Part shown: positions 1-45,384 of the stretch, piece by piece | Position numbering within the stretch: position 1 is the first letter of the stretch | Layout: the number at the start of each line of letters is the position of its first letter | DNA from: Betaproteobacteria bacterium | Lineage (GTDB): Bacteria; Bdellovibrionota_B; Oligoflexia; Silvanigrellales; Silvanigrellaceae | Assembly (NCBI GenBank): GCA_016868315.1 | Contig: VGHE01000016.1 | Coordinates: 1 to 45,384 of the forward strand | Direction of reading: 5' to 3' | DNA length: 45,384 bases | The notes under the pieces: generated by a model | The model's input: only the letters and a program-made list of their open reading frames with translations | Database searches by the model: none | Told to the model about the DNA's origin: nothing | Program-made: the position numbers and the translations under genes

Positions 1-1118
1 AAGGTCAAATTCGTTGAACCGCTTTTGTTACTGACCGGTGTAACTGTCGCAGTGCAGTTTGGAACTGTCCCCGAAAAGGAAACTGCACCTGAGTTTGCAA
101 CGAGATTGTTGTCTCCGGTTGCATAACGCACCGAGCTAGAACAACTCAATGCATTGTCAACATCACTCATGGTAAAGTTCACAGACGTTGAAGAAGACTC
201 GCTGACGCTTGTGTTGGTGATTGTCGAAATTGTAGGAGCGTCGTTGACTGATGCAATGGATAAATTGACTGTTTGAGTGACTGAGCATTGGGTGATGCCT
301 GGGTCGTTGTCACACACCCTAAAACTGAAGGAGTCGGCGCCGTTAGCGTTGGAAGTTGGGGAATAGGTAATGCTGGTTCCGGATGCACCTGGATCCGCTG
401 GCCAGCTTCCCAGATTTCCTTTCACTGGATTCGAAAGTACCTCGAAATTCATACGAGCAGGCGTTCCGCGTGCTGTACTGTCCTGGAATTGTGGCAGCAG
501 AATGGCCACCGCCGGGCTCTGATCCTCATTCAGGGAAATGGAAGTCTGACCGGCAACAACGACCTCGGGAGCGGTGTTGGTCGAACGAACCTGCACAGTG
601 AAGCTTGATTGGCTTGTAGTGCGTCCGTCGCTAAGAGAAAGTGTTATGCCCACAGGCGAGATAGCTGCATATCGTGTGGTGATCGCAATACCACAAACGG
701 TTGTTTCTCCTCCTGTAATTGTTACGTCTCCGTAGGTCATAGATGTCTGATTGGGTGTACCTTTGTTGGTTGTTCTGATTGTTGAAAGATTGTTGCTGAG
801 TGGAACCACTTCTCTGCACATCACCGTGTCATCGAAATCAAAAATTCGGAAACTCAAAGTCGGATATGTGCTGAGTTCATCGATGGTCAGATTCGAGATC
901 TGCATGATGAGTGGGGAGTTGTTTGGGCTATCTGGAGCAGCGACAGGAGTTGGTGATGGCTCAGGTGTTGCAGTTGGTTGCGCATCGACAATGACCTCAA
1001 CGGTTGCTTCCGTTTCATCTTCTTCAAGAGGAGGTGCTGCACGAAAGCATCCCGTCATGACTAACACGACGAGACACACCCACAGCAGTTCCAAACTTCT
1101 CAAAGATGGCCTGTTCAC
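1..1118 (-). CDS. Surface lipoprotein with tandem Ig/cadherin-like domains (3' end outside window)
   Basis: Open frame of about 372 codons running off the left edge, read by translating the minus strand. The GTG start at 1118 follows an AGAGG ribosome-binding site. The N-terminus is a lipoprotein signal peptide with lipobox VMTGC, so the product is probably lipid-anchored and exported. A short Pro/Thr-rich spacer (TATPEPSPTPVAAP) follows. Then come at least three beta-rich modules whose borders look alike: NNSPLIMQISN, NTAPEVVVAGQTSISLNEDQ and VNDAPTISTITNTSVSES. The N-x-A-P linker and the NEDQ turn are typical of cadherin-like or Ig-like repeat domains in large bacterial surface proteins. 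Function is unknown; adhesion or cell-surface structure is inference. The total length cannot be judged because the stop lies outside the window. Confidence 0.8.
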   Translation of the reverse strand, partial: MNRPSLRSLELLWVCLVVLVMTGCFRAAPPLEEDETEATVEVIVDAQPTATPEPSPTPVAAPDSPNNSPLIMQISNLTIDELSTYPTLSFRIFDFDDTVMCREVVPLSNNLSTIRTTNKGTPNQTSMTYGDVTITGGETTVCGIAITTRYAAISPVGITLSLSDGRTTSQSSFTVQVRSTNTAPEVVVAGQTSISLNEDQSPAVAILLPQFQDSTARGTPARMNFEVLSNPVKGNLGSWPADPGASGTSITYSPTSNANGADSFSFRVCDNDPGITQCSVTQTVNLSIASVNDAPTISTITNTSVSESSSTSVNFTMSDVDNALSCSSSVRYATGDNNLVANSGAVSFSGTVPNCTATVTPVSNKSGSTNLT

Positions 1119-1326
1119 GTCAATAACCTCTCTGATTTTACATCGGAAAATGTGAGCCACGATTTATTGGTGAACGTGTGTTTTGATTTTTTATGCAAAT
1201 TTTTGGCGATTTAAGCTGCTTCATTGCAGGTTAAAAAATGCATTAACAGCCAAGTATTTTCCTCCTTCCGAGATTAATTTCTGCTTGAAAGCACCGAAAA
1301 AGAGTGAGGAAAGGGACGTTCTCTTG

Positions 1327-1959
1327 ATGACTGTGTCCGCATTAAAACAGCATCGAACGAGATTTAGGTTGCCGGAAGTATTGGCGATCCTCGTTTTTTT
1401 TGTGTTTTCTGAGATTCCCGAGGCGCACGCTGAGAGGGGCTCGGTCAGCGTCATTAACCGCGGTGGTACGTCATTGAATCGGGGCAATTTGTCGCGCGAC
1501 CAGCGTTACCCGACTTATGGCTTGGCAGTGACACGAATCATTAGCGTAGATTCTGAAGGCATGGGAATGTCACTTGCAAACGTCTTTTCAGTCAATCACT
1601 CAACTTTTTACACTCAGAACAAGGAAACGCTAAAGTTTCCGCTGGTGGCACGTGCATCTCATCAGCTGATTGAACCAGCTTTTCTCTACGACGTGTGCTT
1701 TTTTTCCTATACGGCAGTGCGACCCTGTTTAGCCGCTGGAATTTCGGCCATCTATTTACGACATAATGCTGATAATTATCAGATGTACACTGCGTTTCCG
1801 GCACAGGCACGGCTGCAGTTTGTTTCTCGCGCGGGTCTGATTTTTGAATTCGGCGGAACATTCCGCCGGTTTTCATTCCGCACCGAAGGTAATCTGGCCT
1901 GGAGCCAGGACGTCTCAGCATTTCTCGGGATGGGGCTGTTTCTGACAGGCGGCTATTGA
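1327..1959 (+). CDS. Small outer-membrane beta-barrel-like protein
   Basis: Protein of 210 residues. ATG at 1327 was chosen because it places a normal signal peptide at the N-terminus (basic residues, then LAILVFFVF, cleavage after EAHA) and follows a purine-rich AGGAAAGGGA site. The frame is open further upstream, but only from non-ATG starts without a signal. The mature part has alternating hydrophobic and polar stretches, many aromatic residues and a C-terminal Tyr (GLFLTGGY), as expected for an outer-membrane barrel. I recognise no specific family. It stands alone: the gene to the left is divergent and cheW to the right is convergent. Barrel assignment is inference from pattern only. Confidence 0.6.
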   Translation: MTVSALKQHRTRFRLPEVLAILVFFVFSEIPEAHAERGSVSVINRGGTSLNRGNLSRDQRYPTYGLAVTRIISVDSEGMGMSLANVFSVNHSTFYTQNKETLKFPLVARASHQLIEPAFLYDVCFFSYTAVRPCLAAGISAIYLRHNADNYQMYTAFPAQARLQFVSRAGLIFEFGGTFRRFSFRTEGNLAWSQDVSAFLGMGLFLTGGY

Positions 1960-1971
1960 GCGGCTATTGAG
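1950..1971 (+). repeat. 11-bp tandem duplication at a gene end
   Basis: The sequence CGGCTATTGAG occurs twice head to tail across the stop codon of the barrel protein gene, so the terminal Gly-Tyr-stop is encoded a second time just past the real stop. It looks like a small slippage duplication. No function is suggested. Confidence 0.7.
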
Positions 1972-1988
1972 CGCGCATGAGCAAGCGA

Positions 1989-2474
1989 TCACGCAACCGA
2001 TGAGAGTCCGGCATGGCCTGCAAGTTCTTCCGGACGCAGGATGAGGCTAGGTTCCACAAGAATGACGACTCTGTCGGTGAGTTTGCCAATGCCAATCAGG
2101 CATTGAGTGTGCGGGTGACCACCGATGTCTGGTGGCAGTTCAATTTGCTTTGCACGAAAATCAATAACTTCACGAACAGTATCTACAATGAGACCAACTT
2201 TCTTCGACCAGATCTCCACGATGATGATACAAGTCTCGCGTGTGTAATCGACGTGCGGCAGAGAAAACTTTTTGCGCAAGTCCATGACCGGCAGCACCCG
2301 TCCGCGCAGGTTTATAATGCCCTTCATATAGTCTGCCATGTTTGGCACGTGGGTTATTTCTGCAAGGCCTATGATTTCTGATACGGCTTTAATCGGAACC
2401 GCATAGGTTTCAGTGGCCAATTGAAAACTCAGATAGCGGCCTTCTTCAGCGATTCTCTTTCCAGGACGCTCCAC
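1989..2474 (-). CDS. cheW: Chemotaxis adaptor CheW (first cluster)
   Basis: CheW scaffold protein of 161 residues, a normal length for the family, which links receptors to the CheA kinase in the cytoplasmic array. The GTG start at 2474 follows a strong GAGGGGGAG site. The frame is open further upstream but that extension has no CheW similarity and would overlap cheR. Family features are clear: a start resembling YLSFQLATETYAVPI, then the conserved core around GIINLRGRVLPVMDLRKKF and a second half with VGLIVDTVREVIDF. It is transcribed divergently from the cheR-cheA-cheW-cheD/B-cheB operon. The 148-bp gap at 2475-2622 should hold promoters for both directions, though I could not assign any box with confidence. 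Confidence 0.93.
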   Translation of the reverse strand: MERPGKRIAEEGRYLSFQLATETYAVPIKAVSEIIGLAEITHVPNMADYMKGIINLRGRVLPVMDLRKKFSLPHVDYTRETCIIIVEIWSKKVGLIVDTVREVIDFRAKQIELPPDIGGHPHTQCLIGIGKLTDRVVILVEPSLILRPEELAGHAGLSSVA

Positions 2475-2622
2475 GTCTGACTCCCCCTCACCGAGATATT
2501 CGGGTATCGGACGAATTGTGAAAAATTTCCGGTTTGTTTTCGACACTCTGTCATGAATCTGACGTCCTGCTTTCCTTTGTTTCTCCGATACAGCGAGTGA
2601 GACCCAAAAATAGGAGTGTGCC

Positions 2623-3510
2623 GTGTCGAGGGATTCGGGGTTGGAGAACCTCAAAAAACTAGAGCGTGATGTGATTGGATTTCAGAAGCTCGCTGAATAT
2701 CTGCGGCTTGAAACTGGAATCAACCTGAACCTCTCCGACAAGAACCAAACCCTTCTTGCAAGCCGGGTTCTCAAGATTCTTCCGAACTTGGGGTTTGCTG
2801 ATTATTCTGCTCTTCATGCGGCACTCATTTCTGGTCACCGTGATGCGCGAGATTTGTTCATTAATATTATCACTACAAACACCACTCACTTCTTTAGAGA
2901 AAATCAGCATTTCGATGTACTTGGGCGCGTGGCGCGTGACCTTCTCAGTCATCCCGAGAAGAAAAAAACACGCGAAATCCGGGTGTGGTGTGCCGCCTGC
3001 AGCACGGGTGAAGAAGCCTACAGCATTTCTATGGTGCTCAATTCGATTTTTCCTGCGCAGGATGGTTGGAACCTCCGCATTCTCGCGACTGACATCGACA
3101 CCGACGTTCTTCGCACAGCCATTCGTGGGGTCTACCCGCAGGAGGCGCTCGATAGCGTTCCTGAACAATATCGTTCTTGTTTTGAAGCGGGAAAGGGTGA
3201 TTCGCTGGGATATGCGCGCGTTCGTAAGAGCATTCGCGATCACATCACTTTTGCACCCTTCAATCTCATGACTCTGAGCTATCCATTTCAATCAAAGTTC
3301 GATTTTATCTTCTGTAGGAACGTTATGATTTATTTCGACAGACCGGAAATCCATTCGACTATCCGGAAAATCGAAGGCTGCCTGCGGCTGGGTGGATTTT
3401 TGTTCATTGGACATTCGGAAACCGTCGTTGGTGTCACCCCAGGTCTCAAATCAAGAGCACCCGCCGTGTACGAGCGGTTGAAAGTGATTCGGAAAGGAGA
3501 GGCTGCATGA
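2623..3510 (+). CDS. cheR: Chemoreceptor glutamate methyltransferase CheR
   Basis: CheR transfers methyl groups from S-adenosylmethionine to glutamates of chemoreceptors, setting adaptation. The protein has 295 residues. It shows the N-terminal helical CheR domain (about 15-85), the FREN motif at 91-94, the SAM-binding CAACSTGEEAYS segment near 123-134, the acidic ATDID at 155-159 and the FCRNVMIYFD motif at 230-239. GTG at 2623 follows AGGAG at a spacing of six. The gene starts the plus-strand chemotaxis operon, and its stop overlaps the ATG of the next gene by four bases, which implies translational coupling. It is the only CheR in the window, so both kinases here may depend on it or on enzymes encoded elsewhere. 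Confidence 0.95.
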   Translation: MSRDSGLENLKKLERDVIGFQKLAEYLRLETGINLNLSDKNQTLLASRVLKILPNLGFADYSALHAALISGHRDARDLFINIITTNTTHFFRENQHFDVLGRVARDLLSHPEKKKTREIRVWCAACSTGEEAYSISMVLNSIFPAQDGWNLRILATDIDTDVLRTAIRGVYPQEALDSVPEQYRSCFEAGKGDSLGYARVRKSIRDHITFAPFNLMTLSYPFQSKFDFIFCRNVMIYFDRPEIHSTIRKIEGCLRLGGFLFIGHSETVVGVTPGLKSRAPAVYERLKVIRKGEAA

Positions 3511-5807
3511 ACTCCCGGAAATTGAACGAGACTCTTCTTATTGTAGAAGACGATGCTGACATGCGGGATGCCATCCTGGAGAGTCTTCAAGGCTTGGGAT
3601 GCTCTCTTTTTGCCTGCGCCAATGCCGAGGACGCGCTTTCATTTGCACGGGAGAATCCGTGCTTTGCAGTCTTTAGCGATTATCGCATGCCCGGAATGAA
3701 TGGCATCGAATTTTGCAGGCGTCTCAAAATGGATATGCCGCGCATTAATTTTGTTGTGCTTACGGGATTTGCTGACAAGCAGACCGTTCTCGACGCTTTC
3801 AGGGTTGGTATCGACGACCTTCTTGAGAAGCCTGAAGATCTCGTGCGGCTCAGGGATAAAGCCGACGCATTTGTGCGAGCCCGAATTGAGGAGCTCAACA
3901 AAGAGCAACAGGAAATGATTGTATTGCGGCAGGTCTTCTGTGAGGAGGCCAACGACATTCTCAGAGACCTCGATACCTACATATTCAAGCTGGAGGAAGT
4001 CCCACCACAGCCTGAAGTTGTTGATGTGTTGTTTAGGAAGGCACACACTCTCAAGGGCTCTGCAGCTGCATTTCCTGGAACTGAAAAACTCTCCATGGTG
4101 ACTCATGCGTACGAGAACCTTCTACAGAGCCTTCGAAAGGGAAAGCTCAAGCCCTCACAAGCGTTGACGCATGTTCTTCTTCAGGGAGCCGACGTCATCA
4201 AGAGCCTTGTGTCAGACTTCGAGGAAGGGCGCGAACGGGCTGTGAACCTGCAGCCTTTTGTTGAAGCTTTGAATCGCTGGACAGAGGGGCAGGTGGGTGC
4301 TCACACACAGAACCAGCAGCCCGCACCAACTCCTTCTCAAACTCCAGCACCAACACCTGCAGTCAATGTAACTGCCGAGTTAATTGTTCCTGAATCGGTA
4401 ACGCCTGCACCAGCACGCGTGCCCGAAGACGATGGGATTGCCTGGGTTGAGCAGCCTGAAAATTTAGTAACCAAATCAATTTCTGAGGTTGCTGCTGTAC
4501 CTTCAAGTGTTGCCGCGGAGGTGCCCTCGGGCGCGCAACCCATGACTGCATATTCTCAAGCTGTAAAGGCAAGCGAAGGTGCACCCAAAGAAGAGGAAGA
4601 CGACGGGCTATTTGTGTCTATTGAGAAACTCAATTCTTTCATGGAACTCTCTGGGGAGTTGGTTGTTCTCAAGAACGCTTATCATGCCGTTGTAAAGCAG
4701 GTGCTGAAGTTTGAGCTACCACAAGAGCAAAAGCAGCGCCTCGAGGAAATGAATCAGTCGCTCGACAAGATCTCGGAGCAGATCCAGGGACAGATCATGG
4801 ATGTCCGCAAGGTACAGTTGAAGGTCGCCTTTCAAAAGTTCCCGCGCATTGTCCGACAGGTCTCTCATGATCTCCAAAAGCAAGTGCGCTTAGAGATGAC
4901 TGGCACGGAGCTCGGCGTCGACAAGAGTATTGCGAAAGCACTTTCGAGCGCACTCGTTCACGTTGTGCGAAATGCAGCGGATCATGGGATTGAGATGCCC
5001 GAAGTTAGAATTTCGAGGAACAAGCCCGAGTGTGGCGTGGTGCGCATTCATTCAAACCAGATTGCTGACAGCATTGTCATTACCATTGACGATGACGGAG
5101 CGGGGATTGATCCTGAACAAATCAAGAAGAAGGCCTTGGAGAAGGGATTAATTACCCGCGACACAATGATGAACATGCCTGCCCATGCAGCTATTGACCT
5201 TATTTTCCTTCCAGGTTTTTCGACCGCTGAGAAAATAACCAGTGTCTCGGGACGTGGTGTTGGCATGGATGTTGTGCGCACTGAAATTTCAAAGCTTGGC
5301 GGTACGTGCTCGATCGAATCGAATGCAGGCTTGGGAACTCGCCTGAGTATTGTGCTCCCGGTTCCTAAAACAGTCCTTGTTGAAAACACCTTGCTTACGG
5401 AAAGTAGCGGACACCAGATTGTTGTTCCACTTGTCAGTATCTCCAAAATTACTCCTATCAAAGACCTGATTCTCTCCAAGGTTGATGGCCGCATGACCTG
5501 TCAGCACGAGGGAGTCACCATTCCTTTGGGCGACTATCGGTCATTTATCGACTCTCCGCTTAAGGGCAGTGCGATGGAAAAAGTTGATTTTGCACCCGAT
5601 GCACTCGTGCTGATCATCTCTCACAAAGAACACGCGTTGGCTTTGGTAGTCGATCGAGTCGTGGATCAGCTTGAGGCAGTGGTTCGGCCTTTTGATAACG
5701 TCGTCGAAAAACTGCTCGGATTCAAAGGCACAAGCTTGCTCGACTCAGAGCATGTCGCTTTTGTTCTTGATGCAGAGTCTCTTGTGGGGGCTGCATATGC
5801 TGCTTAA
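3507..5807 (+). CDS. cheA: Receiver-HPt-CheA hybrid histidine kinase
   Basis: Chemotaxis kinase of 766 residues with an unusual order. Residues 8-125 are a receiver domain with all key residues: acidic E14-D16, phospho-acceptor D58 in SDYRMPG, T86 and K108. An HPt domain follows, with phospho-His H180 in AHTLKGSAA. A Pro/Thr/Ala-rich linker covers about 265-360. The dimerisation segment is at 365-440. The GHKL ATPase core has N-box HVVRNAADHG (485-494), DDDGAGID (528-535) and GRGVGMD (582-588). A CheW-like domain ends the protein. No recognisable P2 domain sits between HPt and dimerisation parts. Hybrid CheA proteins such as FrzE or CheAY carry the receiver at the C-terminus; here it is at the N-terminus. 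The start overlaps the cheR stop as ATGA. Confidence 0.93.
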   Translation: MNSRKLNETLLIVEDDADMRDAILESLQGLGCSLFACANAEDALSFARENPCFAVFSDYRMPGMNGIEFCRRLKMDMPRINFVVLTGFADKQTVLDAFRVGIDDLLEKPEDLVRLRDKADAFVRARIEELNKEQQEMIVLRQVFCEEANDILRDLDTYIFKLEEVPPQPEVVDVLFRKAHTLKGSAAAFPGTEKLSMVTHAYENLLQSLRKGKLKPSQALTHVLLQGADVIKSLVSDFEEGRERAVNLQPFVEALNRWTEGQVGAHTQNQQPAPTPSQTPAPTPAVNVTAELIVPESVTPAPARVPEDDGIAWVEQPENLVTKSISEVAAVPSSVAAEVPSGAQPMTAYSQAVKASEGAPKEEEDDGLFVSIEKLNSFMELSGELVVLKNAYHAVVKQVLKFELPQEQKQRLEEMNQSLDKISEQIQGQIMDVRKVQLKVAFQKFPRIVRQVSHDLQKQVRLEMTGTELGVDKSIAKALSSALVHVVRNAADHGIEMPEVRISRNKPECGVVRIHSNQIADSIVITIDDDGAGIDPEQIKKKALEKGLITRDTMMNMPAHAAIDLIFLPGFSTAEKITSVSGRGVGMDVVRTEISKLGGTCSIESNAGLGTRLSIVLPVPKTVLVENTLLTESSGHQIVVPLVSISKITPIKDLILSKVDGRMTCQHEGVTIPLGDYRSFIDSPLKGSAMEKVDFAPDALVLIISHKEHALALVVDRVVDQLEAVVRPFDNVVEKLLGFKGTSLLDSEHVAFVLDAESLVGAAYAA

Positions 5808-6267
5808 TGAAGATATCGTTAATGGACTTCAAGAAGCTTTGGAAGAGCGTAAAAACAAGGGACCGCACGCGAGCTTCCTCTTGGTGCAGGTCGGGGAGCA
5901 GAAATTTGGTCTGCCCATGTCGCAGGTCATCGAGGTTCTTGAATCGAGGCGTTGGAATCCGCTGCCTGTGAATCGTCCCAACATCTTGGGTGTGGTGAAT
6001 CTCCGCGGTGTTGTTTTCACCATTTATCATTTGGCAAGTCTGCTCGGTAAGGGCGGAATGCACGAGGCTCAATCAGGCCAGGGCTGCATTATTGTTGTGA
6101 CCGATGGTCGACGCCGCTTCGGGCTTTGGGTTGAAAACATGCTGCACGTTCAGGATTTTCCGATCAACGAACTGCATGCACTCAATGAAAGACAATTACT
6201 CGTGACTCATCTTTGCGTCGTGGAACAAGAATCCATTCTTATGATGGACATCGAACGAGTTGCTTGA
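5797..6267 (+). CDS. cheW: Chemotaxis adaptor CheW (second copy)
   Basis: CheW-family adaptor of 156 residues. ATG at 5797 overlaps the end of the preceding kinase gene by 11 bases and follows GGGGG at about seven bases. The conserved adaptor core is visible: a start like SFLLVQVGEQKFGLPMSQV, then NILGVVNLRGVVFTIYHLASL, then the FGLWVENMLHVQDF segment. It is likely the partner of the receiver-HPt-CheA kinase encoded just upstream. The stop (TGA at 6265-6267) is directly followed by the ATG of the CheD fusion gene, so the operon is continuous. Confidence 0.92.
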   Translation: MLLNEDIVNGLQEALEERKNKGPHASFLLVQVGEQKFGLPMSQVIEVLESRRWNPLPVNRPNILGVVNLRGVVFTIYHLASLLGKGGMHEAQSGQGCIIVVTDGRRRFGLWVENMLHVQDFPINELHALNERQLLVTHLCVVEQESILMMDIERVA

Positions 6268-7830
6268 ATGAACAATATTTATCTTTTCCCGGGACACTTT
6301 GTGGTTTCGGTCGAGCCGGCTGAGGTGACCACCATTCTCGGGTCATGTGTGGCTGTTGCATTGCATGATCCGTCGCGGCGAATCACGGCCTTGAATCACT
6401 ATCTTTTGCCTCAGCCGGGCGGAACCGAAGGAGCTTCGAGTTTACGCTATGCAGGTGTATCTCTGCCCAGAATGCTTGAAGAGATTCTCTCCCAAGGTGC
6501 TGCTCTCGATCGTCTTCAGGCTAAGGTTTATGGTGGCGCACGTGTGATTGACAACATTGGCTTGGGAGATTCGATAGGTCGCACGAACGTAGATTTTGCC
6601 CTGGCTTGGCTTAAGGAAAGGAGAATTCCGGTCTTGGCCAATGACCTCGGTGGCAATGTTGGACGCAAAATTATCGTCAATACTCAAGACTTCTCGGTCA
6701 AACACCAGCTTATGAACCGGAGCGGCAGCGTCGATACTTCGGGTGGCCAGTCTACTCTGATCGATCGTGTTGCCAAGGTCGTCGTGGTCGATGACTCAGC
6801 TACAGTGCGCTCGATCTTCAGTCGTGTTCTCACTCAGTCTGGCAAAGTTGAGGTTGTTGGCGTTGCCCGAGATGCTTTTGAGGCGCGCGAGGTTATCGTT
6901 GAAAAAAATCCAGACGTAGTGCTTCTTGATATCGAGATGCCCGGTATGTCTGGAGTTAAGTTTCTCGAAAAGTTGATGCAGCATTTTCCATTGCCGACTT
7001 TGATGGTCTCATCATTGCGACCCGACGATGATGCTACTCTTCGGGCGCTAGAATTAGGTGCGCTTGAGTTTGTGCATAAGCCTGCACAATTCGATCCGAA
7101 TGCACTTCGATTTTTTGCGGAAAGCCTGGTGCAGAAGGTCGTTGCAGCTGCAAGTCAATTGGAGCGTGTGAAATCGGGGCGTTTCAAGCGTCCTGCATCC
7201 ACTTCTGCTGTCCGTCCATCCGCTGGAAGACTATCCGAGGGTTTGAATCTCGTACTTGTGGGTGGGAACGGCGGGGCACATCAGGACTTGGAAGTCTTGT
7301 TGCAGTCTCTCCCTCACGATACGCCACCCGTTTTGGTTTCTGTTAGCTCAGTCTCTGCATTACTGTCTTCGTATATTGAAAAGTGGAAAAAGTTGACCCG
7401 GCTGGATTTAAAGGTTGCGTCTGATGGGGTCTGCCCGATGCGCGGCACTGTCTATTTTGCTCCAGCGGGTCAGCATTTGATGCTGGAGAGTTCGGTCGGA
7501 CAGCTGGTTATGCGATTGAGTTCTACTGCTCCCGTGTGCTTGCAGCTTCCCTCGGCTGATGTGCTTTTTCAGTCTGCACTGAAAGCCGTTGCACCTGGTC
7601 AACATGGCGGTGTGGTGGGCATTTTAATGAGCGGTTTGGGTCAAGATGGAGTGCAAGGGCTGCTTCAATTGCATGAGCGCAAGGCGCAAACTTTTGTGAC
7701 CCACCCAGAAGCAAGCTCTTTTGCATTCGCGCCACAGGCTGCCATCTCCGTAGGTGCGGCAGAGCATATTCTTCGACCCGAGGAGTTCGCCACCCGACTC
7801 ATGAGTTTGAGAAGTAAGGCGGCTGTATGA
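6268..7830 (+). CDS. CheD-receiver-degenerate CheB fusion protein
   Basis: A 520-residue three-part fusion. Residues 1-150 are CheD, the receptor glutamine deamidase, with T21, C27 in LGSCV and H44 in NHYLLP placed as in the known CheD catalytic triad. Residues 170-290 are a receiver domain with D175/D176, phospho-acceptor D221 in LLDIEMPG, S248/S249 and K271. Residues 325-515 resemble the CheB methylesterase fold, but two catalytic residues are gone. The GASTGG loop reads VGGNGG, so Ser is replaced by Gly/Asn at 333-334. The QHMP His position reads VSSV, with Ser360 there. Only the Asp of SGLGQDG (D460) remains. I infer a working deamidase, a phosphorylatable receiver and an inactive esterase-like domain. 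The next gene encodes the intact esterase and overlaps this one. Confidence 0.9.
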   Translation: MNNIYLFPGHFVVSVEPAEVTTILGSCVAVALHDPSRRITALNHYLLPQPGGTEGASSLRYAGVSLPRMLEEILSQGAALDRLQAKVYGGARVIDNIGLGDSIGRTNVDFALAWLKERRIPVLANDLGGNVGRKIIVNTQDFSVKHQLMNRSGSVDTSGGQSTLIDRVAKVVVVDDSATVRSIFSRVLTQSGKVEVVGVARDAFEAREVIVEKNPDVVLLDIEMPGMSGVKFLEKLMQHFPLPTLMVSSLRPDDDATLRALELGALEFVHKPAQFDPNALRFFAESLVQKVVAAASQLERVKSGRFKRPASTSAVRPSAGRLSEGLNLVLVGGNGGAHQDLEVLLQSLPHDTPPVLVSVSSVSALLSSYIEKWKKLTRLDLKVASDGVCPMRGTVYFAPAGQHLMLESSVGQLVMRLSSTAPVCLQLPSADVLFQSALKAVAPGQHGGVVGILMSGLGQDGVQGLLQLHERKAQTFVTHPEASSFAFAPQAAISVGAAEHILRPEEFATRLMSLRSKAAV

Positions 7831-8453
7831 ATAAAAGCACAATGTCGCAATTCAAAGACGATGCTGATTTGGTGGTTTGTATAGCAGCATCGACAGGTGG
7901 CCCCGAGGCATTGCGACAGGTGCTTTCAAAATTACCAGCCAATATCCCTCCGACTCTCGTTGTGCAGCACATGCCTGCATTATTCACAAAAAATCTTGCA
8001 CGGAGCCTGAGTCAAGAATGTGCATTCCCAGTGCGCGAGGCAGCAGACGGAGACACCCTGCGTGCTGGTGTTGTGCTTCTCGCTCCGGGTGATTTTCATA
8101 TGACCTTGGCTAAAATTGGCGGACGCTATTTTGTTCGGGTTAAGCACGACGATCCTGTTCATGGTGTGCGGCCGGCGGCTGATCCTTTGTTCGATTCTGT
8201 GGCTCGAGCTGCAGGTGCGCGTGCCATTGGTGTCGTGCTGACAGGGATGGGGCGGGATGGTGCCCAGGGGATTCTCAAAATGCGCCAGGCCGGAGCCTTC
8301 ACAATTGCTCAAGACGAGCCCAGCTGCGTGGTTTTTGGAATGCCCAAGGAAGCCATTGCGCTAGGTGGAATCCAAATTGTCAGTCCTCTCGCAAAGATAC
8401 CCGCCATCATTATCTCAGAAATCGCAAGAAGAACTATTGCAAAGGCGGGTTGA
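7827..8453 (+). CDS. cheB: Stand-alone CheB methylesterase domain (no receiver)
   Basis: CheB removes methyl groups from receptor glutamates, and also deamidates in some species. This 208-residue protein is only the C-terminal catalytic domain. The triad is complete: S22 in CIAASTGGPEAL, H48 in VVQHMPALFTK and D144 in LTGMGRDGAQG. The usual N-terminal receiver of CheB, which inhibits the enzyme until phosphorylated, is missing. The gene starts inside the stop of the CheD-receiver-pseudo-CheB gene (ATGA overlap), so the two proteins are probably made together in similar amounts. A second ATG at 7842 is possible. Control by the receiver of the upstream pseudo-enzyme is an attractive inference but not shown by sequence. 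Confidence 0.92.
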   Translation: MNKSTMSQFKDDADLVVCIAASTGGPEALRQVLSKLPANIPPTLVVQHMPALFTKNLARSLSQECAFPVREAADGDTLRAGVVLLAPGDFHMTLAKIGGRYFVRVKHDDPVHGVRPAADPLFDSVARAAGARAIGVVLTGMGRDGAQGILKMRQAGAFTIAQDEPSCVVFGMPKEAIALGGIQIVSPLAKIPAIIISEIARRTIAKAG

Positions 8454-8528
8454 CCCGGCTAGCGTGACCCGGTGGCCTGGCGCACGTCAGAATGGGTGGG
8501 CTGACCGTGGCTTGTACCGGGGTTATGT

Positions 8529-9953
8529 GTGTTGAAGACTCTTTCAAATTGGCACCCTTATTCGTGGCAGTCACGTCCTGTGCAGCAGCTCGTGGACTAC
8601 CCCGATGCCGTTGAGTTTCAACGGGTACTTACCCAACTCGAGCAGCGACCAGCACTCGTTCACCCCTCTGAAATAACCAAACTTCGGCAGCAGATTGCGG
8701 AAGCAGGGCAGGGGCGGCGTTTCATTGTTCAGGCGGGTGAGTGCGCAGAGCGTTTCATCGACTGCCAGTCTGAAATCATCACCGAGAAAATGAAAATACT
8801 GCTTCAGCTGTGCCTCCTGGCTGCGCATGGGCTGAAGAAACCAGTTGTTGCGATCGGGCGAATTGCAGGGCAATTTGGCAAGCCACGCTCAGACGAAATC
8901 GAAAAAAGGGAATCTCAAACTCTGCCGAGCTACCGTGGAGATATCATCAACGGTTTTGAATTTTCTCCGGCAGCGCGCAGACCCGACCCTCACCGCATGC
9001 TCGATGCATATCAATATGCTTGCGCTACGCTGAATTGGATGCGTGCCGTGGGCGAAAGCGGGTTGAGCGCTCTCTCTCAGTTGAAACGATGGAAACTGAG
9101 CGGCGAACACGCACAAACGCGTCTTTTTCAAGACATTGCCGAACGCATTGAAGAGTCGATCGCGGTTTTGGGTGCATGGGGCGATTACGCACCGTTGTCG
9201 GCTTTTCTCTCACGCAATCCTATCTTTACGTCCCACGAGGCGCTGCTTTTGCCCTATGAATCCGCTCTCACACGATGGAGTGAGGATGAGGGTTCATACG
9301 TCAATCTGGGAACTCACTTTCTCTGGTTAGGTGAAAGAACCCGACAACTCGATGGCGCGCATGTTGAGTATCTCAAGGGTATTGCCAACCCGCTTGGCAT
9401 TAAGGTTGGTCCCTCCACGGCTCCCGATGAGCTTGTTGCCTTGTTGCGGCAATTGAATCCAAACAACGAATGGGGACGCATCACTCTCATTACGCGTCTT
9501 GGGCAGAGCAAAGCTGCTGAACTTCTACCTCCACTTGTGCGTGCTGTTCAGAAGGCCAAGCAAAACGTGACGTGGGCGTGTGATCCGATGCATGGAAACA
9601 TTGTCCGGATGTCTGACGGTGTTAAAACCAGATATTTTGATAGCATCATGGCAGAGGTTTTGGTGTCGCAGAAAGCCCATCACGAAATGGGATCGTGGCT
9701 GGGTGGATTGCATCTCGAGATTACAGCTGAAGATGTCACCGAGTGTGTGGGTGGCGAGGTCGGGGTTACGGAAAGTCAGTTGGCGTTGAATTATCAGTCC
9801 TACTGTGACCCACGCTTGAATTATGCACAGAGTCTCGAGCTGATGATTCGCTTCTGCGACGCTTTTAAAGGTCTTGCCCATTGTGAGGCTGCCAGTGGTG
9901 GTGTCATCCTTCCGCATCGTTCTGTTGAGCCTGTTGTCGTCGGCTCTGGTTGA
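8529..9953 (+). CDS. Class II DAHP synthase (3-deoxy-7-phosphoheptulonate synthase)
   Basis: Catalyses the first step of the shikimate pathway: phosphoenolpyruvate plus erythrose 4-phosphate give DAHP. The 474-residue protein is of the plant/mycobacterial class II type. Diagnostic motifs are FIVQAGECAERF with metal-ligand C72, VAIGRIAGQFGKPRS (107-121), the SHEALLLPYE segment (235-244), and ACDPMHGNIVR with metal-ligand H355. Length is normal for this class. GTG at 8529 was chosen because GGGG lies about seven bases upstream and the N-terminus (LKTLSNWHPYSWQ) starts like other members. The 75-bp gap after cheB suggests a separate unit. Its last 56 bases overlap the signal-peptide region of the next gene. 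Confidence 0.93.
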   Translation: MLKTLSNWHPYSWQSRPVQQLVDYPDAVEFQRVLTQLEQRPALVHPSEITKLRQQIAEAGQGRRFIVQAGECAERFIDCQSEIITEKMKILLQLCLLAAHGLKKPVVAIGRIAGQFGKPRSDEIEKRESQTLPSYRGDIINGFEFSPAARRPDPHRMLDAYQYACATLNWMRAVGESGLSALSQLKRWKLSGEHAQTRLFQDIAERIEESIAVLGAWGDYAPLSAFLSRNPIFTSHEALLLPYESALTRWSEDEGSYVNLGTHFLWLGERTRQLDGAHVEYLKGIANPLGIKVGPSTAPDELVALLRQLNPNNEWGRITLITRLGQSKAAELLPPLVRAVQKAKQNVTWACDPMHGNIVRMSDGVKTRYFDSIMAEVLVSQKAHHEMGSWLGGLHLEITAEDVTECVGGEVGVTESQLALNYQSYCDPRLNYAQSLELMIRFCDAFKGLAHCEAASGGVILPHRSVEPVVVGSG

Positions 9954-10461
9954 GTACTTCCCTGCAAATGCCGTTGCAGCTCCTGCTGTGCTCGAGAATT
10001 CATCCCCTCCCAGTCGCTATCAATTACTCGGTCCGTGGTCGCTTTCGGCAGGGTTTCCCAATGGTGGCTCGACCTGGGGCAGTCCAGCTTTGGGTGTGCG
10101 CAATGAACTCTTTGAAGGAGAGTTTGTGAGTGTTGCATTGCAGCTGGCATCTAACAAACAGGAGAAATCAGAGGCCTCGGGATTGATGATGAAATGGAAT
10201 CACATGATGTTCACGCCTGTCGGCCGCTCTTTTCCATTTTTTTTCCTTCAAGCTGGTCTGCAGAATGTGAAGGAGTCTGAATCAGCAAAAGCACAAAGCT
10301 CGTTTCAGGCCGCATTGGGTGTCGGAGTTGAGGTGTCATTATTAAGAGAGATTTCAACATCATTTGAAACAGGTTTCGGTGGCGTCTTCTGGCCTTCCTC
10401 GCGAATCAACTACAGCACAGCAACAACGCAGCTTTCTCTCCATTATCATTTTCAATATTGA
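9898..10461 (+). CDS. Small secreted outer-membrane-like protein
   Basis: About 187 residues with an N-terminal signal peptide (hydrophobic SSFRIVLLSLLSSALV, likely cleavage after NAVA) and a mature part rich in Gly, Ser and aromatic residues that ends LSLHYHFQY, typical of a small beta-barrel. The start is uncertain: GTG codons at 9895, 9898 and 9901 all sit behind the same GAGG, and the frame is open upstream. Any of them lies inside the 3' end of the DAHP synthase gene. No family recognised. The protein resembles the barrel at 1327-1959 in size and style but no clear sequence relation is visible by eye. The next gene follows with 11 bases between stop and start. Confidence 0.55.
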   Translation: MVSSFRIVLLSLLSSALVEYFPANAVAAPAVLENSSPPSRYQLLGPWSLSAGFPNGGSTWGSPALGVRNELFEGEFVSVALQLASNKQEKSEASGLMMKWNHMMFTPVGRSFPFFFLQAGLQNVKESESAKAQSSFQAALGVGVEVSLLREISTSFETGFGGVFWPSSRINYSTATTQLSLHYHFQY

Positions 10462-10472
10462 GAGTGCTTGCA

Positions 10473-11342
10473 GTGAAAAGTCTTATTTTCAATGCGGTTC
10501 TGGCTTCTTTTGCGCTGATGAAGGTCGGTTGTCGTGCAGGAGAAAAAGAGCTTGCTGGCACTCACTCAAATCTGCCGGCATGGACTTTATCACTTCAGTT
10601 GGATTCATTTCGACTGAACGATTCGGTTGGATTGAAAAGTTCAGAGTTGAGCCTGCAGGTCGCTGATAGGCTGCGCGTTTCCTCTTTCTTTGATCCTGTT
10701 GGAAACTCTCCTTACAATACTGCATTGCAGGCGCCTATTTCGGGAACCTTTTCAATTGAGAGTCGAAATAATTCAGTCATGGAGTATCGGTGGACCCGGC
10801 AAATGAGCGTGCGAGCAGCGAATTCATTTGCAACATGCTCCGCCCCTGTTTTTGGAAGTCGGCAATTTGTTGCATGTGAAAATCAACGTGTGCTCGAATG
10901 TCTTGGGCGTCGAGCACAGCAATTTGGAAGCGATGCACTCAGCGAAGCCTCGTCCAGTGCTGAAAGCAGTCTGCTTATGCAATGGTTGAAAAGTTGTGGT
11001 GTTGACCTGCAGTTCGCAAATCTGATCGATGCCAATGTTTCCTTCAAAATCGAAGCTGGACAGTTGTTTTTTTCGCCTTCACCACTTTCATCTTTGCTCA
11101 TCTACAAAGGCAGCTGGCCAAGCTACGAAGAGGCACAGGTTCAGGCGATCGCCGCAGCAACTCTTCCTCAGGTTTCCGAGTGCAATCGAGCCGATGGCTC
11201 GTGTCTGGTAAGCCCTGTTGCACTTTCTCAGTGTATTGGCTGTGCCGGGCTTGAGAAAGGAAAAATACACACTGTGTTTTTCTTTGAAGGTCTGAGGCAG
11301 GATTACAGCGATATTAAATCGCTTGTATTTATCCCTGAATGA
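10473..11342 (+). CDS. Secreted protein, possibly a lipoprotein, unknown function
   Basis: About 289 residues. GTG at 10473 was chosen because GAGAG lies eight bases upstream and it gives a short basic start followed by LIFNAVLASFALMKVGC. The Cys could be a lipidation site, but Lys at the -3 position makes the lipobox poor, so simple secretion is also possible. An upstream TTG at 10458 would overlap the previous stop. The mature protein is rich in Ser, Ala and Cys, with CIGCAG near the end. I recognise no domain. Close spacing suggests it is co-transcribed with the small barrel protein upstream. It is convergent with cdsA, seven bases away. Confidence 0.6.
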   Translation: MKSLIFNAVLASFALMKVGCRAGEKELAGTHSNLPAWTLSLQLDSFRLNDSVGLKSSELSLQVADRLRVSSFFDPVGNSPYNTALQAPISGTFSIESRNNSVMEYRWTRQMSVRAANSFATCSAPVFGSRQFVACENQRVLECLGRRAQQFGSDALSEASSSAESSLLMQWLKSCGVDLQFANLIDANVSFKIEAGQLFFSPSPLSSLLIYKGSWPSYEEAQVQAIAAATLPQVSECNRADGSCLVSPVALSQCIGCAGLEKGKIHTVFFFEGLRQDYSDIKSLVFIPE

Positions 11343-11349
11343 GTTGTTC

Positions 11350-12231
11350 TCAGCGGTAGAGCGAGAGAAACAAAAGGTGCGCCAGTGGGACTCCAAACAG
11401 CAGGGAGTCGATGCGGTCGAGCATGCCACCATGACCTGGCAGCAGACTCCCGCTGTCTTTCACGTTGGCGGTTCGTTTCAGAGCGCTTTCAGCAAGGTCA
11501 CCGACCTGACCTGAGGCTCCTACAGCAAGAGCCATGAAGAACGCCAGCAGTGGTGAAAAGGGCAAATTGAAGTATGCGCATACACCGAGTCCTGTGACTG
11601 CGCTGAAGAACAATCCGCCCAGAGCGCCCTCAACGGTTTTCTTCGGCGAGACTTTGGGAATGAGCTTTCGTTTACCAAGGAAGCGCCCGACAAAATACGC
11701 ACCCACATCGCCCATGAAGATACACGCGAGGCTGAAATAAAGTGCGATGCCGCGTGGGGTTCCAGGAATCTCAATTTGGCTCAGGCGCATCATGATGACA
11801 CCGGGAATCGATATATACACAAAGCCCGCAAGCACATTCATGAGTTTGTGAGTTGAGTGCTCGAGATCGATTTCGCGGCGGTAGAAAAAAGCGGAGCCGC
11901 AGACCGTACACAACGCGATCCAGGCGAAGACCAACGAGGTTCCCATAGCCGGGGGCTGACCCAAGAGGTCAGGTCCGTACCATTCAATTGGGACACACAG
12001 TGCGTAACAGGTTCCGATTCCCCAATGTTCACGCCTCAGGCTGGGGTGGGGGCGTTCGATGGCGGCCTGACCGTCGATGACGTGCCAGCGCATGGCAACG
12101 AACTCGGCACCGGCAAAAAGGGTACCCAAAGAGAAGAGAATGACTGGGACAGCGATGAGATTGCTGAAGGTGACGCACCAAAGCAGAACGAGCACCAGAA
12201 CAAAAGCAGTCAGTAATCGGACCCTCAGCAT
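11350..12231 (-). CDS. cdsA: Phosphatidate cytidylyltransferase CdsA
   Basis: Makes CDP-diacylglycerol from phosphatidic acid and CTP in the inner membrane, the branch point for phospholipids. The 293-residue protein is mostly hydrophobic with about seven or eight membrane segments. The CDP-DAG synthase signature is present near the C-terminus: SALKR, then KDSGSLLPGHGGMLDRIDS. A second conserved segment is LGKRKLIPKVSPKKTVEG. ATG at 12231 lies behind a weak GGGAAATGGA site. A possible promoter, TTGTAA then 16 bases then TAATTT, lies on the minus strand about 12310-12280 but is weak. No undecaprenyl pyrophosphate synthase or other usual neighbours are adjacent. Confidence 0.94.
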   Translation of the reverse strand: MLRVRLLTAFVLVLVLLWCVTFSNLIAVPVILFSLGTLFAGAEFVAMRWHVIDGQAAIERPHPSLRREHWGIGTCYALCVPIEWYGPDLLGQPPAMGTSLVFAWIALCTVCGSAFFYRREIDLEHSTHKLMNVLAGFVYISIPGVIMMRLSQIEIPGTPRGIALYFSLACIFMGDVGAYFVGRFLGKRKLIPKVSPKKTVEGALGGLFFSAVTGLGVCAYFNLPFSPLLAFFMALAVGASGQVGDLAESALKRTANVKDSGSLLPGHGGMLDRIDSLLFGVPLAHLLFLSLYR

Positions 12232-12437
12232 CTTCGTCCATTTCCCACGTTTGAAATAAAATTAAGCTAAAAAGGAGAGAAAATTACTGAAGAAAGATAA
12301 CCTTACAATTGTCATAAGTCTAGGCTGCCCGCCTTTTTAGTCTGCTTCCGGAAGAGTTTGCCCGGCAATCGCGTGTCACTCACTCAATTAACCTTGCTCC
12401 AAATTTAGCTACACTGGTGGCAGAGGAGTCTGACAAC

Positions 12438-12986
12438 ATGGCGCGTCAAAGTTCAAAAAATCTCCCTCAGGGAGTTAAGTCAAGCCTCGGAACCGAAGAG
12501 TCAGCTGCGGATTTGTTTGCGCAGATGGAAACCCTGCAGAAGGAGCTTCTCGTTCTTGCACAGCGTGCTCAGGCTGAAGTTGAGAACGCGCTCGCTAACA
12601 ATCCGGCTCCGGTTCTCGAAATGCTCAAGGAATTTGCCGGCAGGACTTCAGCTCGGTCAGGGGCTGTCTGGTTTGGCTCATCACGCGGAGTGCGTGCAGA
12701 GCTTGCTGGTCTCAAGATTTTGGAGCTTGACGAGAGTGACAAACTACAATGCGATTTGGCGCTCTCGGGTCGTGAGATGTGTTTTGATTTCGTGCAGTCG
12801 CGTGTGTTTTTTCCAATTGTTGTGTTTGAGAATCCGCTTGCCGTTGCTGTGTTTGATATCCCAGGGCTGAACTGCGCGAATTATGAAGAGGTTTGTCGGC
12901 ACGCAAGCCGCGGAATCGGTGACCTGCGAACGAAGCTCAAACCGACAAATACGGCTTTAAAATCACATTTCAATGTAGCATCTTGA
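12438..12986 (+). CDS. Unknown 182-residue protein preceding a subtilase
   Basis: The ATG at 12438 follows GAGGAG at nine bases. No signal peptide or membrane segment is visible, so it is probably cytoplasmic. Residues 20-50 form an amphipathic, probably coiled helix (DLFAQMETLQKELLVLAQ). The middle alternates beta-like stretches (SGAVWFGSSRGV; RVFFPIVVFENPLAVAVFD) in a way that recalls GAF-type ligand domains, but this is a weak visual impression. Only 24 bases separate it from the protease gene downstream, so the two are likely one operon. A possible promoter, TTAACC then 16 bases then TACACT, lies upstream of the ATG. Confidence 0.65.
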   Translation: MARQSSKNLPQGVKSSLGTEESAADLFAQMETLQKELLVLAQRAQAEVENALANNPAPVLEMLKEFAGRTSARSGAVWFGSSRGVRAELAGLKILELDESDKLQCDLALSGREMCFDFVQSRVFFPIVVFENPLAVAVFDIPGLNCANYEEVCRHASRGIGDLRTKLKPTNTALKSHFNVAS

Positions 12987-13010
12987 ATAAAAAGAGAGCG
13001 GAGATTTTCT

Positions 13011-13781
13011 ATGAAGCTCGATATGAAGAAGATCTTCCAGAGTATTTTGCTCGGTACGGGAGCTGGAGTGCGCATTGCTGTTATCGATAGTGGTGTGAAC
13101 CCTAACTTTCCTGGGCTGCGTGGCAAAGTTGGACGTGTTTTCGATTGTTCGCTCTCGGGTAAAGGCCTCGAGCTCAAAGAGCTACCTGCCTTCGAGAGCA
13201 GTGATCGCACTGGACACGGGAGCCTCGTCCAAAGCTGCTTGGCATCGGTTGCGCCCGAAGCTCAGATAGACCATTTCCGTGTGCTCGATGAGAACAACGT
13301 CTCGGACAGCTCTCTCCTTTGTTATGTGCTCGATCATGTGATGGACAAGGGCTATCAGGTGATCAACATGAGTCTTGGAACCTCAAGCGAGTATCACCTT
13401 CCTTGGTTGGTTGCTCTCATGAAACGAGCATACGAATCCAACATCGTCGTTGTCGCGGCGTGCAGCAACGTTGGGAATTGGCTCTATCCAGCGACTTTCA
13501 CATATTGTGTCAGTGTTAACGCTATGACTGCAGCACATGCAATGCAGGTTCGCTTTCATCCCGGATCGGTCATTGAATTTTCTGGCCTCGGTGTGAACGT
13601 ACCAATCGCAGGGCCAGCAGATCAATCTTTGTTTGTGTCGGGCTCGAGCTATGCGGCGGCTCACATCAGTGGACTGTGCGCACGCATTTTAGAGGTTCGC
13701 CCCGAATACACTCCATTGGATGTAAAGATCCTGCTGCGGGAGTACGCGCAGTCGCTTGACGGAGGCTCTCAGGTCGCCTGA
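13011..13781 (+). CDS. Cytoplasmic subtilisin-like (S8) serine protease, single domain
   Basis: A 256-residue protein that is almost only the subtilase catalytic fold. The triad is readable: D26 in IAVIDSGVNP, H69 in RTGHGSLV and S213 in VSGSSYAAAHISG. Oxyanion-hole Asn is N153 in ACSNVGN. The usual G-T-S-x-A-x-P around the Ser is G-S-S-Y-A-A-A, so the Pro is lost. There is no signal peptide and no room for an inhibitory pro-domain, unlike secreted subtilisins that mature by self-cleavage. I infer an intracellular protease whose activity must be limited in another way, perhaps by the 182-residue protein encoded 24 bases upstream. The 3' end overlaps yggS (opposite strand) by 13 bases. Confidence 0.88.
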   Translation: MKLDMKKIFQSILLGTGAGVRIAVIDSGVNPNFPGLRGKVGRVFDCSLSGKGLELKELPAFESSDRTGHGSLVQSCLASVAPEAQIDHFRVLDENNVSDSSLLCYVLDHVMDKGYQVINMSLGTSSEYHLPWLVALMKRAYESNIVVVAACSNVGNWLYPATFTYCVSVNAMTAAHAMQVRFHPGSVIEFSGLGVNVPIAGPADQSLFVSGSSYAAAHISGLCARILEVRPEYTPLDVKILLREYAQSLDGGSQVA

Positions 13782-14518
13782 GATTTCGCTGGACGAGCTC
13801 CAAAGAGAGCACTCCCAATCCGAATGTGATTTGAGCCACAGCGGATGGCAAGCTCAAGATCATCGCTCATCCCGAGTGAAATTTTCATCGGGCGCAGCTG
13901 CCGTGAAGGGTCACGCAGCGAATATTTCTCCCACAGCTGTGACGCGTTGCGCATGAATTTTTCATAGAGCATGCGGAGTACGTCCTGCGGGCAATCAGCT
14001 GGTCCCATGCCCATGAATCCTTCCCAAAGCAGACCGGGAGCTGCAGAGATTTTTGCACAGAGTTCATGGGCCTCTGCGAGGCTACACCCTGACTTATTTG
14101 TGTCGGTGGGGTCAACTTGAAGCTGCAGTAGAATTTTTGTTGGTGCGCTTGGATCCGCGCTTTTGATCAATTCCTCGAGCAGGGAACTGCGATCGAGCCC
14201 GTGGATCAGGCATCCAGTTTGAGCAACTTTTTTGGCCTTATTGGACTGAAGATGGCCGATGAAGTGCCAGCGGATGTCCGTGAGGTCACTGAGCTCGGTT
14301 TTTTTTCTAAAATATTCTTGTGCGTAATTTTCGGCAAAATCTCGGATTCCAAGCGCGTAGAGTTCTCTGATTTTCTCAGAAGAATGTCCCTTACCTACTG
14401 CAATCAGTGTGATTTCAGAATTGGCATCCTGCCGGTGAAAAACAGCCGTCGAAATGCGAGAACGCACAAGTTCGAGTCGGCTGATCGCAGTGTCGTTATT
14501 TTCGGGGTTCAAGGCCAT
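13769..14518 (-). CDS. yggS: YggS/PROSC family pyridoxal phosphate-binding protein
   Basis: Member of the PLP homeostasis protein family, a single-domain alanine-racemase-like barrel without known catalytic activity that buffers pyridoxal 5'-phosphate. Length 249 residues, slightly above the usual 225-240. The PLP lysine is K43 in LIAVGKGH (the family usually reads VSK). Other signatures are FAENYAQE, WHFIGHLQSNKAKK, MGMGP and the phosphate-binding SLGMSDDLELAIRCGSN near the end. The start is nine bases after the stop of maf on the same strand, so maf-yggS is an operon. The stop lies inside the end of the convergent protease gene. Confidence 0.93.
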   Translation of the reverse strand: MALNPENNDTAISRLELVRSRISTAVFHRQDANSEITLIAVGKGHSSEKIRELYALGIRDFAENYAQEYFRKKTELSDLTDIRWHFIGHLQSNKAKKVAQTGCLIHGLDRSSLLEELIKSADPSAPTKILLQLQVDPTDTNKSGCSLAEAHELCAKISAAPGLLWEGFMGMGPADCPQDVLRMLYEKFMRNASQLWEKYSLRDPSRQLRPMKISLGMSDDLELAIRCGSNHIRIGSALFGARPAKSQAT

Positions 14519-14527
14519 GTGTGTGTT

Positions 14528-15127
14528 TTAGTCCTCGATGCTTGGCATCAGGCGCCTCAAAGACAAAACCACGTGCGACATCGGCAGGCCGACCACATTC
14601 GTGTAGCTCCCCTCAATGGATTCCACAAAGGTCAGAGCGTGTCCCTGGATTCCATACGAGCCAGCTTTGTCGAATGGCTCACCGCTCGCAATATAACGCT
14701 CAATTTCGTCTGTGAACAGATCGCGGAAGAGCACCTGTGTTTGCACAAGCGTGCAGTGCAGAACCTCTCCGGTTGTGCCGTTGCACAGGGCGAATCCTGT
14801 CATAACCCGGTGCGTTCTTCCGGAGAGTTTTCCCAACATGCGTCGTGCTTCGGCTGTATCAGAGGGCTTCTCCAGGACTTCGTTATCGTATGCAACCACT
14901 ATTGTGTCAGCGGCCAGAACGATAGCCTTGGCCACGGCCACGGGCTGGGTATTGCAGACAGCCAACGCCTTTTCTTTGGCGTTGCGCTGGACATAATCTT
15001 CCGGGCGCTCGCCATGCCGGCGCTTTTCCTCAATGTTAGCGACAATTACTTCGTGCTCAAATCCTGCAGCCTTGAGCAGCTCTCGGCGTCGCGGCGATGC
15101 ACTCGCAAGAACAATCTTTTCAAACAT
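14528..15127 (-). CDS. maf: Maf-family nucleoside triphosphate pyrophosphatase
   Basis: House-cleaning enzyme that hydrolyses non-canonical or excess nucleoside triphosphates to monophosphates. About 199 residues, normal length. Maf motifs are all present: LASASPRRRELL near the N-terminus, VLAADTIV, the GKLSGRTHRV segment, KAGSYGIQG and IEGSYTNVVGLPM. The ATG at 15127 is about ten bases behind GGGGAG. The ATG at 15136 almost touches that site and is less likely. It is the first gene of a maf-yggS operon, divergent from the second cheA. Confidence 0.93.
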   Translation of the reverse strand: MFEKIVLASASPRRRELLKAAGFEHEVIVANIEEKRRHGERPEDYVQRNAKEKALAVCNTQPVAVAKAIVLAADTIVVAYDNEVLEKPSDTAEARRMLGKLSGRTHRVMTGFALCNGTTGEVLHCTLVQTQVLFRDLFTDEIERYIASGEPFDKAGSYGIQGHALTFVESIEGSYTNVVGLPMSHVVLSLRRLMPSIED

Positions 15128-15165
15128 ATTCAACATTCTCCCCTCTGCAGGTGTTGTCCAGCATG

Positions 15166-15171
15166 ATTATA
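15166..15171 (-). promoter_or_regulatory. Candidate -10 box upstream of maf
   Basis: A perfect TATAAT preceded by TG lies on the minus strand about 39 bases before the maf ATG, in the gap between maf and the second cheA. No good TTGACA is found 16-18 bases further upstream (CTGCCC region), so the call rests on the -10 match alone. Confidence 0.35.
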
Positions 15172-15290
15172 CAGTCAAGCACTTGTGTGGGCAGAAGGGT
15201 CCCTCTCCGACAATTTCGCAGCCCACTGGGCGAGGGCTGACCACGAGCCTAGAAATTGAGCACCTAAACTGGGGTCGAGGTGGGGTGGAT

Positions 15291-17942
15291 ATGGAACTCA
15301 GTCAAGACATGTTGAGAGAGCTCAGGGCAGAGAGCGGCGAGCTGATTGAGCGCTTCTCCAGTGTCTGGATCCTCATGAATTCAGTTCTTGAAAAGGGTCA
15401 GCAGGTTCGCCGCTCCGAGGTCAATGAGCTGTTCAGAATCCTTCACACTTTGAAGGGTTTGGCCGAGATTGCAACACTGACTCGAGTTGTCTCTGCTCTT
15501 CATCTTATTGAAGACCGGCTCGCCGAAGTGCGCGCCGAAAGATCATCGCTCGAATCGGCAGATCTTGAGGTTCTTGCAGAGTGTCAACTTCTGCTTGAAA
15601 AGATATTTGTGTCCGCTCACCAAGCACCCAACGAGTCGTTGTACAGCGACCTGGAAATGCAGGCTCAGGTTTTCTGTGTTGGTGCGCAGCCTGTTGCGCA
15701 CGGCGAACGGATTTCCCATTCTTGCATGCCGTTGAGCACCTCCGAGAAGGAGCTTTGGGCATCATACACGCAGCGCCCCGAGTTTTTTTATGCGTTCGAA
15801 TGTCATGGAAATTTTGAGGATTTGCGTTCTCGCATCGTCTCAGTTGCTGACATCGTGATTGAGCGGATTCATGATGGCCGCGCGCTTTTTGTTTTCGCAA
15901 CCGAGCTCGATCAGAATTTGATTGAACAGATTTTGGACGACAAAGTGCGTTTGTTGCAAAAAGCTGTTTCGAGTCTTCGCTCCTTAGGTGCTGCTTGGTC
16001 GGGCCTGTGGGATCGAAATCCGCAAGCCACATTTGATTTGGAATCGGCTGGCTTGCCAAGAAGTGACAACTCCTCAGCAGAAGATTTACTTGGCTCCTTC
16101 CTGCCCGAGGGTTCCCACGACGTTGTTGCTCAAGAGGCGTCCGGAGAAAAAGTTTTTGCTCAGTCCAAACCGGGACAAACACAAACGAGCGAAATCGGAC
16201 CCGAAGTCGACAGAGAAATGATTGCGGACTTCCTACAAAACGGGGATGAGCTACTTGAGTGCCTGACGCAGAGCATGCTTGTTCTGGAGAATAACCCATA
16301 CGATTCGTCCTGTATTGAAGAGATTTTTCGTGCCGCGCACACCATCAAGGGAACAGCCGGAATGATCGGTTTTGGTTGCGTAGAGCAGCTCTGTCATGCA
16401 CTTGAGAATACCTTTGACAGAATTAGGAAAAAACAGCTGAAGATCACCCCGGCACTCACGGATACCTTGCTCGTTGGCTGGGATATTGTTCGTCATCTTT
16501 TCGATTTGCTTCGGGCAGGGCAACAGCCTCTCGCAAATATTGACGACTATTTGAACAGGCTCAGCAGAGCTGAGCGTGGCGAGCAAGTTCCCGTTGAGAA
16601 GGCGGCTCTGCTTAATCCGAGCAAAACACCAGCAACTCCAATTGGCGCTGGCGGAAATAGTCTGAAATCAGAAACTCCCAAGACAGAAGCTATCGAAACA
16701 ATTCGAGTTGACCTCAAGCGGCTCGATAGTCTTGTGAATCTTGTGGGTGAACTGGTTATCGATCGTACCCGCTTTGCGCGCATCGAAGAAGCAATGAGAC
16801 TACGCGGAACAAACGCTGAACTCAGCCACCAGATGGCAGAGAGTGTTTTGCTGTTCGGGCGTCACATGAATGAAGTTCAGAACATCATCATGAAAGTGCG
16901 CATGGTTCCTGTTGGTAATGCCTTTTACAAGTTCACACGTGTGGTGCGTGGTTTGTCTCGGCAATGTGGCAAAGAGGTTGAACTTGTTATTGAGGGTGGT
17001 GAAACAGAGCTCGACAAAACGTTGGTTGAAGAACTCGGTGATCCTTTGGTGCATTTGATTCGCAACAGCATAGATCATGGAATTGAAGAGCCTGAAGAGC
17101 GAATCAAGGTGGGTAAATCCAGAAAAGGTAGCATTCGTCTCTCGGCACAGCAGCAAGGCAACATGATTGTTATTTGTGTTGAAGATAATGGTAAAGGATT
17201 AGACGTCGAGAGAATTAGAGCCAAGGCCATCAAGAATGGGCTGATAAAAGAAACCGAGAACCTTGGGCGAAAAGATATTTTTAATTTGATTTTCGAGCCA
17301 GGTTTTTCCACAGCTGCAAAAGTGACCAACATCTCTGGCCGAGGTGTCGGGATGGACGTGGTTAGAAAGAACATTCAGAAGCTTAAGGGTGTCGTTGATC
17401 TGGACTCGAATATGGGCGAAGGAACGAAGATCACAATCAAGCTCCCAATTACTTTGGCTATCGTTCCAGGTTTAATGGTTGAAGTCGCTGGAGAATGTTT
17501 CGCAGTGCCACTCGTCAACGTGATCGAGAGCATTGGTATTTCGCGCGATCAGATTCAGCAGATGGGACAGGCTCAGTTTGTCAAATTGCGTGACGAAGTC
17601 ATTCCTCTTGTCCGCTTCTCTGATGTTCTTGGGCTCAATCAGATTGATTCAAATTTCTGGTACAAGTCACCTTCGCCGACACCAACACTCAGTCGCCGGC
17701 GTGAGCGCCTCGTGTTTGTTGTGCTTGGAATAGGCTCGGAGCGGCTCGGTATGGTGGTCGATCGTCTGGCGGGGCAGCAGGAAATTGTCATCAAGCCGCT
17801 CGGTCAGCTTTTGGGGCATCAGAGTGGCTTCGCTGGTGGTTGTGTTCTGGGTGATGGTCGCGTTGCACTTGTCATCGATGTTGCAGATGTGATGGGTGTA
17901 GATGCAATTCAGCGAGGTGTTCATGCTCGAAGAACTGCGTAA
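15291..17942 (+). CDS. cheA: Chemotaxis histidine kinase CheA with two HPt domains
   Basis: A second CheA kinase, 883 residues. ATG at 15291 follows GAGGTG at eight bases; the frame is open upstream only because of lack of stops opposite maf. Domains: first HPt with H52 in ILHTLKG; a segment at about 160-230 of the small alpha/beta type; second HPt with H350 in RAAHTIKGTAG; linker; dimerisation helices 470-540 including ELVIDRTRFARIEE; GHKL core with HLIRNSIDHG (588-597), EDNGKGLD (631-638), FEPGFST and GRGVGMD (683-689); CheW-like domain from about 715. No receiver domain. With cheW directly downstream (20-bp overlap) it forms the core of a second chemosensory system. Confidence 0.94.
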   Translation: MELSQDMLRELRAESGELIERFSSVWILMNSVLEKGQQVRRSEVNELFRILHTLKGLAEIATLTRVVSALHLIEDRLAEVRAERSSLESADLEVLAECQLLLEKIFVSAHQAPNESLYSDLEMQAQVFCVGAQPVAHGERISHSCMPLSTSEKELWASYTQRPEFFYAFECHGNFEDLRSRIVSVADIVIERIHDGRALFVFATELDQNLIEQILDDKVRLLQKAVSSLRSLGAAWSGLWDRNPQATFDLESAGLPRSDNSSAEDLLGSFLPEGSHDVVAQEASGEKVFAQSKPGQTQTSEIGPEVDREMIADFLQNGDELLECLTQSMLVLENNPYDSSCIEEIFRAAHTIKGTAGMIGFGCVEQLCHALENTFDRIRKKQLKITPALTDTLLVGWDIVRHLFDLLRAGQQPLANIDDYLNRLSRAERGEQVPVEKAALLNPSKTPATPIGAGGNSLKSETPKTEAIETIRVDLKRLDSLVNLVGELVIDRTRFARIEEAMRLRGTNAELSHQMAESVLLFGRHMNEVQNIIMKVRMVPVGNAFYKFTRVVRGLSRQCGKEVELVIEGGETELDKTLVEELGDPLVHLIRNSIDHGIEEPEERIKVGKSRKGSIRLSAQQQGNMIVICVEDNGKGLDVERIRAKAIKNGLIKETENLGRKDIFNLIFEPGFSTAAKVTNISGRGVGMDVVRKNIQKLKGVVDLDSNMGEGTKITIKLPITLAIVPGLMVEVAGECFAVPLVNVIESIGISRDQIQQMGQAQFVKLRDEVIPLVRFSDVLGLNQIDSNFWYKSPSPTPTLSRRRERLVFVVLGIGSERLGMVVDRLAGQQEIVIKPLGQLLGHQSGFAGGCVLGDGRVALVIDVADVMGVDAIQRGVHARRTA

Positions 17943-18456
17943 ACAGTTAGAAGCAAAATTGGCCTCGGTTGCGCACGAAGAGCCAGCGCCTGTCTATGCT
18001 GGAAAACAATTCTTGGTTTTTCGAGCTGATAAGCAAGAGATGTTGATTGCAGTAGATGATGTTCGCGAGATTATCATGCCACCGCCCATTTCATATCTTC
18101 CTCGTGCCACGCAGGAAATTGAGGGCGTAATTGCCCTGCGCGGTGAAATCATGCCTGTCATCAACCTGCGGCGCATGCTTGGTTTTGAACGTGCTGGCTT
18201 GACTGCGAGCACGCGCTGTTTGGTGTCCTCACCCGAAGAGCAGAGCTTTGCTTTGATTGTCGATGAACTCACCGAGTTCGTGTGGTTGCTTGAAGACGAA
18301 ATCGATTCCGTGGCTCAGGACTATCTGAGCGATGAATTCAAAATCGTGCGAGCCATTTCAAAGAATTCAAATGTGGTTCGGCCCATTGTGGATGTGAATC
18401 TCCTTGTACAAGCGGTTTTCAGAAGGGAGCAGTTCAATGAACAAAATGCGCACTAA
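17923..18456 (+). CDS. cheW: Chemotaxis adaptor CheW (third copy)
   Basis: Adaptor of 177 residues. ATG at 17923 lies behind GAGG and overlaps the cheA stop by 20 bases. About 30 residues of extra N-terminal helix (EELRKQLEAKLASVAHEE) precede the CheW core, which shows FLVFRADKQEMLIAVDDVREII, then IEGVIALRGEIMPVINLRRML, then FALIVDELTEFVWL. Probably the partner of the double-HPt CheA just upstream. The next gene, a lipoprotein, starts inside its 3' end. Confidence 0.93.
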   Translation: MLEELRKQLEAKLASVAHEEPAPVYAGKQFLVFRADKQEMLIAVDDVREIIMPPPISYLPRATQEIEGVIALRGEIMPVINLRRMLGFERAGLTASTRCLVSSPEEQSFALIVDELTEFVWLLEDEIDSVAQDYLSDEFKIVRAISKNSNVVRPIVDVNLLVQAVFRREQFNEQNAH

Positions 18457-18832
18457 GCATGAGGAAAGGGGGAATTTCCTGATTTTCAAGCTCACAGCGC
18501 TCGTTGTTGGGGTGCTGGTCTCAGGGGTGCTGGTGTCCTGCGTGCCGCAGTCGAGGGCTCCCATCAAAATTAAAGTTTTGAGCTTGAATCCAGACGAATA
18601 CATTGGTTCAAAGGTTCAAATTCAAGGAACCGTCAGTGGAGTTGGACTTGCCGAATCGTACCTCGTGGTCGAAGATGATACGGGTCGGATTTTGGTTGGA
18701 ACTGAACAAATTGCTCAAAAAACGGGCTGCAGCGGCCGTTCAAAGGTTGAACTGGTGGGGACTTTGCGGCGTCTCAAAAGTTTGCCCCAGCCTTACTTCT
18801 CGATGGAGAATTTGTTATCCTGTAAGCCTTGA
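18437..18832 (+). CDS. Small lipoprotein with OB-fold-like domain
   Basis: A 131-residue protein. ATG at 18437 follows GGGAG at seven bases and overlaps the cheW stop by 20 bases. The signal peptide has a basic start, a hydrophobic core (LTALVVGVLVSGVLVSC) and a lipobox LVSC with lipid Cys at 35. The mature part follows the pattern of a small OB-fold: KIKVLSLNPDEYIGSKVQIQ, SYLVVEDDTGRILVG and VELVGTLRRL, similar in style to periplasmic bacterial OB-fold proteins. The exact family and function are unknown. Its place directly after cheA-cheW suggests co-expression with that system. Confidence 0.75.
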   Translation: MNKMRTKHEERGNFLIFKLTALVVGVLVSGVLVSCVPQSRAPIKIKVLSLNPDEYIGSKVQIQGTVSGVGLAESYLVVEDDTGRILVGTEQIAQKTGCSGRSKVELVGTLRRLKSLPQPYFSMENLLSCKP

Positions 18833-18855
18833 ATTCGAAAACACAAGGCTGAGGC

Positions 18856-20625
18856 ATGCTGCAATCCATCACAGTTCTTTTGGCAACTGCGATTCTTTCC
18901 GGTTGCACGCTCATCTCCTTGACCCGTAAGCAACCGTTGGTTCTCGACGCGCCTGCTGACGTTGAGCTCGTTGTCTACCGTCAAATTGGAAAATCAGGGC
19001 AGAGGGTGATGAGTCCGGTTGGCCTGATCCGTGGTGGTGAGTCGGTACCTCTCGAACCCGGCGAGTATCTCGTTGCAAATGAGTGCTCTGGCTACTCCTT
19101 CAAACAGACGCGCGACAAGCCTACAAAAATTCCGGTACGGCGGCTTTCGTTGATTTTGCATGGCGAGAGAGTCAACCAGATTTCCGAGAGTTCTCCCCCA
19201 GGCTCTGCGGCCACTGAGGCTGCCAGCGTTCCTCCGGAGGTTCAGGCGAGTCCTGTTCCAGCTGTACCTGCTGATTCTGGAACTACGCCTGCAGCTACCA
19301 GTGCGGAGCAGAGCAAAAACGTCGAGAGTGGCGCTGTTCAGTCTGCGCCGGCAGCGCCCGTAGTGCCCGCCGCAACTGTCCACACTCTGTGTCTTGACCC
19401 ACTCGATGGTCAGCGCAATGAGTGGCGCAATCGACGTGAGTTCGACATCTTGCCGGGCACAACCGAATTTCGTATTGGCGGGCGTCTCTTCAAAATCGAA
19501 AACCACGGCGAGAACAGCGAAAAGATTCTTCTCGACCTCTACCCGGTCACTGTCGTTTCTACGTTCCCCGAGAATCATGCGCGCTTTTATCTGACTCCAG
19601 AAGAGAAAGAGTCAAAGTCTGAAAGTTCTGTGGTCGGCACGTCAGCCAACGGAAGCACATGGCTACTTCCGGGCGACTACTCTCTCGAAGTCAACGGTAC
19701 GCGCCGCAAATTATCGATCGAGCGGGGGGCTCTCACCGAAATTTCAGTGGGTGTTCTTCGTGTAGATATGCCCAAGAACTTTCCCATGGAGGAGCGCTTG
19801 CGGGCCGGTGGGCAGCCGGTCTTCGTGTATCTTGATACGGGCGCTTTGCTCAACATGGACAATGATTATTTGGTTTTCCCGGGCAGCTATACAGTCAGTA
19901 TTGAGGGTTCAGAAGTCCAAGACGAATTCTTGGTTGAGGCGGGGCAGCGTACCGTGGTGAAAACCTTTGCTGCACGGGTTGATGTGCCACCTTGCCCCGA
20001 GAGTTTTAAGTCATGCCGTAATCCTCCGGGCATTACTATTCACCGCGAGCAGAAGCCCTATGCCCTTATGACTGTCGAACCCAAGTTACCTTTCATTTTG
20101 TTGGAAGGAACATACGAGTACGGTGTTGAAGGGCTGCGTGGAATCAAACGTAATCTTCAGCGCCGCAGCGAGGCTTTGGCGGGTGAGCCTCTCGCACGCG
20201 TTAAAATCAAGTGGGATGTCCGACAGGCTCAGGGTCGTTTCAGAACCGATCTTGTCCGCATTGAAAGCCGTGGCTCGAATGTATTTGGGCGCTCACTTGA
20301 TTTGTTGTTTCACAAGCCAGAAGAGGTTTACGTGCCTGCCGGGAGTTACGACCTCACCTATTTCCTGGGTGACCCTCTCGCAGATCGCGTGAAAACCCGC
20401 CAATCGTTGTTGCTCGAGCCGGGTCAGACCCGGGAGGTTGTGGTTCCTATTTACCTTGAAAAGGTCAATAAACCCGAAGAAGCACCTAATCCAGCGCTCG
20501 TGCGCGGCGCTGCGGTCGGTGAGAATTCTGCGCCGAGAAAAGGGAGCTCAAGTGGGGGCTCGGAGTCTGGAGACTCTCCAGCGGCGCAGCAGCTGCCTCA
20601 GAGCTTAACACCGCTGAGGCGTTGA
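18856..20625 (+). CDS. Lipoprotein with repeated PG-x-Y beta modules
   Basis: A 589-residue lipoprotein (LATAILSGC, lipid Cys 17). A Pro/Ala/Ser-rich spacer covers about 112-172. Around it, a short beta motif recurs about six times: PGEY (68), PGTTEF (200), PGDYSLEVNG (272), PGSYTVSIEG (342), EGTYEYGVEG (417) and AGSYDLTYF (495), often followed by a strand and then L-x-x-G-x-x-T-x-x-x-V (IERGALTEISV, VEAGQRTVVKT, LEPGQTREVVV). This resembles PEGA-type or carboxypeptidase-regulatory-like beta-sandwich repeats on surface proteins. The C-terminus is low-complexity Ser/Gly/Ala. It follows the OB-fold lipoprotein by 23 bases. Function unknown. Confidence 0.75.
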   Translation: MLQSITVLLATAILSGCTLISLTRKQPLVLDAPADVELVVYRQIGKSGQRVMSPVGLIRGGESVPLEPGEYLVANECSGYSFKQTRDKPTKIPVRRLSLILHGERVNQISESSPPGSAATEAASVPPEVQASPVPAVPADSGTTPAATSAEQSKNVESGAVQSAPAAPVVPAATVHTLCLDPLDGQRNEWRNRREFDILPGTTEFRIGGRLFKIENHGENSEKILLDLYPVTVVSTFPENHARFYLTPEEKESKSESSVVGTSANGSTWLLPGDYSLEVNGTRRKLSIERGALTEISVGVLRVDMPKNFPMEERLRAGGQPVFVYLDTGALLNMDNDYLVFPGSYTVSIEGSEVQDEFLVEAGQRTVVKTFAARVDVPPCPESFKSCRNPPGITIHREQKPYALMTVEPKLPFILLEGTYEYGVEGLRGIKRNLQRRSEALAGEPLARVKIKWDVRQAQGRFRTDLVRIESRGSNVFGRSLDLLFHKPEEVYVPAGSYDLTYFLGDPLADRVKTRQSLLLEPGQTREVVVPIYLEKVNKPEEAPNPALVRGAAVGENSAPRKGSSSGGSESGDSPAAQQLPQSLTPLRR

Positions 20626-20643
20626 GAACCAATCCCGGAGAGC

Positions 20644-21804
20644 TTACTTGCTTTTGCTTTCACTATTGCTGCTCGATTTTGCCGTACCACATTTTAAATA
20701 ACGGTCGAGAAGCTGGTCTAAGCTCTTTTGGAAATCAGTGACTTTGACTTGGAAATAGTCGTCGCGCACGTCACCCGACTGTGGAACTTTGCGCAGAGCA
20801 CCCCAGTAAGAATCGAAGCTTGCATGCTCCTCCGTACCCCATCCCAGCGTGGTGTAAGCGTTCTTGAGAGAGGCCTTTGAGTCTTTGTTTTGCTCGTCAT
20901 CGTTTGCTTCAGCTTGGTAAATCGACATCAGCGCAACACGATTGTCTTTACCGACAGCTGCACGACCCGCGACAATCTCGCTCGGTTTGCGATCGGTTGG
21001 TAAACCATCGGTCACAAAGATCATCAGCCCTTGGCGGGTATCGTTCGCGTCTTTCTTTGCAGCGACCAAAAGTTCCTTCGCTGCATTGAAAGCTGTCACG
21101 TAAGGTGTCATGCCGCGTGAGTAGTGGGTGAATTCAAGCATTTTCCAAATTTGATTTCGCCAGCTGTCAGAAAACGCTATTTTTGAAACGTCGGTCATTT
21201 TGTCTGAGAGACCCTTGCTGGCACCATTGTGGAAGACCGCTTTTGCGAGGTCTTCTTCGCTTACGGCAGCTCTCTGTTTCTCCTCTTCAGTGAGTTCTTT
21301 GAGCACCGAGGGCAGGCCTGGTGGCGCATAGGGGAAGTGCGCAACACCCACGTCGATGCCTGCAAAACTTGGCTTCTTTGCACGTGCGTCTGCAGCAGCG
21401 CGTTGGAGTTTGAGAATCGCTTTGTAAACTGCGATTTGTCGGTCTGTGTACTCAGTTTCAGGTGCGAGTGGAGCCAAATCCGTATCTTTGAGAAGAAACT
21501 TTGCGTTGACGAAGCTTTTCACAGGATCTGTTCCAATGAAGTTTGGACCTTTTTGCACTTCACCTGGCGTTGCAGCATTTGAGCCTGTGTTGTCGATCAC
21601 AAAGGCGACCCGAAGGGGGCGCACGGGATCTGCGCATGCTGGGAATTCCGCGGCAAGTACCTTCGCACCCATGGGCGTTGGGCTGGCTGATCCACTATAG
21701 GAGCTCGACATCTCGTTGCTGCATGACGTCGAAGTCGCGATGATGGCAAGGCTCGAAAAAATACCGCAATTGAGATGCCATAACGCACGTGTGCCATGAC
21801 GCAT
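20644..21804 (-). CDS. VWA-domain lipoprotein or secreted protein
   Basis: About 386 residues. ATG at 21804 follows GGAGG at eight bases and gives a signal peptide (FSSLAIIATSTSC, possible lipid Cys 28, although the -3 residue is Ser). A von Willebrand factor A domain begins near residue 66. The metal-site motif is D71-N-T-G-S in AFVIDNTGSN, with Thr where Ser is usual. LMIFVTDGLPTD matches the later conserved strand and turn. The C-terminus is Ser/Lys-rich. VWA domains bind protein partners through a divalent metal. It lies 37 bases after the AttH-like gene on the same strand, so it may be part of that operon. It is convergent with the repeat lipoprotein, 18 bases away. Confidence 0.82.
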   Translation of the reverse strand: MRHGTRALWHLNCGIFSSLAIIATSTSCSNEMSSSYSGSASPTPMGAKVLAAEFPACADPVRPLRVAFVIDNTGSNAATPGEVQKGPNFIGTDPVKSFVNAKFLLKDTDLAPLAPETEYTDRQIAVYKAILKLQRAAADARAKKPSFAGIDVGVAHFPYAPPGLPSVLKELTEEEKQRAAVSEEDLAKAVFHNGASKGLSDKMTDVSKIAFSDSWRNQIWKMLEFTHYSRGMTPYVTAFNAAKELLVAAKKDANDTRQGLMIFVTDGLPTDRKPSEIVAGRAAVGKDNRVALMSIYQAEANDDEQNKDSKASLKNAYTTLGWGTEEHASFDSYWGALRKVPQSGDVRDDYFQVKVTDFQKSLDQLLDRYLKCGTAKSSSNSESKSK

Positions 21805-21841
21805 GTTCTCATCCTCCACACCCAACCCTTGTCTATCGGAA

Positions 21842-22942
21842 TTATTTGCCGGGTTCTTGAGGAACGAGTTCGGTATATCCAATACCTTCAATAGGTTGTG
21901 TTGAGTTTTTATCCGTTAAAGAGGCCCGTTTCCAGAAAGCTTGAACACCCCCTTCCCAGTAGGGCCGTGCGAGCCCGCCTGAGTGGCTGCCCATCTCCTG
22001 TTCAGCAAACCAGGCTTTGGTTGTAACGATGCTTTCTTTTCCGTTGCGCGAATCAGCAAACGTGATGCGGAAGGCCTGTGGATAACAACGCTTGGAGCTG
22101 AGGCAGGTGACGCTCTCGGGCACCACCTTTACATTCTGAAGCCTAACGGATGTTTTTAACTTTCCATCCCAGAGTTCTCCCTGCGCCTCGGCAAACACCC
22201 CCTTTTGGGAAATCTGATACAGCATCAGTGCATCGCCGTTCTTGAAGGTCAGACCAAACCACCGCCAACCCACTTCCATCACCTTCTTCACGTGAATTTC
22301 ATGGTCAAACCAAAGCTGGCCACAAACAGGTTCAACCTTTGCCTGGCCGGTAGCCAAGCGTTCAATGCGTTGCCCGCTCGCAATAATTAAAGGGTTTGAA
22401 TAGTAGAAATTCGCCGTGTCTGAAGTTTTTTTGAGAATGCCGCGCCTGCCGTGGAACCACAACTCATTTTTTGGAACCTTCAGATTCAAGAGATATTCAG
22501 TTCCTCGGACATCAAAGCGGAGATCCCAGATCAGGTGTCCTTGTGAGTGACCCATTTGGTTGAGTCGCCAATGCCCCAAACTTAAATTAAGAAGACCAGG
22601 ATATGCATAGCCCAATGGGTGCGCCAGTGCATTTTCTGCAAATCCAACAGCACGTTCAGAAGAGCGATGCTGTTTCTTTTCCAGATTAGCTTCGGCCGCG
22701 TGTGCAAGAAGTCCTTTGGGCTTGCCCTCGTCGGCAAGAAAGAAAGTCGATTGAAGCGCAAAGTCGGGCATTCTTCTGTTGTGCAGATTGAGCACATCTG
22801 CATTTGAATCGCATGTCTGATCTGGGCTTGTTTTCCAGACGTGTCCGGTGAAATACCACCACTCAAGCGATGTGGGTGAGTGTGCTCCGTGCAGATGCTG
22901 CATGGCAATGCTGTTGTACAAATCCAACTGAGGAAGTTCCAT
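21842..22942 (-). CDS. AttH/CrtC-family lipocalin-like protein
   Basis: A 366-residue protein of the family that includes Agrobacterium AttH and carotenoid 1,2-hydratase CrtC, built from two lipocalin-like barrels. Visible signatures are the N-terminal SLEWWYFTGHVW (the WWY motif), NLSLGHWRLNQ, the YYSNP segment, and WFDHEIHV with VGWRWFGLTFKNGDALMLY. No obvious signal peptide with this ATG, although most AttH proteins are exported. It starts nine bases after the stop of an FtsX-type permease and follows its ATPase, matching the attEFGH layout (ATPase, permease, AttH). I infer a role in handling a hydrophobic ligand at the envelope; the ligand is unknown. Confidence 0.85.
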   Translation of the reverse strand: MELPQLDLYNSIAMQHLHGAHSPTSLEWWYFTGHVWKTSPDQTCDSNADVLNLHNRRMPDFALQSTFFLADEGKPKGLLAHAAEANLEKKQHRSSERAVGFAENALAHPLGYAYPGLLNLSLGHWRLNQMGHSQGHLIWDLRFDVRGTEYLLNLKVPKNELWFHGRRGILKKTSDTANFYYSNPLIIASGQRIERLATGQAKVEPVCGQLWFDHEIHVKKVMEVGWRWFGLTFKNGDALMLYQISQKGVFAEAQGELWDGKLKTSVRLQNVKVVPESVTCLSSKRCYPQAFRITFADSRNGKESIVTTKAWFAEQEMGSHSGGLARPYWEGGVQAFWKRASLTDKNSTQPIEGIGYTELVPQEPGK

Positions 22943-22951
22943 AGAGAAGTC

Positions 22952-25594
22952 CTACTCCCGGGCAAGGGAACTGAGAGTCGTGTTTTCAGAGAGACTTTTT
23001 GTCTGCAGACGCCCACTGATATAGCCACTGAGTGTGGCTACAAGAACAACCGTCACCGGCAATGTCCAGGGGATGGCCAGCGTGAGTGAGTAGCCGAACG
23101 AATAATAGTTTACGGCGTAAACCAAGATGGCAGAAAGCACCCATCCGCCCAAAAGCGAGACAACAGCCGAGAGCATCGCCATGATTGCAGACCAAACTGA
23201 AAATCTGTGAAGAAGGGTTTGAGAGTCGATTCCCAGTGCCCACTGCAGACTCCATTCTCGACTGCGCAGTCTGATTTGTAGGTTCAGGCAACTGACCGTC
23301 GCCACAATCGCAATGATGCCACACAGCACGTATAGTGCATCAGTTACGCGAAAAGTGTTATCGAAAGTTTGGAGGATACGTGCTCGAAGATCTGCAAGGG
23401 TCTCGAACGACAATGTACCTTCAGAAGTGTCCGCAATCCGCCGCAGCTCTTTTGTAAAATTCATTGAGGCAGGAGAGCTCGCATCGTTCAGGTAAACATT
23501 ACTAAACGATGGCTGCGGATGATTTTCAAGTCGTCTCTGAAAGACCACCTCGTCGGTCAGAATGACACCTTGGTCACTTCCAAAGTCTTGGTAGACCGAG
23601 ACGACACGCACACACAACTGCTGTGATCGGAATGTCGGACACAAGACCGTGTTGAGAGGTGCGCTCAGATCAAAGTGCACCACCACAGGCTCGGAGATAT
23701 ACGCTGGACATGGGTCATCTCGTGTTGCTGCGCAGTTTTGTGCAGTTTCGAAAATTTTTGCAGCTGTCTTGGATTGTGCATCTGTGGTTTGATTTGCAGG
23801 CTCGAGAATTTTCATGGGAGTGACTTTAGCTTGTTCCTGAAAGCGTGCCGCAGCCAACAACACCGGTTTTTCGGGTTTCTCCGGGTGAAGTGACAACTCT
23901 GCTGTGCCAATGCTTAAACGGTCTACTGCTTTGACTACAGATGGTGAAGCGTTTTCAAGATGTCGAATGACCTCGGTCGGTAGAGGTGCACCGGCACCTC
24001 CCACAGTTCTCATCCAAAGATCAGCCTTCAACGTATTTTGCGACCAGTCAGCAAGCGTTTCTCGGAAGCTCTCGGCCATACCCTTGACGCCAAAAGTGAG
24101 TGTGAAGGTGAGTGTTAGAACTTGTAAAACAACGGCTGCTTGTGGGGCGAAGAAAATGCGCAGCTGTGTTGACCATCTGCTTCGCCAAAAGTCGAGATTC
24201 AATTTCGAATAAAGGAGATATCCAAACTGTTGTGCTAGAAGCGCTGCTATGACGAGAAAGCCCAGACAGGCAATCAATGCTGTGATTGGAATTCTATTCC
24301 AAACCAAAGGCCACGCAAGGCACAATAGGCTGATACAAAGCAGCACAGCTGCGAGTGTTAAACTCTGTTTTGGCGTAAGACCCGACTCATGACTCTCAAA
24401 ACTCCCCTCACGCATCACCTGTGCAACAGGAAGTCGCTTGAGTTTCAGAATCGGATGCAACGCACCTAAAAGGCATGCGGAGAAGCCCAGAAGAAAGCCG
24501 TAAGTGAGGTCTGCTGCTGTCCAATACAACGTGCTCGCGTCAACGAAATTATCATAGAGATTCTTTATGGTGGACGAAGTTACGTTGGAGAGAAATGCGC
24601 CTGCGGCAAGACCAGTAAAAATACCGAGTAGACTGGCTGCTAAACCAAGAAAAGCGGCGAGAAAAAACAAAACTTGCATCTGGCGGCTTTGGGCAACTCC
24701 TAGAGCACTGAGCACCGCAAGTGACCTTGACTGCCGCGCAACGAGAAGTGAAAAAACATGGTGAACGATCGCAAATCCAATGAACAGCGCGATGAAACCC
24801 ATAAGCTGCAAATTGGTTCGGAAGCTCACCGTGACTTCTTCAAGGCGCGCAAGTCGGTTTTGGTTGGAAGCGATCTCGAGTCCCGGAACCTGGACCGCAA
24901 GTTGTTTGAATTCATCGAGTAGCTTTAGCTGCGCGGGTTGAGAGTTCGGAAACACTACAGAGAGAGGGGCTGTATTCACCAGTCGACTGAGCTCTGCTGT
25001 CGCAAAGGATTGCACTCCAGCGCTCAAATGGCGACAAGATGTGCTTATTATGCCCGACTCAAGCACCTGAAATGAGACATCGACCTTCTGTCCCGCGAGC
25101 AGCAGTGCGCTTTTTTCTGGAAATTCTCTACGACATGCGCTGCTGATCCCAAGGGTAATAGGTTCAGGATTCATTCCTTGAGTTTCGGATTTTGAAGCAA
25201 CTGACGATGTATCGGATTGCAATGCGGGTGGAGCTGTTTGGGTATCTCCTCCCCAAAAGACCTGGACTTGCAATGTTCGCTCTGCAGTCGTGCCCTTTTC
25301 ATCGGCAATGATTTGAGCTTCTAGGATTGTGAAAAGCTGTCCATCGAAGCGCAATGCCGAGTCTTTCAGGAAGAGTTTTGCTTCAGAGGTTGTTGCGCTG
25401 AAGGGGTCCGACCAGCCCGCAGGGTAGGCCTGGCTCACCGATTGTTCGAGTGAGTTCAGCGCACTTTGGGTGCCCAAGCGAATCCCCAGAGCGAGCGCCA
25501 CGCCGAGCGAAACCGTTAGAATCGCGGTCGCAAATAATTTCTTTTGTTCAAACAGAACCCGCGTAAAAAGCGCATGCCACAAAATGAGTTTCAT
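22952..25594 (-). CDS. FtsX/MacB-type ABC transporter permease (AttFG-like)
   Basis: An 880-residue inner-membrane protein. The first segment spans about residues 18-40, followed by a large periplasmic region to about 260. Then come three membrane segments (starting FIALFIGFAIVHHVF) that form the first FtsX unit. A middle block of hydrophobic helices near 410-500 follows, then a second periplasmic part and the last FtsX unit at about 770-870 (ALYVLCGIIAIVATVSCL). Two FtsX units in one chain is the layout of long permeases found with AttH-like proteins or lipoprotein exporters. The start overlaps the ATPase stop by four bases, so the ATPase and permease are coupled. Confidence 0.9.
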   Translation of the reverse strand: MKLILWHALFTRVLFEQKKLFATAILTVSLGVALALGIRLGTQSALNSLEQSVSQAYPAGWSDPFSATTSEAKLFLKDSALRFDGQLFTILEAQIIADEKGTTAERTLQVQVFWGGDTQTAPPALQSDTSSVASKSETQGMNPEPITLGISSACRREFPEKSALLLAGQKVDVSFQVLESGIISTSCRHLSAGVQSFATAELSRLVNTAPLSVVFPNSQPAQLKLLDEFKQLAVQVPGLEIASNQNRLARLEEVTVSFRTNLQLMGFIALFIGFAIVHHVFSLLVARQSRSLAVLSALGVAQSRQMQVLFFLAAFLGLAASLLGIFTGLAAGAFLSNVTSSTIKNLYDNFVDASTLYWTAADLTYGFLLGFSACLLGALHPILKLKRLPVAQVMREGSFESHESGLTPKQSLTLAAVLLCISLLCLAWPLVWNRIPITALIACLGFLVIAALLAQQFGYLLYSKLNLDFWRSRWSTQLRIFFAPQAAVVLQVLTLTFTLTFGVKGMAESFRETLADWSQNTLKADLWMRTVGGAGAPLPTEVIRHLENASPSVVKAVDRLSIGTAELSLHPEKPEKPVLLAAARFQEQAKVTPMKILEPANQTTDAQSKTAAKIFETAQNCAATRDDPCPAYISEPVVVHFDLSAPLNTVLCPTFRSQQLCVRVVSVYQDFGSDQGVILTDEVVFQRRLENHPQPSFSNVYLNDASSPASMNFTKELRRIADTSEGTLSFETLADLRARILQTFDNTFRVTDALYVLCGIIAIVATVSCLNLQIRLRSREWSLQWALGIDSQTLLHRFSVWSAIMAMLSAVVSLLGGWVLSAILVYAVNYYSFGYSLTLAIPWTLPVTVVLVATLSGYISGRLQTKSLSENTTLSSLARE

Positions 25595-26271
25595 GAGAGT
25601 AAGCGTCCGTCGCGGAGCCTGACAGTCCGCTGCGCCCTGCGCGCTGCTGATTCATCGTGTGTAACAAGCAGGAGCGTGAATCGGCGTTCGCGCTGCTGTT
25701 CAAAAAGGAGGTCAAGCACAGCCTCACCTGACTTGGAATCAAGGTTCCCCGTTGGTTCATCTGCGAGGATAATCTTTGGACGCGAAACGAGCGCACGTGC
25801 CAAGGCCGCACGCGCCTGCATTCCTCCACTCAACTGACCTGGGCGTTTGTGAGCCGCACCCTCGAGGCCGAGAAGCTTGAGTGTGGTGTGTGTTTCATCG
25901 ATGATCTCATCGATACCACGCTGGCCTTGCTCAATTGCAACAAGAGCACAATTTTCGAGTGTTGTGAGTGTTGGAAGCAGATGGAAAAATTGGAAAACGT
26001 ACGAGAGAGATTGAAGGCGAAGTCGTTCCCGCTCGCGCGCTGCAAGCCCTGAGAGTTCATCTTTTCCCAAGAAAATTTGTCCTGATGACGGTTGCTCAAG
26101 TCCCGCAATCAAATTCAGCAGCGTGCTTTTGCCGCTCCCACTTGGCCCCATAAAGGCAACAGAGTCGGAGGCCGTAATTTCCAGCGAAACCCCATCGATC
26201 ACCGTTTGTTCTTGAGTCTCTGCGGGGAGCGTAAAGGTCTTCACCACGTCAACGAGTTTCACAGGGAGCAT
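25591..26271 (-). CDS. ABC transporter ATPase of the LolD/MacB/AttE type
   Basis: A 226-residue nucleotide-binding subunit for the permease encoded next. Motifs: Walker A GPSGSGKST (42-50), Q-loop Gln94 in YVFQFFHLLP, signature LSGGM (147-151, with Met in place of the usual Gln), Walker B IILADEPTGNLD (168-178) and H-loop H205 in LLVTHD. It matches the small ATPases that drive mechanotransmission-type exporters (LolD, MacB, FtsE). ATG at 26271 shares one base with the stop of the small lipoprotein upstream. Confidence 0.93.
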   Translation of the reverse strand: MLPVKLVDVVKTFTLPAETQEQTVIDGVSLEITASDSVAFMGPSGSGKSTLLNLIAGLEQPSSGQIFLGKDELSGLAARERERLRLQSLSYVFQFFHLLPTLTTLENCALVAIEQGQRGIDEIIDETHTTLKLLGLEGAAHKRPGQLSGGMQARAALARALVSRPKIILADEPTGNLDSKSGEAVLDLLFEQQRERRFTLLLVTHDESAARRAQRTVRLRDGRLLS

Positions 26272-26774
26272 CAGAAGCGCAACTCCACCGAGATGGAGTC
26301 CGGCACAGTCTCAGACGAGGCTGAGGTGGGAACTCTCATGGAAAGCGTGATTGCCGATGGACGGTCGTTCCAGGGGAGAGACCATTCCGGCAGGAGAGTG
26401 CTGTCAAAGCTCTTCTCAAAAGTGCCACGTTTGAGATTGTCTGTGCTGGCATCGAATTTGAGCGCACGTTGGCCAGCTTTCAATTCGTCAAGTGCGACTT
26501 GCTCGCTGGGCGATGATACCTGAGCCGCCAGTTTGACAAGAGCTCGACCCGAAGATTCGCTCGTTTTCTTTAAACACGCTTCGGGCAGCGTCCCGGAGTA
26601 TACGAGTTGTTTTTGATCTGTTGTTGCTGGGCTCTCGTCCGAAGGTCTGAGCGTCAATGAGCAAATCTCTCCCGAGGTGGAGCCCTCTTGCGCCGCGCTG
26701 CATGCACAGGCGAGCAGAGCGAGACCCAAATATGTGGTCGCAGAGTGCCAATTATTGTTTAGGTTTGAACTCAA
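26271..26774 (-). CDS. Small lipoprotein upstream of the ABC operon
   Basis: About 167 residues if TTG at 26774 is the start, which follows GGAGG at six bases. The signal segment YLGLALLACAC gives a lipobox near LACAC. Its n-region then lacks basic residues. Upstream in-frame TTGs at 26798 and 26822 would add a basic stretch but would lie deeper in clpB, so the start is uncertain. The mature part has three further Cys and no recognised domain. The stop touches the ATG of the ATPase gene and the start overlaps the clpB end by 23 bases, so it bridges clpB and the transporter genes. Confidence 0.65.
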   Translation of the reverse strand: MSSNLNNNWHSATTYLGLALLACACSAAQEGSTSGEICSLTLRPSDESPATTDQKQLVYSGTLPEACLKKTSESSGRALVKLAAQVSSPSEQVALDELKAGQRALKFDASTDNLKRGTFEKSFDSTLLPEWSLPWNDRPSAITLSMRVPTSASSETVPDSISVELRF

Positions 26775-29382
26775 AAGCTCCCTCCGCGTTGATTTTCTCA
26801 ACTTTGATCGTTTGCCCCTCAACGAAGCGACTCTCCAGGATAGCCAGACTCAGTGGAACCTCAAGCAACTCTTGAATTGCACGGCGCAGCGGTCGCGCGC
26901 CAAACTGAGGATCCCAGCCTGCTTTGGCCAACTGAATCACAACTTCTTCGTTGTATTCTATTTTGAGGTTTTGTGCTTGAAGTTTGCGTTCGAGACCTTT
27001 GAGTTGGATGCGAACAATGTCACGGATCACATCCTCACTGAGAGCATGGTAAACAACCACTTCATCGATGCGGTTGATAAGCTCCGGGCGGAGGTACTTC
27101 AGCAACTCTCCCATAAGTATCTTTTTCAGTTGCTCGTAGGGCATCTGTGCACCCTGCTGGAGGATTTCGAGTGCGCCGATGTTGCTTGTCATGATGATGA
27201 CACAGTTCTGAAAATTGACCGTGCGTCCGTGACTGTCGGTCAAGCGACCGTCGTCGAGCATCTGCAGGAGGATGTTCAGAACTTTGGGATGAGCTTTTTC
27301 TATCTCGTCAAAGAGCACAATAGAATAAGGTTTACGCCGGACGGCCTCGGTCAGCTGTCCACCCTCTTCGAATCCCACATAGCCAGGAGGAGCGCCAATG
27401 AGCCGAGCGACGGTGTGCTCTTCCATGAACTCCGACATATCGATTCGGATAACAGACTTCTCGGAGTCGAAAAGATTGCGCGCCAAAGTCTTTGCTGTCT
27501 CTGTTTTTCCGACTCCAGTGGGACCCAGGAACAGGAATGAGCCCATCGGTCGGTTGGCATCTTTGAGACCACTGCGCGAGAGTCGTATGGCATTAGCAAC
27601 TGCACGCAGGGCGTGGTCTTGACCAACCACACTTTTTCGAAGGTCATCTTCAATGTGAAGCAATCTTTCTCGCTCTGCTGAGAACAATTTACTCACCGGA
27701 ATTCCAGTCCAATGGCTCACGACAGCTGCAATGTCCTCGCTGTCGACTTCTTCTTTGAGTGTGATTGCAGTGTCATCAGCTTCACCCGGCAAGGCCTTGC
27801 TCGTCGCTTGCTTTTTCTCAGCGCCAGCTGCGGGCTTGGTGAGCTCCTCAAGCTTCTTCTCAAGTGTCGGAAGTTCTCCGAACTTGATTTCAGATGCCCG
27901 CGCATATTCAGCTTTGCGCTCGAGGGTCTCCATCTGCAGACGGAGCTGCTCGATCTGCCTCTTGAGAGTGTTGACCTGGTTCACATTGCTCTTTGCCATA
28001 TTCCAGCGCGCACGCATTCGGGTTGCCTGTTCTTCCAGTTCTTTGACTTGCTTTTCGATGGCTTCGCGTTGCTGAATCGAGCGTTTGTCCGTTTCTTTGG
28101 CCAATGCTGCAAGCTCAATTTTGAGTTGAGATATTTTTCGCTCGGTTGTGTCGACGGCTTCAGGCACACTGTCGAGCTGAATCTTCAGGCGGCTTGCAGC
28201 TTCATCGATCAAGTCGATGGCTTTGTCGGGCAAGAAGCGATCTTGGATGTAGCGATCGGAAAGCGTTGCTGCTGAAACCAGAGCATTATCAAGGATACGC
28301 ACACCATGGTGAATTTCGTATCGTTCTTTGAGTCCACGCAGGATAGTAACGGTATCTTCAACCGAGGGGGGGGCAACGAGAACAGGCTGAAAGCGACGCT
28401 CAAGCGCCGGATCTTTTTCAATCAGTTTGTACTCATCGAGGGTTGTTGCACCGATGCAACGGAGTTCTCCCCGAGCAAGCGCAGGCTTGAGCATGTTGCC
28501 CGCATCCATAGCACCTTCAGAGCCGCCCGCTTTAACAATTGTATGGATTTCATCGATGAAAAGAATGATTTGGCCTGCCGAATCTTGAACTGTTTTTAGA
28601 ACAGCTTTTAGGCGTTCCTCGAATTCGCCACGGAATTTCGCGCCTGCGATCAAGGCAGCCACATCGAGTGCAACAAGGGTTCTGTTCTTAAGCGTTTCTG
28701 GGACATCGCCACGCACAATGCGTTGCGCGAGCCCCTCTGCAATAGCGGTTTTACCGACGCCAGGCTCACCAATCAGCACGGGATTGTTCTTCGTTCGCCG
28801 TGAGAGAATTTGAATCACTCGTCTCACTTCTTGGTCGCGGCCGACAACCGGATCAAGCTTATTTTCTCGTGCCAATTTGGTGAGCTCGCGTCCGTATTTT
28901 TCGAGTACGCCGAGCTTGGCTTCGGGATTTGCATCTGTCACGCGGTTGGAACCTCTCACCTTTTGGAGTGTGGAGCGCAGAGTATCTGCATCGACACCCG
29001 CCTTCTGAAATGCCTTCGCAACGGAAACTTGTTTGCTCGACTTGCCCGCCAGAAAAAAATGTTCGAGTGAAAGATATTCGTCGCGCAGCTCTTTGCGGAA
29101 TTTATCGGCCTCTTCTACAAACTGAGTGAAGAATGTACCAATTGCTGGCTCTGTTTGACCCGACGTGATGCGGGGCAGTGCTGCAACCGCTGCCTTCAGA
29201 TCGCTGTGAAGATTTTGTCTTGCAGGCAGATTGTCTTTGAACAACATTCCGACAATTTCTTCATTCGCGTCCATCGCACAAAGTAGGAAATGCGCCGGTG
29301 TGATCTCAGGGTTTTGATTTGAAGTGGCCAAGCTATAGGCCTGAGTGAGAACACTCTGTGAGCGCTCGGTGAGATTCTGCAT
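26752..29382 (-). CDS. clpB: Disaggregase chaperone ClpB
   Basis: Hexameric AAA+ ATPase that works with DnaK to pull apart protein aggregates. The 876-residue protein has the full ClpB layout. The N-terminal Clp repeat domain covers 1-145. AAA-1 has Walker A GEPGVGKT (205-212) and FIDEIH (275-280). The coiled-coil middle domain runs about 410-525 and identifies ClpB rather than ClpA or ClpC. AAA-2 has Walker A GPTGVGKT (620-627) and [14 protein letters not shown] at 29382 follows GGAGGAAG. On the minus strand about 70 bases upstream is a TTGACA, but no convincing -10 or heat-shock element follows it. Confidence 0.96.
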
Positions 29383-29560
29383 GGCGGTCTTCCTCCGGAA
29401 GTGAAACAGACAGGCTCCCTTGCTGCCTCAATCTGTACCGGAACTTTGCGCTGTCAAGGGGAAGAGCTGATACACATCGCCCTCAAAGTGAAGCACGAGA
29501 GGGTGACAATAACAAGCTGATTGGGGTAAGGTTTTCGGGTCTCAGCGGAGCATGTTCTCG

Positions 29561-30886
29561 ATGTTCATCCAGTTACGCCTCTGTTTTCGCATCGCGTCGC
29601 AGTTTATGCGCCGTAAGAACTCGCGTGTTCCGTCCTTTTCAGCGACTGTTTCAGTTGCAGGCGTTGCACTTGGTGTTGCTGCATTTCTGGTCGTCGTTAC
29701 GGTGTTCAATTCTTTTCAAAACGAACTCAAAAGCATTCTTCTTGCAGCCAATCCCAACGTGGTCGTTTTCTCTCGTAGCCGAGGCATTCCGGATGCACGC
29801 GAAGCTGCGGCGCAGCTTCGGCAAAAGCATGCCGATCTCATCGACCGGGTCAGCCTGTTTCAATACTCGGAAGTGCTACTCAGTTCAGGACAACAAACAG
29901 CAACAGCCATTATTCGTGGCATTGAGGGGCCAGACGCTTCGAGTGCTGCAGAGATTAGGCGATTTATGGAGCCCAGAAGTGCACTAGATGCCCTTGGGGT
30001 CTCGGCTCTTGGGGCGAAGGAAGAGGAACTTGGTCCAGATTTTGAACCCGGCGGTCGACCCGATCCTCTCGCTCAGTCTTATAATGAGAGAAGCTTGCCC
30101 TCGCTCGTTCTTGGCAAGGGGCTGCTGTTGCGGCTCAACGTCAAGGTGGGCGATGTTATAACGCTCATTTCTAGCTCAAATGCGAGTGAATCGGCCAATC
30201 CCTCCCGCTACCAGGAGTTTAGGGTTGCAGGGCTTATGAGCGTCGGCCTTGCACAATACGATGACAGCATCGCGTTTCTCAATTTTCACGATGGCGTGAA
30301 CCTGTTCGGCGCACGTGGTTGGGCAACCGGCCTCGAAATCAAGGTAAAAGACCCGAACCAAGCTCTTTCCTTGGCGCAGCGTCTGCAGGGCACGATGCCC
30401 TACACAGTTATGGCCTGGCAGGAAATTGACCGGCGATTGTTCCAGCAAATTGACCGGGATGGTTTGGCCATAAAGCTTATTGTGCTGATCATCGCGCTCG
30501 TAGCGAGTTTCAACATTATCGTGACTCTGAGCTTGGGTGTTCTGGACAGGGCGAAGCAAATTTCCATTTTGCGCAGCACCGGAGCGACGCGCGGATTTAT
30601 TGTCCGGATTTTTGTGGCACAAGGCGTGACTCTCGGGCTTGTGGGGGCTATTGTGGGCGTCGGCTTGGGGCTCATCGTCCTGAGAATCTTCTCGGGAGTA
30701 GACATTGGCGACTTAAAAGCCTTCTATTTCCTTGAAAAAATTCCAGTCGAGTATGACCTCCCGTTGGTTTTCGTCGCAATTGCAGTGGCACTTGGGCTGA
30801 GCTTTGTGAGTGCACTTTATCCCGCGTATCGTGCGACTCGGGTTTCGCCGCTCTTGGGGCTGAGACCCGGACCATGGGTTCAATAA
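29561..30886 (+). CDS. LolC/LolE-type lipoprotein-releasing permease
   Basis: About 441 residues with the LolC/E design: one N-terminal membrane segment (VSVAGVALGVAAFLVVVTVF), a periplasmic domain to about 300 and three C-terminal FtsX segments, the first being LIVLIIALVASFNIIVTL. ISILRSTGATRGFIVRIF, the cytoplasmic coupling segment, is well conserved. The ATG at 29561 is ten bases behind GGAG; the ATG at 29552 nearly touches it. LolCDE extracts lipoproteins from the inner membrane for transfer to the outer membrane. No LolD ATPase is adjacent, so its partner is either encoded elsewhere or shared. Divergent from clpB. Confidence 0.88.
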   Translation: MFIQLRLCFRIASQFMRRKNSRVPSFSATVSVAGVALGVAAFLVVVTVFNSFQNELKSILLAANPNVVVFSRSRGIPDAREAAAQLRQKHADLIDRVSLFQYSEVLLSSGQQTATAIIRGIEGPDASSAAEIRRFMEPRSALDALGVSALGAKEEELGPDFEPGGRPDPLAQSYNERSLPSLVLGKGLLLRLNVKVGDVITLISSSNASESANPSRYQEFRVAGLMSVGLAQYDDSIAFLNFHDGVNLFGARGWATGLEIKVKDPNQALSLAQRLQGTMPYTVMAWQEIDRRLFQQIDRDGLAIKLIVLIIALVASFNIIVTLSLGVLDRAKQISILRSTGATRGFIVRIFVAQGVTLGLVGAIVGVGLGLIVLRIFSGVDIGDLKAFYFLEKIPVEYDLPLVFVAIAVALGLSFVSALYPAYRATRVSPLLGLRPGPWVQ

Positions 30887-30912
30887 CGCAACCGCAGAAG
30901 GATGTTTCAAAA

Positions 30913-32163
30913 ATGAATTTGACCGGTTTTGCGACCGCTGAATCAACGTCCCGTTTAGGGGAACGGCGGCAGGGTGTTTTTCACGAGCGCAGGCGTCCGC
31001 TTTACGAAGGCGGACCTCTAGTTAGTCTGGTCGGTTTCGGAACTTATAGAATAGGTTTTTCACCAGGCCTGGGTCACCCGGAGTGTCGCGAGGCACTCGA
31101 GTACGCGCTGCTCAGGGGGGTAAACCTGATCGACACCAGTACCAACTATGGCAACGGCCAAAGTGAACTGCTCATTGGGCAGACCCTTGCAGCGCTCGTG
31201 TCCAACCAGACCCTTGCGCGCGACAATGTCGTGCTTGTGTCGAAGGCTGGCTATGCACAGGGCAACACCCTTGAACTTGTGCAGCAGCGCGAGCGAGAAG
31301 GGCGGCCATTTGATTCTGTGTTCAAATTCGGATCTGATCTTTGGTACTGTCTCGACCCTGAGTTTATCATCGACCAACTTGAGCGCTCTCGAGCGCGTCT
31401 CGGTGTGCAGTGCCTCGATGTTTTCCTCGTGCACAACCCCGAGTACATGCTTAAAGCCTACGAACACAATAATATTCCGCTCGAAAAAGCACGCTCAGAT
31501 TTTTATGCGCAGCTTCAAAAGTGTTTCTTAGCTTTGGAGAAGTCAGTCGCTGCGGGTCACCTGCGCGCTTACGGCGTAAGTTCGAACACGCTTGGTTCCA
31601 CCAGCGACGATCCTGCTGCCGTTTCGTTGCAACTTCTCATCGATTGCGCGCAGCGGGTCAGTGCACAAAACTCATTCCGCGTGGTGCAATGCCCGTTAAA
31701 CTGGATTGAGGTGAATCCGGTTGCCATTGAATCAGCCGACGACGAAGACAACACACTGACTCTTGCGCGCAAGAACGGGATTGGTGTTCTTGCGAATCGC
31801 CCCTTCAATGCCATGCACGATGGTGGGCTTATCCGCCTCACTCGTCCAACGGTTGATGCCTCTACTGTTGCTGATGATGCGCAGCGCAAAGGTCTTCAGA
31901 ACTGGACGCGATTGTCGCGCGATATGGAGCGCCTTGCGAAGGAATACATCACGATTCCCGGATACGAAGATGCCTCATTGTCGCAACTCGTGCTGTCCAC
32001 ACTCATGTGGCAACCTGGGCTGAGTTCTGTTCTGTGCGGGATGAGAAAGAAAGATTACGTTGTTGATGCAGAAACAGCCACCGGGTTGCCTATGCTCGTC
32101 AATGCCGATCAAATCCTCGCGCAAATCTATCAGGATCTCGAATTTCACAAAGATGCAAACTGA
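30913..32163 (+). CDS. Aldo/keto reductase family oxidoreductase
   Basis: About 416 residues from ATG 30913, which follows AGAAGGA; the ATG at 30874 inside the permease gene is also possible. The aldo/keto reductase barrel is clear, with the full catalytic set: Asp74 and Tyr79 in NLIDTSTNYGNGQ, Lys111 in LVSKAGY and His174 in FLVHNPE. The protein is longer than typical members (300-340) because of an N-terminal extension of about 35 residues and longer loops in the middle. Substrate unknown; NADPH use is assumed from the family. It lies between the permease and exbB with a 15-base gap to exbB, so it is likely part of one operon. Confidence 0.88.
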   Translation: MNLTGFATAESTSRLGERRQGVFHERRRPLYEGGPLVSLVGFGTYRIGFSPGLGHPECREALEYALLRGVNLIDTSTNYGNGQSELLIGQTLAALVSNQTLARDNVVLVSKAGYAQGNTLELVQQREREGRPFDSVFKFGSDLWYCLDPEFIIDQLERSRARLGVQCLDVFLVHNPEYMLKAYEHNNIPLEKARSDFYAQLQKCFLALEKSVAAGHLRAYGVSSNTLGSTSDDPAAVSLQLLIDCAQRVSAQNSFRVVQCPLNWIEVNPVAIESADDEDNTLTLARKNGIGVLANRPFNAMHDGGLIRLTRPTVDASTVADDAQRKGLQNWTRLSRDMERLAKEYITIPGYEDASLSQLVLSTLMWQPGLSSVLCGMRKKDYVVDAETATGLPMLVNADQILAQIYQDLEFHKDAN

Positions 32164-32178
32164 AAGGAGTCACTGGCT

Positions 32179-32817
32179 ATGGGAATTACCTCACAGTTTT
32201 TGAAATTCGCACTGCTCGGAGCTGAGTGGGTGATGTACGTTCTGGTTGCCTGCAGCATTCTCAGTTTCTCTGTGATTATCGAGCGCGCTTTGTTTTTCTT
32301 CAAACTTCGTGGCGACTATGGAACCTTCGTTAAAGAGCTAACCGAGCGCCTGAACTCAGCTGACTCGGTTGAGAAGACGGCAGCCTGGTGCGCAGGACAT
32401 CAGATGCTTGAGGCAAATGTTGCTGCTGTTGGTCTCGAACGCAGTAAAGATGGTCATAAAGCCATGGAAAATACGATGAATGCAACAATCATCGCTTCGC
32501 GCACCAAGCTCGACAAAGGTCTTACCCTCTTGGGGACTCTCGGGAACAACACACCGTTCATCGGTCTATTTGGAACGGTGATTGGTATTATTCAGGCGTT
32601 CAACGCTCTTTCGAGCAACAATGCATCGGGTCCGGAAGTCGTCATGGCTTCCATTTCTGAAGCCCTTGTTGCGACTGCAGTTGGCTTGATGGTGGCCATT
32701 CCTGCAGTGATTGCATTCAACGTGCTCTCCAGAGCGGTAAAAACAAAGATGGCCAACAGCGAAACTGTTGCTCGCATCATATTGAGCTACAATCCTGTGT
32801 CTGAAAAGAACAGCTGA
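32179..32817 (+). CDS. exbB: ExbB/TolQ/MotA-family proton channel protein
   Basis: A 212-residue inner-membrane protein with three membrane segments. The first is near residues 15-38 (WVMYVLVACSILSFSVII). The second and third carry the family signature: LLGTLGNNTPFIGLFGTVIG and EALVATAVGLMVAIPAVIAF. With ExbD it forms a proton-driven motor that energises TonB or Tol-type proteins. AAAGGAG lies nine bases before the ATG. exbD follows after 14 bases. No TonB-like gene is found in the window, so the partner could be encoded elsewhere or the pair could serve a Tol-like or gliding-type role. Confidence 0.93.
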   Translation: MGITSQFLKFALLGAEWVMYVLVACSILSFSVIIERALFFFKLRGDYGTFVKELTERLNSADSVEKTAAWCAGHQMLEANVAAVGLERSKDGHKAMENTMNATIIASRTKLDKGLTLLGTLGNNTPFIGLFGTVIGIIQAFNALSSNNASGPEVVMASISEALVATAVGLMVAIPAVIAFNVLSRAVKTKMANSETVARIILSYNPVSEKNS

Positions 32818-32831
32818 GCGGGGGGCGCACC

Positions 32832-33293
32832 ATGGCCGTTGGTTCGAATTTGAATGACGATGACGTCATCTCTGAAATTAACGTTACACCTTTCGTTGAT
32901 GTGGTTCTCGTTTTGTTGGTCATCTTCATGGTGACAGCGGGCTTTATTGTCAATCGCGGAGTGAAAATACAGCTTCCTCAGGCGGCAACAGCCGAGAAGC
33001 TCAATCTGCAGCGCACGTTTAATATACTTGTTGCGAACAATGGCGGTCTTTTTTTGGATGGTAAACCTACGACCGCCGAAGAGTTGAAAGCGACCGGAGC
33101 AGCTGCGCGGCAGAAGGGTGAGACAGTCGTTGCTATGATCAGCGCTGACAAAGGTGTTGTTTACAGTTCAGTTGTTGGAATCATGGATGTGCTCCGACAG
33201 GTCGGAATTTCAGAGTTCGCCTTCCAATTGGAAGCTCTGCCCTCGACTCCCCAAGATTCTTCGGGCACTTCCACACCGCCCGTAAAGCCCTGA
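32832..33293 (+). CDS. exbD: ExbD/TolR-family motor protein
   Basis: A 153-residue protein with one membrane segment (VVLVLLVIFMVTAGFIV) after a short cytoplasmic N-terminus. The motif EINVTPFVDVVLVLL carries the conserved membrane Asp of the proton path. The periplasmic domain covers about 45-140, and a Ser/Thr/Pro-rich tail ends the protein. GGGGGG lies before the ATG. It is the last gene of the operon; an intrinsic terminator follows about 65 bases after the stop. Confidence 0.93.
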   Translation: MAVGSNLNDDDVISEINVTPFVDVVLVLLVIFMVTAGFIVNRGVKIQLPQAATAEKLNLQRTFNILVANNGGLFLDGKPTTAEELKATGAAARQKGETVVAMISADKGVVYSSVVGIMDVLRQVGISEFAFQLEALPSTPQDSSGTSTPPVKP

Positions 33294-33356
33294 CTTTTTT
33301 TTGTCTGTGACAAAGCTGAAAAGGATTGGACATTCGGTCACTTCTGTTTAAGTTGA

Positions 33357-33396
33357 CCCCGGAGAGCGTGGCTCCCCGGGGCTTCGTTTGTTTTTT
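33357..33396 (+). terminator. Intrinsic terminator after exbD
   Basis: The hairpin at 33357-33381 pairs CCCCGG with CCGGGG and GAGC with GCTC around a GTG loop, with a single A/C mismatch. A T-rich run (GTTTGTTTTTT) follows at once. It would end the operon that includes exbBD. The T-run stops about 40 bases before the likely gshA start, so gshA needs its own promoter or read-through. Confidence 0.85.
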
Positions 33397-33438
33397 GAGA
33401 CAAACTGTCGATACCCCAAGGGCGGCAAAGGAGGGATT

Positions 33439-34884
33439 GTGGTCGGTAAAATCAGAGCGAGCGAGGAGGTTGCCTTGGATAAACCGAAGGGAAACGTCTG
33501 CGACGCGCTTTGGAAGCGTCCGATTCGCGGTGCACCCCAGCTTGCTGCCGTTTCAACGCGCTCTGGTTTCTCGCAGAGCTCGAAGGCGTCATTCTCTGCT
33601 CCAGTGGGCATCGAAATGGAAATGTTTGCGTATGACGCTCAAACTTTTGTCCCGCTCGGGTTGCCAGGTTCGGTGTTTCATCCAAGTGAGTTGTTGAAAC
33701 GTGTTTCGGACCAAGTCGAGGGAGCCAAGTTAAAGGTCGACCCTGCGACGGGAGTTGTGGTTGGATTGTCGTTGCCCAACGGTGCGAATTTCAGCCTGGA
33801 ACCCGGAGGCCAGGTTGAATTTTCCTCTGCTCCTCAGAGTGATTCCTGCGCGCTGGTCGAGGACGTGCTTTTTGGTTTGAAAGCACTCGAGCAGGCTGCA
33901 GATGGCGAAGTTGTTTTTCTGAGTCACGGCACCAATCCCATTGCTCCTGCAGACATGCCGCTGTTGGTACCCAAAGAGCGTTATCAGATTTTGCGTCGTT
34001 ACTTTATCAGCGAACCGGGTGGACGCGGAGCCGATATGATGGGACACACGGCGACCGTGCAGCCCAATATCGACATCACGGGCGACGACGCGGATTGGGA
34101 AGATGCCGTTCGTCTGACCTTTGCGCTGACTCCAGCAATCCAAGCATTGACTCGGAATTCATTCTACTTCGCTGGGCATCGCTCGCGTTATTCCTCTGAA
34201 CGGCAACGCATTTGGCAATGTACCGACAAAACCCGTTCTGGAATTCCTGAGGGAATTACCCGCGCTCAAGATGTCGCTTGTCACTATGCAACGTGGGCAC
34301 GGAAAGCCAATGTTTTCTTGGTACGTGGTCTGCCTGTGGATGAGCAACCGCTGCACGGTGAACTCGATTTTGAGCAGTACTTAAACAATGGATACAAGGG
34401 CGTCATGCCATCGTTGCAGGACTGGGAGCTTCATTTGGCAACCCTCTTCCCCGAGTTGCGGTTGCGCGGATTTTTGGAGATTCGTAATCTTGATGCTCAA
34501 CCCTTTGAGCATCTGCTTGCAGGAGTTGCTCTCTGGAAAGGATTACTGCTCGATCCAACCGCGCGAGCCGAGGCCTGGAGCTTATTGTGTACCCAGGAAT
34601 TACCTCAACGGGTCGAGGCCACACTGGGGCGTGAACTCATTACTTTGGCGACCGAAGCTATGCGTCGGATGGGAGATACGGTTTCTGTTGCTGCACTTGA
34701 AGCTGCTGCACAGTGGTGGCTTAAGCCAGTTGAATCTCGATTTTTGCCTGAGCAACCGCTCGAGTTTGTGAAAGCAAATGCGACTGCGCATCCATCTGAG
34801 CTTTTTGTTTCTTCGCTGGTTCGTGCTGGCTTAAGGTGGGATCGCTCTCGGGGGCATCCTGGGTGGGGTAGGAATAAAAGGTAA
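33439..34884 (+). CDS. gshA: Glutamate-cysteine ligase, plant/alphaproteobacterial type
   Basis: Makes gamma-glutamylcysteine, the first step of glutathione synthesis. The 481-residue protein matches the plant-type GCS2 family, not the E. coli type. Motifs: VGIEMEMFAYD, NFSLEPGGQVEFSSAP, MMGHTATVQPNIDI, SRYSSERQRIW and a GYKGVMPSLQDWELHL / PELRLRGFLEIRNLD pair. GTG at 33439 follows AAGGAGG. A TTG at 33475 with GAGGAGG in front is a second possibility. No glutathione synthetase gene (gshB) is in the window. The 3' end may overlap the end of a structured RNA on the other strand. Confidence 0.92.
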   Translation: MVGKIRASEEVALDKPKGNVCDALWKRPIRGAPQLAAVSTRSGFSQSSKASFSAPVGIEMEMFAYDAQTFVPLGLPGSVFHPSELLKRVSDQVEGAKLKVDPATGVVVGLSLPNGANFSLEPGGQVEFSSAPQSDSCALVEDVLFGLKALEQAADGEVVFLSHGTNPIAPADMPLLVPKERYQILRRYFISEPGGRGADMMGHTATVQPNIDITGDDADWEDAVRLTFALTPAIQALTRNSFYFAGHRSRYSSERQRIWQCTDKTRSGIPEGITRAQDVACHYATWARKANVFLVRGLPVDEQPLHGELDFEQYLNNGYKGVMPSLQDWELHLATLFPELRLRGFLEIRNLDAQPFEHLLAGVALWKGLLLDPTARAEAWSLLCTQELPQRVEATLGRELITLATEAMRRMGDTVSVAALEAAAQWWLKPVESRFLPEQPLEFVKANATAHPSELFVSSLVRAGLRWDRSRGHPGWGRNKR

Positions 34885-35050
34885 CCCCCGAGAGACTGGT
34901 GGGACTTGCTGACGAGACCTCCCCTGCAAGCTTCCTGACCTCTAGGTTTAGAAGCCCATAGGGTACGGCGTATTGGAAGAGCCACCCTGGCAAGCGCATT
35001 CGTCTTGCCAAAAGGGTTCCTGTGAGGGAGTCCCTTCGAGTTTCCCCTGA
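34872..35050 (-). ncRNA. Candidate structured RNA, possibly 6S-like
   Basis: This intergenic stretch has no good protein frame but can form nested stems. Outer pairs are GGTAAC (34880-34885) with GTTTCC (35040-35045), and GGGACT (34911-34916) with AGTCCC (35029-35034). The inner hairpin is TGGCAAG (34988-34994) with CTTGCCA (35004-35010). A small side hairpin is CTTGC/GCAAG (34915-34930). Read on the minus strand, the outer stem is followed by TTTTATT like an RNA 3' end, and GGGCTTCTAAACC falls where 6S RNA has its 3' bubble. Length near 180 nt fits 6S. Strand and identity are uncertain; RNase P, SRP and tmRNA signatures are absent. Confidence 0.3.
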
Positions 35051-35137
35051 GCACGTCACGTGCCACCATCAATTCACTGAAATGATTCTTTAAAATCTGC
35101 GATTTGAGTGTCTACAAATTCGACAGCGCGTTGCAAT

Positions 35138-35665
35138 TTATGGGCTGCGCTCGTTGATCTGCAGAATCAATCGTTCCACCAGGGTTTCGAAAAGCCGAGT
35201 GCCGACAAAGGTTTGTTTGGTTTTTTGATCGCGAACGGTGTCTGTTTCCAAAACCAGATAAGCTGCGAGAGGATTCGGGCGGCGCACAAACACCACCTGA
35301 CTCGTGACGTCACCGCTCCAGCGGCGCTGGATAGGGCGCGCTTCAGTCGCGGAAAACAGCATGAGTGTGTCAGTTTCTTCACCAGGTTCCAGCAAAAGTC
35401 CCGGGTGTCCTGGGATACGAAGATAAAGATATGGGCTTTTTCCAAGAACTCCGTATTCATCCTCGAGAATCACATCGCCGCTCAAACACTTCACACCCTC
35501 GAGCGGATTTCCGTTTTTAAATTCATCGAGCGCAGCGATGTCTCTGAGAAAAGCTTCAAATTGAAGTTTGAGATTAGCAATAATTTTGTGCGCAGGAGCA
35601 TCCTGTTCAAGACGCTCCGCACTGAAATGCTTACTCTTCGCCTTTAAGAGTTTCATCAAATCCAT
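35138..35665 (-). CDS. Unknown 175-residue protein coupled to a DUF4301-like gene
   Basis: Probably cytoplasmic; no signal peptide or membrane segment. ATG at 35665 follows AGGA at seven bases and overlaps the end of the upstream gene by 35 bases, so the two are almost certainly co-translated. The N-terminus is a Lys-rich helix (MKLLKAKSKHFSAERLEQ). The centre has beta-like stretches (SPYLYLRIPGHPGLLLEPGEE; SQVVFVRRPNPLAAYLVLE). I recognise no family. The genetic link suggests it acts with the DUF4301-like protein. Confidence 0.7.
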   Translation of the reverse strand: MDLMKLLKAKSKHFSAERLEQDAPAHKIIANLKLQFEAFLRDIAALDEFKNGNPLEGVKCLSGDVILEDEYGVLGKSPYLYLRIPGHPGLLLEPGEETDTLMLFSATEARPIQRRWSGDVTSQVVFVRRPNPLAAYLVLETDTVRDQKTKQTFVGTRLFETLVERLILQINERSP

Positions 35666-37868
35666 AGGAACGTCTGTCCTGTCCCAAGCTGTCGAGCAGC
35701 GTTTTGTGTGGCTTGAACAATGTGCGCGGCACTTCTACAAACAACACATTTGTGCGCGCCGAATTTCCAATCAATTCGTAGAGCACAGTCTCATGGTAGC
35801 AAACTTTGCGACCCCTGAATTCTTTGCGCGCGAGTAGCCAAAAATGCTCGTCAAAAAGCTGACCAGGCTGAACAATTCTGCCGGAGCGCGGGTTCTGTGT
35901 ATGACTGCGTTGGTGTGTTCTGAGTTCGAAAAACACGAGCACCGGGTTGAAGTGTGTCGCGCGGCCTTTGTTGCCAAAATATTCTTGAGCATCTTCCTTT
36001 GATGCGTGGGGCATTTCGAGACAAATCTTAACGTGTGTTCCGTCGGGAAGCTGCGCAAACACGGGGCCACCACCCACATCACCAATCTCTTTGCGCACCA
36101 CTCCAAAGACACTCAAAGGTCGCGCAAGTTGTTGCTGGAGCCAGTCCCATTTCGCAAAAGTGCTAAGATTGTCGGGCAGGGGCTGCCAGTGGAAAAGATT
36201 TCCAAGAACCTGCTGAATGTTCTCTACAGTTAGTCCGAGGTTATGCGCCTCTTGAATGAGAGAGCTCGGCATCAACTGTCCTTGCGCGGTGCTTGGGATG
36301 AGTTGAGTCAGGAACTGAATAGCGACAACAGCATCGTGATTCTTGAGGCGATCGTTGTTGTTTGAACTGCGGCAGTGCGGCAAGAAATCCTCAACCTCGG
36401 CACGCAGAAATTCAAGTGTGTCTCGCAAAAGTCTGAACGTTTCCGCCACACCGCTCAGTTCTTGTTGACGCTCAGCCTGCGTCCCAATCACATTGTCGAT
36501 ATTGCGGACGTGCAAGCATTCTATGTTCGGCCATTGTGCCGCAATGTCGGGAAATAGGTTCAATAGTTCGCCATGCCCCGCAGCCACCGAGCTGTACGTA
36601 TTTTCTTCGTTGATGACGGGCGTCCCGTTCTCATTGAAACGCAGGGTGCACAATTCTAAACCTTGTTCGAGCACGGTGGTGTCGCTCGCAGTGCGGTGCG
36701 TTGTTGGGCGAAGCCAGTTGGGTGCGAAGGAGGTTCCCGATAGGTCGAAAACGTTTTGAGCCTGGCGAATGAGTTTTTCTCGGCCATGCTCAATTTCATC
36801 CTTGAATTGCCCTGTCTGCTGAAAGGGCGCAACATAGACACTCACTGCACTAGGAAGCAGAGATATTTGCTCCACCAGCTTGAGAAATAGAAAGGAATCA
36901 CCCTCGGCGGTTGTTGGTACAAGTGCTTTGGGGTGGCCTGAAAATTTCTCAATCAACACATGTGCAGCCGCAAAACATCGAAGTGCAAGACGCTCCTTTT
37001 CCGTGAGCTCGCGCCGCAGGCGCTTGCCTTGGTTTCGTGCTTCGCTGGGAGGTTGGCTTTGAAGTGCTTCGAGCCAGTGCATTTCTTTAGCGCTGCTACG
37101 TGGTGTGTGCGACGCACTTCGGCGGCCAAACAGACCCGCATCCCAGTGGATACGCCAATGATTACTTTCCGGAGCAGCGTCGCGCTGATTTTTTTCAGAA
37201 ACGTTTGAATTGTCTGTACCGAATTGAACTTCAACTTCACGCCCATCAGTAAAATAGAGCTCGAGCGCATTCGCCATTGCGTTGAAATCTTCGCAGACCT
37301 CGGTTTTCTCCCAGTCCATGAGCAACTGAGGGATTACCTTGATGTCTGCAGGCAAGGGGAGTGCAGCAAGCACAGACAACGAATCGAGCCGCTTCGAGCG
37401 GTGCGCGGTCAGTTCCCCCTGCCCAGACTTTTCTGCGATCCTTTTACAGAATTCGTGCAGTTCGGGCACTTGGGTATGGACGTCTTGCAGGAAGCGTTGC
37501 AGTGAGGCCATGAATCGAGATGCAGCACCTGCCGCTGGGATAAATGTCCCGAGATGCTGGCGACACCAATATTGGAAGGCCGCTCTGCGCGCACGGCGCT
37601 GAGCATTGGTCAGGCGCTCTCCCTCTGCAAAACGAACGAGAGTCTTCCATGGGATCACTCCACCGTTGCTGGTCGTACAGGCTCCAACAATGGGAAGGGT
37701 TGTTTCGCGACCTGAGGTAATGACACCCAGGATGCGCTCTTGGTGCAGCTGGACGCGGTCGTAGTTGAGCCCGGCTCGAATCACCTGCTCGCGGTTGAGT
37801 TCTCCGGTTGTCATAGCCCCAGCATCACCGCACAGACCGTTCACACGCATGCTTCCTAAATGCCACAT
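35631..37868 (-). CDS. DUF4301-like protein with nucleotidyltransferase-type features
   Basis: A 745-residue protein. ATG at 37868 follows AGGAG at seven bases; the frame is open further upstream opposite rlmN but that part looks non-coding. Features that recall DUF4301 proteins are FIPAAGAASRFM (a nucleotidyltransferase-like first loop), SGHPKALVPTT (compare the family LPKGLLPFH), a GHGELL segment, HVRNIDNVIG, VRKEIGDVGGGPVF, HFNPVLVF and NVLFVEVPRTLFKPHKTL. Members are usually about 500 residues, so this one carries about 200 extra, mainly at the N-terminus. Biochemical role unknown; sugar-nucleotide chemistry is only an inference from the first loop. Confidence 0.75.
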   Translation of the reverse strand: MWHLGSMRVNGLCGDAGAMTTGELNREQVIRAGLNYDRVQLHQERILGVITSGRETTLPIVGACTTSNGGVIPWKTLVRFAEGERLTNAQRRARRAAFQYWCRQHLGTFIPAAGAASRFMASLQRFLQDVHTQVPELHEFCKRIAEKSGQGELTAHRSKRLDSLSVLAALPLPADIKVIPQLLMDWEKTEVCEDFNAMANALELYFTDGREVEVQFGTDNSNVSEKNQRDAAPESNHWRIHWDAGLFGRRSASHTPRSSAKEMHWLEALQSQPPSEARNQGKRLRRELTEKERLALRCFAAAHVLIEKFSGHPKALVPTTAEGDSFLFLKLVEQISLLPSAVSVYVAPFQQTGQFKDEIEHGREKLIRQAQNVFDLSGTSFAPNWLRPTTHRTASDTTVLEQGLELCTLRFNENGTPVINEENTYSSVAAGHGELLNLFPDIAAQWPNIECLHVRNIDNVIGTQAERQQELSGVAETFRLLRDTLEFLRAEVEDFLPHCRSSNNNDRLKNHDAVVAIQFLTQLIPSTAQGQLMPSSLIQEAHNLGLTVENIQQVLGNLFHWQPLPDNLSTFAKWDWLQQQLARPLSVFGVVRKEIGDVGGGPVFAQLPDGTHVKICLEMPHASKEDAQEYFGNKGRATHFNPVLVFFELRTHQRSHTQNPRSGRIVQPGQLFDEHFWLLARKEFRGRKVCYHETVLYELIGNSARTNVLFVEVPRTLFKPHKTLLDSLGQDRRSYGFDETLKGEE

Positions 37869-38030
37869 GAAACAGCTCCTTGAATTTCTTTTGGGCAACT
37901 TTACCTTCCGTCGGGTCGCTTCGCCAGGGCAGCACCCTCCCTTTCGAAAGGATATGAATGTCAAAGAATCAAAGAGTTGCTTGACCCCAGGGGGCTTTGC
38001 TGAATAAGGCGTTAACGGTGGAGGCAAGCC

Positions 38031-39128
38031 ATGCCGGCGCATATCCTTGGAATAACCAGAGAAAATCTGGAAAGCTTCGTTGTACTCGGTAGCGGCGTGA
38101 AGAGCGCTGGGCACCGCGCGGCGCGCCTGTTTGAGGGTGTGTACGGCCGAACGGGGCAACCCGCCTGGCCCCCGGTCTTCCCCGTTGAGGTGCATCAAGC
38201 GTCTCTTGAGCGTTTGCGTAAGTCCTTCGATTTTCAACTTCCGCTCCGAGTCACTCGTTTCGAGAACAGTGCGATGGATGGCTCAAGCAAGTTGGTTATG
38301 AGCCTCGCCGATGGACTTGAGATTGAAACCGTTTTGATTCCCGAACGTGGGCGTTTGACACAGTGTCTTTCGACTCAAGTCGGGTGCGCACAGGGTTGTC
38401 GTTTTTGCCAGACCGGACGCATGGGGCTCATCCGCAGTCTCTCGACAGCCGAAATCGTCGGTCAGGTCGTGGCAGCTGAGCAATGGCGGCGCGAGCAAGG
38501 TGGAGCGCTTGCGGAGTATTCACGCATCAGCAACTTAGTCTTCATGGGCATGGGTGAGCCGCTCGACAATCTCGACAACGTTCTTGAAGCAATTTCTATA
38601 TTCACCGATTTGAAAGGCCTGAGCTTCAGTCACAACAAGATTACAGTTAGCTCTGTGGGTCTTCTACCGCAGCTCAATCGATTTTTGTCTGAATCTAATG
38701 CTTGTTTGGCGTTGAGTTTGCATTCGCCTTTCGATGCAGAACGCTCGAAAGTTATGCCAGTCAACAAGGCTCATCCTATTGGTCAGGTCATTCAAACTCT
38801 GCGTGAATTTGCACTTCGCTACAAACGTCCTTACATGATTCAGTACACGTTGCTGAACAATGTGAACGACTCACGAGAGCACGCAGAAGCCCTAGCTGCA
38901 CTTCTCAGGGGGCTCGACGTTAAAATCAATCTCATTCCATTAAATGAGCATGAGGGAGCAGCTTTTCGTCGCCCCGAATTGGCTCGTATTTGGTCTTTTC
39001 GCGATGTTCTCAAAAGTGAAGGACACGTGGTAACCGTTCGGCTTTCTAAGGGTCGAGACATTGCCGCAGCATGTGGTCAACTCATCAAGAACACCAAACC
39101 AAACGCAAAAGTTGAGTCTGAAGCTTGA
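38031..39128 (+). CDS. rlmN: Radical SAM methyltransferase RlmN (23S rRNA A2503)
   Basis: Adds the C2 methyl group to A2503 of 23S rRNA, and to A37 of some tRNAs. The 365-residue protein shows the radical-SAM cluster motif C119-x3-C123-x2-C126 (CAQGCRFC), the NLVFMGMGEPLDNLDNV segment, VSSVGLLPQL and LSLHSPFDAERSKVMPVN. C348 in AAACGQL is the cysteine expected to carry the methyl group. GGAGG lies before the ATG. Cfr-like resistance proteins share this architecture, but the length and motifs fit housekeeping RlmN. Divergent from the DUF4301-like gene and exactly abutting the next, convergent gene. Confidence 0.94.
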   Translation: MPAHILGITRENLESFVVLGSGVKSAGHRAARLFEGVYGRTGQPAWPPVFPVEVHQASLERLRKSFDFQLPLRVTRFENSAMDGSSKLVMSLADGLEIETVLIPERGRLTQCLSTQVGCAQGCRFCQTGRMGLIRSLSTAEIVGQVVAAEQWRREQGGALAEYSRISNLVFMGMGEPLDNLDNVLEAISIFTDLKGLSFSHNKITVSSVGLLPQLNRFLSESNACLALSLHSPFDAERSKVMPVNKAHPIGQVIQTLREFALRYKRPYMIQYTLLNNVNDSREHAEALAALLRGLDVKINLIPLNEHEGAAFRRPELARIWSFRDVLKSEGHVVTVRLSKGRDIAAACGQLIKNTKPNAKVESEA

Positions 39129-39860
39129 TTACCGCGCAACCCGTGCGGCCGTGGTGTTGCCAATTTTGTAATGCTTCTCGAGCTCCCAATAGCCCTCATG
39201 CCCAAGTTGCAGACTTTGCTCCGAAACACATTTTGGTGCTTTTGAGCGGGTGAACATCAGGACGTCTCCGTTGCCGGCACTGATGCGGTCAGAACCTGCT
39301 TTGGGGAGTTGAATGTGCATCAATTCAAGAAGCACATCGATCACTCCACCGTGAGCAACCCAGATACACACGGCCTGGTTTTGAATGCTCTGTGTTGCTT
39401 CACGCAAACTTTCGCCAACACGTCGCATTACATCCACACGCGATTCACCACCTTCGCCAGGATATCTTGTGTTGTAGGAGTCGGTGTCGAAGCCGCTCAT
39501 GTAGTTTGTCGCGATTTCCGGGTTTTTGAGAACGAATTCTGCGTAGGTGTTATTCTCCATCAGGCCGCAGTGAAACTCGCGCAATCGGGCGTCGAGATGA
39601 AAGCTATGTTCTATATGTGAAAGTGATTCGCGCACGATGGTTGCGGTTTGCTGTGTGCGCAGCAGGTCGCTGCAAACAAACTCAACCGAGCAGGTTTTGT
39701 CCTGGCTCGTCAAGTACTGGTCAAGAAGAGATTGAAGAACGAGACCAGCACGCCGCGCCTGATCGCGGCCTGTGTCATTCAAAGGAATATCTGCCTGACC
39801 TTGAAACCGGCGTTGTGCGTTGTAGTCGGTTTGTCCATGCCTGACGACGAACAGCTTCAC
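39129..39860 (-). CDS. Histidine phosphatase (phosphoglycerate mutase-like)
   Basis: Member of the RHG phosphatase branch. GTG at 39860 was chosen because GAGGG lies eight bases upstream and the protein then begins VKLFVVRHGQTDYN, as is normal for the family; an upstream ATG at 39911 would overlap the previous gene. Catalytic residues are R7-H8-G9, with SDLLRTQQTA, LREFHCGLMENNTY and VAHGGVID giving the second Arg, the acid and the second His. About 243 residues. The substrate cannot be told from sequence. The start is one base after the thioesterase stop, so the two are an operon. Confidence 0.88.
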   Translation of the reverse strand: MKLFVVRHGQTDYNAQRRFQGQADIPLNDTGRDQARRAGLVLQSLLDQYLTSQDKTCSVEFVCSDLLRTQQTATIVRESLSHIEHSFHLDARLREFHCGLMENNTYAEFVLKNPEIATNYMSGFDTDSYNTRYPGEGGESRVDVMRRVGESLREATQSIQNQAVCIWVAHGGVIDVLLELMHIQLPKAGSDRISAGNGDVLMFTRSKAPKCVSEQSLQLGHEGYWELEKHYKIGNTTAARVAR

Positions 39861-39861
39861 T

Positions 39862-40323
39862 TTATTTGCCCTCGCCTGCGAAACCGTGTGGCTCTGGTCG
39901 ACCCTGGTCATCTATCGCAACAAAAACCAAGTCGCAGGCCACAATGAGCTTTGATTTGTCCTGGGCAGAGAAGATACGCGTCATGACCAGGCATTCAATT
40001 GTTATAGAGGTTCGTCCAATATTCTTGACGCGGCAGAGAAACTCGAGAACGTCGCGCCGATCGGCGGCCTCATTGAAGATCACTTCGGAGATTTTCTTCG
40101 TAACGATCTGCTTGCGTGAGAGCTGTGTCATGCAGAAGAGAGCGGCAATTTCATCAACCCATTCCATGAGACGGCCACCAAAAAGGCGATCTGCCGCATT
40201 TAAATCGCCCGGCATGATCAGGCGGAGACCCATGCTGGTATAACTCTCACCACCCACATCGACCTGGTGACCGGTTCCGTGGCTGTGTGGTGCTGATTTC
40301 GGGTTGGTTGATGGCTGATTCAT
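39862..40323 (-). CDS. Hotdog-fold acyl-CoA thioesterase
   Basis: A 153-residue protein of the YciA/Acot type that hydrolyses acyl-CoA thioesters. The hotdog helix is readable as DLNAADRLFGGRLMEWVDEIAA with Asn42 and Asp45 in the catalytic positions. RDVLEFLCRVKNIGRTSITI forms the central strands, and KLIVACDLVFVAID the last. About 25 residues of low-complexity N-terminus precede the domain. GAGG lies upstream of the ATG. Divergent from the Hsp70-like gene, with 80 bases between starts. Confidence 0.9.
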   Translation of the reverse strand: MNQPSTNPKSAPHSHGTGHQVDVGGESYTSMGLRLIMPGDLNAADRLFGGRLMEWVDEIAALFCMTQLSRKQIVTKKISEVIFNEAADRRDVLEFLCRVKNIGRTSITIECLVMTRIFSAQDKSKLIVACDLVFVAIDDQGRPEPHGFAGEGK

Positions 40324-40403
40324 TGTGTTCTGACCTCACGGCAGCTATACAGAGATTTGCGCAAACCGCCGAGAAGTCAAATCCCCGCAGGAGTGAAGCC
40401 TTC

Positions 40404-42464
40404 ATGACAGTTGTTCCGTTTCGACCTCGCTCTAACGGTACACGACAAGGCAGTCTTGTGTCAGCTCACGGTCAGCGCTCTGTTCTGCCACCTCCCGGTG
40501 TGAAAGCTGTGGGTATTGACTTGGGCACGACCAACTCGGTGGTTTCTGTTTTCAAAGAGCATCGTGAACAGCCGGAAACGCTTATTTATGAGGAACAATC
40601 CCGGCTGGTGCCCTCTGTTGTGCATTGGATGCCTGAAACTTCCACTGAGCTTGTCGGCCGTCCAGCTCTGGAAGCAGCGCACGACAATCTTGGTGAACTT
40701 ATTCGAAGTACAAAGCGACTTATGGGGTTGGCTCAGCAAACCTTTCTTTCAAATGGGAAGCAATACACACCAGAAGAGGCTGCCACTTCTGTTCTGAAAT
40801 ATCTGACAGGACATCCCACTTTATCGGAGGAGATTTCCGCTCACGGGCAACTCTGGGCCGTGGTCACCGTGCCAGCGCATTTCGACGATGCTGCGCGTTT
40901 AGCTACGGTCGCTGCCGCTGAATCGGCCGGAATCAAAGTCCTGCGCATTGTGAATGAGCCGACTGCAGCCGCACTAGCTTATAGCATGCTGCCGGATGTG
41001 CGTGATCTCGATAAGGAAACACTTGTGGTTTATGACCTCGGAGGTGGCACTTTCGACGTCAGCGTGGTTGAGCGCGAGGGGCTCGTGTTTAACGTCCTCG
41101 CAAGTGAGGGCGATGTTCAGCTCGGCGGTGATGATTTTGATACTGCCTTGGCGGAATATTTGGCCAAACATGTTCGCCCCGAGTTGGCGAGCAAACGCAT
41201 CAAGCCAGGTTCAACGGCATTCAAATACCTGCTTCATTTGGCTGAGGACGCTAAGAAGAAGTTTCAGAATCAGGGTTCTGTTCAGGTCAAAGCAGAAAAT
41301 TTGGATGGCACCGGTGCGCAAATTGACCTGCTCTTGCATCGAGATGTCTTCGAGTCCTTGGCCGCACCTTACATTGAAAAGACTTTGCTACTGACCGAAC
41401 GTGCCATACATGCGGCAAAAAAACGCACCAAAAATATTTCTCGGGTTCTGCTCGTAGGAGGTAGCACACGCGTCGCGCTTGTGCGTAAAATGTTGGAGCA
41501 GTACTTCCCTGACTGCATGGTTGATGCGCGGCTTGAGCCGGATCTCGCCGTGAGTTGGGGTGCTTCAATACAGGCCGCCATCATTTTGGGGCTCGAGCCA
41601 AGCACAATTCTCGTCGATGTGTGCAGTCACTCTTTGGGGGTCGGTGTTGCAGAAGATAGCCGCAGTATCGACGAGAATTTCAAAAAGGTGGCGCGCAAAT
41701 TTGGTCTCCTCCGACCCGTATCGGAAGAACAGCTTCATCTTGTATTGGGCGACAAGTTCGACGAGTTCAATCGCGAGCTGCGGGGGCTGTTGCGAGTCGC
41801 ACCTATTATTCATCGCAACTCACCCTTGCCCTCTTTGCGCAGTGAATTCTTCAATACTCTTTTCGACAATCAAATCGCCGTGCAGGTGATTGTTGTTCAA
41901 GGTGAGGGAGAAACAGTCGCCGAAAATCGTCTGATTGGCACTTTCATGTTTGAACTGCAGCAGCCTTGCCCAGCGGGGAGCAAGTGCGAAATTCAATTGA
42001 CCTACGATCAAAACGGGATGGTGCACGTCCTGGCCAAGCAGCTTGGAACTGAAAATCAGGCAGAAGCAATCTTCGACAGTAGAACGGGAGAGGTGAAAGG
42101 CTGGGTTGCCCTTGCAGATGAGTCACCTGAAAACCCCGCAACAGATTCCGATACCGAAGCGATAGCCGAAAAATCTCCCGCGGCCGTTGCTTTTGTTCCA
42201 TCAAAATCAACGTTGGCAGACCCCTCTCCTCAGGGAGCCGAATCTGAAGGCAGCGGGGTGCCCGCTCCCACGCAAGTCAATGCGATTCTGGTGCGGGCAC
42301 GCCGGCATTTGATGCGATTGTCATCATCCTCAGTTCATCACGGCAAGCTTGGGCAACTTATTGCCGAGTATGAAAAGCTTCTTGCACTCAGTGCTGCGGG
42401 TGAAGATTGCGACGATGCACTCGACGCAATCGAACAGGATTTTCAGAAAATTTTTGAATCATAA
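40404..42464 (+). CDS. Divergent Hsp70 (DnaK-like) chaperone
   Basis: A 686-residue Hsp70 with an N-terminal extension of about 33. The ATPase domain looks active: GIDLGTTNS (37-45), STKRLMG with K104, RIVNEPTAAALAY with R181 and E185, DLGGGTFD (211-218), QLGGDDFD and VGGSTR (351-356). R181 corresponds to DnaK R167, which contacts J-domains. The linker reads TILVD. The substrate-binding beta part begins VDVCSHSLGVGV and contains an extra segment of about 45 residues (420-465) before NSPLPS. NQIAVQVIVVQGEGETVAENRLIG is standard. The C-terminal lid is short (about 610-686) after a Pro/Ser/Glu-rich linker. ATG 40404 is behind AGGAG. The first gene of a three-gene unit, not the housekeeping DnaK. 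Confidence 0.9.
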   Translation: MTVVPFRPRSNGTRQGSLVSAHGQRSVLPPPGVKAVGIDLGTTNSVVSVFKEHREQPETLIYEEQSRLVPSVVHWMPETSTELVGRPALEAAHDNLGELIRSTKRLMGLAQQTFLSNGKQYTPEEAATSVLKYLTGHPTLSEEISAHGQLWAVVTVPAHFDDAARLATVAAAESAGIKVLRIVNEPTAAALAYSMLPDVRDLDKETLVVYDLGGGTFDVSVVEREGLVFNVLASEGDVQLGGDDFDTALAEYLAKHVRPELASKRIKPGSTAFKYLLHLAEDAKKKFQNQGSVQVKAENLDGTGAQIDLLLHRDVFESLAAPYIEKTLLLTERAIHAAKKRTKNISRVLLVGGSTRVALVRKMLEQYFPDCMVDARLEPDLAVSWGASIQAAIILGLEPSTILVDVCSHSLGVGVAEDSRSIDENFKKVARKFGLLRPVSEEQLHLVLGDKFDEFNRELRGLLRVAPIIHRNSPLPSLRSEFFNTLFDNQIAVQVIVVQGEGETVAENRLIGTFMFELQQPCPAGSKCEIQLTYDQNGMVHVLAKQLGTENQAEAIFDSRTGEVKGWVALADESPENPATDSDTEAIAEKSPAAVAFVPSKSTLADPSPQGAESEGSGVPAPTQVNAILVRARRHLMRLSSSSVHHGKLGQLIAEYEKLLALSAAGEDCDDALDAIEQDFQKIFES

Positions 42465-42491
42465 GTTGGACGTTGCAGCAGGAGTGAACGA

Positions 42492-43937
42492 GTGGCGGAT
42501 AGACCCTCTCCAGAGAAGCGACTTCTTGAAGGCCTTCGTCACAATTGGAGTGCCTTCTCAAAGAGTCTCGCTTCCGTTGAACAGCATCCTCAATTCAATG
42601 ATTTTTTGTCGCAATACCGGGGGCACGCTGAATCTGTACCGGTGGAATCACGTGAGCCCTTGCGCGCGTTTTTTCTGGCACATTGGAAAAGCTCTTTTAT
42701 CGAATGCTTCAATCAGGCTGCGCTCACTGCCGAGGATCTTTCTGAGGAGTTCCTCAAGGAATTCGAAGCTTCTTTTAATATGGTTGTGCATTATTGGTTG
42801 GGTCGGAATGACCGGAACTTTCAGTTTCGAACTGTGGTTCACTTCCTTGGTCTCGCTGATGCTCAATTTGCTTTCGAAGTTGGAGAGGGAAGATTTTCAT
42901 TTCGTGTGAGTGAGTGGGGTCTTTCGTTCTCGCAGCGCGGTCTGTTTGATGCCTTTCCACGCCGTCATTCTCTGGCTCGGGTGTGTGGAGTATCCTCCTT
43001 CGTTGAGAATGCAGAGCCTTCGCTTCCCGATGAACAGAAGCTTTTTAGAACTATTCGGATATTGCAGCGTGAATTTTGTCTGTTGATGGACGAATGGGAG
43101 CACTGCAACTCAATTTTGGCGGTGAAACAATTCTCAATCAGGAAGCTGCATCAGACCGACCCCGAACAAGGGCAGGCAATTTTGATGGAAATTGCTTCGG
43201 TTCGGAATGCATTGGCGCGTTGGTGTGTCAGGAGTGCAGCTGATTTTCAGAAGTTCATTGCTCGTTTAGGGGGGCGAAAATCTTTGCATGCCGATGTTGC
43301 TGCTGAGCTCTCTGCTCTGGACTCGCTTGTGTTGGCGGGATTTCAGAAATTCCTGCTCCCTGCTTCCGTGAGTCGTCACGTTTATTCGAATGATGTTCTA
43401 ATAGAGTGTTTGAATTGGGTCGATGCACGCTTGGAAATACACCCGGACGATCTCTTCTCGTTGATAGGTGCTCTTGTTTTTCACGCAGCACTGAATCGTG
43501 AAGGTGATGCCAATGCACTCTGCGAGCGTATTCTTGGCAGAAGTTTTGAATGGACTTTGAGTGCCGATCCTTCGGCAGCACTTAAGTCGGTATGCTGGGG
43601 TTTAACTCGTTTTGAGCATAGGTTTTTCTCAGCAGCGCTCGTGGTTGTTCTTGACTCCAAATTGGCTCCAAGCATTTTAGACTCTCATTGGCTACAGACG
43701 CTTGCTTCAGTGGTGGAAATGCCAGGAACCTTTCCTTTGCCCGACAAAACTATTTCCGATCTTAAGATCGCGTCAGACAATTTTGAGAAAATTCAATCTC
43801 GAGCGGTGTCAACGCTCGAGAGGTGCTGCGCGCAGTCTCGTGATGAGGCGCTTCAAGCTGCTCGCTTTGTTCTCGAATTTCTGCGTTCCGATCCACAGAC
43901 AGACGAGGATGCTTGCGATGAAGGGGATCCATCATGA
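42492..43937 (+). CDS. Unknown 481-residue protein in the Hsp70 operon
   Basis: GTG at 42492 follows AGGAG at seven bases, 27 bases after the Hsp70 stop. No signal peptide or membrane segment. The sequence is rich in Leu, Phe, Arg and Ser with mainly helical character and about ten Cys. I recognise no domain or motif. Its stop overlaps the start of the J-like gene as ATGA. Position between an Hsp70 and a J-like protein suggests it is a co-chaperone, substrate or scaffold for that system; this is inference from context alone. Confidence 0.75.
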   Translation: MADRPSPEKRLLEGLRHNWSAFSKSLASVEQHPQFNDFLSQYRGHAESVPVESREPLRAFFLAHWKSSFIECFNQAALTAEDLSEEFLKEFEASFNMVVHYWLGRNDRNFQFRTVVHFLGLADAQFAFEVGEGRFSFRVSEWGLSFSQRGLFDAFPRRHSLARVCGVSSFVENAEPSLPDEQKLFRTIRILQREFCLLMDEWEHCNSILAVKQFSIRKLHQTDPEQGQAILMEIASVRNALARWCVRSAADFQKFIARLGGRKSLHADVAAELSALDSLVLAGFQKFLLPASVSRHVYSNDVLIECLNWVDARLEIHPDDLFSLIGALVFHAALNREGDANALCERILGRSFEWTLSADPSAALKSVCWGLTRFEHRFFSAALVVVLDSKLAPSILDSHWLQTLASVVEMPGTFPLPDKTISDLKIASDNFEKIQSRAVSTLERCCAQSRDEALQAARFVLEFLRSDPQTDEDACDEGDPS

Positions 43938-44389
43938 GCCATCAAACACTTGAGCCACGCCGCAGAGCTGCTGTGGATATCAAACTCTTACGGCTCGAAC
44001 TGGTGCCGCGCGGCCGCACACCGTGTGAGCAGATCTCACATGAGTGGAGCCCCGCACAGCCCACTGAGAATCTTTCTCCCGATGCGGCAGCCGCGTTGCT
44101 GAGAGTGGATATCTGGGCACCGCAAAGTGTGGTCAGAGAGAGATATAAAAAACTCCAATTACGCTATCCACCGGAACAGTTCCCCGAGCGTCATGTTCAG
44201 TTACGACCTGCATTCGAGTTGCTCTCAGAACCCGTTGTGCGTCTGAATTGGTTTTGGCAAAGCGGGCTTATTCCCAACATGACTTCGACATTGCAGCCCA
44301 CGGACTCGCCGCTGTGGAATCGCGACACCTCGCTCAACCCTATGACCCCTGAAGATGCGCTGAACGCATTGCTTGAAGCGCGTTTCTGA
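43934..44389 (+). CDS. J-domain-like protein lacking the HPD motif
   Basis: A 151-residue protein coupled (ATGA) to the gene before it. Residues 48-108 follow the J-domain pattern: a start like LSPDAAAALLRVDIWAPQSVV, helix II RERYKKLQLRY, then helix III RPAFELLSEPVVRLNW, which matches the usual EAYEVLSDPEKRARY. The diagnostic HPD loop after helix II reads P79-P80-E81, so the His and Asp that stimulate Hsp70 ATPase are gone. Flanking parts are Pro- and Arg-rich. I infer a degenerate J-domain that may tether or modulate the adjacent Hsp70 rather than stimulate it in the normal way. The similarity is by eye and moderate. Confidence 0.7.
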   Translation: MSHQTLEPRRRAAVDIKLLRLELVPRGRTPCEQISHEWSPAQPTENLSPDAAAALLRVDIWAPQSVVRERYKKLQLRYPPEQFPERHVQLRPAFELLSEPVVRLNWFWQSGLIPNMTSTLQPTDSPLWNRDTSLNPMTPEDALNALLEARF

Positions 44390-44405
44390 GCGCAGCGTGG
44401 TTTAG

Positions 44406-45149
44406 TTAATCCGCCTGCATCAACTGATTTAGAGCCTCTGACATTGTATAGAGTTTCTTTTGCAAAGCATGATTAAAAACTCTCTCGCACAAGTCCACCG
44501 CCCCATCAGCAAAGAGTCTGCGTGAGTGTGCCATGTGCGTGAGACGCAGCTCCTCCGCGCCTTGGCTCAGGAATAATGTGTGTTCTCCCACCACTGCGCC
44601 CACCCGCGTGGATGCAATCCTGTCGTTTGGAATGCCAGCAGCCTGCGCGAGTGTCTTTGCGGTACCGCTCGGTGCATCTTTCTTTAGAACGTGGTGCGAT
44701 TCCCAAAGCGCGAGGTCGAAACCAAGCTCTCTCGCAAGTTCGGCAACCGACTTGCCGCAGCTCGTTTTGGCGCGCAGCATTTCTTCGGTAAGGTAAACTC
44801 CACGCGAAAAATTAGAGGAAACAACCACGGACGTTGCCTGCGAAACATTTGTGAGCTTCTGGGTGAGCTCCCTTGAGTGTCCTGTGGTGCCAATTACGAC
44901 AGCTGCGAGATGGTTGAGATCCTTCGCTCTTAAAAGGGAATCGGCGATCGTTTCGGTGCCTTCTGGTAAAGAAACATCGACAATAATAATTTTCTCGTTT
45001 GATTTTTGTTTCAAATCTTCAAGCAGTGACAACACGTTTTTAAGTTCAGCACGGCTTAATGGAGTGAGGGCAGCGTTCTTTGCTAAGGCAGCCGAGGTGA
45101 TCTCTTGTCCTAACCGTCCTGAGGCCCCTGCAAGGAGAATTCTATTCAT
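44406..45149 (-). CDS. dapB: 4-hydroxy-tetrahydrodipicolinate reductase DapB
   Basis: NAD(P)H-dependent enzyme of the lysine and diaminopimelate pathway. The 247-residue protein has the nucleotide-binding loop GASGRLG (8-14), VIGTTGH (85-91), SSNFSRGV (111-118) and the active-site motif ESHHVLKKDAPSGTA with H152, H153 and K157. It is slightly shorter than E. coli DapB (about 270). AGGA lies seven bases before the ATG. An 80-base gap separates it from the end of a minus-strand gene upstream. Its stop is 16 bases from the convergent J-like gene. Confidence 0.94.
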   Translation of the reverse strand: MNRILLAGASGRLGQEITSAALAKNAALTPLSRAELKNVLSLLEDLKQKSNEKIIIVDVSLPEGTETIADSLLRAKDLNHLAAVVIGTTGHSRELTQKLTNVSQATSVVVSSNFSRGVYLTEEMLRAKTSCGKSVAELARELGFDLALWESHHVLKKDAPSGTAKTLAQAAGIPNDRIASTRVGAVVGEHTLFLSQGAEELRLTHMAHSRRLFADGAVDLCERVFNHALQKKLYTMSEALNQLMQAD

Positions 45150-45229
45150 TTTAAGTCCTTTAATCTCAGGTTGTTAGATGATTTCTGAAAAATCTCTAAA
45201 TCTCTGTTTGACAACTCAACTCCAACAGA

Positions 45230-45384
45230 CTACCTACCGCGTTCGCCAATCACAACGATTCGGCTGTTCTTTGAAAAGAGAAGAAAGAAGTCACAGAGTG
45301 CGGGAAGAGCCGTGCGAAGCGACAGAGTGATTCGAGCAGCAATGCTTGGAGAAGTTTGTAACGGACGCGCGGTTTTAACCAAAT
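45230..45384 (-). CDS. C-terminal end of an unidentified protein (start outside window)
   Basis: A minus-strand frame that is open from the window edge for about 50 codons and ends in TAG at 45230-45232. The peptide ends FLLFSKNSRIVVIGERGR and looks protein-like (RPLQTSPSIAARITLSLRT before it). The other two minus-strand frames close within it. Too short to name. It would lie just upstream of dapB in the same direction. Confidence 0.45.
   Translation of the reverse strand, partial: LVKTARPLQTSPSIAARITLSLRTALPALCDFFLLFSKNSRIVVIGERGR

Follow-up and report, generated by a model that had tools for sequence, protein, structure and literature searches.

The window analysed here, a stretch of 45,384 nucleotides, contains a chemosensory gene cluster, and all features of the cluster given below lie on the forward (+) strand. 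A CheR methyltransferase (2623–3510; Pfam CheR) shares its operon with a CheA kinase, hereafter CheA1 (3507–5807), in which Pfam places receiver, Hpt, dimerisation, HATPase and CheW domains in that order. The adjoining gene (5671–6267; Pfam CheW) encodes a coupling protein, CheW', the start codon of which is uncertain, and the order CheA1, CheW', fusion is conserved. The fusion itself is a 520-residue protein (6268–7830) that joins a CheD, a receiver and a CheB-like domain. Its stop codon overlaps, within an ATGA at 7827–7830, the start codon of a second gene (7827–8453), which encodes a CheB of 208 residues. Seven matches to the MCP domain were found in the window genome, six of them above the cut-off. 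Elsewhere in the window, an open reading frame of 868 residues (35631–38237) matches DUF4301 at its C-terminal end only (profile positions 355–502 of 507).

The domains of the fusion were delimited by Pfam and by alignment with proteins of known structure. Residues 1–150 (6268–6717) form a CheD deamidase domain which, aligned with CheD of T. maritima (2f9z_C), retains the CheD fold and the active-site residues C27 and H44. It is followed by a receiver (Response_reg, residues 168–290; 6769–7137) with the phospho-acceptor D221. Residues 327–512 (7246–7803) match CheB_methylest over the full length of the model with 102.7 bits, and the alignment with Salmonella CheB (1A2O) likewise supports the fold. 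The catalytic triad is however broken in this domain: N334 (codon 7267–7269) stands where Salmonella CheB has its catalytic Ser, S164, and S360 (7345–7347) where it has its catalytic His, H190, while the catalytic Asp (D286) is kept as D460 (7645–7647). Orthologues were found over the whole length in an uncultured Silvanigrella sp. of the same genus (G001; 71% identity) and in Oligoflexia bacterium BroJett040 (G058; 42–43%). An AlphaFold2 model of the fusion, built from an alignment of three sequences, reached only a pLDDT of 41 and a pTM of 0.28 and was discarded.

The 208-residue protein matches CheB_methylest alone, with 214.3 bits, and its alignment with 1CHD shows a complete triad (S22, H48 and D144); we predict an active catalytic domain. 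The N-terminal receiver that is usual, but not universal, in CheB is missing. The initial annotation had described both genes in these terms, a CheD-receiver fusion to a CheB-like domain that has lost Ser and His and kept Asp, and an overlapping gene for an intact CheB domain lacking a receiver, and the open reading frames, the Pfam matches and the two alignments bear it out. In the Silvanigrella sp. (L033), the gene behind the fusion overlaps it in the same way and encodes a full receiver-CheB of 366 residues; relative to this locus, about 158 codons are missing in frame from the 208-residue CheB directly past its start codon, and the two CheBs are sisters in the tree (SH-aLRT 99). BroJett040 (L034) has the fusion plus a full CheB of 355 residues. 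In the window genome, the completeness of which is 94.8%, no CheB domain was found beyond those of the 520- and 208-residue proteins. CheB reading frames of about 200–226 residues are numerous in the window's own phylum.

Fusion and CheB genes are linked in eight genomes (the window, G001, G058, G068, G163, G252, G161 and G153); they overlap by 4 bases in seven of the pairs and by 1 base in G058. The second gene encodes a full receiver plus CheB in G001 and in the other six linked pairs, so that the receiver-less form is peculiar to the window species among the eight. Judging from the loss of its receiver, the 208-residue CheB is probably constitutively active, and this species would then have phospho-feedback on receptor modification via the fusion or not at all. 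Receiver-less CheB catalytic domains have been described before, in Campylobacter jejuni CheB (PMC3879368) and in Myxococcus FrzG and CheBa, for which no receiver match was found (PMC3945109); the difference here is that the gene is overlapped by that of a receiver-bearing pseudo-CheB. Salmonella CheB can be aligned with the complete receiver and CheB portion of the fusion, but in the fusion Ser and His are missing and a CheD domain is added at the N-terminal end. The second gene of the window has the complete triad, and its product, the predicted active protein, has no receiver.

We then surveyed CheD in 197 genomes around G058 and read the loci. A CheD-pseudoCheB fusion, with or without the receiver, was present in 29 of them, G058 included, and the window genome and G001 bring the total to 31; the copy in G122 is split over two contigs. 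The residue at the position of the nucleophile is Asn in 30 of the 30 related fusions read, and the catalytic His is lost in all of them (Ser, Ala or Thr instead) while the Asp is invariant; the losses of Ser and His are thus not due to chance. In a CheB tree from which the columns around the catalytic sites had been excluded, the pseudo-CheB fusions (30 rows) form one side of a single branch with an SH-aLRT of 100, and hence one monophyletic clade. The dN/dS of the pseudo-CheB domain, estimated from close pairs, is 0.017–0.05, with CheD and the receiver in a similar range, and the core CheB residues are retained. Two of the traits expected of a regulatory pseudoenzyme, clade-wide loss of catalytic residues and purifying selection after that loss, were found here; binding or regulation of an active partner would be the third. 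These data indicate that the pseudo-CheB is an old, maintained family under strong purifying selection, and they vindicate the initial annotation in seeing a conserved pseudo-esterase.

The remainder of the fusion is equally well preserved. C27 and H44 of CheD occur in all 29 pseudo-fusions having that column, and each of the 29 receivers read from pseudo-fusions has D175, D176, D221, S248 and K271; to judge by these residues, the receiver ahead of the CheB domain should be phosphorylatable. With the phosphorylation site and the CheD Cys and His intact, both the input and the CheD output look functional, and the CheB chemistry alone is gone. One genome (G161; L114, 4255–5394) encodes a shorter CheD-pseudoCheB fusion, of 379 residues and without a receiver, adjoining a full receiver-CheB. 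Other lineages within this wider group encode CheD-receiver-CheB fusions of the same domain order but with an intact triad (L104, L105, L108 and L119–L123). Unlike the pseudo-fusions, they have the Ser and His, no second CheB or CheA1 was seen beside them, and both the CheB tree and the CheD tree set them apart from the pseudo-fusions.

The relation of the pseudo-CheB to the true CheB was analyzed across the same genomes. Partner CheBs, assigned by score gap with the addition of the adjacent gene of G252, were found in 27 of the 29 surveyed genomes with a fusion. Two genomes, G117 (L097) and G121 (L095), have CheA1 and the pseudo-CheB fusion and no other CheB was found in them, which reflects an assembly gap or a real loss of the active partner. 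A single clade unites the partner CheBs of genomes with a pseudo-fusion, and the receivers of the fusions group as sisters to those of the partner CheBs (support 94), which suggests an old duplication and makes a shared interface possible. The gene pair, proposed from the window alone, does recur in relatives, translationally coupled in the eight linked cases. In most Bdellovibrio-like genomes, however, the partner CheB lies far from the fusion, yet belongs to the same CheB clade, and among the 39 genomes of the survey having a partner CheB the fusion is absent from 12. The suggestion that phosphorylation input and catalysis sit on separate proteins stands for the window species only; elsewhere the true CheB retains its receiver, and the split finds no support as a general layout, with CheB encoded far off in the Bdellovibrio-like genomes and at least 12 genomes having CheB without pseudo-CheB.

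A tighter association was observed with the kinase. CheA1 and CheW' lie upstream of nearly every fusion, and in the CheA tree the CheA1 sequences (27, SH-aLRT 100) form a clade found only in pseudo-CheB loci. Matches to the CheA1 profile of at least 673 bits were obtained in 26 of the 197 genomes, all with a pseudo-fusion, the next match scoring 513 bits; CheA1 is accordingly present in 26 of the 29 pseudo-fusion genomes of the survey. It was not detected in the other three, namely G161, which has the receiver-less fusion, G252, and G163, where the locus meets a contig edge. The pseudo-CheB fusion thus co-occurs more tightly with CheA1 (Jaccard index 0.90) than with partner CheB (0.66), although the genomes counted are not independent trials, because only some 4–5 loss events carry the argument. 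The rates of the fusion domains covary with those of CheA1 (rho 0.32) more than with those of CheB (0.19), a weak signal to be taken as a hint, and for the pseudo-CheB domain itself covariation with CheB is not significant.

The losses are consistent with this association. In the absence of CheA1, CheD is usually unfused: nine genomes without CheA1 (G103, G097, G090, G063, G093, G087, G069, G007 and G012) have a lone CheD of this clade. In G103 and G097 the flanks match those of G094, which carries the fusion; CheD is kept, and CheA1, CheW' and the receiver plus pseudo-CheB are gone on both sides of it. Conversely, G002 and G054 have CheA1 without CheD, and in view of these two genomes we gave up the rule that pseudo-CheB accompanies every CheA1. 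In G002, of the same genus as the window, the syntenic locus (L210, G002:C25:33000-52000) holds CheW, CheA1, CheW' and DAHP synthase in this order, with the flanking genes retained and CheR, fusion and CheB missing, and no match to CheB or CheD was found in the whole genome. This genome apparently has a chemosensory system without methylation-based adaptation. The joint absence of CheR, fusion and CheB, with CheA1 still in place, assigns the fusion to the set of enzymes that modify receptors. For the same reason we discarded a reading in which pseudo-CheB would be a CheA1 output with no bearing on receptor modification.

The architecture of the kinases varies among these loci. The receiver of the window CheA1 (3507–5807) lies ahead of the Hpt domain, whereas the Bdellovibrio-like orthologues, of about 575–588 residues, are devoid of the N-terminal receiver part, their profile match beginning near position 128. 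The window has a second CheA (15033–17942) about 9 kb downstream of the first operon, with two Hpt stretches, no Pfam receiver and a CheW gene behind it; it occupies the same position in G001 and G002. In G058 a single operon (L125, G058:C1:247000-264000) encodes CheW, a 118-residue receiver protein, CheA2, CheR, CheA1, CheW', the fusion and CheB. With its two CheAs, this operon seems to represent the ancestral gene order, and the split clusters of Bdellovibrio could have arisen from it.

Taken together, we tentatively favour, at somewhat less than even probability, a reading of the fusion as a conserved adaptation protein, in which the receiver and the dead CheB domain together form an arm that has no catalytic role of its own, is controlled by phosphorylation and serves the CheD deamidase. 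In ordinary CheB, phosphorylation frees or positions the CheB domain on the receptors. CheA1 would phosphorylate the receiver of the fusion, phosphorylation would free or position the CheB-like domain on the chemoreceptors in the same manner, and the arm would thereby gate or localise CheD; the true methylesterase is, at the level of the sequence, made from the next, translationally coupled gene. This reading draws on a catalytic site that is dead but maintained (Asn everywhere, His lost, Asp kept, low dN/dS), and on CheA1, which tracks the fusion, the receiver plus pseudo-CheB half being gone where CheA1 and CheW' are gone. It is further favoured by the lack of any CheC match in the window genome, since CheC is the usual partner of CheD. 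CheC was likewise not matched in G001 or G058, but 22 of the 31 genomes do have CheC matches, and this distribution leaves a replacement of CheC neither excluded nor proven. Against the CheD arm stand the three fusion genomes without detected CheA1, the two with CheA1 and no CheD, and the eight coupled fusion-CheB pairs, which would suit a control of CheB equally well.

Such a control, put forward in the initial annotation, is possible, if on balance improbable: the pseudo-CheB would bind the true CheB, as a heterodimer or with its receiver docked on the active site, control it in trans and, in the window species, replace the lost receiver. Translational coupling in distant lineages, the single clade of partner CheBs, their presence in nearly all fusion genomes and the probable duplication that relates the two receivers all speak for it, as does the interaction of CheD with CheB in Halobacterium (PMC3579733). 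The partner, however, keeps a working receiver of its own everywhere except in the window, 12 genomes have it without pseudo-CheB, the two genes are far apart in most Bdellovibrio-like genomes, and the rate covariation of the pseudo-CheB domain is not significant. Control of CheB in trans thus fits the gene coupling and the lost receiver of the window, and fits the wider distribution less well than a CheD gated by CheA1. The more inclusive scheme, in which a phospho-gated pseudo-methylesterase acts in trans, with the input (receiver and dead CheB) set apart from catalysis (by CheD within the fusion and by the separate CheB protein), and in which the window CheB gave up its receiver because the pseudo-CheB supplies the switch, we consider doubtful.

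It is also unlikely that the pseudo-CheB serves as a receptor-docking or scaffold module which anchors CheD to the methylation helices or protects the sites there from CheB, the receiver merely tuning it. The receiver-less fusion of G161, encoded beside CheB, implies some use without phosphorylation, and the core CheB residues are kept; but the receiver is perfect in 29 of 30 members, and in the lineages left with CheD alone every loss of CheA1 is accompanied by loss of the domain. Residual or newly acquired chemistry of the CheB-like domain, with an Asn where the Ser would stand, is very improbable: the Asn shows no drift at all and the Asp persists, yet with the His changed to Ser, Ala or Thr no triad can form. 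A decaying duplicate, the alternative raised initially, or a sequencing artefact is scarcely credible for the fusion in spite of the lost catalytic residues and the loss of receiver plus pseudo-CheB in several lineages, given the pair in relatives, the low dN/dS, the invariant substitutions, the clade across 31 genomes and frames open throughout. A dead copy so strictly conserved and inherited with CheA1 suggests a working control part, not a decaying gene.

In a search of the open-access literature, no description of a pseudo-CheB or of a CheD-CheB fusion was found. The parts and folds were already known; the papers searched held no precedent for a CheB that is fused to CheD, has lost catalysis throughout a family and is tied to a dedicated kinase. 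A functional likeness exists with the CheC-CheD systems of B. subtilis and T. maritima, where CheD is regulated by a phospho-signal-linked protein, as summarised in PMC3579733. Here the candidate controller of CheD is the fused receiver and dead CheB, and, in contrast to those systems, CheC has no match in the window genome. If the proposed reading is true, the gate and scaffold of a textbook phospho-gated enzyme would have been kept and its chemistry discarded, in a protein joined to the other receptor deamidase and co-inherited with its own kinase. Adaptation feedback could then be wired in a second manner, with CheD placed under kinase control without CheC.
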